Source: a virus. Taken from it: a stretch of 38,936 nt of DNA. This document shows positions 1 to 38,936 of this stretch, piece by piece. The notes beneath the pieces were generated by a model. That model was not told the origin of the DNA, did no database searches, and was given only the letters and a program-made list of their open reading frames with translations. The DNA is taken from positions 1 through 38,936 of IMG/VR virus record IMGVR_UViG_3300042400_000116. The stretch is one strand, 5' to 3'. The stretch's first letter is position 1; the number at the start of each line of letters is the position of its first letter. The translations under genes and the position numbers were made by a program.

Positions 1-120
1 CTTCAGCAGATACTTCTGCTTACGCAACTGGCTATGACGGAATCCTTCCAACAGTATTGGGTTCTAACTCAGGTTACAACAACTCAATCAACAGCACATT
101 CAGCACATCAAATCCTGGAG
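1..120. repeat. Terminal overlap, left copy (identical to 38817-38936)
   Basis: The first 120 bases are identical to the last 120. The repeat sits inside the capsid coding sequence and keeps its reading frame. It is therefore best read as the assembly overlap of a circular or circularly permuted molecule and not as a physical direct terminal repeat. Confidence 0.95.
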
Positions 121-575
121 TTGAATACCAAACAGTATTCTCTCGCTTGTACGATGCTGTGAAGGCTGACCCAGATGAGATTTTCCTTAACGGCGCAGAC
201 CGCAAGCAACTCTCAGACGCAATCAAGAACGGCTCAACTGCGAACTATCGTTTGAATCTAACTCAAACAGAAACTGGCGACTATGTCGGCGGTGCTGTAA
301 TTGGTGGACTACACAACGAAATCACAGGCAAGTTAGTTCCTATGACTGTTCACCCTTGGTTGCCACAAGGCGTAAGCCCTGTGCTTTCATACACACTTCC
401 AATCCCAGACACAGAGGTTTCAGACGTATGGTCAAACTTCATGGTTCAGGATTACATGGGTATTCAATGGCCTGTTAATCAGTTCGCCTACGAATTCTCA
501 ACATACTTCCGTGGAACATTCTTCTGTACCGCTCCAGCATGGAACGGCGCAGTATCAGGAATCGTAAACGCATAG
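1..575 (+). CDS. Major capsid protein, C-terminal part (continues from 37715-38816)
   Basis: This is the 3' end of the major capsid gene, which is cut by the contig ends. The reading frame entering at base 3 is the same frame as the one running off the right end, because bases 1-120 duplicate 38817-38936. Joined, the gene is 1,677 bp and encodes 558 residues. The part here is the C-terminal half of the HK97-fold region, with a helix-rich stretch after the motif GVEYQTVFSRLYDAVKADP and a beta-rich C-terminus. It forms the capsid shell. The gene lies downstream of the protease/scaffold gene and upstream of connector genes, as is usual. See the entry at 37715 for the N-terminal half. Confidence 0.88.
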   Translation, partial: SADTSAYATGYDGILPTVLGSNSGYNNSINSTFSTSNPGVEYQTVFSRLYDAVKADPDEIFLNGADRKQLSDAIKNGSTANYRLNLTQTETGDYVGGAVIGGLHNEITGKLVPMTVHPWLPQGVSPVLSYTLPIPDTEVSDVWSNFMVQDYMGIQWPVNQFAYEFSTYFRGTFFCTAPAWNGAVSGIVNA

Positions 576-576
576 T

Positions 577-675
577 ATGTGCTTGGAATGCGGTTGTGGC
601 GAAGTTAGTAGCACTCACGGACGTGATGATGTTTCAACTGCCGTCATAGTTTCACCTAACGAAACGCCTAAGTAA
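577..675 (+). CDS. Small cysteine-rich protein (32 aa), hypothetical
   Basis: A 32-residue frame starts one base after the capsid stop codon and ends just before a strong hairpin. The N-terminus is MCLECGCGE, a CxxCxC cluster followed by a histidine, which suggests metal binding. Similar tiny MCLxCGCG proteins are common in actinobacteria and their phages. No good ribosome binding site precedes the ATG, so expression would depend on translational coupling to the capsid gene. The function is unknown. Confidence 0.5.
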   Translation: MCLECGCGEVSSTHGRDDVSTAVIVSPNETPK

Positions 676-681
676 ACGAAG

Positions 682-713
682 GGGAGTGCGTCATATCAAA
701 AGGGCGCACTCCC
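682..713 (+). terminator. Hairpin after the capsid gene, probable terminator
   Basis: GGGAGTGCG (682-690) pairs perfectly with CGCACTCCC (705-713), a 9-bp GC-rich stem around a 14-nt loop, followed by TAATTCGTTT. The T-run is weak, so it may attenuate or process transcripts after the highly expressed capsid gene and not fully terminate them. Confidence 0.55.
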
Positions 714-746
714 TAATTCGTTTCACATGAGAGTAAAGGAAGCAAA

Positions 747-1034
747 GTGTCAAGGTTAATAGCATCAGATGGCGGTGTTAGAGGCGTGGATATTACGACA
801 GAGCGCGGAGTGTATAAATACAATCCAGACCGCAAAGGCGTAATCAACGTAGAGAATCCTAATCACGCAAGGCAACTAAAGGCGGAAGGCTTCTTTGAGG
901 CAAGTTTAATGGGTCCTGCTACAAATGGTGCGGCTCTAGGCTTCACCTGTGTTGAGTGTGGATTCGGTTCATGGTTTAGAAAGTGTTCGCGTTGCGGTCA
1001 CGAGAACGGAACGCCAGAGAGAGATGGTGAATAA
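747..1034 (+). CDS. Zinc-ribbon protein in the head-connector region, hypothetical
   Basis: This 95-residue protein starts with GTG behind an AAAGGAAG ribosome binding site. The C-terminal third carries two CxxC pairs (CVECG and CSRCGH, about residues 70-85) that would form a zinc ribbon. The N-terminal part is predicted beta-rich, with a conserved-looking stretch around VENPNHARQLKAEGF. Its stop overlaps the start of the head-tail connector gene (TAATG), so the two are translationally coupled. Position between capsid and connector suggests a minor virion or connector-accessory role, but I do not recognise a named family. Confidence 0.7.
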   Translation: MSRLIASDGGVRGVDITTERGVYKYNPDRKGVINVENPNHARQLKAEGFFEASLMGPATNGAALGFTCVECGFGSWFRKCSRCGHENGTPERDGE

Positions 1035-1924
1035 TGGCTGTAGGTATATCAACTCAGCAACCATTACATGAGAATCCGTATATCACAATAGCGGAATACA
1101 AGAACGCACCTACATCTATTGACTATGACAATTTAGTAGTAGGCGGTAACGCTAACGCCCAAGACGCTGAGTTAAAGAATGTTATTCTCCGCGCTTCATC
1201 ATTCTTAGATGAATACTTAAATCAAAATCTTAACGCTACAACTCAAACAGAGAATCAGCGTATTCGTTTTACACCGCAGGGGTATATATCACTTCACCCT
1301 AATAACAGCCCTGTCATTTCATTATCCAATTTTGAGTACGGCTCAGACCCTACTAATTTAGTAACACTTCCTGATTGTTCTGTTGCGTGGTTTGAGAATC
1401 AACAAATCGTTATTCCAGTTTCACAATTATCAACTACATGGACAAGTCAAGGACCTCTAAGTTTCGGTGGTGCTTACAGCAACTCACAGCAAATCTTTGC
1501 TAGTTATACATACACATCTGGTTACGTCAATAATCCAATAGCAACAGCAACAGCAGGTCAAAGCACTCTAACTGTTCAAGACGCAACAGGTATCGTGGCT
1601 GGCATGAAACTCCGTATTTACGATGGCGCAAGTAGTGAAACAGTTACAGTTAATAGTACCTACACCTACGCCTCTACGACTGTTCCCTTGACCGCTGCGC
1701 TGTCTTATGCCCACTCCGCAGGAGTACCGCTAGGAAACCTACCTAACGCAATTAAAGAAGCCTGTATCCTTGTCACAACGGCTTTTCTTAAAATGCGTGG
1801 TGATACTTCAATGACAATGAACGTAACTACTCAGGCTGGTGCTAACGTAACTGGTGCTGAGCGATATGGTTCAGAGATTGCTACCGCTTTACAAATGGTT
1901 AGCCTCTATCGCAGGATTCGTTAA
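1034..1924 (+). CDS. Head-tail connector (adaptor) protein
   Basis: The 296-residue product begins with a segment (ITIAEYKNAP, then a helix with LRASSFLDEYLNQNL) typical of gp6-like head-tail adaptors, which form a ring below the portal. The C-terminal helix (NAIKEACILVTTAFLKMR) is also typical. Between them is a beta-rich insert of roughly residues 95-235, including a segment resembling a small structural domain (ATATAGQSTLTVQDATGI). That makes the protein longer than the usual 100-200 residues. It overlaps both neighbours by a few bases, in the usual capsid-connector-tail order. The family call rests on these motifs and position. Confidence 0.7.
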   Translation: MAVGISTQQPLHENPYITIAEYKNAPTSIDYDNLVVGGNANAQDAELKNVILRASSFLDEYLNQNLNATTQTENQRIRFTPQGYISLHPNNSPVISLSNFEYGSDPTNLVTLPDCSVAWFENQQIVIPVSQLSTTWTSQGPLSFGGAYSNSQQIFASYTYTSGYVNNPIATATAGQSTLTVQDATGIVAGMKLRIYDGASSETVTVNSTYTYASTTVPLTAALSYAHSAGVPLGNLPNAIKEACILVTTAFLKMRGDTSMTMNVTTQAGANVTGAERYGSEIATALQMVSLYRRIR

Positions 1925-2412
1925 TGGCAGGGCGCACAGGCGTTCGGGCTACTCTTTATACTTTCTTAACAGCCCCACCGATAACAGGACTCAATCAAGT
2001 ATTGACTTCGTTTCCTAAGCGAATAAACTTTCAAGTAGGTTCAACGGCAGGGCAGTTATCACGCGCTGCCTGTGTAATCTTTATTCAGTCTGAAACAGAA
2101 TCTCGCTTGGCTATTGGTGGCGCGACAAGCGGTTGGAAGCGCGTAGATTATTCTGTTGTGTTACAGGTCTATCAACACTCCCTTCAGCGAAATGCCGAAG
2201 ACGCGATGATAGACTTTGATACACTAATAGATAACATTAAGACGCGACTGCGCTCTAACCATAACTTCGGTGATACAACTGGGGTATTAGTATGGCAGGG
2301 TGCTGAGCCAATGATAGATACCTTCTACGGCGAACCATCAACGCTCGCCGAGGGGGCAACAGAAACATTCGCTGAACTTCAATTTGATGTTACCGAAATG
2401 ATTCAAGCATAG
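1924..2412 (+). CDS. Tail terminator / tail completion protein
   Basis: This 162-residue protein lies between the connector and the tail tube, the usual place of the tail terminator that caps the tube and docks it to the head. It shows the alternating pattern of that family: an N-terminal helix, a central strand set (RVDYSVVLQVYQHSL), a helix with a DTLIDNIKTRLR segment, and a C-terminal strand (TFAELQFDVTEM). The start codon overlaps the upstream stop (TTAATGG). Assignment is by position and predicted fold, so a head-closure role is the alternative. Confidence 0.62.
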   Translation: MAGRTGVRATLYTFLTAPPITGLNQVLTSFPKRINFQVGSTAGQLSRAACVIFIQSETESRLAIGGATSGWKRVDYSVVLQVYQHSLQRNAEDAMIDFDTLIDNIKTRLRSNHNFGDTTGVLVWQGAEPMIDTFYGEPSTLAEGATETFAELQFDVTEMIQA

Positions 2413-2420
2413 GAGATGAA

Positions 2421-2606
2421 ATGAAATACAAATATACAGGAACAGACTCACGCGTCATTCCTTCGCTTGGAATTGTCGTTAATTCAGGCGATGAGTTTGA
2501 TGGTCCAGAAGGACTTCACATTCATGACGTTGAGTTAGCAAGTGGTAAAATCTTTTCCAAACCATCAACAGCGTCAGCGTCTGCTGACTTAACAGCAGGA
2601 GAGTGA
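2421..2606 (+). CDS. Small conserved tail-region protein, hypothetical
   Basis: A 61-residue protein preceded by GGAGATGAA as ribosome binding site. Its N-terminal half (KYKYTGTDSRVIPSLGIVVNSGDEF) is beta-rich and resembles small proteins found next to tail-tube genes in many phages. The C-terminus is a low-complexity Ser/Ala tail. It is followed after four bases by the tail tube gene. No function is known to me. Confidence 0.7.
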   Translation: MKYKYTGTDSRVIPSLGIVVNSGDEFDGPEGLHIHDVELASGKIFSKPSTASASADLTAGE

Positions 2607-2610
2607 ACAA

Positions 2611-3597
2611 ATGGCCGTACAAAATTCCGTTCGTTCCTATGTGGGTATCGCTAAAGAAGTCACAAAGGGAACACCAGTAGCAGCAACAGATTATTTATTA
2701 TTATCCAAAGACGCCTTCAAGCCAGTAGATGTGATTGACCCACTCTACGATAAAGGCTTACGCGGTGCTATGGTTGAAAACTACAACTACATTCCTGGAC
2801 GTACTCGCTCTACTGTTGATTATGGTGGCGCAGTATTCGCCGATGGAATTGGTTATGGACTAACTGGCATTATGGGTGCTTGCGCTACTGTAGGCGCCTC
2901 AGCCCCATTTACACATACAATCTCATTGAAGAACAGCCTCGCTGCTTCAACAGATGTTCAGCCACTTTCATATACAATTACTGATTTCTATGCGGCTGGT
3001 GTTCGCTATTATCCAGCGCAGCAAATCACAGACTTCTCATTGAAGTTCAACGCTGATGGTATGTTGGAATATGACATGAAGTCTATGGGCTTCGCTTCTT
3101 CTACAACTACAGCACCAACTCCAACTTTCAGCACACTACTTCCTACTCCAGTATGGCAGGGAACTGTATCTATTGGTGGAACTGCTATCACTAATGCTAT
3201 GGAAGGAACGATTTCAATGAAGCGTTCTTCTGAAGCAATTTATGGTATCTCTCAAACACAGAACCCATTCTCAGTATTCGTTGGTGCGCTAGAAGTTACT
3301 GGCAATATCAAGTTCGTTATGGAAGCAGACACAGAACTTACACGCTACCTAACAAACACTCAGCCAGCGATTGTCCTTGACTGGGCTTACGGCGCAGGTG
3401 CGGCAGCAGTACAGATTCAAGCAACTATCTCTGATGGTGCTTATACAGCAGCAGCAATCGAACGCTCAGACGATTATGTAACAATCACAATAGACCTAAA
3501 TGCTATTGGTAATTCAACAGACGCAGGTGCTTCTGGTGGATTCTCCCCAATTAAATGGGTCTTAAAGAACGCAAAGGCTTCTGGTACTTATATCTAA
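2611..3597 (+). CDS. Major tail tube protein
   Basis: The 328-residue product starts MAVQNSVRSYVGIAKEVTKG, a typical tail-tube start for the Phage_tube_2-type family: a glycine-rich N-terminal strand, then TPVAATDYLLL. Much of the protein is beta-strand, with repeated segments such as YGGAVFADGIGYGL. It polymerises as rings to form the tail tube. It has a strong ribosome binding site (CAGGAGAG) and is followed by a long perfect hairpin terminator, consistent with high expression. It precedes the tail chaperone and tape measure genes in the standard order. Confidence 0.85.
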   Translation: MAVQNSVRSYVGIAKEVTKGTPVAATDYLLLSKDAFKPVDVIDPLYDKGLRGAMVENYNYIPGRTRSTVDYGGAVFADGIGYGLTGIMGACATVGASAPFTHTISLKNSLAASTDVQPLSYTITDFYAAGVRYYPAQQITDFSLKFNADGMLEYDMKSMGFASSTTTAPTPTFSTLLPTPVWQGTVSIGGTAITNAMEGTISMKRSSEAIYGISQTQNPFSVFVGALEVTGNIKFVMEADTELTRYLTNTQPAIVLDWAYGAGAAAVQIQATISDGAYTAAAIERSDDYVTITIDLNAIGNSTDAGASGGFSPIKWVLKNAKASGTYI

Positions 3598-3611
3598 GTA
3601 ACAGAACAAAA

Positions 3612-3663
3612 GTGCTAGGGAGTTGGTTGAGCAGTCGCCTTCCCTGTTCCCACTCCCTAGCAC
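3612..3663 (+). terminator. Strong hairpin terminator after the tail tube gene
   Basis: GTGCTAGGGAGT (3612-3623) pairs perfectly over 12 bp with ACTCCCTAGCAC (3652-3663), with a 28-nt loop, followed by CCTCTTT. It separates the tail tube gene from the tail chaperone gene. A TATACT hexamer at 3674-3679, just downstream, matches the -10 of the early promoter at 15971. It lacks a recognisable -35, so I do not call a promoter there. Confidence 0.72.
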
Positions 3664-3712
3664 CCTCTTTAGATATACTGTGAAGGCAAACTAACAATCG
3701 GAAGGAAACAAA

Positions 3713-4069
3713 ATGGCAAGTAAGACAGTTAAGTTACCTAGTGGCGCAGAGGTAGTCCTCAAAGACCCCAAGACACTACGCGTTCGTGACCGCAAGAAGG
3801 TATTCGAGCAAGCAAGTAATGCTAAAGAAGGAATAATGCAGGCTCTTTCTTTGAGCGATGGCTTGCTTGCTATTCTCATTGAATCATGGACACTTGATTT
3901 CATTATCCCTTCTGTCCGTATTGAGTCTATCGACGAAATGGAAATGGCTGATTACGACTACTTGACAGAACAAACTAAAGACGCTCAAAAGGTTCTGTTC
4001 CCTTCATTAAGTCAAACTGATGAATCAGAAAAGAATCCTGAAAGCCCTTTCGAAAACTCCAAAGATTAA
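3713..4069 (+). CDS. Tail assembly chaperone, unshifted form (gpG-like)
   Basis: This 118-residue protein starts after a GGAAGG ribosome binding site. It has an N-terminal beta segment (KTVKLPSGAEVVLKDPKTL), a helical core, and an acidic, Ser/Glu-rich C-terminus (TDESEKNPESPFENSKD) of the sort found at the end of gpG-type chaperones. These chaperones coat the tape measure protein during tail assembly and are absent from the mature virion. The frame contains a slippery heptamer six codons before the stop, giving a longer G-T form (next entry). The position between tail tube and tape measure is diagnostic. Confidence 0.85.
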   Translation: MASKTVKLPSGAEVVLKDPKTLRVRDRKKVFEQASNAKEGIMQALSLSDGLLAILIESWTLDFIIPSVRIESIDEMEMADYDYLTEQTKDAQKVLFPSLSQTDESEKNPESPFENSKD

Positions 4070-4263
4070 GGTGGCTACTTGAAGGTGGCGAACGCCACGA
4101 AGCCTTCACTTATCCAGACGAAGAATGGTTTTACTTTACTTGCGCGAAGGAGTTCGGTTGGACTCCTGCGCAGGTAGATGAGCAACCTGCTTATTTGATG
4201 GATTGGTTAATTTCTATTTCGGGATTAGTGAAACAGGTAGAAAGTGATAACATCAAATCTTAA
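3713..4263 (+). CDS. Tail assembly chaperone, -1 frameshift form (gpGT-like, 183 aa)
   Basis: A -1 shift at CCCTTTC (4045-4051) joins 113 codons of the upstream frame to 70 codons of a second frame that has no start of its own. That second frame encodes a typical T-domain with RLRWLLEGGERHEAF, then DEEWFYFTCAKEFGW, and LMDWLISISGLV. The second frame runs to a TAA at 4261-4263, 20 bases into the next gene. The G and G-T pair is conserved across siphoviruses, and here the frame, heptamer phase and downstream protein content all fit. The rate of shifting cannot be told from sequence. Confidence 0.85.
4045..4051 (+). promoter_or_regulatory. Programmed -1 ribosomal frameshift site CCCTTTC
   Basis: The heptamer fits X XXY YYZ with the correct phase (codons CCT and TTC in frame 0, read as CCC and TTT after slipping). 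A small hairpin follows at 4081-4107: GTGGC/GCCAC around a GAAC loop, flanked by GAAG/CTTC. It lies about 30 nt downstream, so a stimulatory role is uncertain. Confidence 0.82.
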
Positions 4264-4654
4264 ACAAGTACGTCAAGCCTTAGAGAAGGCTGGACAAGGA
4301 CTTGACGACAGCGCGCGTAATTGTCGTGATGAAATGATGAACACTTTGATTCAGTTATCTAAAGAAGAAATCGTAGGAAGACGACCTAAAGGACAGAAGG
4401 CTACATCGGGGCAGCCACCTATGAACAGAACAGGTAATTTGCGCCGTTCTATTCGTGGCGAGAAGTATAAAATTGGATTTGGTAAGTACGAAGCGATAGT
4501 TGGACCTACAATTATCTATGGTCGTAGAGTAGAATTGGGTGGTGGAAACTGGCCAAGCGGCACACGCTTCCCTTACATGGCACCTGCTTACGCTAAGTTC
4601 CGTGTAATCGCACCTACAATTATCAGAAAACATTTAGCGATTGGTGGTAGATAA
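4244..4654 (+). CDS. HK97 gp10-like neck/tail-completion protein
   Basis: This 136-residue protein has an N-terminal helical segment (KQVRQALEKAGQGLDDSARNCRDEM) and the family-typical stretch PPMNRTGNLRRSIRG, followed by a Gly-rich beta segment ending in PYMAPAYAKF. These match HK97 gp10-like head-tail proteins. The GTG start lies inside the end of the frameshifted chaperone, and its stop overlaps the tape measure start. Its place after the chaperones is unusual, since this family normally lies between connector and tail terminator. Confidence 0.72.
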   Translation: MITSNLKQVRQALEKAGQGLDDSARNCRDEMMNTLIQLSKEEIVGRRPKGQKATSGQPPMNRTGNLRRSIRGEKYKIGFGKYEAIVGPTIIYGRRVELGGGNWPSGTRFPYMAPAYAKFRVIAPTIIRKHLAIGGR

Positions 4655-7600
4655 TGGCGGGATTTTTACCACCAGCCATATTTGAAATCAAGGCTGTCGC
4701 TGATGACGCTATCGCAAAGTTCAAAGATGTTAATAATGAACTCGAAAAGATGGACAAGAAATCCCAAGACGCTGGCGGTTCCGTATCAAAATTAGATGGT
4801 GCTAGTCGTATTGCTACGGCAGGTTTACTTGCTATGGGTGCTGCTTTCGTGGGCTTCGCTGCTGTAGGTATAAAGGAAGCAAACGAGTCTGAACAAGCAT
4901 TGAACAAACTCGGTGTCACTATGGCGAACGTTGGAGTTAATACTGACGCGAACCGAGCAAAGGTAGAGAAACTCACCGACTCTTACGAAGGGTTAGGCTT
5001 CGGCAACGAGGAAGCGGCTGCTGGCTTTGACATCTTATTGAGAGCAACTGGCAGTCTAACTGCTTCGCAAGATTTACTTGCTCTCTCAGCAGACTTCGCG
5101 CGTACAAAGAATATGAGTTTAGCAGACGCTTCAAGAATCATGGCTAAAGCAGGACAAGGCTCAGCCAAAGCATTTAAGGAAATGGGTATATCGTTAGATA
5201 CAACTATTCCTAAATCTGAAGCAGTCGCAAAAGCGATGGACGAATTAAAGGTAAAAATTGGCGGTCAGGCTGTCGCTTATACTGAAACTTTCCAAGGAAA
5301 GTTAGCAGTTCTGAAAGAGGAAATTGGTTCGGTTGCTGAAAAACTAGGCGCGACAATTATTCCAATGCTAAAGAACTTAGTAACTGGCGTCAAAAATGCT
5401 ATTACGTTTATCGGTAAACATAAGACAGCATTCACTATTCTGGCTGGTGCGATAGTAACTGTTATGGTCGCGCTCGCTTCCTATAACGCAGCGGTAAAAG
5501 TGTCTATGGCATTGACTAAAGCGTGGACAGTCATAACAACGATTCAAAAAACAGTAACGGCTTTGATGACAGGGCAACAATTAGCACTCAATGGTGCTAT
5601 GGCATTGAATCCTATCGGCTTGGTTGTTGCTGCTGTCGTATTACTTATCGGTGCTTTCGTTTTGCTGTGGAACAAGTGTGAGCCTTTCCGCAAGATAATG
5701 ATTGATATTGGCAAGGTTGGATTGAAAGCATTAGGCGGTCTTATTTCAATCGTTGGACTTCTTGCTACTGGTTTACTTAAAATCGTTCTTGGACCAATGA
5801 AGTTACTATTGAAGGGTTTATCCTTACTTGGCGTTGATGCTGCTGGTACAGCACTCAAAGGAATTGAGAAAGCGACTGATGGCGTAGGCAAGTTCTTTGA
5901 TGGCGCAGCAAAGAAAGTTAATGAACTTGCTGGTGGATTAGATAAGTTCAACAAGCCAATTAAACTTACTTTCGGCGCGATTAAAATACCTGATATCCCA
6001 AACGTTGAAGGCGGTGACGACGGTGGCGGTACTTCAGGACTTTCAAAGGCTGACGCGAAGAAAGCCGCTGACGCTAAGAAAAAAGATAACGAAGGTTACA
6101 TGAAAATTGTTGCTGACTTAACCAAAAAAGTTGGCGCAGCAAAAGAAAAGTTTAACGAAACAATGGAAAGTCTTGAAAAAGACCATGCCAAAAATATCAT
6201 ATCAATTAACGCTAACGCTACTGCTGAGATTGCCTCTCTCACTAAAAGTCATGAAGCGAAAATTGCTAAACTCAATAAAGACGCACATGAAAAACGAGGC
6301 AAGTTAGCGGCTGACGCTGCCAAGAAGATACTTAAATTAGAAACAGATGCTAAGAATAAAATTGTTGAACTTGAATCTGCGTCTAAAGAAAAGGTTCTAG
6401 CAATACAAGAAGATTTCAATAACAAGATGGCTGACCTTAATAAGAAGAAGTCAGAAGATTTAGCCAAACTTGAACTTGATAATCAAAAGAAAATTGAAAG
6501 CATTACTAAACAGGGTGCTGCCAATCTAGCCTCTATCGTCAAGCAGTCTGTTGATCGTTTACGCGACGCTTATGCTAAGGGAACTGAGTTCAAGTTAGGT
6601 GATGTATTCAAGGGCTTGAAAGAAAGCGGTTCTCAAAGCGCAGATGGATTGCTAGCCTCTATGAAGGCAAAATTATCTGCTGCTAAAAATCTTGCTGAAA
6701 ATGCTGCGTTTCTTCAGGCTAACGGATTCTCTCAAACATTTATTGAAGAAGTGGTGGCTGCTGGTCCAGATGTAGGTAATCAGTTAGCGGAGTCCATACT
6801 TAATGCTTCACCTCAAACTATTAGTGAATTACGCTCCTTGTATAATGAGATTGAAACACAATCCTCGACTGGGCTAGACGCGCTTGCTAATTCAATGAGT
6901 ACGGGCGCACGTCTAGCAACAAGCGAATTGACTAAGGCTTACGCTGATTCACAGAAAGATACTGCTGACGCGCTGGCAGCACAGGCACAAGATTATGTAA
7001 ACTCACAGGCGGAAATCTCTAAGGTCTTTAGCGAAACTATGGGTCAGGCTGAAAAAGACAGAGATACCGCGATAGCGCAAGCGCATAAAGACTTAGCGGA
7101 TTCTATAACTGCTGTCAATAAACAATTACAAGAATCTATTGCTTCAATCAACGCTGACTTAGCGGAAGCACTTGCTCAGGTAGATAGCGACTTGGCTGAA
7201 GCCATCGCTGAGGAAAACGCGGCATTCGCTGAAGCGTTACTAGAAATACAAACCAACCTTGATACTGCGTTGTCAGACGAAATGATTGCGTTCGCCGAGA
7301 AACAAGACGAAGCGCGCGAAGCATTAACAGAAGCGTTAGACGCAATTCAAGCAGAGTTTGAAGAGAAGTTAGGCAAGATAAAAAACGCTACTAAGTCTAC
7401 AACTACTGCTATAAATGCTATGGTCAAAGCGTTAAATGCTGCTAGGGATTTAGCAGCGAAGCCTATGCCTACTCCACCGATTGTTACCCCGCCAGTTCTA
7501 GGTGCTGGTGCTATTAAGACTGGCGCAATTACTAATGACGAATACAATAAAGAAAGCGGTGGCGGTGCTGGTGGTGGCGTTAAAGTAATTGTGAATGCGC

Positions 7601-7686
7601 CTATAACTAATTACAATACAACTAGCGATACCGAAACAAGCGATACAATAATAAGACTTGCTAAGTTTGGATTGGCGGTAACTTAA
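4654..7686 (+). CDS. Tape measure protein
   Basis: At 1,010 residues this is the longest gene. The N-terminal 250 residues resemble the TP901-type tape measure domain (segments such as QALNKLGVTMANVGV, TYTETFQGKLAVLKEEIG-like helices). Hydrophobic segments lie near residues 52-75, 258-280, 318-342 and 358-395. Long Lys/Glu/Ala coiled coils occupy about 480-640 and 760-930, and a Gly-rich region precedes the C-terminus. It sets tail length and is ejected ahead of DNA. With the known ratio of about 1.5 angstrom per residue, the tail would be about 150 nm. It is flanked by tail chaperones and Dit, as expected. Confidence 0.9.
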   Translation: MAGFLPPAIFEIKAVADDAIAKFKDVNNELEKMDKKSQDAGGSVSKLDGASRIATAGLLAMGAAFVGFAAVGIKEANESEQALNKLGVTMANVGVNTDANRAKVEKLTDSYEGLGFGNEEAAAGFDILLRATGSLTASQDLLALSADFARTKNMSLADASRIMAKAGQGSAKAFKEMGISLDTTIPKSEAVAKAMDELKVKIGGQAVAYTETFQGKLAVLKEEIGSVAEKLGATIIPMLKNLVTGVKNAITFIGKHKTAFTILAGAIVTVMVALASYNAAVKVSMALTKAWTVITTIQKTVTALMTGQQLALNGAMALNPIGLVVAAVVLLIGAFVLLWNKCEPFRKIMIDIGKVGLKALGGLISIVGLLATGLLKIVLGPMKLLLKGLSLLGVDAAGTALKGIEKATDGVGKFFDGAAKKVNELAGGLDKFNKPIKLTFGAIKIPDIPNVEGGDDGGGTSGLSKADAKKAADAKKKDNEGYMKIVADLTKKVGAAKEKFNETMESLEKDHAKNIISINANATAEIASLTKSHEAKIAKLNKDAHEKRGKLAADAAKKILKLETDAKNKIVELESASKEKVLAIQEDFNNKMADLNKKKSEDLAKLELDNQKKIESITKQGAANLASIVKQSVDRLRDAYAKGTEFKLGDVFKGLKESGSQSADGLLASMKAKLSAAKNLAENAAFLQANGFSQTFIEEVVAAGPDVGNQLAESILNASPQTISELRSLYNEIETQSSTGLDALANSMSTGARLATSELTKAYADSQKDTADALAAQAQDYVNSQAEISKVFSETMGQAEKDRDTAIAQAHKDLADSITAVNKQLQESIASINADLAEALAQVDSDLAEAIAEENAAFAEALLEIQTNLDTALSDEMIAFAEKQDEAREALTEALDAIQAEFEEKLGKIKNATKSTTTAINAMVKALNAARDLAAKPMPTPPIVTPPVLGAGAIKTGAITNDEYNKESGGGAGGGVKVIVNAPITNYNTTSDTETSDTIIRLAKFGLAVT

Positions 7687-8549
7687 TGCCTGTTGTAACG
7701 AATAGTTATTCTTTCTCATTTGCTGGTATCACGTTTGGTGGAGTCGGTTCACCTTATCAAATACTTAATGTTGATGGGTTAGAAGGCTTACCTCAATTAA
7801 GAACACAAGACGACAATCGTGGCTACTCAGATGGTATGTTTTCAGGTCAAGATTTCCTAAGTGGTAGAACTGTTACTATCACATTCAATACTTTCGCTAC
7901 ATCTGGCGGAAACTCGGCGCAAACAAACTTCAATTTAATTCAAGCGAAATTGCTACCTCAGCAATCAGGCACGACTCCGCTTTACTTCATACTCCCACCT
8001 TCTGGCGAACAATTCGTAAACGCGCGTGTGCGTGGTTTGAGAACTACTGTTGATCCTAACTACACATACGGCTACATCACTTCACAGGTTGAGTTCTTTT
8101 GCCCAGACCCTAGATATTATGACAGCACACAGCAAACTGCCTCTATGGTGGTATCTGACCCTCTAGGGCGTACTTACGATAGAGTTTACAATTTAGAATA
8201 CGGCAGCGGTTCTTATGCGACTACAACCACAATCTTAAATAATGGCTGGGCTACTACTTATCCAACTGTTACAATAACAGGTCCAATAACCAATCCGATT
8301 ATTGGAAGCACGACTCAGGGTGCTTATCTACAATTTACTGGTACATATACAAATACAGATAGCCTTGTAATTAATTTACAGGATAAATTGGTTACGCTCA
8401 ACGGGGCGTCAGCGCGTAATCTGCTATCATCTGGTACATGGTTTTCCGCGCCTAGTGGAACTTCGCAATTCTACTTAACTGGCGCAGCAGGTAGCACTAC
8501 AATAGGAATTACTACCGCAACTGCGACATGGTATTCGGCTTATATCTAA
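7686..8549 (+). CDS. Distal tail protein (Dit-like)
   Basis: The 287-residue protein follows the tape measure directly, overlapping it by one base. The N-terminal half has the Dit pattern: SYSFSFAGITFGG, LPQLRTQDDNRGYSDG, then DFLSGRTVTITF, ending in the strand pair with EFFCPDPRYYDS. Dit forms the hexameric hub at the tail end to which receptor-binding parts attach. The C-terminal half is a second beta domain rich in Thr and Gly (about residues 160-287). Assignment is from motifs and position. Confidence 0.75.
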   Translation: MPVVTNSYSFSFAGITFGGVGSPYQILNVDGLEGLPQLRTQDDNRGYSDGMFSGQDFLSGRTVTITFNTFATSGGNSAQTNFNLIQAKLLPQQSGTTPLYFILPPSGEQFVNARVRGLRTTVDPNYTYGYITSQVEFFCPDPRYYDSTQQTASMVVSDPLGRTYDRVYNLEYGSGSYATTTTILNNGWATTYPTVTITGPITNPIIGSTTQGAYLQFTGTYTNTDSLVINLQDKLVTLNGASARNLLSSGTWFSAPSGTSQFYLTGAAGSTTIGITTATATWYSAYI

Positions 8550-8558
8550 GGAGATGAA

Positions 8559-9548
8559 ATGGCATTAAGAACACCGCCAAGTTGGTTACAAAATGCTTCG
8601 CACCCTGCGGAAAATGACCGATTAAGCACACAAGCAATTATTGCTTCAACAGGAATTATCGGTTCGTCATCTCTTGCCGTAACACAGAACTCTCCTGCTG
8701 GTATGTCAGTTCTTATCGCGGCTGGCTGGGCTGGAATTCTTGGTACGACGCAAGCAAACATGGGCGTATATCAGGTTTACAATGATGGAACAGCAACAGC
8801 AACTATAACGACTGCTAATCCTTCAAACCCTAGAATTGACCGAGTATGTATAACTGTCAATGACGCTTATTACACAGGCGCTCTTAATAACGTAGCGATT
8901 AACGTAGTCGCTGGAACACCTGCTGCTTCACCTGTCGCGCCTACTACTCCTGCTAACTCAATTTCATTAGCAACTATCGCTGTCGGTGCTGGCGTAACTT
9001 CTATCCTTACAGCAAACATTACCGATACAAGAGTTGATGTTACGACTAACTTACCTGTCGGTGATATAACAAATGTAACGGCTGGCACAGGACTTAGCGG
9101 TGGTGGGTCAAGTGGTTCTGTAACTTTAGCGATTGATACCGCCGTGACTGTTGATTTAACTACATCACAAACACTTACTAACAAAACTTTAACATCGCCA
9201 ACAATTAATGACCCAAAGTTAAACCTTAGTATCAACGCGAATACATCAACAACTTATACTTTTGTATTAGCAGATAATGGTAAGTTAGTAACATCAAATA
9301 ACGCCTCAGCGCAAACACTTTCCATTCCAACAAACGCAAGCGTGGCTTATCCTATTGGAACTCAAATAAACGTAGCGTGGATTACTGGCGCAGGGCAGCC
9401 AACGATTAACGCAGTTACTTCTGGAACGACAACAGTTTTATCAACAGGCGGAACTTCAACAGCACCTAAACTACGAGTAGTTAATTCTGTTGCTACTTGT
9501 ATTAAAATTGCGACTGACACATGGTTGGTCACGGGAGACATTTCCTAA
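8559..9548 (+). CDS. Tail fibre / baseplate structural protein
   Basis: This 329-residue protein follows an AAGGAGATG ribosome binding site. The N-terminal region (about 1-165) resembles baseplate upper-type domains of actinophages, with PPSWLQNASHPAENDRLS and NPRIDRVCITVND. The middle has the repeated fibre motif SQTLTNKTLTSPTIND near residues 200-216, common in phage tail fibres. The C-terminal part is a beta-rich domain found in many fibre proteins (TYTFVLADNGKLV). It probably links the tail tip to the glycine-rich adhesin encoded next, with which it overlaps (TAATG). Confidence 0.68.
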   Translation: MALRTPPSWLQNASHPAENDRLSTQAIIASTGIIGSSSLAVTQNSPAGMSVLIAAGWAGILGTTQANMGVYQVYNDGTATATITTANPSNPRIDRVCITVNDAYYTGALNNVAINVVAGTPAASPVAPTTPANSISLATIAVGAGVTSILTANITDTRVDVTTNLPVGDITNVTAGTGLSGGGSSGSVTLAIDTAVTVDLTTSQTLTNKTLTSPTINDPKLNLSINANTSTTYTFVLADNGKLVTSNNASAQTLSIPTNASVAYPIGTQINVAWITGAGQPTINAVTSGTTTVLSTGGTSTAPKLRVVNSVATCIKIATDTWLVTGDIS

Positions 9549-11302
9549 TGCCAATTTTAGGAGTTATCGCTTCTAGCATAGAAAAAAATCTAGTTGTAGA
9601 TTATCTTGTTATTGCTGGTGGCGGTGGTGGCGCAGTTTCTAACACTAACGGTCTTGGTCAAGGTGGTTCTGGTGCTGGTGGCTTGCGTTCAACAGTCACC
9701 GCAACTGGTGGTGGCGGTTCTTTAGAAACCGCATTAACTTTATTAACCAATACTTCTTTCACAGTAGTTGTTGGCGCAGGTGGTGCTGGTGGAAAAGAAA
9801 ACTCTACCGCCGATACTGGCGTATCAGGTTCGAATTCTACTTTCAGTACAATCACTAGCACAGGTGGCGGAAAAGGTGGCTCTAATGGTGGCGGTGCTGC
9901 TGCTAGTGGTGGTTCAGGTGGCGGTGCGCCAGGTGGCGCTGCTGGACAAAGTCCTGCTGCTGGTACTGCTAACCAAGGATATGCTGGTGGTACTGGTGGC
10001 GGTGGTGGTTCTCTTGTTGGCGGTGGTGGTGGTGGTGCTGGCGCAGTTGGCGTAAATGCTGAAACTGGTGGAACAGGTCGCGCTGGCGCAGGTGGCGCAG
10101 GTGTTTCAATTTCAACAATCGCAACCGCAACAGGAACAGGCGTTTCAAACTTTTACGCTGGCGGTGGTGGTGGTTCCGCTGGTGGAAGTTCAGGTGTAGG
10201 TGTACCTACTGGCGGTGCTGGTGGTTCAGGCGGTGGTGGCGCAGGTCGCGCAGATGCTACCGATGCTGGTTCGGGTACTGCTAATACAGGTAGTGGTGGT
10301 GGTGCTGGCGGAAATACAAACCTTGGATTTGGTTATGGTGGCAACGGCGGCTCAGGATTAGTTGTTGCTCGCTATTTATCTGCTACACAAAGAGCAGTTG
10401 GCGGAACTGTTGCTTCATCAGGTGGCTATTTTTACCATACATTTTTATCATCGGGCACTTTCTATACAGCAATGGCAACAGCAAAAGCAACTGGCGGTTT
10501 GATCAGCCGTGACTCAACTTACATTTATCACACATTTCTTTCATCAGGAACTTTCACTCCAACGCAATCAATAACTGCTGACATTTTAAGAATTGCTGGT
10601 GGTGGTGGTGGTGGTGCCAACAATGGTGGTGGTGGTGGTGCTGGCGGTTTACTTTATTCATCAGGGCAATCATTAACTGCTATTGCTTATACTTGTACCG
10701 TTGGCGCAGGTGGACCTGGTGGGGTGATAGCAGTCGGTCTGGGAACAAACGGAAATAACTCACAATTTGGTGGGCTGACTGCTTCCGTAGGTGGCGGTGC
10801 TGGTAACTCAGGTGGCGCGACAACTGGAGCAACAGGTGGTTCAGGTGGCGGTTCAGGTGGCGCAACTGGCGGTTCAGCAACTTCAGGTCAAGGAAATAAT
10901 GGCGGAACTGGCGGAAGCAGTCAAGGTGCTGGCGCAGGTGGCGGTGGCGGTGCTGGAGCCGTAGGTGGTAACAATTCAACAACTGTTGGTGGCGCAGGTG
11001 GCGTAGGTTCTTCAACTTATTCTTCTTGGGGTCTAGCAACAGGAACAGGTCAATTATCATCTGGAACTTATTATTATGCTGGCGGTGGCGGTGGTGCTGG
11101 AAGTAACGCTGGCGGTAGCGCTGGTGGTGCGGCAGGTTTAGGTGGTGGCGGTGCTGGAAATGCGGCAGCAATAAAATTTGGAAAACTTGGAACTGATAAC
11201 ACAGGCGGTGGTGGTGGTGGCGGTGCTGGACTTTCAGGTACAGGTAATTATCCCGGCGGTGCTGGTGGTTCAGGTATAGTTATAGTTCGTTATCTAATCT
11301 AA
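9548..11302 (+). CDS. Glycine-rich tail tip / receptor-binding protein
   Basis: I place the start at the ATG at 9548, which overlaps the upstream stop (TAATG); the protein is then 584 residues. It contains two repeats of a glycine-rich module, about residues 15-280 and 335-584. Each opens with LVIAGGGGG or LRIAGGGGG and closes with a GGSGIVIVRY-type strand. The modules are joined by two short repeats with YHTFLSSGTF. Runs of up to eight glycines suggest polyglycine-II packing, as in glycine-rich phage adhesins such as the S16 gp38 type. Such tips bind host receptors and evolve fast. Use of the GGTGGC codon pair creates many direct repeats in the DNA. Confidence 0.75.
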   Translation: MPILGVIASSIEKNLVVDYLVIAGGGGGAVSNTNGLGQGGSGAGGLRSTVTATGGGGSLETALTLLTNTSFTVVVGAGGAGGKENSTADTGVSGSNSTFSTITSTGGGKGGSNGGGAAASGGSGGGAPGGAAGQSPAAGTANQGYAGGTGGGGGSLVGGGGGGAGAVGVNAETGGTGRAGAGGAGVSISTIATATGTGVSNFYAGGGGGSAGGSSGVGVPTGGAGGSGGGGAGRADATDAGSGTANTGSGGGAGGNTNLGFGYGGNGGSGLVVARYLSATQRAVGGTVASSGGYFYHTFLSSGTFYTAMATAKATGGLISRDSTYIYHTFLSSGTFTPTQSITADILRIAGGGGGGANNGGGGGAGGLLYSSGQSLTAIAYTCTVGAGGPGGVIAVGLGTNGNNSQFGGLTASVGGGAGNSGGATTGATGGSGGGSGGATGGSATSGQGNNGGTGGSSQGAGAGGGGGAGAVGGNNSTTVGGAGGVGSSTYSSWGLATGTGQLSSGTYYYAGGGGGAGSNAGGSAGGAAGLGGGGAGNAAAIKFGKLGTDNTGGGGGGGAGLSGTGNYPGGAGGSGIVIVRYLI

Positions 11303-11313
11303 GGAGAAGGCAA

Positions 11314-11490
11314 ATGGAAAAAGTAACGCAATGTTTTAGTTATGAAGTAATAATGTTAGTTCATATTATTGCTGACGATGAAGCAACCGCTGAAGAACAA
11401 CTTAATGAAAAGGGTGGCATAGTAACTAAAAGAGAAGTAAAATTGCTAAATACTGAAATTCTGTACGGCGAAGACAAGGAAAAAATCTAA
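11314..11490 (+). CDS. Small protein (58 aa), hypothetical
   Basis: A 58-residue frame with an excellent ribosome binding site (AAGGAGAAGG) 4 bases before the ATG. Its stop overlaps the start of the next gene (TAATG). The sequence is a beta-alpha type with HIIADDEATAEEQL in the middle and a charged C-terminus (GEDKEKI). It lies between the glycine-rich tip and another tail-fibre-associated protein, so it may help fibre assembly, but no family is recognised. Confidence 0.75.
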   Translation: MEKVTQCFSYEVIMLVHIIADDEATAEEQLNEKGGIVTKREVKLLNTEILYGEDKEKI

Positions 11491-11825
11491 TGGGTCACTA
11501 CGCAAAAGTAGAAAACGGTATAGTCACACAAGTAATTGTTGCTGATGGTCCTGACTGGTGCGAGCAAAACTTAGGTGGCGAGTGGATACAAACTTCTTAC
11601 AATACTATTGGCGGAGTTCATTCAAACGGCAAATTCCCTATTCATAAAAACTACGCAGGAATTGGTTATACGTTTGATGGCATAGGATTTGCCGCACCTA
11701 GACCGTTTGAGTCATGGACTCTTGATAAAGATACATACCTATGGGCAGCGCCAACGCCTATGCCAACTGACGGCAAGTTCTATATCTGGAACGAAGAAAG
11801 TCTTTCATGGACAGAATTAGAATAA
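11490..11825 (+). CDS. Tail-fibre-associated conserved protein
   Basis: This 111-residue protein matches a small family common in aquatic phages: it opens MGHYAKVENGIVTQVIVAD, has a central GEWIQTSYNT, then NYAGIGYTFD, and ends with FESWTLD...YLWAAPTPMP...WNEESLSW. The family is often next to tail fibre genes. Its biochemical role is not established. The high aromatic content and short repeated Trp motifs suggest a compact beta protein on the fibre. Confidence 0.72.
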   Translation: MGHYAKVENGIVTQVIVADGPDWCEQNLGGEWIQTSYNTIGGVHSNGKFPIHKNYAGIGYTFDGIGFAAPRPFESWTLDKDTYLWAAPTPMPTDGKFYIWNEESLSWTELE

Positions 11826-11829
11826 TGTT

Positions 11830-12918
11830 ATGCCGACAACATACCGCTACTTGTTCGCCGACCTGCTAACTAACGAGATTCTTGCTGAGTTACCTTTAAC
11901 TGGCGTTTCTTTCACGACTCAACTGAATCAGGCTGGAACATTCTCAGGTCATTTATTATTAGGCGGTATTGACGCCGTAGAATACAACGCATACAACGCT
12001 ACAATTCCTGCTAGAACAGCCTTGTATGTTGATAGGAACGGAATACTCCTATGGGGCGGAGTAGTCTGGGGCAGAAGTTATGATAGTAAAAGTCAAAGTT
12101 TATCTATTGAAGCCAGAGAGTTTGAATCATACTTTGAAAGAAGAAGAATAACTCAAACTACCGACTTCCAAAACATTGACCAACTCGCTATCGCGCGTAA
12201 CCTAATTACGCAAGCACAATCAGCACCTTATGGAGATATCGGTGTATTGGTTGGTAGTGAAACTTCAGGCGTTACTATTTCAAGAACTTATTATGATTAC
12301 GAATACAAAGGCGTATATTCAGCCTTCCAAGATTTATCTCGTGGAGATAATGGATTTGATTTCAACATAGACGTTGCTTATGACGGCTCAGGAAACCCGA
12401 CCAAAACTTTGGCGTTAGGCTATCCAAGATTAGGTACTGCTTATTCAAGTACTTCAACTACTGTTCCAGTATTTGTATTTCCCGCTGGCAATATCGTTGA
12501 ATACAATTATCCTGAAGATGGTTCTATTGCTGCTAATACTATTTACGCTCTAGGCGCAGGTTCTAACGAAGGCAAACTAATTGTCACAGGACAAGACGCT
12601 ACTAAGTTTACAGATGGTTGGGCTTTACTTGAAGAACAATCTAACTACTCAGATGTAACAGACCAGACGTATTTACAAGATTTGGCTGATGGGCAAATTG
12701 CTGCTGTTTCATATCCACCTACAATTCTAAAAGTTTCTGTTCCAGCATTTATTGACCCTATTGTGGGAACTTATTTCATTGGAGATGACGCTCGCGTGAT
12801 GATAACAGATAATTGGTCTGCCATAAATGATGACATTTTCCGTATAGTAGGAATTACAGTTCAGCCCGGAGAGGCAGATTTAGAACGCGTGACCCTCACT
12901 CTAACGACAGGAACTTGA
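11830..12918 (+). CDS. Tail-tip protein, ReqiPepy6 gp37-like (Tal-like)
   Basis: The 362-residue protein has an N-terminal beta domain (YRYLFADLLTNEILAELPL, SFTTQLNQAGTFSGHL) and the segment LYVDRNGILLWGGVVWGR, followed by SLSIEAREFESYFERR. These are the hallmarks of the siphovirus ReqiPepy6 gp37-like family, a gp27/Tal-type protein that closes the tail tube at the tip. Its C-terminal part (FRIVGITVQPGEADLERVTLTL) also fits. It lies after the fibre and tip genes and not directly after Dit, a rearranged order. Confidence 0.75.
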   Translation: MPTTYRYLFADLLTNEILAELPLTGVSFTTQLNQAGTFSGHLLLGGIDAVEYNAYNATIPARTALYVDRNGILLWGGVVWGRSYDSKSQSLSIEAREFESYFERRRITQTTDFQNIDQLAIARNLITQAQSAPYGDIGVLVGSETSGVTISRTYYDYEYKGVYSAFQDLSRGDNGFDFNIDVAYDGSGNPTKTLALGYPRLGTAYSSTSTTVPVFVFPAGNIVEYNYPEDGSIAANTIYALGAGSNEGKLIVTGQDATKFTDGWALLEEQSNYSDVTDQTYLQDLADGQIAAVSYPPTILKVSVPAFIDPIVGTYFIGDDARVMITDNWSAINDDIFRIVGITVQPGEADLERVTLTLTTGT

Positions 12919-12919
12919 T

Positions 12920-13135
12920 ATGGGATACATAAATCAACCACCTGACCTAAGAATTATGTTTGCCGACATAGACTCACGCTTGCGTAAATTAGAAACTGCT
13001 GTGAGATTCACATTTCCTGCTGTAACATCAGACCCTACGAATTACCGAATTGGTGACGCGTGGTTAAATACAACTACTAATCAAGCAAAGATTGTGGACT
13101 CGGCTGGCACAGTTCGCATACTTACTTGGACATAA
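12920..13135 (+). CDS. Small tail-tip-associated protein, hypothetical
   Basis: A 71-residue protein starting two bases after the Tal-like gene. A short N-terminal helix (IMFADIDSRLRKLETA) resembles a trimerising coiled coil. It is followed by NYRIGDAWLNTTTNQAKIVDSAG, a strand pair of the kind seen at the ends of phage fibre proteins. It is probably a small virion-tip component. No named family is assigned. Confidence 0.65.
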   Translation: MGYINQPPDLRIMFADIDSRLRKLETAVRFTFPAVTSDPTNYRIGDAWLNTTTNQAKIVDSAGTVRILTWT

Positions 13136-13150
13136 CCCGAAGGGGCGCAA

Positions 13151-13369
13151 ATGACCGCAGTTGATTGGGCAGCATTAGCAGTATCAGTAAGCACACTTAT
13201 CGGTGCGCTCGCTATTGCTGTTCGCTTCTTAACGAAACAATTCTTGTCTGAATTGAAACCGAATGGCGGTTCAAGTTTGCGTGACGAGGTCAATAGACAA
13301 AGCGACGCAATCAAGCGTCTGGAAAACAGATTGGATTCTATATACATCATGCTAATGGACAAAAGATGA
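13151..13369 (+). CDS. Small membrane protein with coiled coil, lysis-region (holin-like)
   Basis: The 72-residue protein has one membrane segment (about residues 5-28) followed by a charged helix with heptad pattern (about residues 43-68, SLRDEVNRQSDAIKRLENRLDSIY). Its stop overlaps the endolysin start (ATGATAG). Location and shape suggest a holin or holin modulator. The related holin-like gene at 13836 makes a two-component holin system possible. Ribosome binding site is GAAGGGG. Confidence 0.62.
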   Translation: MTAVDWAALAVSVSTLIGALAIAVRFLTKQFLSELKPNGGSSLRDEVNRQSDAIKRLENRLDSIYIMLMDKR

Positions 13370-13821
13370 TAGACGTAACAGCAATCGCTAAATCACAACT
13401 TGGTTATCAAGAACATGGCAACAACGACACTATGTACGGAAAGTGGTACGGGTTGAATAATCAACCTTGGTGCGCGATGTTCGTTTCATGGTGCTTCTCT
13501 GAAGCAGGGCAATCCCGATTGGTTGCTGCTTCAACTAAGAAAGGTTTCGCGTCATGTGACGCAGGATTGAAATGGTTCGTTAAGCATAATAAGACTGTTC
13601 CTATCGGACAGGCTAAAGAAGGCGACATTGTATTCTTTCAATTTGACGCTGACGCTCAACCTGACCATGTAGGTATCGTTGTTAAGAACGATGGAAAGCG
13701 TTACTTAACCTGCGTTGAAGGAAATACATCAGGCGATAAAAAAGGAAGTCAAGCAAATGGCGATGGTGTATATCTAAAGAAGCGCGATTATGCTACTGTT
13801 ATGTCTGTTGCTCGCCCCTAG
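13366..13821 (+). CDS. Endolysin, CHAP-domain peptidoglycan hydrolase
   Basis: This 151-residue enzyme is a single CHAP domain. The catalytic cysteine is Cys36 in QPWCAMFVSWCF and the histidine is His101 in QPDHVGIVV, with Glu118 and Asn120 in CVEGNTS as the likely third residue. CHAP enzymes cut peptidoglycan peptide cross-links or the amide bond to muramic acid. There is no signal peptide and no cell-wall-binding domain, so release depends on a holin. The gene is flanked by two small membrane proteins, forming the lysis cassette. Confidence 0.85.
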   Translation: MIDVTAIAKSQLGYQEHGNNDTMYGKWYGLNNQPWCAMFVSWCFSEAGQSRLVAASTKKGFASCDAGLKWFVKHNKTVPIGQAKEGDIVFFQFDADAQPDHVGIVVKNDGKRYLTCVEGNTSGDKKGSQANGDGVYLKKRDYATVMSVARP

Positions 13822-13835
13822 GGAAGGAAAGAGAA

Positions 13836-14093
13836 ATGGTTAAAGAATCAGTAATGAAATCAGTTATTAAATCCTATGTTCGTGGTGTCCTAATTGCTAT
13901 TACACCTTTGATTTCTATTCACAACACAGACCCTATGGCTTATCTAGTCGCTATCTTTGCTGGCGTCATTGGACCTGCTTTGCGCGCGATGGACAGTAAA
14001 GACCCTGCGTTTGGCATGGTTGCTGATATTGCTGAAGTTGAGATTGATAAACTTGCTAAGGCTTCCGCTAAGAAGAAGCAGACTAAGAGTTAA
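13836..14093 (+). CDS. Probable holin
   Basis: The 85-residue protein has two hydrophobic segments (about residues 15-28 and 34-50) separated by a short turn with Asn and Pro, then a charged Lys-rich tail (KLAKASAKKKQTKS). This is a common holin layout. The ATG at 13836 follows GGAAGGAAAGAG; an ATG at 13854 is an alternative start, which would give the dual-start pattern of some holins. It follows the endolysin directly. Confidence 0.65.
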   Translation: MVKESVMKSVIKSYVRGVLIAITPLISIHNTDPMAYLVAIFAGVIGPALRAMDSKDPAFGMVADIAEVEIDKLAKASAKKKQTKS

Positions 14094-14095
14094 TC

Positions 14096-14344
14096 ATGGG
14101 TTTGCTGGAGGCGCTTATCAACGAAGGCAACTTTCCTAAGACTCGCAGGTCATACTGCTCTGTCTGTAATTTACTAGGTAGTTTAGACAATAAAGAACGC
14201 GAAGCATTAGAAGCGCGTATGTCTGATAAGCAAGTAAGTCACACAGCATTATCGCTCGTTCTGCGTTCTAATGGATTTGACATTAGTGACGGAACTATCG
14301 GGCGACACAGAAGGAAGGTTTGTGGCGGTGTCGCTAAAAAATGA
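14096..14344 (+). CDS. Small HTH-type DNA-binding protein
   Basis: The 82-residue protein contains a CxxC pair (YCSVCNLL, about residues 20-24) and a predicted helix-turn-helix (about 40-70, with SHTALSLVLRSNGFDISDGTIGRHRRKVC). Similar small proteins precede metallophosphoesterase genes in actinophages. They have been likened to DNA-binding or terminase-like regulators. The true small terminase is at 31271, so I favour a regulatory or accessory role. Its end overlaps the next gene by 17 bases. Confidence 0.68.
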   Translation: MGLLEALINEGNFPKTRRSYCSVCNLLGSLDNKEREALEARMSDKQVSHTALSLVLRSNGFDISDGTIGRHRRKVCGGVAKK

Positions 14345-15359
14345 TTTAGATAAACTGGCGTTAGAAGCAGACCCAGAAATAAAAGAACTTCGCAAGACGC
14401 TTCAGCGCACCCTAAAAGAATTACAGAAAACTAAGCAACGTACAGATGAATTAGTTGAAGCAACAATTCAGGCTTCTTATGACGCGGTAATCGCACTAGG
14501 TAAAATACCAGCAGTTCCTGAAGTCATAACTGATAAACGAAAAACGAAACCTGAAGTTGCGTTGTGGCATTTGACAGACTGGCAAGGTGCTAAGAAAACT
14601 TCCAGTTATGACAGCGAAGTTATGAAAAAGCGCGTCATGTCTTTCTGCGAGCGCGCTGTTCGTATCACAGACATTCAACGAGCTGACCACCCTGTAAAAG
14701 ATGTAACAATCATGTTCGGTGGCGATATGGTTGAAGGACTATTCAACTTCCCTAGTCAAGCATTTGAAATTGACGCTACATTATTTGAACAGTATGTCAA
14801 TGTATCTAGGCTTTGCGTTGATGTAGTGCGATTCGCCCTAGCAAACTATGAGAAAGTAACTGTAGTTGCTGAGTGGGGTAATCACGGACGTATAGGATCA
14901 AAGCGCGATAACGTGCCTAGAAGCGATAACTTTGACCGCATGTGCTATGAGTTAGCACGTCAATTATTAGCAGGTGAAAAGCGATTGAATTGGCAGGATT
15001 GCCCAGAGGATATTCAGCGCGTTGAAATAGGCGCGTATAAAGCATTACTAATTCACGGTGACGAAGTAGGGCGAAATGGTTTCGCTAGTCCAGGCGCAAT
15101 AGTTCAACATGCTAATCGCTGGCGTTCGGGTGCTTATCCTTGGGATTTCAGAGATGTTTACATCGGGCATTATCACACTCATGCGGAATGGGCGATGGCG
15201 AACGGACAAGGTTCTGTTTATCAAACTGGTTCAACTGAATCAGACAATCGTTATGCTGGCGTAATGTTGGCTGCTAGCGCGACACCTTCACAACGATTAC
15301 ACTTCATTGACCCTGTCAAAGGACGCGTAACTGCGGCGTATAAAGTTTGGTTGGACTAA
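14328..15359 (+). CDS. Calcineurin-like metallophosphoesterase
   Basis: A 343-residue protein from a GTG at 14328, chosen because AAGGAAGG (14311-14318) lies 9 bases upstream; the next in-frame GTG upstream is at 14322. After an N-terminal helical region it shows the metal-binding motifs of the family in order: HLTDWQ, FGGDMVEG, EWGNHGR, LIHGDE and GHYHTH. These bind two metal ions and act on phosphodiesters or phosphomonoesters. Phage members often resemble DNA-repair nucleases of the Mre11 class. The first motif is D-W-Q and not the usual D-x-H, as in several phage homologues. It lies near the end of the late gene block. Confidence 0.82.
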   Translation: MSLKNDLDKLALEADPEIKELRKTLQRTLKELQKTKQRTDELVEATIQASYDAVIALGKIPAVPEVITDKRKTKPEVALWHLTDWQGAKKTSSYDSEVMKKRVMSFCERAVRITDIQRADHPVKDVTIMFGGDMVEGLFNFPSQAFEIDATLFEQYVNVSRLCVDVVRFALANYEKVTVVAEWGNHGRIGSKRDNVPRSDNFDRMCYELARQLLAGEKRLNWQDCPEDIQRVEIGAYKALLIHGDEVGRNGFASPGAIVQHANRWRSGAYPWDFRDVYIGHYHTHAEWAMANGQGSVYQTGSTESDNRYAGVMLAASATPSQRLHFIDPVKGRVTAAYKVWLD

Positions 15360-15628
15360 TGGAATTACAAGATGTGCTTGCTGAGGCAAGTTGTTTGATT
15401 TCAGGACCACGTCAAGATACCTACGGCGACATTCGCAAGAACTGGGAACGAACAGGAATTATCTGGGCAGCAATTCTAGGGTTAGATGAACCGATAAATG
15501 CTTCAACAGTTGGAGTGATGTTTGCTGGGGCAAAGATTTCACGAATGTCAGCCGACCTAACTCACATAGATAATTACGTTGACGCTATCGCTTATCTCGC
15601 TGGGTCTGCTGAAATAGCAACCGAGTAA
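15359..15628 (+). CDS. DUF6378-type phage protein
   Basis: This 89-residue protein starts at the ATG overlapping the upstream stop (TAATG). The motif GPRQDTYGD at residues 20-28, followed by NWERTGIIWAAILGL and a terminal helix with VGVMFAGAKISR, is the pattern of the DUF6378 family, found in many phages. The function is unknown. Its stop codon abuts the stop codon of the minus-strand gene that follows, so transcription converges here. Confidence 0.75.
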   Translation: MELQDVLAEASCLISGPRQDTYGDIRKNWERTGIIWAAILGLDEPINASTVGVMFAGAKISRMSADLTHIDNYVDAIAYLAGSAEIATE

Positions 15629-15859
15629 TTATTCCGCGTCTTCTTCCTCATCTGTATCCCACTCATAATGAGCGAAATCCCTGATATCGCATTCAGCCTC
15701 TTTAGCCTTATCCAATACAGCGTTGAATAATTCAAAAGCACGATTGCTTAAATCAGTCATCTGGTCTGGATAAGATGAATGATGTTCAACTTCAATGTAT
15801 AACTGGTGTAAACCAATTACTATCTTCGCCTTTGGCGGTGAACTTGGATTCTGGGGCAT
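15629..15859 (-). CDS. Small acidic protein on the minus strand, hypothetical
   Basis: This is the only clear minus-strand gene. The ATG at 15859 gives 76 residues starting MPQNPSSPPKAKIVIG. A GTG at 15922 or an ATG at 15904 could extend it by up to 21 residues. The protein has a strand, a helix with TDLSNRAFELFNAVLDKAKE, and a very acidic end (DTDEEEDAE). Similar small proteins with SNRA-type helices occur in actinophages without known function. It runs divergently from the early promoter at 15947 and ends exactly at the stop codon of the late operon. A regulator of early genes would fit the position, but this is speculation. Confidence 0.6.
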   Translation of the reverse strand: MPQNPSSPPKAKIVIGLHQLYIEVEHHSSYPDQMTDLSNRAFELFNAVLDKAKEAECDIRDFAHYEWDTDEEEDAE

Positions 15860-15946
15860 AAGACAAGAATAGCCCCTGATAAGGCTGACAGCTAAATTGT
15901 CCATGAAAACACGATAAAGCACTCTAGGCGCGCCTTGCCTTGCCCC

Positions 15947-15976
15947 TTGTCATAGGACAGTCTGACCCTGTATACT
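15947..15976 (+). promoter_or_regulatory. Probable early promoter (TTGTCA-N18-TATACT)
   Basis: TTGTCA at 15947-15952 and TATACT at 15971-15976 are each one base from the sigma-70-type consensus, with an 18-nt spacer. Transcription would start near 15983. It is the best promoter seen in the window and drives the non-coding leader and the early operon. An 8-base palindrome GGCGCGCC at 15927-15934 lies 12 bases upstream of the -35, and CCTTGTCA occurs twice (15945 and 15980). Confidence 0.7.
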
Positions 15977-15982
15977 TAACCT

Positions 15983-16379
15983 TGTCACACGCGGTTGGGG
16001 TATAGCCAAGGCTAGCCGACCAGAGTGAAAAAAGACAAGGTCAGGTTAGCAAATCTGGTGAACGGATTGAATCATTTAAATCCCTAGGGAATTCAATTCG
16101 GTGACAGAAATCTAATGCTCACTTAATTACATAGAGGGAGTCAGATAGTCAAGATTGCTTACCGCAATCGCCCGGCAAAATAAATCGACGATTACCACAG
16201 ATCTAGTGGGTGGATACTAAAGCGCGAAGACGATATCAAGAAGTATGTTTGATATTCGAGCGAGTGAAACTTAAAGTCCTGTCGCAACGAGAATAAAAGT
16301 CAAGGGCTATGACGAACTACTTCAAGCAAATAAAAAATTATTGAGAACGAAACATCGTGTCACTAAAAGGCACGATGTC
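15983..16379 (+). ncRNA. Structured leader RNA, about 400 nt, with ribozyme-defined 3' end
   Basis: No gene with a plausible start and ribosome binding site fits between 15860 and 16431. The segment begins at the promoter and ends at the cleavage site of the first hammerhead ribozyme (after C16379). It is rich in pairing: GCTAGCC 16011-16017 with GGTTAGC 16044-16050, and ACCAGA 16019-16024 with TCTGGT 16054-16059, which together form an H-type pseudoknot. Others are a 10-bp stem 16063-16072/16091-16100, GATTGC/GCAATC 16153-16158/16164-16169, and an 8-bp stem 16232-16239/16249-16256. ACCTTGTC 15979-15986 could pair with GACAAGGT 16034-16041, though it starts at or before the predicted transcription start. 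I do not recognise a known RNA family. Its 5' boundary is inferred. Confidence 0.6.
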
Positions 16380-16417
16380 CTGCCGTAATCGCGGTGGCTG
16401 ACGAGTTCAGATAATTT
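16335..16417 (+). ncRNA. Type II hammerhead ribozyme, copy A
   Basis: All core elements are present in type II order. GAAA is at 16349-16352. Stem III is 10 bp (16352-16361 with 16369-16378, one wobble), followed by the cleavage site GTC ending at C16379. Stem I is CTGCCG/CGGTGG (16380-16385, 16392-16397) with loop TAATCG, then CTGACGA at 16398-16404. Stem II is open: GAAC/GTTC (16345-16348, 16405-16408), an internal loop TGA/AG, and a 7-bp distal helix AAATTAT/ATAATTT (16335-16341, 16411-16417). It lies 14 bases before the ATG at 16432. Cleavage releases the upstream leader RNA. Confidence 0.9.
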
Positions 16418-16431
16418 GAAGGGTAATTCAA

Positions 16432-16608
16432 ATGACAACACAAGATATCAATCGCATGTTCAATTACGACTACACATTGAACACCAGAGAAAAGATTCTG
16501 GTTCACATCGCACTACTTGCTTTACAGACTTCTGTTTCTAAAGGTGAAACTGCTTTGCTAGTTTCCACTACTGAAATTGGCGACCTAGCAGATAAGTTCG
16601 CAAAATGA
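16432..16608 (+). CDS. Small protein (58 aa), first gene of the early operon
   Basis: This 58-residue frame has GAAGGG 8 bases before its ATG and follows the first hammerhead ribozyme. The sequence is mainly helical (TREKILVHIALLALQTSVSKGETALLV) with an acidic end. Its stop overlaps the next start (ATGA). The mRNA made by ribozyme cleavage would begin about 52 nt upstream of the start codon. The function is unknown. Confidence 0.75.
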   Translation: MTTQDINRMFNYDYTLNTREKILVHIALLALQTSVSKGETALLVSTTEIGDLADKFAK

Positions 16609-16823
16609 ATACAACTACAAAAGATATCAAGAAAGACTTCAAATACGCTAGGTCGTTAATGAAGTATGCCAAGACAATGTTAGATGAAACTAACATCACC
16701 GATTATTCAGAAGGAAGTGAAATCGGTCAGATAGCAAATGAGTTAGTCGCTTCCGTATCAACACTCACTGCTTATTTAGAAGAAAAGCGTGAGGAAATCC
16801 GACTAGCAAATCAAAACGCGTAA
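16605..16823 (+). CDS. Small helical protein (72 aa), hypothetical
   Basis: The 72-residue product is Lys/Glu rich and almost entirely helical, with NELVASVSTLTAYLEEKREEIRL at the C-terminus. It is coupled to the preceding gene by an ATGA overlap. Its stop codon TAA (16821-16823) lies inside the internal loop of stem II of the second hammerhead ribozyme, so a terminating ribosome would cover that ribozyme's 5' strand. Function unknown. Confidence 0.75.
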   Translation: MNTTTKDIKKDFKYARSLMKYAKTMLDETNITDYSEGSEIGQIANELVASVSTLTAYLEEKREEIRLANQNA

Positions 16824-16880
16824 TGGCGAAACTCCTTCGGGAGTCTTGCGGTGACTACCGCAACTGACGAGCCAATCGTT
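16815..16880 (+). ncRNA. Type II hammerhead ribozyme, copy B
   Basis: GAAA is at 16828-16831. Stem III is ACTCC/GGAGT (16831-16835, 16840-16844) closed by a C(TTCG)G tetraloop, with GTC cleavage after C16845. Stem I is TTGCGGT/ACCGCAA (16846-16852, 16857-16863) with a four-base loop. CTGACGA is at 16864-16870. Stem II starts TGGC/GCCA (16824-16827, 16871-16874); a distal AACG/CGTT helix (16815-16818, 16877-16880) can form beyond an internal loop that contains the stop codon of the upstream gene. It lies 21 bases before the ATG at 16902. Confidence 0.92.
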
Positions 16881-16901
16881 AGCAACATGAAGGGTAAAAT
16901 C

Positions 16902-17387
16902 ATGACAACAGAAAATACAGTTACAACCGAAGCACCTACTCCACAGCAAATCGCTGAGGACTTCGTTAAGGAACACTCAATCAATGATGTTGTTGAACAC
17001 TTGCTTGATGACTACAACACGATAGAGCGTTTGAAGCAGCGACTACAAGAGGAATCAAATGGTCGTGATATTTTGCGGGCTAACCTGCGCGACAAGATGG
17101 AAATTGTCGAAGAGTTCCTGAAGTCACATATCGGGGAAGGTGATTCCGCTAGCGTTGATGAGTTAAAGGAGTTAGCGGAAAGCCTTGATATTGAAATGAC
17201 TAAGGAAGTGGAAATTACTTTCACCGTTGAAGTTACTGCTACCGCGACAGTTCCGCTTGACTTTGACCCTAATAAGTTTGATGACTCAGACTTTGATGTG
17301 AGGGTTGAATACACAGGTGACTTCACTGATGTTGATTGTGAAGACATTGACTGGAACCTTGAAGGCTTTGAAGCAGACGAGAAGTAA
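16902..17387 (+). CDS. Acidic early protein (161 aa), hypothetical
   Basis: I place the start at the ATG at 16902, which has GAAGGG 7 bases upstream; upstream in-frame starts would lie within the ribozyme. The N-terminal half is helical (QQIAEDFVKEHSINDVVEHLLDD, then a coiled coil to about residue 100). The C-terminal half is beta-rich and strongly acidic (VEITFTVEVTATATVPLDFDP, DFTDVDCEDIDWN). Such acidic proteins can mimic DNA or bind basic host proteins, but no family is recognised. Confidence 0.75.
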   Translation: MTTENTVTTEAPTPQQIAEDFVKEHSINDVVEHLLDDYNTIERLKQRLQEESNGRDILRANLRDKMEIVEEFLKSHIGEGDSASVDELKELAESLDIEMTKEVEITFTVEVTATATVPLDFDPNKFDDSDFDVRVEYTGDFTDVDCEDIDWNLEGFEADEK

Positions 17388-17399
17388 GGGAGATAAATC

Positions 17400-17612
17400 A
17401 TGTCAGATAAACTGCTGAAAACTGGCGTTGTCTATGACGCTAATAATCTAACTATCACGTTAGACCGTTCTAAATCACGATACTGGCTACTGGAGTGGTG
17501 GTTTGATGGTAAGAAATCAAAGCGTCACACCAGAGCCTATGAAGAATACGTGAACGCCATCGTTCATGTAGATGAACTAATCGAAACTCACACGAAGGGT
17601 AGAAAAGCATGA
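17400..17612 (+). CDS. Small basic protein (70 aa), hypothetical
   Basis: The 70-residue protein has a strand-rich N-terminus with TLDRSKSRYWLLEWWFDGKKSK, followed by a helix (EEYVNAIVHVDELIETHT). The shape resembles a small AP2- or integrase-N-type DNA-binding sheet plus helix, but the match is only impressionistic. It follows a GGGAGATAAATC ribosome binding site and overlaps the next start (ATGA). Confidence 0.68.
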   Translation: MSDKLLKTGVVYDANNLTITLDRSKSRYWLLEWWFDGKKSKRHTRAYEEYVNAIVHVDELIETHTKGRKA

Positions 17613-17725
17613 TTCAAACATATACATGTCCAAAGTGTAAAAGAACTTACAACGACCCAGATAATACATTGAGTTATTTCCATTCCTGTTCAAGAAAACG
17701 AAAGAAGAAGGGTGAATCAAAATGA
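17609..17725 (+). CDS. Zinc-finger miniprotein (38 aa)
   Basis: This 38-residue frame encodes TCPKCKRTY, then FHSCSRKRKKK, a C-x2-C...H-x-C arrangement for one zinc ion followed by a basic tail. It overlaps both neighbours with ATGA-type junctions, so it is part of a tightly coupled set. A nucleic-acid-binding role is plausible from the basic tail. Confidence 0.7.
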   Translation: MIQTYTCPKCKRTYNDPDNTLSYFHSCSRKRKKKGESK

Positions 17726-17826
17726 TGTGGTACACAGAAATAGTGCTTGATAATTGCGCCAAGTGCGATAAGAAATCAGTTCCAGTCAAAGATGGTCTTT
17801 GTCTAACTTGTAGAAAAGAAGGGTAA
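17722..17826 (+). CDS. Zinc-ribbon miniprotein (34 aa)
   Basis: The 34-residue frame contains two CxxC pairs (NCAKCDKK and LCLTCRKEG) with an 11-residue spacing, a minimal zinc ribbon. It begins four bases before the end of the previous zinc-finger gene, whose end carries its ribosome binding site (GAAGGG). Function unknown. Confidence 0.7.
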   Translation: MMWYTEIVLDNCAKCDKKSVPVKDGLCLTCRKEG

Positions 17827-17832
17827 ATCAAA

Positions 17833-18075
17833 ATGAAAGACTATACATACATAGCAATTCAGCAGGGCGGTTACTTCAGCGAAGGTTGTATCAGGGCTGG
17901 CTTCATAAAAGCAGGTGATTCGTGTGTGATTGAGTTTCGTCAATTCACGAAGTTCATGAACGAGGGAGAAATTACAAGACCCTTATTCATCTCATCTGAT
18001 TATGGAGTGTGTATCAGAACCGCTCAGCAGTTAAATCAGTCGGCGTTTGAAATACAGAACGGAGTGTCGGCATGA
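17833..18075 (+). CDS. Small early protein (80 aa), hypothetical
   Basis: The 80-residue product follows a GAAGGG ribosome binding site 9 bases upstream. It is predicted beta-rich, with YTYIAIQQGGYFSEGCIRAGFIKAG and a short C-terminal helix. It overlaps the next gene by four bases (ATGA). No family is recognised. Confidence 0.7.
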   Translation: MKDYTYIAIQQGGYFSEGCIRAGFIKAGDSCVIEFRQFTKFMNEGEITRPLFISSDYGVCIRTAQQLNQSAFEIQNGVSA

Positions 18076-18272
18076 AAGACTCACTTCACTATTTAGTTCG
18101 TTGTGAAGTTTGTGACTGGGAAAGCCGTAAATCAATTCGTTTGACTGACGCTCAAAGAATCAGAGATGGACACAGAATGTCTAACGCTAACTGTGAGGGC
18201 GGCAGGTTATACGAGTTACTGGTTGAAGATAATGAAGTTCACCTTATACCGATGGGGAGTCAAAATGTTTGA
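18072..18272 (+). CDS. Small zinc-finger-like protein (66 aa)
   Basis: The 66-residue protein has CEVC at residues 11-14, then a histidine in DGHRMSNANC, an arrangement C-x2-C...H-x5-C of the kind seen in small actinophage zinc proteins. The C-terminal strand LYELLVEDNEVHLIPM completes a compact fold. It overlaps the following gene by eight bases. Function unknown. Confidence 0.7.
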   Translation: MKDSLHYLVRCEVCDWESRKSIRLTDAQRIRDGHRMSNANCEGGRLYELLVEDNEVHLIPMGSQNV

Positions 18273-18621
18273 ATCAGAAATCAAAGTAGGCGTTCGTGTT
18301 ATTGACCCAACGCTTAAAGTAACCTACACATGGGTTAAAGGTCATAACTCCGTGTGTTCAATGTGCGGTTTTCCTAGTCCATTATTCTTAATGGAAGATG
18401 AAGCAATCGTAAATAATTTCGGTGACATGTATCGCGGTAAATACTGTCAGGACTGCGCTGGAATAAAAGACCTTCAAGTTATCGTCAAGAGTTCATCTGA
18501 TTGCGAAAACTGCGGTGAGAAAGCAACAGTTTACGCGATGGATACTTGCGCTGGGGGTTGGGGTGGTCGTTATTGTAATTCCCATATCCCGAAAGGCTTC
18601 TTCGTTTCAGACAGACTGTGA
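18265..18621 (+). CDS. Multi-cysteine zinc-binding protein (118 aa)
   Basis: The start is the ATG at 18265, with GGGGAG 7 bases upstream. Four metal-type clusters are seen: CSMCG, YCQDC, DCENCG and YCNSHI, enough for two zinc sites. The first N-terminal 25 residues form a strand pair. The stop codon TGA (18619-18621) forms the internal loop of stem II in the third hammerhead ribozyme. Function unknown. Confidence 0.75.
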   Translation: MFESEIKVGVRVIDPTLKVTYTWVKGHNSVCSMCGFPSPLFLMEDEAIVNNFGDMYRGKYCQDCAGIKDLQVIVKSSSDCENCGEKATVYAMDTCAGGWGGRYCNSHIPKGFFVSDRL

Positions 18622-18679
18622 GAACGAAACTGCCTTCGGGCAGTCGCGAAGTAATCGCTTCGCCTGATGAGTTCATCAG
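18616..18679 (+). ncRNA. Type II hammerhead ribozyme, copy C
   Basis: GAAA is at 18626-18629. Stem III is ACTGCC/GGCAGT (18629-18634, 18639-18644) with a C(TTCG)G loop, and GTC cleavage falls after C18645. Stem I is GCGAAG/CTTCGC (18646-18651, 18658-18663) with loop TAATCG, identical to copy A. CTGATGA at 18664-18670 is the textbook core. Stem II is GAAC/GTTC (18622-18625, 18671-18674), an internal loop with TGA on the 5' side, then CTG/CAG (18616-18618, 18677-18679). It sits 18 bases before the ATG at 18698. Confidence 0.93.
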
Positions 18680-18697
18680 AAAACGAAAGGGTATAAA

Positions 18698-19687
18698 ATG
18701 GCTGATAACATCGAAAAGTTCGATGATGGTTCGGCTGCGTTCGTTTCCGCAAGGGAAGTGGCGTGGCACAAACTCGGTACAGTTACCGAGGGTTCTTTAA
18801 CTGCTCAGGACGCGCTAGAAATTGCGCAGTTAAACTGGAAAGTGAAAGTCAGCGAGAATCATATTCAGACCGAGGTTGATGGTCAGACTATCTCGCTTCC
18901 TAACAAGTTCCTCACATACCGCAATCACCCGAAAAAGGGTTTAGCGGCATTAGGCGTGGTTGGCAATCGCTATACACCTATTGACAATTCAGAGGCGTTT
19001 GATTTCTTGAACGTCTTAGCAGATGAATCAGGTGCGGTATTTGAAACTGCTGGTTCGCTTGGAAATGGTCAGCGTGTCTTTATGACAATGAAGTTCCCCG
19101 ATTCAATGACACTCGGTGGCGTTGATGTTGTTGATAATTACATTATGGCTGTCAATAGTCACGATGGTTCGTCAGCCTTCGTGGTTGCCGTTACTCCAAT
19201 TCGCGCAGTATGTACCAATACTGTTCGGTTGGCATTAACTCAAGCGAAGTCAAAGATATCGCTGAAGCACACTTCAGGCGCGACTGCCAAAGTTCAGCAA
19301 GCGCGTGAAACTCTGGGTATCGTGTGGAAGTATCAAGAGGCGTTTCAACTTGAAGTTGAATCACTACTGTCACAGAAGTTCACCGACAACGACTACAAGA
19401 AGTTCGTTGAAGTGCTTATTCCAACTCCACGAAATAAAGACGCTACTCAACGCCAGTTGAACTCTGTGGAAAATAAGCGCGGTGAACTTATGTCACTCTG
19501 GGCATCACCTACGCAACAGATTGTTGCTAATACGAAGTGGGCAGCATACAACGCTGCCGTTGAGTGGGCTGACTGGATTAAGTCTGTTCGTGGTTCTGAT
19601 GACAAAGAGGAACTTCGTTCAGAACGTCTGCTACTCGGTGGGGCTGAGAAGTTCAAAGCGAAGGCTCAGTTACTTCTGTCTAAATAA
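18698..19687 (+). CDS. DUF932 family protein
   Basis: The 329-residue protein belongs to the DUF932 (phage/plasmid-like, TIGR03299) family: WHKLGTVTEGSLTAQDAL near the N-terminus, YTPIDNSEAFDFLNVL, then SHDGSSAFVVAVTPIRAVCTNTVRLAL, and a C-terminal helical domain ending in a long Lys/Leu helix. The family is frequent in phages and plasmids, and its biochemical role is not settled. Its mRNA would begin 52 nt upstream of the start codon at the cleavage site of copy C. The ribosome binding site is GAAAGGG. A complex RNA hairpin follows the gene. Confidence 0.88.
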   Translation: MADNIEKFDDGSAAFVSAREVAWHKLGTVTEGSLTAQDALEIAQLNWKVKVSENHIQTEVDGQTISLPNKFLTYRNHPKKGLAALGVVGNRYTPIDNSEAFDFLNVLADESGAVFETAGSLGNGQRVFMTMKFPDSMTLGGVDVVDNYIMAVNSHDGSSAFVVAVTPIRAVCTNTVRLALTQAKSKISLKHTSGATAKVQQARETLGIVWKYQEAFQLEVESLLSQKFTDNDYKKFVEVLIPTPRNKDATQRQLNSVENKRGELMSLWASPTQQIVANTKWAAYNAAVEWADWIKSVRGSDDKEELRSERLLLGGAEKFKAKAQLLLSK

Positions 19688-19698
19688 TCAACAGGATT

Positions 19699-19785
19699 GT
19701 GCGCCTCTTAGACCGATTCATTTCCCGATAAGGGTAAAGGGTTAAGCCCTAAAGTGAAAACGGCTCTAAGGGGCGCACAGCCCCT
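19699..19785 (+). ncRNA. Structured RNA element after DUF932 (branched hairpin)
   Basis: GTGCGCCTCTTAGA (19699-19712) pairs with TCTAAGGGGCGCAC (19765-19778) over 14 bp with one wobble, extended by CCG/CGG. A second stem TTCATTT/AAAGTGAA (19717-19723, 19752-19758) encloses two small hairpins (CCC/GGG 19724-19726/19732-19734 and AGGG/CCCT 19738-19741/19747-19750). An alternative hairpin AGGGGC/GCCCCT (19769-19774, 19780-19785) uses the 3' strand and excludes the long stem. The gap 19688-19896 has no convincing gene. This may be a terminator, a switch or a stable RNA. Confidence 0.6.
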
Positions 19786-19809
19786 AAATCCACGCCTACT
19801 TAACGGCTC

Positions 19810-19873
19810 GGCGCGCCTGATTATTGACACAGGGTTAAACTGTAAAATGACATCGTGGACGAAGGCTCCACGA
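19810..19873 (+). promoter_or_regulatory. Possible second early promoter and 5' leader hairpin
   Basis: The palindrome GGCGCGCC (19810-19817), also seen before the promoter at 15947, is followed by TTGACA (19824-19829) and TAAAAT (19843-19848). The spacing is only 13 bases, too short for a standard promoter, so this call is weak. A 7-bp hairpin TCGTGGA/TCCACGA (19853-19859, 19867-19873) follows. A 16-codon frame (19847-19897) overlaps the next start codon as TAATG and could be a leader peptide. Confidence 0.35.
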
Positions 19874-19896
19874 GTTACACAATCGAAAGGCAAATA

Positions 19897-20082
19897 ATGA
19901 AAGTACGTGCGTATGTAACACTAGAAGTCGCTACTCCAAAGTCTGCGCTTGATAAGAAGTCAAAGGCTGAAGAAAAACTCGCTATCGAAAATCGCGTAAT
20001 TGACACGATTGAAGTTGCGTTAAGCGACCTGAAGGCAAGCGGAGTCGTTGTCCGTTTCCTTAGAGAACCAAAGACAAAGTAA
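19897..20082 (+). CDS. Small early protein (61 aa), hypothetical
   Basis: The ATG at 19897 follows CGAAAGG by 6 bases and is preferred to an in-frame GTG at 19855, which would lie in the leader hairpin. The protein is a strand-helix-strand unit (VRAYVTLEVATP, a Lys/Glu-rich helix, then SGVVVRFLREP), resembling a small ferredoxin-like fold. It is the first gene after the structured gap. Function unknown. Confidence 0.7.
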   Translation: MKVRAYVTLEVATPKSALDKKSKAEEKLAIENRVIDTIEVALSDLKASGVVVRFLREPKTK

Positions 20083-20103
20083 AACTAACGAAGGGTAATG
20101 ATT

Positions 20104-20343
20104 ATGTTATACATGATTGGCAGTTTCGTGATTAGCGGTTTGATTGGCACAGTCATAGCACTACGCCTGATGGCATTAGAGGCTATGGAACAACCAAGCA
20201 GTTTAACTGTACGCGGAAAAGTGGTACTCGGTTTATCTATCGGTATCGGGGTTGGTCTGTTCGTAGTCCTGTTCAATGGCATGTGGTGGGATTGCGATTT
20301 GACGCAACCTGATTCTGCTTGCCGATTGTATTGGGGGTACTAA
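20104..20343 (+). CDS. Small membrane protein (79 aa)
   Basis: Two hydrophobic segments lie at about residues 2-23 (MLYMIGSFVISGLIGTVIAL) and 43-62 (VVLGLSIGIGVGLFVVLFNG), separated by a short polar loop. I chose the ATG at 20104 because GAAGGG is 8 bases upstream; an ATG at 20098 is only 2 bases from it. It is an early-region inner-membrane protein of unknown role. Superinfection exclusion is one possibility, unsupported by homology. Confidence 0.68.
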   Translation: MLYMIGSFVISGLIGTVIALRLMALEAMEQPSSLTVRGKVVLGLSIGIGVGLFVVLFNGMWWDCDLTQPDSACRLYWGY

Positions 20344-20345
20344 AA

Positions 20346-21020
20346 ATTCAAACCTTTATGCCTAGTCAAGATTACACGACTACCGCTTCTCAATTAGATA
20401 ACAAGCGATTGGGAAAGCAACGCGTTGAAGCCTATCAAATAATTCGCGCACTTACTGGCGAGTCAAAAGGTTGGATTCATCACCCTGCTACAAAGATGTG
20501 GCAAGGTTATGAATATGAGTTAGCGTTATACGGCTTAACTGTATCTATTGAATTCTACGAAAGAGGATTCAATGGTTTCAATATGGTTGAAAAGTTTAAC
20601 GACTATTTAATCAAGTTCAATAAACGTAATACTGAAGCGAGTCCTTGGTTCGTTAATGATGAACTATTTCGCTTCACGCATAAATCAAACCTATTACGGA
20701 AAGACCCCGAACACTACGGGCAATTCTTTTCCGTTCCAACTAACGTTCCTTACATCTGGCCATTAGAAAGTGGTTGGTCATTTCGTTTAGGAACTTTCAA
20801 GAAAGGAGATAACTTGATGGTACTAAAAGGTCACAACGTATATTTGACTTCCAAACAGGTAGCCGAATTACTTGGCGTTTCACCTAAGACAATTAGTGCT
20901 TACAAGGTTCGTGGTCAAATGCCCGCGCCTGATAAAGAATATGGGCGCACTCCGCTTTGGCTATACGACACTATCGAAAAATGGAGAGGCGAAATACGCA
21001 CTCCAGTTATACCGAACTAA
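20346..21020 (+). CDS. Pyrimidine-dimer glycosylase-like (MSMEG_6728 type) protein fused to an HTH
   Basis: The N-terminal 140 residues resemble the MSMEG_6728/pyrimidine-dimer DNA glycosylase family: IQTFMPSQDYTTTASQLDNKRLGKQRVEAYQ-type start, then IHHPATKMWQGYEYELALYG. The C-terminal part (about residues 160-215) is a MerR/excisionase-like helix-turn-helix (LTSKQVAELLGVSPKTISAY). The start is unusual. ATT at 20346 has GGGGG 8 bases upstream and keeps the conserved QTF motif, whereas the ATG at 20358 would remove it and TTG codons at 20319 or 20331 lack a ribosome binding site. The enzyme may repair UV damage or act on host DNA. The fusion is not one I know from other phages. Confidence 0.7.
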   Translation: MQTFMPSQDYTTTASQLDNKRLGKQRVEAYQIIRALTGESKGWIHHPATKMWQGYEYELALYGLTVSIEFYERGFNGFNMVEKFNDYLIKFNKRNTEASPWFVNDELFRFTHKSNLLRKDPEHYGQFFSVPTNVPYIWPLESGWSFRLGTFKKGDNLMVLKGHNVYLTSKQVAELLGVSPKTISAYKVRGQMPAPDKEYGRTPLWLYDTIEKWRGEIRTPVIPN

Positions 21021-21036
21021 ATAAGGGGGAAGGCAA

Positions 21037-21171
21037 ATGAGCGAAACGTTAAATGAAACGCTACGCAAGTTAGAACAAGCAGCACAAGCAGTCTTAGACA
21101 AGGTGCTTGATGAAATCGAAAACGGAACAATCAACGAAGGGGAAACTGATGAAAACGATTCACGTCATTAA
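21037..21171 (+). CDS. Small acidic helical protein (44 aa), hypothetical
   Basis: A 44-residue frame with a strong ribosome binding site (AAGGGGGAAGG) before ATG 21037. It encodes one amphipathic helix (ETLNETLRKLEQAAQAVLDKVLDEIE) and an acidic tail. Its 3' end overlaps the next gene by 23 bases and supplies that gene's ribosome binding site. Function unknown. Confidence 0.65.
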   Translation: MSETLNETLRKLEQAAQAVLDKVLDEIENGTINEGETDENDSRH

Positions 21172-21343
21172 AGCCGTAGTCCGTATGTCAGACGACCTTG
21201 ACGACGTCAATGATTTGGAAATGCGTTCATTGGTAAAAATACAACTTGAACGTGGAAACGTTCTTGAAGTTTTAGAAACTGAGTGGCAAGGCGTCATTCG
21301 GACAGAAAAAAATGGACTATCACTAGAAGGGGAAAGCAAATGA
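21149..21343 (+). CDS. Small early protein (64 aa), hypothetical
   Basis: The ATG at 21149 is preceded by AAGGGG. The 64-residue protein is a strand-helix-strand unit (KTIHVIKAVVRMSDD, then MRSLVKIQLERGNVLEVLETEWQGV). It overlaps the RecT start (ATGA) and so is probably co-translated with it. It may be a recombination accessory protein by position only. Confidence 0.68.
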   Translation: MKTIHVIKAVVRMSDDLDDVNDLEMRSLVKIQLERGNVLEVLETEWQGVIRTEKNGLSLEGESK

Positions 21344-22122
21344 GTACGTTAGCAATCACAGGAGATCAGTCCTACTGGTCACCGCAACAGATAGCAGCAC
21401 TAAAGCAGTTAGGACTAGCACAAGCCGAGCCAGCAGACCTTGGTTTCTTTTTCCACCAAGCCCAGCGAACAGGACTAGACCCTTTCGCTCGGCAGATTTA
21501 CATGATAAATCGTGGTGGGAAGTACGGAATACAAACCAGTATTGACGGCATGAGAATCATCGCTCAACGCTCAGGAGAATATGCTGGTCAAGCAGGTCCT
21601 TACTGGTGCGGAGATGATGGCGTGTGGAAAGATGTTTGGTTATCCAATACACCGCCTACTGCTGCGAAGGTTGGTGTATATCGTTCTGGATTCGCTGAAG
21701 CATTGTGGGCAGTCGCGCGCTTTGATTCTTACGCAGTTCCGAACAATCCAATCTGGAAAAAGATGCCAGACGTTATGCTTGCTAAATGCGCTGAGTCGTT
21801 AGCGATTCGCAAAGCGTTTCCAAATGACTTATCGGGTATTTATACAGATGAGGAAATGGGTCAAGCGGAAGTTGTAGTTCAGGAAGTAAAACTGAAGCCA
21901 GCGAAGGTTGATTTACAGATTGTTCCAAGCCAGCCTGATATCCAAGAAGGTGACGAGATTGACTGGCAAGGAATACTGTCACATGTAGTAAGCCTGACAG
22001 ATAAGGAACAAGTCAAGCAGGTATGGCAGGACAAGAAAGAAATACTTGATGTGAAAGTTCCTAATACTGATTCCACCTTGCGTGAACTGCTAATCAACAA
22101 GGTGTCATCATTCAATGTATAA
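21340..22122 (+). CDS. recT: RecT/Bet-family single-strand annealing protein
   Basis: The start is the ATG at 21340 after AAGGGGAAAG, giving 260 residues. Family features are LGFFFHQAQRTGLDPFARQIYMI near the N-terminus, GKYGIQTSIDGMRIIAQRSGEYAGQ, and the central KMPDVMLAKCAESLAIRKAFPNDLSGIYT-type stretch that defines RecT/Bet (Redbeta-like) proteins. It binds single-stranded DNA and anneals complementary strands in phage recombination and replication. Its partner exonuclease is encoded at 23530, with SSB at 27440 and RusA at 26229, forming a recombination module. Confidence 0.9.
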   Translation: MSTLAITGDQSYWSPQQIAALKQLGLAQAEPADLGFFFHQAQRTGLDPFARQIYMINRGGKYGIQTSIDGMRIIAQRSGEYAGQAGPYWCGDDGVWKDVWLSNTPPTAAKVGVYRSGFAEALWAVARFDSYAVPNNPIWKKMPDVMLAKCAESLAIRKAFPNDLSGIYTDEEMGQAEVVVQEVKLKPAKVDLQIVPSQPDIQEGDEIDWQGILSHVVSLTDKEQVKQVWQDKKEILDVKVPNTDSTLRELLINKVSSFNV

Positions 22123-22282
22123 GAGAGTAATCAATCCTTTGGTAGCAGACTTCATGGTCAAGGCTTCAAAGAACTTATTCAATGCTGTTCAAAGTGGCGA
22201 CCCTGAATTGGCTGAGGCGACTATGGTCAATCTCAGGGCGACACTTGATTCTTATATCCAAGCAATCAGAGAAGGGGAATAG
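22115..22282 (+). CDS. Small helical protein (55 aa), hypothetical
   Basis: A 55-residue frame overlapping the end of recT by 8 bases, with AAGGTG upstream within recT. It is almost wholly helical (ADFMVKASKNLFNAVQSGDPELAEATMVNLRATL). It ends with GAAGGGG, which serves as ribosome binding site for the next gene. Coupled translation with recT suggests a related role, otherwise unknown. Confidence 0.65.
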   Translation: MYKRVINPLVADFMVKASKNLFNAVQSGDPELAEATMVNLRATLDSYIQAIREGE

Positions 22283-22284
22283 AA

Positions 22285-22833
22285 ATGGAAATAGATATCT
22301 GCCATTGGTGCGAACAAGATATTGGGCGCGCTGATTCAAGTAGAGCATGGGTTGAAAGAGGCGGTGGAACTAATTGTGAATTCCACCCTGCTGCCTATGA
22401 CGCTAAAAGAATAAAGAAACTGAATGAAGATGGCGTACATCAAAATCTTTATGAAGTCCACGACATAGTTGCTAATCATTACTGGGCTACAAAGTTGAAG
22501 CCTACGCGAGTGGTCACGGCAAACATTGTTATCACATCATCTCGTTCGCGTGATACTTCTAGACAGGCTGCTGAAAAGTTTCTGCCTCGTTCTGGAACAG
22601 TACGCAAGCAAGTCTATGACCTTATCAAGCAAGCAGGTTATAGTGGCATGACTGATTTCGAGTTGGAAGCAATCATGAAAGGCAAACATCAAACAGTATC
22701 AGCGAGTAGGCGTTCGTTAGTCGTTGATGGCTGGCTTGTTGATTCTGGAAAGAAAAGAACTAACGCACAAGATAACGATTGTATTGTGTGGATAGAAAAA
22801 AGTGCCGCGTTCGTAGAAACGCTGTTCGCATGA
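22285..22833 (+). CDS. Winged-helix protein with N-terminal zinc motif (182 aa)
   Basis: The N-terminal 45 residues carry CHWCEQDIG and a later CEFH, a likely zinc site. The C-terminal part from about residue 105 (RSGTVRKQVYDLIKQAGYSGMTDFELEAIMKGKHQTVSASRRSLVVDGWLVDSG in several helices) has the pattern of a winged helix seen in actinophage and restriction-type proteins. It probably binds DNA. It lies within the recombination module between recT and the exonuclease. Confidence 0.7.
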   Translation: MEIDICHWCEQDIGRADSSRAWVERGGGTNCEFHPAAYDAKRIKKLNEDGVHQNLYEVHDIVANHYWATKLKPTRVVTANIVITSSRSRDTSRQAAEKFLPRSGTVRKQVYDLIKQAGYSGMTDFELEAIMKGKHQTVSASRRSLVVDGWLVDSGKKRTNAQDNDCIVWIEKSAAFVETLFA

Positions 22834-22925
22834 ACGAAAAGAAAATAGAACGCTGTAAATGCGGTAACTGGATATACATAGGGCAACCCTGCGCTGTGTG
22901 TGTAATTATGGAAGGAAAAAAATGA
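22830..22925 (+). CDS. Zinc-ribbon miniprotein (31 aa)
   Basis: A 31-residue frame coupled to both neighbours by ATGA overlaps. It contains CKCGNW and CAVC, enough for one zinc ion. The ribosome binding site of the next gene (GGAAGG) lies in its 3' end. Function unknown; it is one of several zinc miniproteins in the early region. Confidence 0.62.
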   Translation: MNEKKIERCKCGNWIYIGQPCAVCVIMEGKK

Positions 22926-23266
22926 TAACTCCAGAGAAAGTTGAAACAAGACTATACGAACTGAGCAAAGAGATTGACGTTGCTCATGAGGAATTAGTCA
23001 AAGCGGAACGCGCGTTCCACACTAACAAGGCTGTATTTGAAGTAGCGACAGCAAGAGCGCGACTGACAATCGGTCAAAGCAATATGAAACTCCGTGTCGG
23101 TGACGTTGCTGATAGGGCATTAGTTCAATGTGAACAGGAGTGGACAGACTTAATGATTGCTGAGGCTATGGTCAAAGCAGCGAGAGCGAACTCAAATCGT
23201 GTTCGCACTCAGGTTGATATCGCGCGTTCAATCGGAACGAGCGTTCGAGCAGCACTAGATATCTAA
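22922..23266 (+). CDS. Coiled-coil protein (114 aa) in the recombination module
   Basis: The ATG at 22922 follows GGAAGG by 6 bases. The protein is helical throughout, with long Glu/Lys/Ala segments (about residues 5-45 and 60-110, EEWTDLMIAEAMVKAARANSNRVRTQVD-like), consistent with a dimeric coiled coil. Similar small helical proteins commonly lie beside recT and exonuclease genes in phages. Its function is not known. Confidence 0.68.
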   Translation: MITPEKVETRLYELSKEIDVAHEELVKAERAFHTNKAVFEVATARARLTIGQSNMKLRVGDVADRALVQCEQEWTDLMIAEAMVKAARANSNRVRTQVDIARSIGTSVRAALDI

Positions 23267-23282
23267 GAAAAGGAGAAGGGTA

Positions 23283-23546
23283 ATGAACGCAGGTGAGTTA
23301 AGAAACATCATCGCTGAAGCCAGCGATAAAGAAAAATACATTTGCTTTCTATGGGAAAAAAGCGAAGCAGACGAAAAATGTATAGAGCAAGAAGCAAAAC
23401 CACTCACAGATGATGAGTGGGAAGATGTAATCAATCACATGAATAATGATGATGGATTATGGCAATCGTTATACGAAGCGATTGATTACTATGTCAATCG
23501 TAAAATTGAACTAAGAGAAAAGGGTAAAGATGTCAGTAGTTCATGA
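23283..23546 (+). CDS. Small acidic protein (87 aa), hypothetical
   Basis: The 87-residue protein has a good ribosome binding site (AAGGAGAAGGG). It is acidic and helical, with KYICFLWEKSEADEKC and DDEWEDVINHMNNDDGLWQSL. Its end overlaps the exonuclease start by 17 bases. No family is recognised. Confidence 0.7.
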   Translation: MNAGELRNIIAEASDKEKYICFLWEKSEADEKCIEQEAKPLTDDEWEDVINHMNNDDGLWQSLYEAIDYYVNRKIELREKGKDVSSS

Positions 23547-24471
23547 GTTAATCAAAACTGTTACGGCTTCTAGCAAGAAAAGTGCTAGGTCGCAACAAGT
23601 TCAAATCGGACCGAGCGAATTAGGCGGTTGCCGAAAACGAATCTGGTTGAAACTTAACGGGCAACAGCGCGTTAATCATGACACGCTTTCGCTCGCAGCA
23701 ATTATGGGTACAGCAATTCATACTCATTTGTATGAAGTATTCAAGGCACAAGACCCACACGAACTGCGCTTCCTACTTGAACATGAGTTTGAGTTTGAGG
23801 GAATCAAGGGTCACGTTGATATGTATGACTCTGAAAATGCTGAAGTCATTGACTGGAAAACCACCAAGAAAAGTGGGCTTACTTATTTTCCATCAAAGGG
23901 GCAACGCTGGCAGGTTCAGGTCTATGGATATCTAATGGCAAAGAACGGCTACGAAGTTAAGAACGTAACGCTCGTTGCTATTCCTCGTGACGGAAATGAA
24001 AACGACGTCGTGTTTCATACCGAGCCTTACGATGAAGCAATCGCGCTAGAAGCATTAGCAAATCTAGCGGAAATCAAAACCATGACTGAAGCCCCTGCGC
24101 CTGAAAAAGATAAATGGTTCTGTAAAGATTATTGCGGATACTACGACCCTACAGGTGAAGTTGGTTGTCCTTCACGCCCAAAAGCAGAAGCGGAAAGCGC
24201 AGTTATTGAAGATGAAGAAGCGCGTTCCGCAGCACGAAATTATCTTCAAGTAGTTTCAGAGATTGATGAACTATCAAAAATCAAAGAATCATTGAAGGGA
24301 GTCCTAGAAGGCGTGAGCGGTATAACGCCAGAAGGAATTAAAGTAGCGTGGTCGGAAGTGGCAGGTCGTAAAACTCTTGACGCAGACCACGTTGCTTATT
24401 TCTTTGAAAAACACGGAGAGGCATTACCAATGAAAATAGGAAATCCGACTAGAAGACTGTCGGTTAAATAG
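23530..24471 (+). CDS. Cas4/RecB-like PD-(D/E)XK exonuclease with iron-sulfur cysteines
   Basis: The 313-residue protein has the RecB-type nuclease motifs: His64 in GTAIHTH, Asp97 in GHVDMYD, D108-x-K110 in VIDWKTTKK, and QxxxY in QRWQVQVYGYL. Cys34 in GGCRKR together with Cys198, Cys202 and Cys213 (FCKDYCGYY...GC) fits the Cas4/AddB-type 4Fe-4S site. It is the likely 5' exonuclease partner of RecT, resecting ends before annealing. The C-terminal 90 residues are helical and may bind partners. It overlaps the replication gene by one base. Confidence 0.85.
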   Translation: MSVVHELIKTVTASSKKSARSQQVQIGPSELGGCRKRIWLKLNGQQRVNHDTLSLAAIMGTAIHTHLYEVFKAQDPHELRFLLEHEFEFEGIKGHVDMYDSENAEVIDWKTTKKSGLTYFPSKGQRWQVQVYGYLMAKNGYEVKNVTLVAIPRDGNENDVVFHTEPYDEAIALEALANLAEIKTMTEAPAPEKDKWFCKDYCGYYDPTGEVGCPSRPKAEAESAVIEDEEARSAARNYLQVVSEIDELSKIKESLKGVLEGVSGITPEGIKVAWSEVAGRKTLDADHVAYFFEKHGEALPMKIGNPTRRLSVK

Positions 24472-25277
24472 TGGGCTGGGTTAGATTAGATGATAATTAC
24501 TCAGACCACCCAAAAGTAATCGGACTAAGTGATTCTGCTTTCCGCACTTACATAACTGCGTTGTGTTACGCAAACAGGCAACTTACTGATGGTTATATAC
24601 CGCAAGCGGTTTATGATCGTTGGGGAGTCAAAGGCGACTCAGTTGAACTGGTAGGTGCTGGATTGTGGGAACTCGCTCTTGAAGGTGGCTGGAACATTCG
24701 CAGTTATGATGAATACCAGCCACTCAAAGAGAAGGTTGAGGAAAAAAGAAATCAAGGGCGTGAACGTTTGCGTAAGTTCAGAGAAGGAAAACGAAACGCA
24801 AATGAAACGCTAACCCCAACCCAACCCAACCCAACCCAACCCAACCCAAGTAAAGATATAAAAGATAACTACTACCTAGCGGTTATTGATGATGAGGAAA
24901 GTCAATTAACACCTGCGCCTCGTGTCAGGACAGCGAAGGAAGCAGTTCTGAGGATTAGCGACAAACTTGACGAGGCTAGGCAGTCAGGCGTTAATGCTTG
25001 GAACTTATCTAAACTGGTTGAAACTGAATGGGATACGTTACACAAGAATAATGATATCGGTGGCTGTATAGCCTTGACTGCTTGGTATGTATCTGAATTA
25101 CAATCAAGGCAACTCACAAGCACCGAGATAGCGAGAATCGGGCAGATGACAAAACGATTCGGCAGGATAGCGTTACTTTCTATTGACGAGGCTGCTTCTA
25201 AAGATTTAGACGACCTAGTCAGTTACGCTTTCCGCGTGGCTCAAAGAATGTACGCAGACAAGAAGGCGAATAACTGA
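24471..25277 (+). CDS. Replication initiation-like protein with winged-helix N-terminus
   Basis: A 268-residue protein from a GTG overlapping the exonuclease stop. The N-terminal 95 residues (MGWVRLDDNYSDHPKVIGLSD start, then FRTYITALCYANRQLTDGYIPQAVY) match the winged-helix domain of many phage replication initiators. A linker around residues 116-127 is encoded by a pentanucleotide tandem repeat. The C-terminal helical part may bind a helicase loader or helicase, as DnaD- or O-type proteins do. No DNA polymerase or helicase is seen in the genome, so replication would rely on host enzymes. Confidence 0.72.
   Translation: MGWVRLDDNYSDHPKVIGLSDSAFRTYITALCYANRQLTDGYIPQAVYDRWGVKGDSVELVGAGLWELALEGGWNIRSYDEYQPLKEKVEEKRNQGRERLRKFREGKRNANETLTPTQPNPTQPNPSKDIKDNYYLAVIDDEESQLTPAPRVRTAKEAVLRISDKLDEARQSGVNAWNLSKLVETEWDTLHKNNDIGGCIALTAWYVSELQSRQLTSTEIARIGQMTKRFGRIALLSIDEAASKDLDDLVSYAFRVAQRMYADKKANN
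24815..24849 (+). repeat. Pentanucleotide tandem repeat (CCCAA)7 in the replication gene
   Basis: Seven perfect copies of CCCAA lie inside the coding sequence and encode a Thr-Gln-Pro-Asn-Pro linker. Five is not a multiple of three, so gain or loss of a unit would shift the frame and truncate the C-terminal half of the protein. Confidence 0.97.
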
Positions 25278-25471
25278 TGAAGGTATATGGGTACGAAATC
25301 CCTGAGGGTACTGAGAGCATGTCTTGTATTTACTCTTGCGGATTTCTACTCGTATGGCTTCAAGGCGAAGGTGCTGGGGCTGGAAATGCGATGTTGGAAC
25401 ATTACATGGAAGACCATAAGCCACCGCTACCTACTTTAGAAGACTGGATATCAAGTGAAGGGGAAAGATAA
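25277..25471 (+). CDS. Small protein (64 aa), hypothetical
   Basis: This 64-residue frame starts one base before the end of the replication gene. It contains CIYSCGFLLVWLQG and, later, EHYMEDHKPPLP, which could give a Cys2His2-type metal site (Cys-x3-Cys...His-x5-His). It is coupled to the next gene by a one-base overlap. Function unknown. Confidence 0.66.
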   Translation: MKVYGYEIPEGTESMSCIYSCGFLLVWLQGEGAGAGNAMLEHYMEDHKPPLPTLEDWISSEGER

Positions 25472-25779
25472 TGAACATAGAAAATCATTGCGGAACGAAA
25501 CGCTGTCCTTGTACACATACCGAGGGTTGCGATAGAGGTTGGATTTGGTATACTTATGAACACGTTGAACTAAAATCAACGCGTGGTGGCGAACATCTTG
25601 AAGTTCGTAAAACCTATGAGGCAGTCAAACCATGCCATATCTGCGACCCAGACCGAGCGGAAATATTCGCTACATCATCAAGCAAAACGGAACTAGACCA
25701 GCGACTACAAGCGAGGTCAACACACAACCGTATCAAACACTACGACAATGACGAGGAATCAAAGACTCGAACTCTGTGA
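25471..25779 (+). CDS. Zinc-binding protein (102 aa), hypothetical
   Basis: The N-terminus holds NHCGTKRCPCTHTEGCDRGW, and a later CHIC (about residue 55) completes a likely two-part zinc site resembling a DnaJ-type zinc finger or ribbon. The C-terminal 40 residues are charged and helical. The ribosome binding site is AAGGGG. It is part of the string of zinc proteins in the early operon, without known function. Confidence 0.68.
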   Translation: MNIENHCGTKRCPCTHTEGCDRGWIWYTYEHVELKSTRGGEHLEVRKTYEAVKPCHICDPDRAEIFATSSSKTELDQRLQARSTHNRIKHYDNDEESKTRTL

Positions 25780-25788
25780 GGTGCTTAA

Positions 25789-26229
25789 ATGAGCAATACG
25801 AAACAAGGCGTAGGAACCCCTAAGACAAAAGCAAAAGTATGGCGCGTAAGGTTATTCGCTGTCGTTTATTTCGCGGCTCTAATAACCCTTGTAGCCCCTA
25901 TTACGCCCCTTGTAAATCCACCGCTAGAGCCAGCCCAAGCGCAGGTTATTGAAATGGATTACAAGGCGTACGCAAGTGCGATGGGTAAAGAAGAATACAA
26001 CTGGGGAACTGAGCAGTTTGAATGCCTAGATTACATCTGGACAAAAGAATCACATTGGAATCCACTAGCGGATAACCCCCATAGTTCCGCTTATGGAATT
26101 GCTCAGATGTTGGGCGAAGACTCGCGTAACGGATATGAGCAAGTTCGTAACGGATTGCGGTATATTGAACATCGTTACGGAAATCCCTGTAACGCGAAAG
26201 CATTCTGGGATAGGAAAAACTGGTACTGA
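25789..26229 (+). CDS. Secreted lytic transglycosylase-like protein
   Basis: The 146-residue protein has a basic N-terminus, a hydrophobic stretch at about residues 21-43 and an AQA site near residue 52, which form a signal peptide or anchor. The rest is a lysozyme-fold domain typical of actinobacterial transglycosylases: ECLDYIWTKESHWNP with Glu87 as likely catalytic acid, SSAYGIAQML, then LRYIEHRYGNPCNA. It would cleave glycan strands outside the membrane. It lies among replication genes and far from the lysis cassette, so it is unlikely to be the main lysin. Confidence 0.8.
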   Translation: MSNTKQGVGTPKTKAKVWRVRLFAVVYFAALITLVAPITPLVNPPLEPAQAQVIEMDYKAYASAMGKEEYNWGTEQFECLDYIWTKESHWNPLADNPHSSAYGIAQMLGEDSRNGYEQVRNGLRYIEHRYGNPCNAKAFWDRKNWY

Positions 26230-26609
26230 TGAATAAGTTCTTTGTGCGTGGTAAACCTGTACCACAGGGAAGCCTGAAGTTCATTCAGGGTCGCCCGATA
26301 CATGTGCGCGCACAAGACTTAGCATTATGGCGAGCAGATATCGCACGAAACGCAGAACAAGCAGGTTACAAACGCGTAACTGGTGGCGTTTCAGTCGAAC
26401 TGATGTTCGTATTTCAACCGCCCAAGACAGTAAAAAGAATCGCGCCTTGGGTGAAGCCTGATTTAGATAAACTGATTCGGGCAGTTTTAGATGGATTAAC
26501 TGACGTCGCTTATGAAGATGATTGTCAGGTAGTTCAAATCAAAGCAAGCAAATCATACGGGCAAAATGCTGGCGTATGGATAGGGGTAGAATCGTTATGG
26601 ACACAGTAA
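26229..26609 (+). CDS. rusA: RusA-family Holliday junction resolvase
   Basis: The 126-residue protein has the RusA layout: FFVRGKPVPQGSLKF at the N-terminus and the acidic catalytic region KPDLDKLIRAVLDGL with Asp78 and Asp80, then YEDDCQVV with Asp97/Asp98. RusA resolves Holliday and branched junctions as a dimer, which would finish recombination intermediates and clear branched DNA before packaging. It overlaps its neighbours by 1 and 13 bases. Confidence 0.88.
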   Translation: MNKFFVRGKPVPQGSLKFIQGRPIHVRAQDLALWRADIARNAEQAGYKRVTGGVSVELMFVFQPPKTVKRIAPWVKPDLDKLIRAVLDGLTDVAYEDDCQVVQIKASKSYGQNAGVWIGVESLWTQ

Positions 26610-27112
26610 AGTTACTTAAAGAAACACTTTCAGATTATCCGCGTATATGGCAATACAACAGAACAATGATTGACAAGTCTGGCAAGACACAGAAGTTTCA
26701 ATTGGAAAAAGGTTCGCTTGAAAATGTGATTGACTTTCAGGCTTGGGTTATCAAGTCTAGTTATCGCGTATGTGACGCTACTGGAATTGAATTACCTACT
26801 CATGTTAGACAAACTGAGGGTGGACCATGCCCTGTCGTTATGTCACGACTTGATTGGTTGATTAAGAATTGGGATAGGCTGGCGTTAAAGAATCGCGCGC
26901 TCGCTAAGAGTTTGAATACCGAACTCGTTAGATGGCATGGCAGAATCGGTATCGGGCAATTCCAGACACACACTTATGCCTACCACGCCGAACTCACTTG
27001 TAAAAGATGTTCTAATTACACCGTAGTCAGTCGCGTGGATACTTTCATTTGCGTCAATGTCAAGTGTCAAGACCCGATTGGTAAGGAGTGGTTTTCGTGG
27101 CGAGCCAGTTGA
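26597..27112 (+). CDS. Zinc-binding early protein (171 aa), hypothetical
   Basis: The start is ATG 26597, with AGGGG upstream; a longer frame beginning at 26522 would overlap rusA deeply. The N-terminal part is helical (MDTVKLLKETLSDYPRIWQYN), and the C-terminal part has a zinc ribbon made of CKRC and CVNVKC (about residues 138-160). Similar proteins occur in actinophages near RusA and SSB genes. Its function is not known. Confidence 0.68.
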   Translation: MDTVKLLKETLSDYPRIWQYNRTMIDKSGKTQKFQLEKGSLENVIDFQAWVIKSSYRVCDATGIELPTHVRQTEGGPCPVVMSRLDWLIKNWDRLALKNRALAKSLNTELVRWHGRIGIGQFQTHTYAYHAELTCKRCSNYTVVSRVDTFICVNVKCQDPIGKEWFSWRAS

Positions 27113-27447
27113 ACCAGTTACGAGAGATAGTTTACGCACGCTGTAAAGGATACTGCGAGAAGTGTGGAAATTCCCTTCCTGAATCGTGGGCTTTACATCA
27201 TAGGAAGTTGAAGTCACGCGGTGGAAAAGATGAAGTTTCCAATTTCGTAGCGTTACATCATGAGTGTCACAATTTAGGAACTCTCAGCGTTCACTTGAAT
27301 CCTGAGAAGGCTGAGGAAAAAGGACTCATGGTGGGAAGTTGGCAAAATCCTTGGGAGTGTCCTTTAACGCTTCCAGACGGAACATACGTTATGCTTGACA
27401 ATGAAGGCAATTACAAATATCTAGAAAGGAAGGCAAACAATGGCTAA
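27097..27447 (+). CDS. HNH endonuclease
   Basis: I place the start at GTG 27097, because AAGGAG (27083-27088) is 8 bases upstream, giving 116 residues. The core is CEKCG, LHHRKLKSRGGKDEVSNFVALHHECHN, a classic HNH motif with zinc-binding cysteines. HNH proteins cut DNA; in phages they can be homing enzymes or packaging helpers. Here the gene is far from the terminase and lies inside the replication operon, with no intron visible near it. It overlaps the SSB gene by eight bases. Confidence 0.85.
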   Translation: MASQLNQLREIVYARCKGYCEKCGNSLPESWALHHRKLKSRGGKDEVSNFVALHHECHNLGTLSVHLNPEKAEEKGLMVGSWQNPWECPLTLPDGTYVMLDNEGNYKYLERKANNG

Positions 27448-27835
27448 CGAACCAATGATTACTGTTACAGGAAACTTAGGTGCTGACCCTGAGTTTAAGA
27501 AAACTCCCAAAGGAACATCTGTTACATCTTTCAGTATTGCTAATACGCCGCGAAAGCAAACTAATGGTGAATGGGCTGACGGCGAAGTTACATGGTTCCG
27601 CGTATTCGTTTGGAACTTTGAGGCTGCTGGAACAGCACTAGCATTAAAGAAAGGCGACAAGGTAATAGTTACAGGTCGCTTCCAAGTTTCAAACTTCACA
27701 GATAAAGACGGAAACGAACGCAGGTCATTAGAAATCAATGCTGATGGCGTCGGCGTAGTGCCACGCTTCGCACCTGAACCTATCGCTAAGGTTGATACTC
27801 GTTCAGATGAAGAGCCTGTTGATTTCCCTTGGTAA
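27440..27835 (+). CDS. ssb: Single-stranded DNA-binding protein
   Basis: This 131-residue protein is a bacterial-type SSB: ITVTGNLGADPEF at the N-terminus, VTSFSIANTPRK, TWFRVFVWNFEAAGTALALKKGDKVIVTGRF, forming the OB fold. It ends DFPW, a variant of the acidic C-terminal tail that recruits partners. The ribosome binding site is GGAAGG. It protects single strands during replication and recombination. Confidence 0.93.
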   Translation: MANEPMITVTGNLGADPEFKKTPKGTSVTSFSIANTPRKQTNGEWADGEVTWFRVFVWNFEAAGTALALKKGDKVIVTGRFQVSNFTDKDGNERRSLEINADGVGVVPRFAPEPIAKVDTRSDEEPVDFPW

Positions 27836-27848
27836 GTGAATTCATGTA

Positions 27849-27989
27849 ATGGAAAAGACATGGACATACAGAGAACTTGAACTGCGCGAAACAATCGCGT
27901 TAGAAATTGAAGCCATCGTGTTAGATAATTTGAACGCGCTTGGTATGAAAATGAAGGCTATTGAAATTGTGAGGCAATTAAGTGAATGA
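27849..27989 (+). CDS. Small helical protein (46 aa), hypothetical
   Basis: A 46-residue frame, overlapping the next gene by 8 bases. It is one or two amphipathic helices (RELELRETIALEIEAIVLDNLNALGMKMKAIEIVRQL). No ribosome binding site is visible, so translation would depend on the SSB gene 13 bases upstream. Function unknown. Confidence 0.58.
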   Translation: MEKTWTYRELELRETIALEIEAIVLDNLNALGMKMKAIEIVRQLSE

Positions 27990-28185
27990 AGAAAAGATAA
28001 TTGACTCAGAGGTATCGGCCATGCTTCTGGGCATAAGTACCAACAATCTCCGTCAGTTGGTACACCGCAAACAATTAGTGCCAGTTGGAAGGCAGAAAAG
28101 AAGGAGTCAATTCCTACTGGAAGAAGTGCTGGCACTAAAATCACAACGAGGCACAGAGGTAAACGCTAATACCGAAATGCCTTGA
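27982..28185 (+). CDS. MerR/excisionase-like HTH protein (67 aa)
   Basis: This GTG-started protein has a helix-turn-helix of the excisionase or HTH_17 kind: DSEVSAMLLGISTNNLRQLVHRKQLVPVGRQKRRSQFLLEEVLAL in consecutive helices and wing. It is a small DNA-binding regulator, or a recombination directionality factor, although no integrase is present. A strong hairpin follows before the ParB-like gene, so it may regulate the modification genes downstream. Confidence 0.75.
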   Translation: MNEEKIIDSEVSAMLLGISTNNLRQLVHRKQLVPVGRQKRRSQFLLEEVLALKSQRGTEVNANTEMP

Positions 28186-28203
28186 TGTGTTACTATCTGC
28201 CCA

Positions 28204-28265
28204 GCGAAGGCGACTTGCTCTGATTGCGTTACTACCCTTCCGCATGATGAGCGAGTTGCCTTCGC
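28204..28265 (+). promoter_or_regulatory. Long hairpin upstream of the base-modification cassette
   Basis: GCGAAGGCGACTTGC (28204-28218) pairs over all 15 positions (two wobbles) with GCGAGTTGCCTTCGC (28251-28265). The 32-base loop can form an inner TGCG/CGCA stem. It fills most of the 102-base gap before the ATG at 28288. Lack of a T-run argues against a simple terminator, so an RNA control element or DNA operator is likelier. Confidence 0.6.
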
Positions 28266-28287
28266 ACCAAAATTGAAAGAGGCAATC

Positions 28288-28926
28288 ATGGAAGCATTAT
28301 CAGTAGAGATTGATTCACTTAAAGAGTTCCCTAATAATCCACGCATGGGCAACGTCAAAGAGTTAATCGAATCGTTAAAGCACAACGGACAATACAAACC
28401 TATCGTTGTTCAAGAATCAACAGGATTTATTCTGGCTGGCAATCACTTATGGAAAGCAGCAAAAGAATTAGGCTGGACTGAAATATCAGCAGTTAAAATT
28501 GACGTAGATGATTTACAAGCAAAAAAGATAGTCGCAACCGATAATCGGTTAGCAGACCTTGGCGCTTACAATGAATCAGCGTTGCTTGAACTGCTTGGCG
28601 AAATTGATTTACAAGGAACAGGATATGTTCCACAAGACATTGATGATTTACTAGCGATGATTGAAGAAAAGCAAGTTCCAGAATGGAAAGTTGCTGGCGC
28701 AGAAGGCGTACATGAAAATGTTGCTATTCGCCCATCACTTGAAGAACGCGCTGATAAATACGCTGAGCGAACCATTCGCTTACTAATGGCTGAATATCCA
28801 AATCACCAATACATCTGGATTGTTGAACGCTTGTCAGAATTGCGCGATAAGTATGGTTCCGAAAGTAACGCTGATACAATTTTACAGGTCGTATCAGAAG
28901 TCACAGGGATTGAATTTCCAAAATGA
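28288..28926 (+). CDS. ParB/Srx-like nuclease-domain protein
   Basis: The ATG at 28288 follows GAAAGAGG, giving 212 residues. The N-terminal 110 residues form a ParB N-terminal-like domain: SLKEFPNNPRMGNVKELIESLKHNGQYKPIVV, then GFILAGNHLWKAAKELGW. In phages such domains occur with DNA-modifying enzymes. Comparative genomics of TET/JBP systems (Iyer and colleagues) links ParB-like proteins to base-oxidation cassettes. The C-terminal 100 residues are helical. It overlaps the next gene by four bases, consistent with a joint role. Confidence 0.82.
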   Translation: MEALSVEIDSLKEFPNNPRMGNVKELIESLKHNGQYKPIVVQESTGFILAGNHLWKAAKELGWTEISAVKIDVDDLQAKKIVATDNRLADLGAYNESALLELLGEIDLQGTGYVPQDIDDLLAMIEEKQVPEWKVAGAEGVHENVAIRPSLEERADKYAERTIRLLMAEYPNHQYIWIVERLSELRDKYGSESNADTILQVVSEVTGIEFPK

Positions 28927-29801
28927 TTGATTTACCAGTAGTTGAAGTAACGCGCGTACTTGGCAAGAAAGAAGCCAAAGAAGCCAGAGGGTTGCTTGTT
29001 CCTGATATAGAAGCGAACATTACTCAGGCTGGTATTTACGTTGATGCTGAAACTAAAGAACCTTTCTTGGTGTATATGCCAATGCCTGAAGGTAGCGTTG
29101 CGCCTTTACGCGCAGCAGTTAGAAATATCAAATACAGCAAGGCTGGCGTTACACGTCAGCAATTAGGTATTGAAAATGCTTCACGCACTTTCGGTATGGC
29201 TCCGCGCAAACCATTTCAAACGCGCGAAAGTTGCCGACCTACCGCGCTGTCTTATGAGCAGAAAACTGAACATGATGTATTAGTTGAAACAGCAGACATA
29301 CTTGCTGATTTAATGCGTGAAGTCGCGCCTGAGGTATATGACAAAGATGTTGAAACTACAGGCGAAGTATTACAAGAGTGGCGAATTAGCGAACGCTCGT
29401 TATGGACAAGCGGTGTAGTAAATAAAACTTCAACGCTTCCGTATCATTATGATGGCAATAACTTTGATATGTGGAGTGCTATGCCAATCGTTAGACGCGG
29501 TACTCGCGGTGGATATCTTCACGTTAAAGACTATGACATAGTCCTAGATTGTAAAGATGGCTGGGTTGTATTCTTTCCGGGATTTAGATTATTACATGGC
29601 GTGACTCCAATAGCACACGTATCTAAAGACGCTTATCGTTACACAGTAGTTTATTACTGTTTGCGTGGAATGAAAGATTGCTTCACATACGCAGTTGAAC
29701 AGGCAGAAGGGGCGAAGCGTAGAACCGCGAGAGAAGTTGGATTGGCTTCAGCGGTAAAGGGCGACATACCTTTCAAGATATTAAAGAAAGTTAAGAAATG
29801 A
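28923..29801 (+). CDS. TET/JBP-family 2-oxoglutarate/Fe(II) DNA base dioxygenase
   Basis: The 292-residue protein carries the double-stranded beta-helix signature: His175-x-Asp177 in PYHYDGNN, RGTRGGYLHVKDYD, GWVVFFPGFRLLHGVTPI with His225, and Arg239 in YRYTVVYY for 2-oxoglutarate. This arrangement, and the LLHGVTPI motif, match the TET/JBP family, which oxidises 5-methylcytosine or thymine in DNA. The two following genes look like TET/JBP-associated glycosyltransferases, and a ParB-like gene precedes it. No DNA methyltransferase was found, so the target base is open: thymine, or cytosine methylated by the host. Confidence 0.8.
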   Translation: MIDLPVVEVTRVLGKKEAKEARGLLVPDIEANITQAGIYVDAETKEPFLVYMPMPEGSVAPLRAAVRNIKYSKAGVTRQQLGIENASRTFGMAPRKPFQTRESCRPTALSYEQKTEHDVLVETADILADLMREVAPEVYDKDVETTGEVLQEWRISERSLWTSGVVNKTSTLPYHYDGNNFDMWSAMPIVRRGTRGGYLHVKDYDIVLDCKDGWVVFFPGFRLLHGVTPIAHVSKDAYRYTVVYYCLRGMKDCFTYAVEQAEGAKRRTAREVGLASAVKGDIPFKILKKVKK

Positions 29802-30580
29802 CATTAGTTGCTATCACTTCATCGCGCCGACCTGAAAATGTAGAAATGATGAACGCCTCTCTCATGGGGTGGAATCCTGTCTGGTATGTGCCAGCAGATG
29901 AAGCAGACGCATACAAAGCACAAGGTGCTAACGTCAGACCAGTTGATGGCGAACGCCCAATGAAATCAATTCAATGTAACGCAGCATTAGATGATGGTTT
30001 CGCAAAAGGCGAAGCAGTTGTAACACTAGATGATGATTATTATTCAAGTAAGCGCGTAGTCATAACTCCAGAGGGAAAGAAACGAGCCGTTCGCATTTCG
30101 CTTAATACTGCGATAACTGAATTGCTTGAATCTCTTTGGGAGTTCCCTCAGTATCATGAAGCAGGGGCGAGCGCGAGCCTTAATCCTTTCTTTTCTAACA
30201 TGGGATATCGCCATCACGGAAACGTGAACGGACAGATAATCGCACAGTCACCTTCAATAGTTCGCTATGACCCAGACTTGAAATCTAAGGTGGACTTTGA
30301 ATACTGCTTGGCTCATCACGCTGAGTTCGGTGGCGTAATTATTCATAGCGAATTGTTATTAGACTTTCACATGTTCGGGCGTTCGGCTACGCTAGATAAG
30401 AAATATGCTGGTGGACTTGCTGGATTAAGAACAAACGACACGAACGCTCACTCAATCAGCGTAGTTAAGAAGCGTTACGGTATAGGATTAGAAGATGAGA
30501 AAATAGGCGAATCAAGGAAGATAAAAGTTCCTTGGAAAACAATCAAGTGGGTAGGCACTCCATCATGGCAAATGAACTGA
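29798..30580 (+). CDS. TET/JBP-associated glycosyltransferase 1
   Basis: The 260-residue protein has a GT-A-like start (LVAITSSRRPENVEMMNASL), a DDD cluster at residues 78-80 in AVVTLDDDYYSSKR which would bind metal and sugar nucleotide, and later NPFFSNMGYRHHG and VDFEYCLAHHAEFGG, with acidic residues typical of the active site. It resembles the TAGT family that glycosylates hydroxymethylated bases. It overlaps the dioxygenase by four bases. The sugar cannot be inferred. Confidence 0.75.
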   Translation: MTLVAITSSRRPENVEMMNASLMGWNPVWYVPADEADAYKAQGANVRPVDGERPMKSIQCNAALDDGFAKGEAVVTLDDDYYSSKRVVITPEGKKRAVRISLNTAITELLESLWEFPQYHEAGASASLNPFFSNMGYRHHGNVNGQIIAQSPSIVRYDPDLKSKVDFEYCLAHHAEFGGVIIHSELLLDFHMFGRSATLDKKYAGGLAGLRTNDTNAHSISVVKKRYGIGLEDEKIGESRKIKVPWKTIKWVGTPSWQMN

Positions 30581-31278
30581 TATGTATTATTTCTGCGCGC
30601 AGACCGAACAGCGTTTCAAAGATGAAACTGTTCGCGCCTCAGGCTCGCTGGTATGTCGCTGAAGGGGAAGCAGAGGCATATCGCGAGGCTGGTGCGTTAG
30701 ACGTAGTTGAAGTAGGTGGCTTGATTGACGCGCGGAACAGAGCGTTAGAAGATGCTTTCGCCGAAGGTCGCCCATGCGTTCAATTATCAGATGACCTAAA
30801 GAAACTACAAGAAGTAACAGATGACTTGAAAACCTTTGACATTACGCTTGAACAGGCAGTTAAGGTAATGGGTCAAATCTGTGATGTGACTGGTGCTAAA
30901 TTAGCAGGAGTTGCGCCTGTTGCTAATACTTTCTATTACAACCCGAACTCGGCAGTTAAGACTCATCACTTCATAGTCGGTGACATGATTTATGTGAAGC
31001 CCTCTAAGCCTCGCTTTGATAATACGTTACAGTTGAAGGAAGATTACGACTTCACTGCTCAGCATATTCAAATGTATGACAGCGTGGCTAGATGTGATTT
31101 CATCTTCGCTACCTTCGTTCATAGGACTAACGCAGGGGGCGCAGTCGCTTACAGGACGCCCGAAATCGAGCAACAGGCAATAAGCCGTTTAATGGAAAAG
31201 TGGGGAAGCGCAATACGCCTGAACCCTCGGCGCGAAAATGAAATCTTATTCAATGGAAAGAAGATAAAGCGTGGCTAG
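30565..31278 (+). CDS. TET/JBP-associated glycosyltransferase 2
   Basis: The start is ATG 30565 (237 residues), overlapping its paralogue by 16 bases. It begins LICIISARRPNSVSKMKLF, parallel to LVAITSSRRPENVEMM of the first enzyme. It has SDD at residues 75-77 in VQLSDDLKK and the related LKEDYDFTAQHI region. The two genes are probably ancient duplicates, now quite diverged, and might add two different sugars or act in sequence. The gene ends inside the small terminase start. Confidence 0.75.
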   Translation: MANELICIISARRPNSVSKMKLFAPQARWYVAEGEAEAYREAGALDVVEVGGLIDARNRALEDAFAEGRPCVQLSDDLKKLQEVTDDLKTFDITLEQAVKVMGQICDVTGAKLAGVAPVANTFYYNPNSAVKTHHFIVGDMIYVKPSKPRFDNTLQLKEDYDFTAQHIQMYDSVARCDFIFATFVHRTNAGGAVAYRTPEIEQQAISRLMEKWGSAIRLNPRRENEILFNGKKIKRG

Positions 31279-31732
31279 ACCTACAAAACTGACACCAGAA
31301 GTAGTAAAGAAGATAGTTCTAGCAATTAACGCAGGTAATTATGCCAAAGTCGCTGCTCAAATGGCAGGTATTGGTGAAACTACTTACTACCGCTGGCTAG
31401 AACTGAGCGAGAAACCGAACGCAAAAAAAGAGTATAGGGAATTTCGGGAGTCAATCGAGCGTGCTGAGGCAGAGGCAGAAGTAATTGCTTTAACTCGCGT
31501 TAGACAAGCAGCCGATAATGGTGACTGGAAAGCAGCAGGTTGGTTCCTTGAAAGAAAACATGGCGAAAGGTGGGGGCGTAACGATAAGATTCGTCAAGAG
31601 ATATCTGGCGTTGATGGTGCGCCTATCGTGTTATCGCTAGACGAAGCAAAGAAGGCAGTATTAGCATTCCTAGAAGAAGGCGAATCTAAAGATGAGTTCA
31701 TCAATTCGGGAGAAGATTCAAGCACTACCTAA
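31271..31732 (+). CDS. terS: Terminase small subunit
   Basis: The 153-residue protein begins ARPTKLTPEVVKKIVLAINAGN with a helix-turn-helix (YAKVAAQMAGIGETTYYRWLE), a typical DNA-recognition domain of small terminases. It is followed by an oligomerising helical core (RAEAEAEVIALTRVRQAAD, AAGWFLERKHGERWG). It recognises the packaging site and activates the large subunit, whose gene overlaps it by 41 bases. The GTG start overlaps the previous gene by eight bases. Confidence 0.85.
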   Translation: MARPTKLTPEVVKKIVLAINAGNYAKVAAQMAGIGETTYYRWLELSEKPNAKKEYREFRESIERAEAEAEVIALTRVRQAADNGDWKAAGWFLERKHGERWGRNDKIRQEISGVDGAPIVLSLDEAKKAVLAFLEEGESKDEFINSGEDSSTT

Positions 31733-33122
31733 AGACAAACGTGCTGACTGGATTAACACACTACCTGAAAATGTAGTGCGTGATTTAGAACGCAAGCCTT
31801 GGTGGTATATCGGAAGACCAGAACAGCAAGAGCCTGAAGGTGATTGGCATGTTTGGTTAATTCTTTCAGGTCGCGGTTGGGGAAAGACAAGAACTGGTGG
31901 CGAGTGGTTAGCGAAGCAGGTATTAGATAATCCCTATGCGCCAGACGGAACGCCAACTCAATGGGCAATTATCGCGCCTACCTTCGGTGACGCTAAGAAC
32001 ATCTGTGTTGAAGGTCCTTCTGGTTTCTTAAAGGCATTAGACCATAGAGGATTAAAGAACGAAGATGATTACATTTACAATAAGTCCTCTCACAAGATTA
32101 TCTTTAAGAACGGACAGAAGGTTCATACCTTCGGTGCTGATTCACCTGACGCTGGGCGTGGGCTTAACCTTTCAGGTGCTTGGCTAGATGAGTTAGCAAT
32201 CTGGCAGTATCCCTATGAAACGTGGACTGAGGGATTAGCACCAGCACTCCGCATTGGAGAGCGACCTAGAGTTGTAGTTACCACTACGCCTAAACCAATC
32301 AAACTTCTCCGCGATTGGACTACGCGTAAAGATGGTTCTGTGTATGTAACGAAAGGTTCAACATTTGATAATGCTAAGAACTTATCAGGCACAGCACTAG
32401 ATGAACTGCGAGCGCGCTATGAGGGAACGCGAACAGGTAGGCAGGAGTTATACGGCGAACTACTTGAAAGTGCTGAGGGTGCGCTGTGGACACGTCAATG
32501 GATTGAAGATACAAGAATAACGATAGACCAACTTCCACCTCTTTACAGGATAGTGGTTGCTATTGACCCTGCTGTTACGAGTGGTGAGAATAGTGATGAA
32601 ACAGGAATAGTTACCTGCGGTGTAGCGACTAACGGACACTTCTATGTATTAGCAGATGATACTTTACGCGCTACTCCAAACGCTTGGGGTCGCGCTGCGG
32701 TGGACGCGTATAAGGAATGGAAAGCAGACCGCATAGTTGCTGAAACGAACAATGGTGGCGACATGGTTGTTATGGTTTTACAGCAAGTTGATAGCGCAGT
32801 TCCAGTTACTAAAGTTCATGCGACTCGCGGCAAGCGATTAAGAGCTGAGCCGATATCATCTCTTTACGAACAGCAACGCGTTCATCATGTAGGTGCGTTT
32901 CCGCAATTAGAAGACCAGATGGTTCTATGGACTCCTGAGTCAAATGATTCGCCTGACAGATTAGACGCGCTAGTATGGGCATTGAGTGAATTAAATACTG
33001 GCGGAAGTAGTATGATGGCACTAGCATCTATGTCACTATTATGTCGTTCGTGTGGTATGCCTTCACCTAAGACTGCTACGTCTTGCGTTAAATGCGGAAC
33101 TCAACTTGAAAGGTCTAACTAA
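31692..33122 (+). CDS. terL: Terminase large subunit with C-terminal zinc ribbon
   Basis: The 476-residue ATPase-nuclease has a Walker A at residues 60-67 (GRGWGKTR), a Walker B at about 163-168 (AWLDELAIW), and the RNase H-type nuclease residues: the first Asp in VAIDPAV (about 292), the Glu in VAETNNGG, and the Asp in RLDALVWAL. It packages DNA into the prohead. The last 30 residues add CRSCGMPSP...CVKCG, a zinc ribbon that is not part of the usual family. The gene ends one base into the portal start. Confidence 0.92.
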   Translation: MSSSIREKIQALPKDKRADWINTLPENVVRDLERKPWWYIGRPEQQEPEGDWHVWLILSGRGWGKTRTGGEWLAKQVLDNPYAPDGTPTQWAIIAPTFGDAKNICVEGPSGFLKALDHRGLKNEDDYIYNKSSHKIIFKNGQKVHTFGADSPDAGRGLNLSGAWLDELAIWQYPYETWTEGLAPALRIGERPRVVVTTTPKPIKLLRDWTTRKDGSVYVTKGSTFDNAKNLSGTALDELRARYEGTRTGRQELYGELLESAEGALWTRQWIEDTRITIDQLPPLYRIVVAIDPAVTSGENSDETGIVTCGVATNGHFYVLADDTLRATPNAWGRAAVDAYKEWKADRIVAETNNGGDMVVMVLQQVDSAVPVTKVHATRGKRLRAEPISSLYEQQRVHHVGAFPQLEDQMVLWTPESNDSPDRLDALVWALSELNTGGSSMMALASMSLLCRSCGMPSPKTATSCVKCGTQLERSN

Positions 33123-34939
33123 TGGGATTGTTTGATAATCTTGCCAAGAGAGTCGCTAACGAAATAATCAAAGCACCTAATTTGCCTGTCGGTGCTGTGT
33201 CAATGACTGAAGCGCAAATGCGTCAAGCAGGTAATAACACGACATACGGACAGACAGACGCGCTACCTCGTAATCCTATTACACCTACAGTTCCCTTCAG
33301 TCCGGGAATGCCAATTATTCCTGGCGCAATTAATCCTGTCGGCGATAATGGAAGACCAGACCCACGTCGTTATGAATATCAAGTCGCACAAAATATCAAC
33401 ATCACAGAAACAAAATTAGTTCCTTTCAAAACATTACGCGCTGCTGCTGACCAGATTGATATTCTTCGTCGCTGTATTGAAGTAATTAAATCTAAAGTAG
33501 TTGGACTTGATTGGGATATCGTTCTAGCGGAAGACGCTTCAGAGAAACTCATAAATGAAATTGGTGGCACACGCGTTCGCGCTATGAACGAAGCGCGTCA
33601 AAGATTCACAGAAGATATCACGCGCCTACGTTCCTTCTGGGAACAACCAGATAAAGCGAACGGAATTGTATTCGCTGATTGGTTGAACATAGCATTAGAA
33701 GAAGTTCTTGTCATTGACGCATTAGCGATATGGCCACAGAAGGCAGTCAATGGTGATTTATACGGGCTACAAATCTTAGATGGTTCAACAATCAAACCTC
33801 TTATAGATGATCGTGGTATGCGACCAATGCCACCATATCCTGCGTTCCAGCAAATTCTTTACGGCTTCCCAAGAAGCGAGTTCACAGCACCAACGGAAAT
33901 TGAAACAACAGACGGAGAGTTTACAAGTGATGAACTTTCATACCTTATTAAAAATCGCAGAACGACGTCGGTATATGGGTACAGCCCAACAGAGCGCGCT
34001 CTCGCTCTTGCTGATATTTATCTCCGCAGACAACAATGGTTACGCGCGGAATACACAGACGGAGTCACACCAGAACTCTTAATGAAGACAGACGCAAACT
34101 TTGGAAACAATCCAGACTTGCTTCGCGCTTATGAAAATATCTTTAACGATGAATTAGCAGGACAGACAGAACAACGTAAGCGTGTTCGTTTATTACCTAC
34201 AGGCATGGAACCAGTTCAGTTTGATGGATATGGCGAACGCTTCAAGGACACACTTGATAACTACTTAGTTCATAGTATCTGTGGACACTACGGCGTATTG
34301 CCTAGCGAGATTGGATTCTCTGCTAAAGGTGGCTTAGGACAATCAGGACTACAAGAAGGCGAAGCGATGTCAGGCGAAATGCTTGGTGCTAATCCTACTG
34401 TTATCTGGTTATCTAAAATGCTTACTAATCTTTCATACGTTTATCTTGGTATGCCACGCGAACTTGAATTCAAGTTCATGCCAAGCAAACGCGATGACGC
34501 TGAGTCAAAAGCAAGGTCACGCGATATTGAATTAAAGAACGGCAGCATTACACTCAACGAATTAAGAAGCGAGTCAGGTCGTTCGTTGATTGAAACTCCT
34601 GAAGCCGATATGCCTTTGATTCTCGCAGGTGCTTCTGCTTACTATGTAACACAAGACGGATTAGTTGCGTTTGATTCAACGCGCTCAGGCGACCAAGCAC
34701 CGATACTTGAAGATGGAACAGTAAGCGATGAGCCTAACGAGCAACCTGAACCAGAAGAAGGAGAAGCACAGAAAGCACAGCAGGAAATCAAACGCTTCCT
34801 ACGCTGGCTAAAGAAATCTCCTGAACGCAATTTCAATTTCCAAAGTGTACCAGTTGTATATGCTGATGTTCTTAATAAGTTCATTTCAGTCAAGGATTAC
34901 GACAGCGCACGTTGGTACGCGGAACGCTATCTGTCTTAG
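33122..34939 (+). CDS. Portal protein
   Basis: At 605 residues it is a typical actinophage-style portal. After a Pro-rich N-terminus it has TLRAAADQIDILRRCIEVIKSKVVGLDWDI, then YSPTERALALADIYLRRQQWLRAEYTDGVTPE and the later HSICGHYGVLPSEIGFSAKGGLGQS. It forms the dodecameric ring at the packaging vertex. The acidic C-terminus (EPEEGEAQKAQQEIKRFLRWL) is helical. It follows terL directly, as usual. Confidence 0.88.
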   Translation: MGLFDNLAKRVANEIIKAPNLPVGAVSMTEAQMRQAGNNTTYGQTDALPRNPITPTVPFSPGMPIIPGAINPVGDNGRPDPRRYEYQVAQNINITETKLVPFKTLRAAADQIDILRRCIEVIKSKVVGLDWDIVLAEDASEKLINEIGGTRVRAMNEARQRFTEDITRLRSFWEQPDKANGIVFADWLNIALEEVLVIDALAIWPQKAVNGDLYGLQILDGSTIKPLIDDRGMRPMPPYPAFQQILYGFPRSEFTAPTEIETTDGEFTSDELSYLIKNRRTTSVYGYSPTERALALADIYLRRQQWLRAEYTDGVTPELLMKTDANFGNNPDLLRAYENIFNDELAGQTEQRKRVRLLPTGMEPVQFDGYGERFKDTLDNYLVHSICGHYGVLPSEIGFSAKGGLGQSGLQEGEAMSGEMLGANPTVIWLSKMLTNLSYVYLGMPRELEFKFMPSKRDDAESKARSRDIELKNGSITLNELRSESGRSLIETPEADMPLILAGASAYYVTQDGLVAFDSTRSGDQAPILEDGTVSDEPNEQPEPEEGEAQKAQQEIKRFLRWLKKSPERNFNFQSVPVVYADVLNKFISVKDYDSARWYAERYLS

Positions 34940-34947
34940 GCTCTATA

Positions 34948-35865
34948 GTGAATCCACTATGGAAGAAGGCAAACAAGGCGAAGGTTCATCTCGCTGCTAA
35001 GCGCGCTCAGTTAATCCGTGTTGCTATACGCGAGTCGGTTGATATTGAGAAGGTAGTCAAAGAGTGGCTGAATACAAACTACACTCCTGACATTACTGGA
35101 CAGCAAGCGAGGGAGTGGGCGCGAACCCACGTTCATGTAAACGGAACAGAATTAAGTAAAGCATTAAGAGTTATCTATTCTGAGTCTTATGTATTAGGAC
35201 AAGACGTGGGATTAAGTGCGCTCGCTAAAGCGCGTGTCAATAAAGCACCCTCGTCAATGCGTCAATTACAGAATGCCGTTGACATAGATTGGAATAACTG
35301 GTCGGCTGGCAATCGTGCTGCTGCCAGATTATTGAAACCGCCTACAGGATTAAGCACCCTGCTAGATTCACGCGGAAGCACTATTCAAGGATTGAACGCT
35401 ACGACCAAAGAACGCATAGGCACTATCCTCGCTGACATACTAAAGAGGGGCGAAACTCCACAGACAGCAGTATCAGCGATAACAGAAGCATTAGGTAAGC
35501 CAAGTCCTGAGCGAGCAAAGTTCTTAGAGAAGTTAGGGTACGACAAGATTGACGCGATGTTGTATGACCCTGAACGCGCACTCACTATCGCGCAAACAGA
35601 AATGAGTAGAGCAGTCAGCGTTGCTAACCGCGAGTTATATACCGAAACTGGCGTGGAACTGGTAGAATGGTTGATTGCTGACCCTTGCGATTTATGCCAA
35701 GAGAACGCAGACGTATCGCCTATCCGTATTGGTGATACATTTCCAAGTGGAGATACGGAACCACCAGCCCACCCGAACTGCGTCTGTGACTTAGCACCTT
35801 ACGTTACAGACACAAGGGATATAGGCGAAGAAGCATTATCATTTATACTTGGAGATGAGGAATAA
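34948..35865 (+). CDS. MuF-like head morphogenesis protein
   Basis: From a GTG at 34948, with AGG upstream, the protein has 305 residues. The C-terminal region carries the MuF signature, IAQTEMSRAVSVANRELY, followed by the metal-type motif DPCDLCQENAD and AHPNCVCDL. MuF proteins are minor head proteins bound near the portal and injected or processed in assembly. No extra toxin domain is fused here. It lies between portal and a small surface-type protein. Confidence 0.8.
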   Translation: MNPLWKKANKAKVHLAAKRAQLIRVAIRESVDIEKVVKEWLNTNYTPDITGQQAREWARTHVHVNGTELSKALRVIYSESYVLGQDVGLSALAKARVNKAPSSMRQLQNAVDIDWNNWSAGNRAAARLLKPPTGLSTLLDSRGSTIQGLNATTKERIGTILADILKRGETPQTAVSAITEALGKPSPERAKFLEKLGYDKIDAMLYDPERALTIAQTEMSRAVSVANRELYTETGVELVEWLIADPCDLCQENADVSPIRIGDTFPSGDTEPPAHPNCVCDLAPYVTDTRDIGEEALSFILGDEE

Positions 35866-35867
35866 CA

Positions 35868-36149
35868 ATGGCATTACAACACATTAACGTAGGCACACAA
35901 ACTACAGCAACGATATTACACACAGTTAAAACAGGCTTACATCAAAATGTTGCTGTTCAGATTTACAATGGACACTCGGCGGCAATTTATATTGGTGATT
36001 CTACAACCACTACATCAGGCGCAACTATTGGTCGCCCTATCGCTGCTTCTGGTTCATTTCAGATATGGCTTAACTCAGGTGACGAAATCTGGGGAATCTC
36101 CGCTGCGGCTTCTGCTGCTGGCGCAGTAGTGATTACATACTCGGCTTAA
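35868..36149 (+). CDS. Small beta-rich head protein (possible head-fibre/decoration)
   Basis: The 93-residue protein reads as a beta sandwich: VGTQTTATILHTVKTGLHQNVAVQIYNGHSAAIYIGDSTTTT-like strands, then GSFQIWLNSGDEIWGISAA. Small beta-rich proteins with a SAAIYIGDS-type hairpin are found between portal and capsid genes in many phages and resemble head-fibre or tail-accessory domains. The ribosome binding site is GAGGAATAAC. The exact role is uncertain. Confidence 0.62.
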   Translation: MALQHINVGTQTTATILHTVKTGLHQNVAVQIYNGHSAAIYIGDSTTTTSGATIGRPIAASGSFQIWLNSGDEIWGISAAASAAGAVVITYSA

Positions 36150-36150
36150 A

Positions 36151-37686
36151 ATGGCTGACGGCTTCGTTCCACCTCAGGGCGTTAGAAATAATGCTAAACG
36201 AGGATTAGAGTTAAGAAAGAAACATGGTCGCGGTGGCACAGCAGTAGGAGTTGCTAGAGCGCGCTCATTATCTAACGGACAAGCCCTACCTCTTGACACT
36301 ATTCGCAGAATGGTTAGTTACTTCGCTAGACACGAAGTTGATAAGAAAGGCGAGGGTTGGGGAGTAGACTCCGCTGGGTATATTGCGTGGTTGCTCTGGG
36401 GCGGTGACGCAGGAAAAAGATGGGCTGACGGAATTTCAGAGCGAGAAAAGAAAAAGGACAAATCAATGAATAACGATATGACAAGTGCTTATGCGGAAAT
36501 CATTAAGCAAGAAAAGCAAGATGATGGAACACTACTTGTGTACGGCAAGGCTACTGACGATTCCGTTGATATTGATTTACAAATCTGCGATGCCGCTTGG
36601 TTAAACAAGGCTATGCCTGAGTGGTTCAAAACTGGTGGAAATATCCGCGAACAGCATTCAAATATCGCTGCTGGCGTTGCTAAGGAATTGGATAGCACAG
36701 GCGATGGACACTATATCAGCGCACTCGTTGTTGATCCTATCAGCGTTAAGAAAGTTGAAACAGGAGTTCTTAAAGGATTCAGTATTGGCATTCGTGCGCC
36801 TCGTGTAGTGCGTGACGAGAAGGCTGCTAACGGCAGAATCATTGACGGACAGATTGTTGAAATCTCATTAGTTGATAGACCTGCCAATCCAAACGCAAAG
36901 TTAATGCTTGCTAAATCAGTAGAAGGCGAAACATCTTTAGTTCAGGTAGAAGAACTCACTGAACTGATAGACGAAACTCAAATCGCAAAAGGAGAAAAAA
37001 TGGAACACGAAGACGACAAAGCGGTTTCTGAGAAGCCGTCTAAAGAAGATATGCTCAAAGAACTTGAAGATTGTAAGAACGCTTACATGGCTGCTAAAGA
37101 AGCATGTAAAGAAGCGGGCTTCCTTGATGATGAAGAAAAGGAAGAAGACGAAGAACTCGCAGAAGAAAAGCGCACCTACGGCGAAACAGCCGAAGAAGAA
37201 TCTGAAGAAGGTTCATCAGGTAGTGGCGCGGAACACGAATTAGAAGAAGCAGAAGGAAAGAAGAAGTCTATTGACACTATCGTTCCTGAGCCTGATGTTG
37301 TTGAAGTAGGCGACACAGAAAAAGAAGAAGAAGAAGATGATGAAATTGGCTTTGAACAAAAGACAATAAATGCTATTATTGAAAAAGCCGTAAAGAGTGC
37401 TACTGAAAGTGTTCGCAACGAGATTGATATTCTCAAATCAGCAAATGAGGCTGACAAAGGAATCATCAGTAAGTTACAAACTGAATTAGCATCGGCAAAT
37501 CAGAAAGCAGTAAGCGGTGGTCCAAAGCGTTCTATGATTAAGCAAGAAAATGCGGTAAATGAATTCGCAAATATTGCTCTCGCATATCGCCAGAAGGCTG
37601 CCTCAACCAGCGACAAAACATTGGCGCTCGGTTACAAAGAACTCGCTAAGGACTTTGAAGCCAAAGCGAACGCAGTAGCAGAATAA
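36151..37686 (+). CDS. Prohead protease fused to scaffold protein
   Basis: The 511-residue product has three parts. Residues 1-105 hold a small domain (GVRNNAKRGLELRKKHGRGG, AWLLWGGDAGKRWADG) seen before phage proteases. Residues about 112-260 form the HK97-type serine protease with His169 (EQHSN) and Ser211 (GFSIGI), then VEISLVDRPANP. Residues 284-511 are a highly acidic, coiled-coil scaffold. Proteolysis would remove the scaffold as the capsid matures. Two internal in-frame ATGs with good ribosome binding sites (36466 and 37000) suggest nested products. Confidence 0.85.
   Translation: MADGFVPPQGVRNNAKRGLELRKKHGRGGTAVGVARARSLSNGQALPLDTIRRMVSYFARHEVDKKGEGWGVDSAGYIAWLLWGGDAGKRWADGISEREKKKDKSMNNDMTSAYAEIIKQEKQDDGTLLVYGKATDDSVDIDLQICDAAWLNKAMPEWFKTGGNIREQHSNIAAGVAKELDSTGDGHYISALVVDPISVKKVETGVLKGFSIGIRAPRVVRDEKAANGRIIDGQIVEISLVDRPANPNAKLMLAKSVEGETSLVQVEELTELIDETQIAKGEKMEHEDDKAVSEKPSKEDMLKELEDCKNAYMAAKEACKEAGFLDDEEKEEDEELAEEKRTYGETAEEESEEGSSGSGAEHELEEAEGKKKSIDTIVPEPDVVEVGDTEKEEEEDDEIGFEQKTINAIIEKAVKSATESVRNEIDILKSANEADKGIISKLQTELASANQKAVSGGPKRSMIKQENAVNEFANIALAYRQKAASTSDKTLALGYKELAKDFEAKANAVAE
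36454..36468 (+). promoter_or_regulatory. Internal ribosome binding site and ATG at 36466
   Basis: AAGGA (36454-36458) precedes an in-frame ATG at 36466. Initiation here would give a 406-residue protein lacking the N-terminal 105-residue domain and beginning just before the protease domain. Together with the start at 37000, the gene may give three nested products. Confidence 0.45.
37000..37686 (+). CDS. Scaffold protein from an internal start (228 aa)
   Basis: Within the protease gene, an ATG at 37000 follows AAAAGGAG (36987-36994) with 5-6 bases spacing, as good a ribosome binding site as any in the window. It falls exactly at the boundary between the protease domain and the acidic scaffold. 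The product begins MEHEDDKAVSEKPSKED and contains the Glu-rich linker and the coiled coil. This matches the lambda C/Nu3 arrangement, where scaffold is made separately in excess. Confidence 0.7.
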   Translation: MEHEDDKAVSEKPSKEDMLKELEDCKNAYMAAKEACKEAGFLDDEEKEEDEELAEEKRTYGETAEEESEEGSSGSGAEHELEEAEGKKKSIDTIVPEPDVVEVGDTEKEEEEDDEIGFEQKTINAIIEKAVKSATESVRNEIDILKSANEADKGIISKLQTELASANQKAVSGGPKRSMIKQENAVNEFANIALAYRQKAASTSDKTLALGYKELAKDFEAKANAVAE

Positions 37687-37714
37687 CAACTAACCTCTTT
37701 ACGAAAGGAATAAC

Positions 37715-38936
37715 ATGGCTCTAAATGCCCCTCGCGCAACCGATCTGTTCTCAGACGTTGATAGCGCAAAAGCAGCAGCAGAACGTCATGATGAATATCT
37801 AGGTGAACTTAATAAGTCACTTGGCAATCCATCATCAGTTCCAGGACAAGCACCTGTACAAGACGCAACTTCTGTTCTAGAAAACCTTGTAACAAACAAG
37901 TCACTTACACCTGACGCAGTCGGCGCTCTAAACAACGCACTTGCTTCACAACGTATGGCAATGCAGGAAATCCAGAAGGACATTACGCTTACATCTCCAC
38001 TCAGCACATCATTCGCTGCGTTCGACTTGGAAGCACCTTCAAAGTTACTGACACCTCGCCCTACTCCACTCCGTAACAAACTCCCTCGCAAGAAGGGCGT
38101 TGGTACTTCACACCGCGTCAAGCGCATTACTGGCTACACAGGTACAGGTACAGGCGGCATTGGAAACACATGGCCGGGAATTACAGAATCAACAACTACA
38201 GCATTCGGCTCAATCAACTATGAGCGCGGTCCAAAGATTTCTTATGCTGCTGATGATTTAGTTCTGCCTTACAACTCATACTCACTATCAGATAGCGTGT
38301 CATTTGACGCTAACTTCTCTGGTATGGGATATCAGGATCTACGTCAGTTATCATCAACTTCAACTCTATACGCAACAATGCTTATGGAAGAACGCATGCT
38401 ACTTATGGCTCGCGGAACTGCTTCAGGTTATTCTGGCGCACTATCAGCACCTACATTTACTGTTGCTTCACCAGTCGCGTCTGGTTCACAGGTCGCACTA
38501 GCAGCAACTAACTACTTCATCAACGTAACTGCTGACGCAGGTATCTCAGGTTCAGGTTTCGGTGAGTCAATCCTTGGAACTGAATCATCAAGCACAGCAG
38601 TTGCTTCAGGTGACGTTCTAACAGTTACAGTATCAACTCCTGTTGCTGGCGCACTCGGTTACAACATTTATGTTGGAACTACTACAGGCGCAGCAAACTT
38701 GAAGTATCAGGGAACTCTAAAGGGAACTGGTACATTCACAATTCAAGGTGCTACTGCTACTAACCTAACTGGTAACAACGCAGCATTTACTACATCAGGT
38801 GCCGCAGCCTCACGCGCTTCAGCAGATACTTCTGCTTACGCAACTGGCTATGACGGAATCCTTCCAACAGTATTGGGTTCTAACTCAGGTTACAACAACT
38901 CAATCAACAGCACATTCAGCACATCAAATCCTGGAG
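37715..38936 (+). CDS. Major capsid protein, N-terminal part (continues at 1-575)
   Basis: The ATG at 37715 follows GAAAGGA. The frame is open to the end of the window and continues at base 3 through the overlap, giving 558 residues. The N-terminal 90 residues are helical, then FDLEAPSKLLTPRPTPLRNKLPR (residues about 103-125), a signature of a capsid family common in actinophages. Residues about 244-360 form a Thr/Ser/Val/Gly-rich segment with VLTVTVSTPV and GYNIYVGTTTG, resembling an Ig- or FN3-like domain inserted in the capsid fold. This explains the long length. It is preceded by the protease-scaffold gene. Confidence 0.9.
   Translation, partial: MALNAPRATDLFSDVDSAKAAAERHDEYLGELNKSLGNPSSVPGQAPVQDATSVLENLVTNKSLTPDAVGALNNALASQRMAMQEIQKDITLTSPLSTSFAAFDLEAPSKLLTPRPTPLRNKLPRKKGVGTSHRVKRITGYTGTGTGGIGNTWPGITESTTTAFGSINYERGPKISYAADDLVLPYNSYSLSDSVSFDANFSGMGYQDLRQLSSTSTLYATMLMEERMLLMARGTASGYSGALSAPTFTVASPVASGSQVALAATNYFINVTADAGISGSGFGESILGTESSSTAVASGDVLTVTVSTPVAGALGYNIYVGTTTGAANLKYQGTLKGTGTFTIQGATATNLTGNNAAFTTSGAAASRASADTSAYATGYDGILPTVLGSNSGYNNSINSTFSTSNPG
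38817..38936. repeat. Terminal overlap, right copy (identical to 1-120)
   Basis: The last 120 bases repeat the first 120 exactly and keep the capsid reading frame. This marks the molecule as circularly closed at assembly, with unit length 38,816 bp. Confidence 0.95.

Follow-up and report, generated by a model that had tools for sequence, protein, structure and literature searches.

The early mRNA of phage T7 is a polycistronic transcript that RNase III cuts between genes, leaving hairpin ends. There the enzyme is a host protein that acts in trans, whereas the RNA of the virus described here is predicted to cut itself. Self-cleaving RNAs of phages also include the theta (HDV-like) ribozymes of gut phages, which may likewise replace host RNases; these belong to another ribozyme class and trim the 3′ ends of tRNAs (PMC10879173). 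A hammerhead, HHphage, is present in haloviruses HF1 and HF2, 13 nt ahead of the start codon of an early gene for a helicase, with a mapped transcript end at most 3 nt from the cut (PMC3088659). It differs from the hammerheads reported here in belonging to an archaeal virus, in its variant core and in that one copy is described.

Serial hammerheads are known from prophages. In Perreault et al. 2011 (PMC3088659), prophage genes or gene blocks are flanked by multiple hammerheads, a processing into operon- or gene-length mRNAs is proposed, and a triple array that surrounds ardA in Agrobacterium tumefaciens cleaves in vitro and in E. coli. The clustered prophage arrangement is repeated in the review by de la Pena et al. 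2017 (PMC6155905), which counts the role of hammerheads in prokaryotes among the open questions. A search of the literature, covering mostly non-subscription papers, found no later work on phage hammerhead arrays.

The preliminary description of the present locus had taken a serial set of hammerheads to be new; such sets were already published in 2011 by Perreault et al. (PMC3088659). The phage described here shares with those clusters serial hammerheads around gene blocks on one strand. It differs in that only type II is found among its relatives, whereas in the clusters types I-III occur and the tested array has three copies; in other lineages reported here there are up to 9-11 copies per phage. 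We have not found descriptions of a hairpin between core and tail with covariation at N7. Neither stop-codon abutment nor a core-complementary tail was found in the accessible text of Perreault et al. 2011 (PMC3088659).

Type II hammerheads in the operon

The window, i.e., the whole stretch of DNA that was analysed, is a virus record of 38,936 bases with the terminase, portal, tail, lysis, recombination and replication genes of a siphovirus. A promoter scan around the operon gave matches no commoner than those in shuffled sequences. Features of the operon are listed below. Scores of the hammerheads are from a covariance model based on 22 relatives, among them neither the window nor its closest relative, and the cuts are inferred from the place of C17 in the hammerhead consensus.

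15957..16344, + strand, non-coding leader; its first 234 nt are structured and conserved in relatives, and cut A would free it
16345..16408, + strand, hammerhead A, type II (49.0 bits, E 5.3e-11)
16345-16348 with 16405-16408, + strand, stem II of A, with outward extension AAATTAT/ATAATTT
16349-16351, 16352-16378 and 16379, + strand, GAA, stem III and C17 of A
16380-16397 and 16398-16404, + strand, stem I and core CTGACGA of A
16379..16380, + strand, predicted cut A, after 16379
16432..16823, + strand, coding part of the A-B segment, two overlapping small genes of 58 and 72 aa
16821..16823, + strand, TAA stop of the 72-aa gene, directly adjoining stem II of hammerhead B
16824..16874, + strand, hammerhead B, type II (49.1 bits, E 5e-11)
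16824-16827 with 16871-16874, and 16831-16844, + strand, stem II and stem III (TTCG loop) of B
16845, 16846-16863 and 16864-16870, + strand, C17, stem I and core CTGACGA of B
16845..16846, + strand, predicted cut B, after 16845
16902..18621, + strand, coding part of the B-C segment, seven small genes in tight packing
18619..18621, + strand, TGA stop of the gene ending at 18621, directly adjoining stem II of hammerhead C
18622..18674, + strand, hammerhead C, type II (64.2 bits, E 4.5e-15)
18622-18625 with 18671-18674, and 18629-18644, + strand, stem II and stem III (TTCG loop) of C
18645, 18646-18663 and 18664-18670, + strand, C17, stem I and core CTGATGA of C
18645..18646, + strand, predicted cut C, after 18645
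18698..19687, + strand, DUF932 protein gene, first after cut C (Pfam PF06067, E 5e-59; phrog_1221, E 1.1e-91)

All three copies have the core CUGANGA, GAA-A and U-H at the cleavage site. Both a strict scanner and the relatives' model give them type II topology, in which loops close stems I and III and stem II is open. The three hammerheads of the preliminary description are present where it had placed them, with the core, topology and cut sites it gave. Its predicted cuts yield segments of 466 and 1,800 nt, with two genes between A and B and seven between B and C, as it had counted. The serial order, with a hairpin predicted on either side of each cut, is likewise supported.

The scanner (core CTGANGA, GAA-A, U-H and three stems) was applied to both strands, and A, B and C are its sole matches in the window; 60 dinucleotide-preserving shuffles of the window gave 2 matches in total. 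The core pattern by itself is found 3 times, with 0.04 expected. The relatives' model finds the same three copies, and the next best place in the window reaches only 16.4 bits. This fourth match (13251-13303, E 0.03) is within a predicted open reading frame and is taken as chance.

Rfam gave no match in the window at the gathering threshold, and in relaxed scans the sole hammerhead match is Hammerhead_3 over copy C, at 18.3 bits. The preliminary description had named the Rfam type II model as a check, with sub-threshold scores for all three copies counting against it. All three do score below threshold, and the relatives' model detects all three. The model in question, RF02276 (Hammerhead_II), has a gathering threshold of 37 bits. 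Six copies in one phage array (L105) score 39.8-61.4 bits with it and one copy of another (L302) also passes, yet nearly all other short-loop phage copies are missed, and the test is therefore unfair to the window copies. Since these are missed by an Rfam release that scores copies in L105 and L302, they represent a short-loop subtype out of the reach of RF02276.

Fast hammerheads need loop-loop contacts. RF02276 and the window copies have topology, core and stems in common, but the latter have a short loop I, which by inspection could pair with the tail over at most 3 bp, so that the RF02276-type pseudoknot (at least 4 bp) is absent; they are sub-threshold, whereas the long-loop copies of L105 pass. 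Paired runs of at least 5 between loop I and tail occur in 49% of long-loop copies (12% when shuffled) and in 8% of short-loop copies (5% when shuffled). A pseudoknot of this kind was rejected for short-loop copies, in which the mean paired run is 3.00 against 2.95 ± 0.03 with tails swapped within stem II classes, and it is retained for long-loop copies only. By their sequence, A, B and C are real type II hammerheads, and the original observation is confirmed.

Relatives and cultured phages

The DUF932 protein and the upstream exonuclease served as queries in homology searches that yielded 86 loci. These loci and the window hold 46 distinct type II hammerheads, all on the coding strand, and none of type I or III. 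DNA pattern scans added several hundred loci; the set was reduced for redundancy, since records overlap, to 435 copies. It should be noted that the scans fixed the core and stem II, so that core conservation in these loci is no evidence, and that they allowed only pyrimidines at N7. No constraint was put on stop codons, on stem III loops or on the tail past stem II.

In scans of 30 long records over their whole length, 2-9 copies are found in 19, on one strand with the sole exception of one opposite-strand match (G014); in the other 11 the ribozyme pattern is not matched anywhere. The site upstream of the DUF932 gene, one of those for which the preliminary description had proposed a comparison with related phages, is kept in three relatives (L003, L004, L006), with hammerheads of differing stem sequences, and has no ribozyme in a fourth (L005). 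Single hammerhead sites are thus dispensable, given this empty site and the 11 records. A search for other ribozyme classes in hammerhead-free relatives gave no Rfam match in eight loci.

Cultured phages carry the same type of array. Streptomyces phage Celia (MN062705) has 11 hammerheads, ten found by the scanner and one with a longer stem III; Gibson (MK305891) has six and Wentworth (MH019216) five, the scanner finding five and four, respectively, with one more in each read by eye in a short gap. In the stretch of Celia that was examined, 14 gaps between genes measure 35 nt or more, and 11 of them contain a hammerhead. None of the hammerheads of these three Streptomyces phages is annotated. 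The hammerhead search found none in Microbacterium phage Blett and Arthrobacter phage Sonali, both of which have a DUF932 homologue. Clustered type II hammerheads are a widespread phage architecture.

Gene ends, the competing hairpin and the proposed operon cleavage

In 168 (41%) of the 413 copies that have enough upstream sequence, an open frame of 40 codons or more has a stop that directly meets stem II or reaches one base into it; at random AG sites of the same loci stop codons abut in 5.1%. A stop is found within six bases upstream of stem II, or overlapping it, in 285 of the 413. In the window the abutment is seen in copies B and C, and no gene is in frame upstream of hammerhead A. The start codon lies at a median of 53 nt downstream of the cut. 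Of the 243 copies with a tetraloop on stem III, 172 (71%) have a UNCG or GNRA loop, where about 11 would be expected.

The tails of the window copies are complementary to their own cores:

16407..16410, + strand, TCAG tail of A, able to pair weakly (4 bp) with core CTGA
16876..16882, + strand, TCGTTAG tail of B, able to form a competing hairpin of 7 bp with core CTGACGA
18674..18679, + strand, CATCAG tail of C, able to form a competing hairpin of 6 bp with core CTGATG

Pairing of at least 6 bp between core and tail is found in 88 of the 435 copies, against 18 with shuffled tails. Covariation at N7 was assayed with the pairing anchored on CTGA alone. The base opposite N7 is A in 62 copies and G in 13 when N7 is T, and A in 4 and G in 28 when N7 is C (Fisher p 7e-12). 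With one copy per cluster the counts are 31 A and 10 G against 1 A and 16 G (p 9e-7). Among 15 tail positions tested, the N7 partner has a mutual information of 0.269 and all others at most 0.091. N7 is unpaired in the active hammerhead, and the active fold thus gives no explanation for this covariation. A core-tail hairpin with N7 covariation was not found in the published hammerhead consensuses that were consulted.

In minimum-energy folding the hammerhead is returned for A, with a longer stretch, and the competing hairpin wins for B and C. In a nearest-neighbour model that ignores tertiary contacts of the core, the energy difference in favour of this hairpin is 0.6, 4.1 and 5.4 kcal/mol in A, B and C, respectively. 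The 3′ products of B and C fold as stem I plus the competing hairpin (-17.0 and -16.4 kcal/mol). The ribozyme identity, its covariation, the positions and the competing pairing are features of the sequences themselves.

We consider it probable that cis-acting type II hammerheads cut the operon transcript between gene blocks and that the competing hairpin then releases the products or blocks re-ligation. Hammerheads A, B and C would sever the operon RNA with no need for a host RNase, and each of the two ends made by a cut would be flush with a hairpin. On the upstream mRNA this would be the stem III hairpin, coming shortly past the stop codon and followed by one C with a 2′,3′-cyclic phosphate, and the downstream mRNA would begin with a 5′-hydroxyl at the start of the stem I hairpin. 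With the stop codon and the Shine-Dalgarno sequence packed against the ribozyme, each mRNA would carry a complete frame between a 5′ hairpin and a stable 3′ hairpin. Once transcribed, the UCRUCAG-like tail could pair with the upstream core CUGAYGA, and this hairpin would strip the core from the 4-bp stem II, so that products are released and re-ligation is prevented. Cleavage in cells, the protection of ends and product release are predictions from these sequences. Both arms that flank the cut are closed only in the type II permutation, which would explain why all copies in the window's relatives are of type II.

Product release and a block to re-ligation are the simplest role of the competing hairpin. 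In uncut RNA the hairpin may also restrict cleavage, and a gating role, perhaps through a ribosome at the fused stop, is possible. In a rival reading the competing hairpin chiefly keeps the ribozyme inactive, and translation decides whether it cuts. A terminating ribosome would mask the stem II strand and GAAA, the tail would trap the core and the transcript would stay polycistronic; with no ribosome the hammerhead would fold first and cut. The abutment of stops on stem II far over chance, the conserved core-tail pairing with its covarying N7 and the greater modelled stability of the competing hairpin in B and C would all agree with such a regulated switch. However, a compact phage genome would crowd stop codons onto ribozymes regardless, copy A has a weak competing hairpin with no in-frame gene upstream, and tail pairing is below 5 bp in about half of all short-loop copies. 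We therefore regard it as unlikely that the hairpin serves mainly to hold the ribozyme off. It is a little less doubtful, though still tentative, that phage type II hammerheads act as natural conformational switches, in which the core-capturing tail competes with the active fold and the fused stop couples the outcome to translation, the phage choosing at each junction between a polycistron and separate hairpin-capped mRNAs.

Structural conservation and the remaining explanations

The segments between cuts might also be joined into circular RNAs, by RtcB or by the ribozymes. The reaction itself would supply the 5′-hydroxyl and 2′,3′-cyclic phosphate ends, and circular RNAs are known for hammerhead-bearing eukaryotic elements (PMC7761336). 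In the window's clade, however, compatible stem II strands in neighbouring copies number 2 of 14 against 1.8 by order-shuffling, and neither circles nor spliced products were found when sought by Perreault et al. (PMC3088659). Circularization thus appears very improbable. Stem II sequences in neighbouring copies of this clade were also compared for orthogonality or matching, and no signal was detected.

Just as improbable is that the copies are functionless, selfish or decaying remnants. Sites are gained and lost among relatives and stem II is mismatched in one copy of L002, as might be expected of such remnants. However, in the alignment of 22 relatives 99.0% of cells are paired, against 70.2% in shuffles, and there are 86 two-sided changes against 22.7, distributed over 9 of the 13 stem pairs. 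The claim of the preliminary description that stems change in sequence with their pairing kept is thus upheld by the relatives. The fusion to stop codons and the stable tetraloops are further points against decay.

Chance likeness to a hammerhead, to which the missing Rfam match at the gathering threshold might point, has a negligible probability in view of the core count, the scanner matches against shuffles and the compensatory changes, and is refuted by the independent relatives' model, which finds A, B and C.

With cleavage between gene blocks as the preferred reading, the data point to a general role of prokaryotic hammerheads in the punctuation of phage operons at gene ends, and the cultured Streptomyces phages supply material for its direct test. 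In addition, Rfam misses an abundant short-loop subtype, and phage operons are consequently under-annotated.

Leader RNA upstream of ribozyme A

A leader RNA upstream of the type II hammerhead ribozyme A shows strong conservation in alignment A2, with two-sided changes at 13 base pairs among the eight phages aligned.

Window 15957-16190: the leader, which is non-coding and precedes ribozyme A

No match to this leader was found in Rfam, and it is a candidate new structured RNA. Cleavage by ribozyme A would form its 3′ end.

Other features of the window

A long inverted repeat, gtgcgcctcttagaccg / cggctctaaggggcgcac, can be read in the sequence downstream of the DUF932 gene (window 19688-19896) and is likely a terminator; 3′ of it, in the same interval, TTGACA-like and TAAAAT-like boxes precede the next gene. 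At window 28923-29801 is a queuine tRNA-ribosyltransferase-like gene (phrog_6059, E 3.6e-76), which adjoins a ParB-like gene; the pair suggests 7-deazaguanine DNA modification.

Hammerheads in other phages

The record scan of phage locus L105 revealed eight type II hammerheads, all on the same strand. Six copies, an array of the pseudoknot type, are matched by Rfam RF02276.

RF02276-matched hammerheads in L105 (Rfam)
4305-4368
4004-4067
4690-4756
3291-3361
5278-5347
2926-2991

Streptomyces phage Celia (L484, MN062705) has 11 hammerheads, none annotated, between its right end and the DnaE gene; the flanks of an OCR-like antirestriction gene are among their sites. The type II pattern with GAAC/GTTC stem II strands was found in 56 viral-contig stretches, but in only five prokaryote contigs (L137-L141) of a set holding one genome per species. 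These counts fit a virus-centred distribution.
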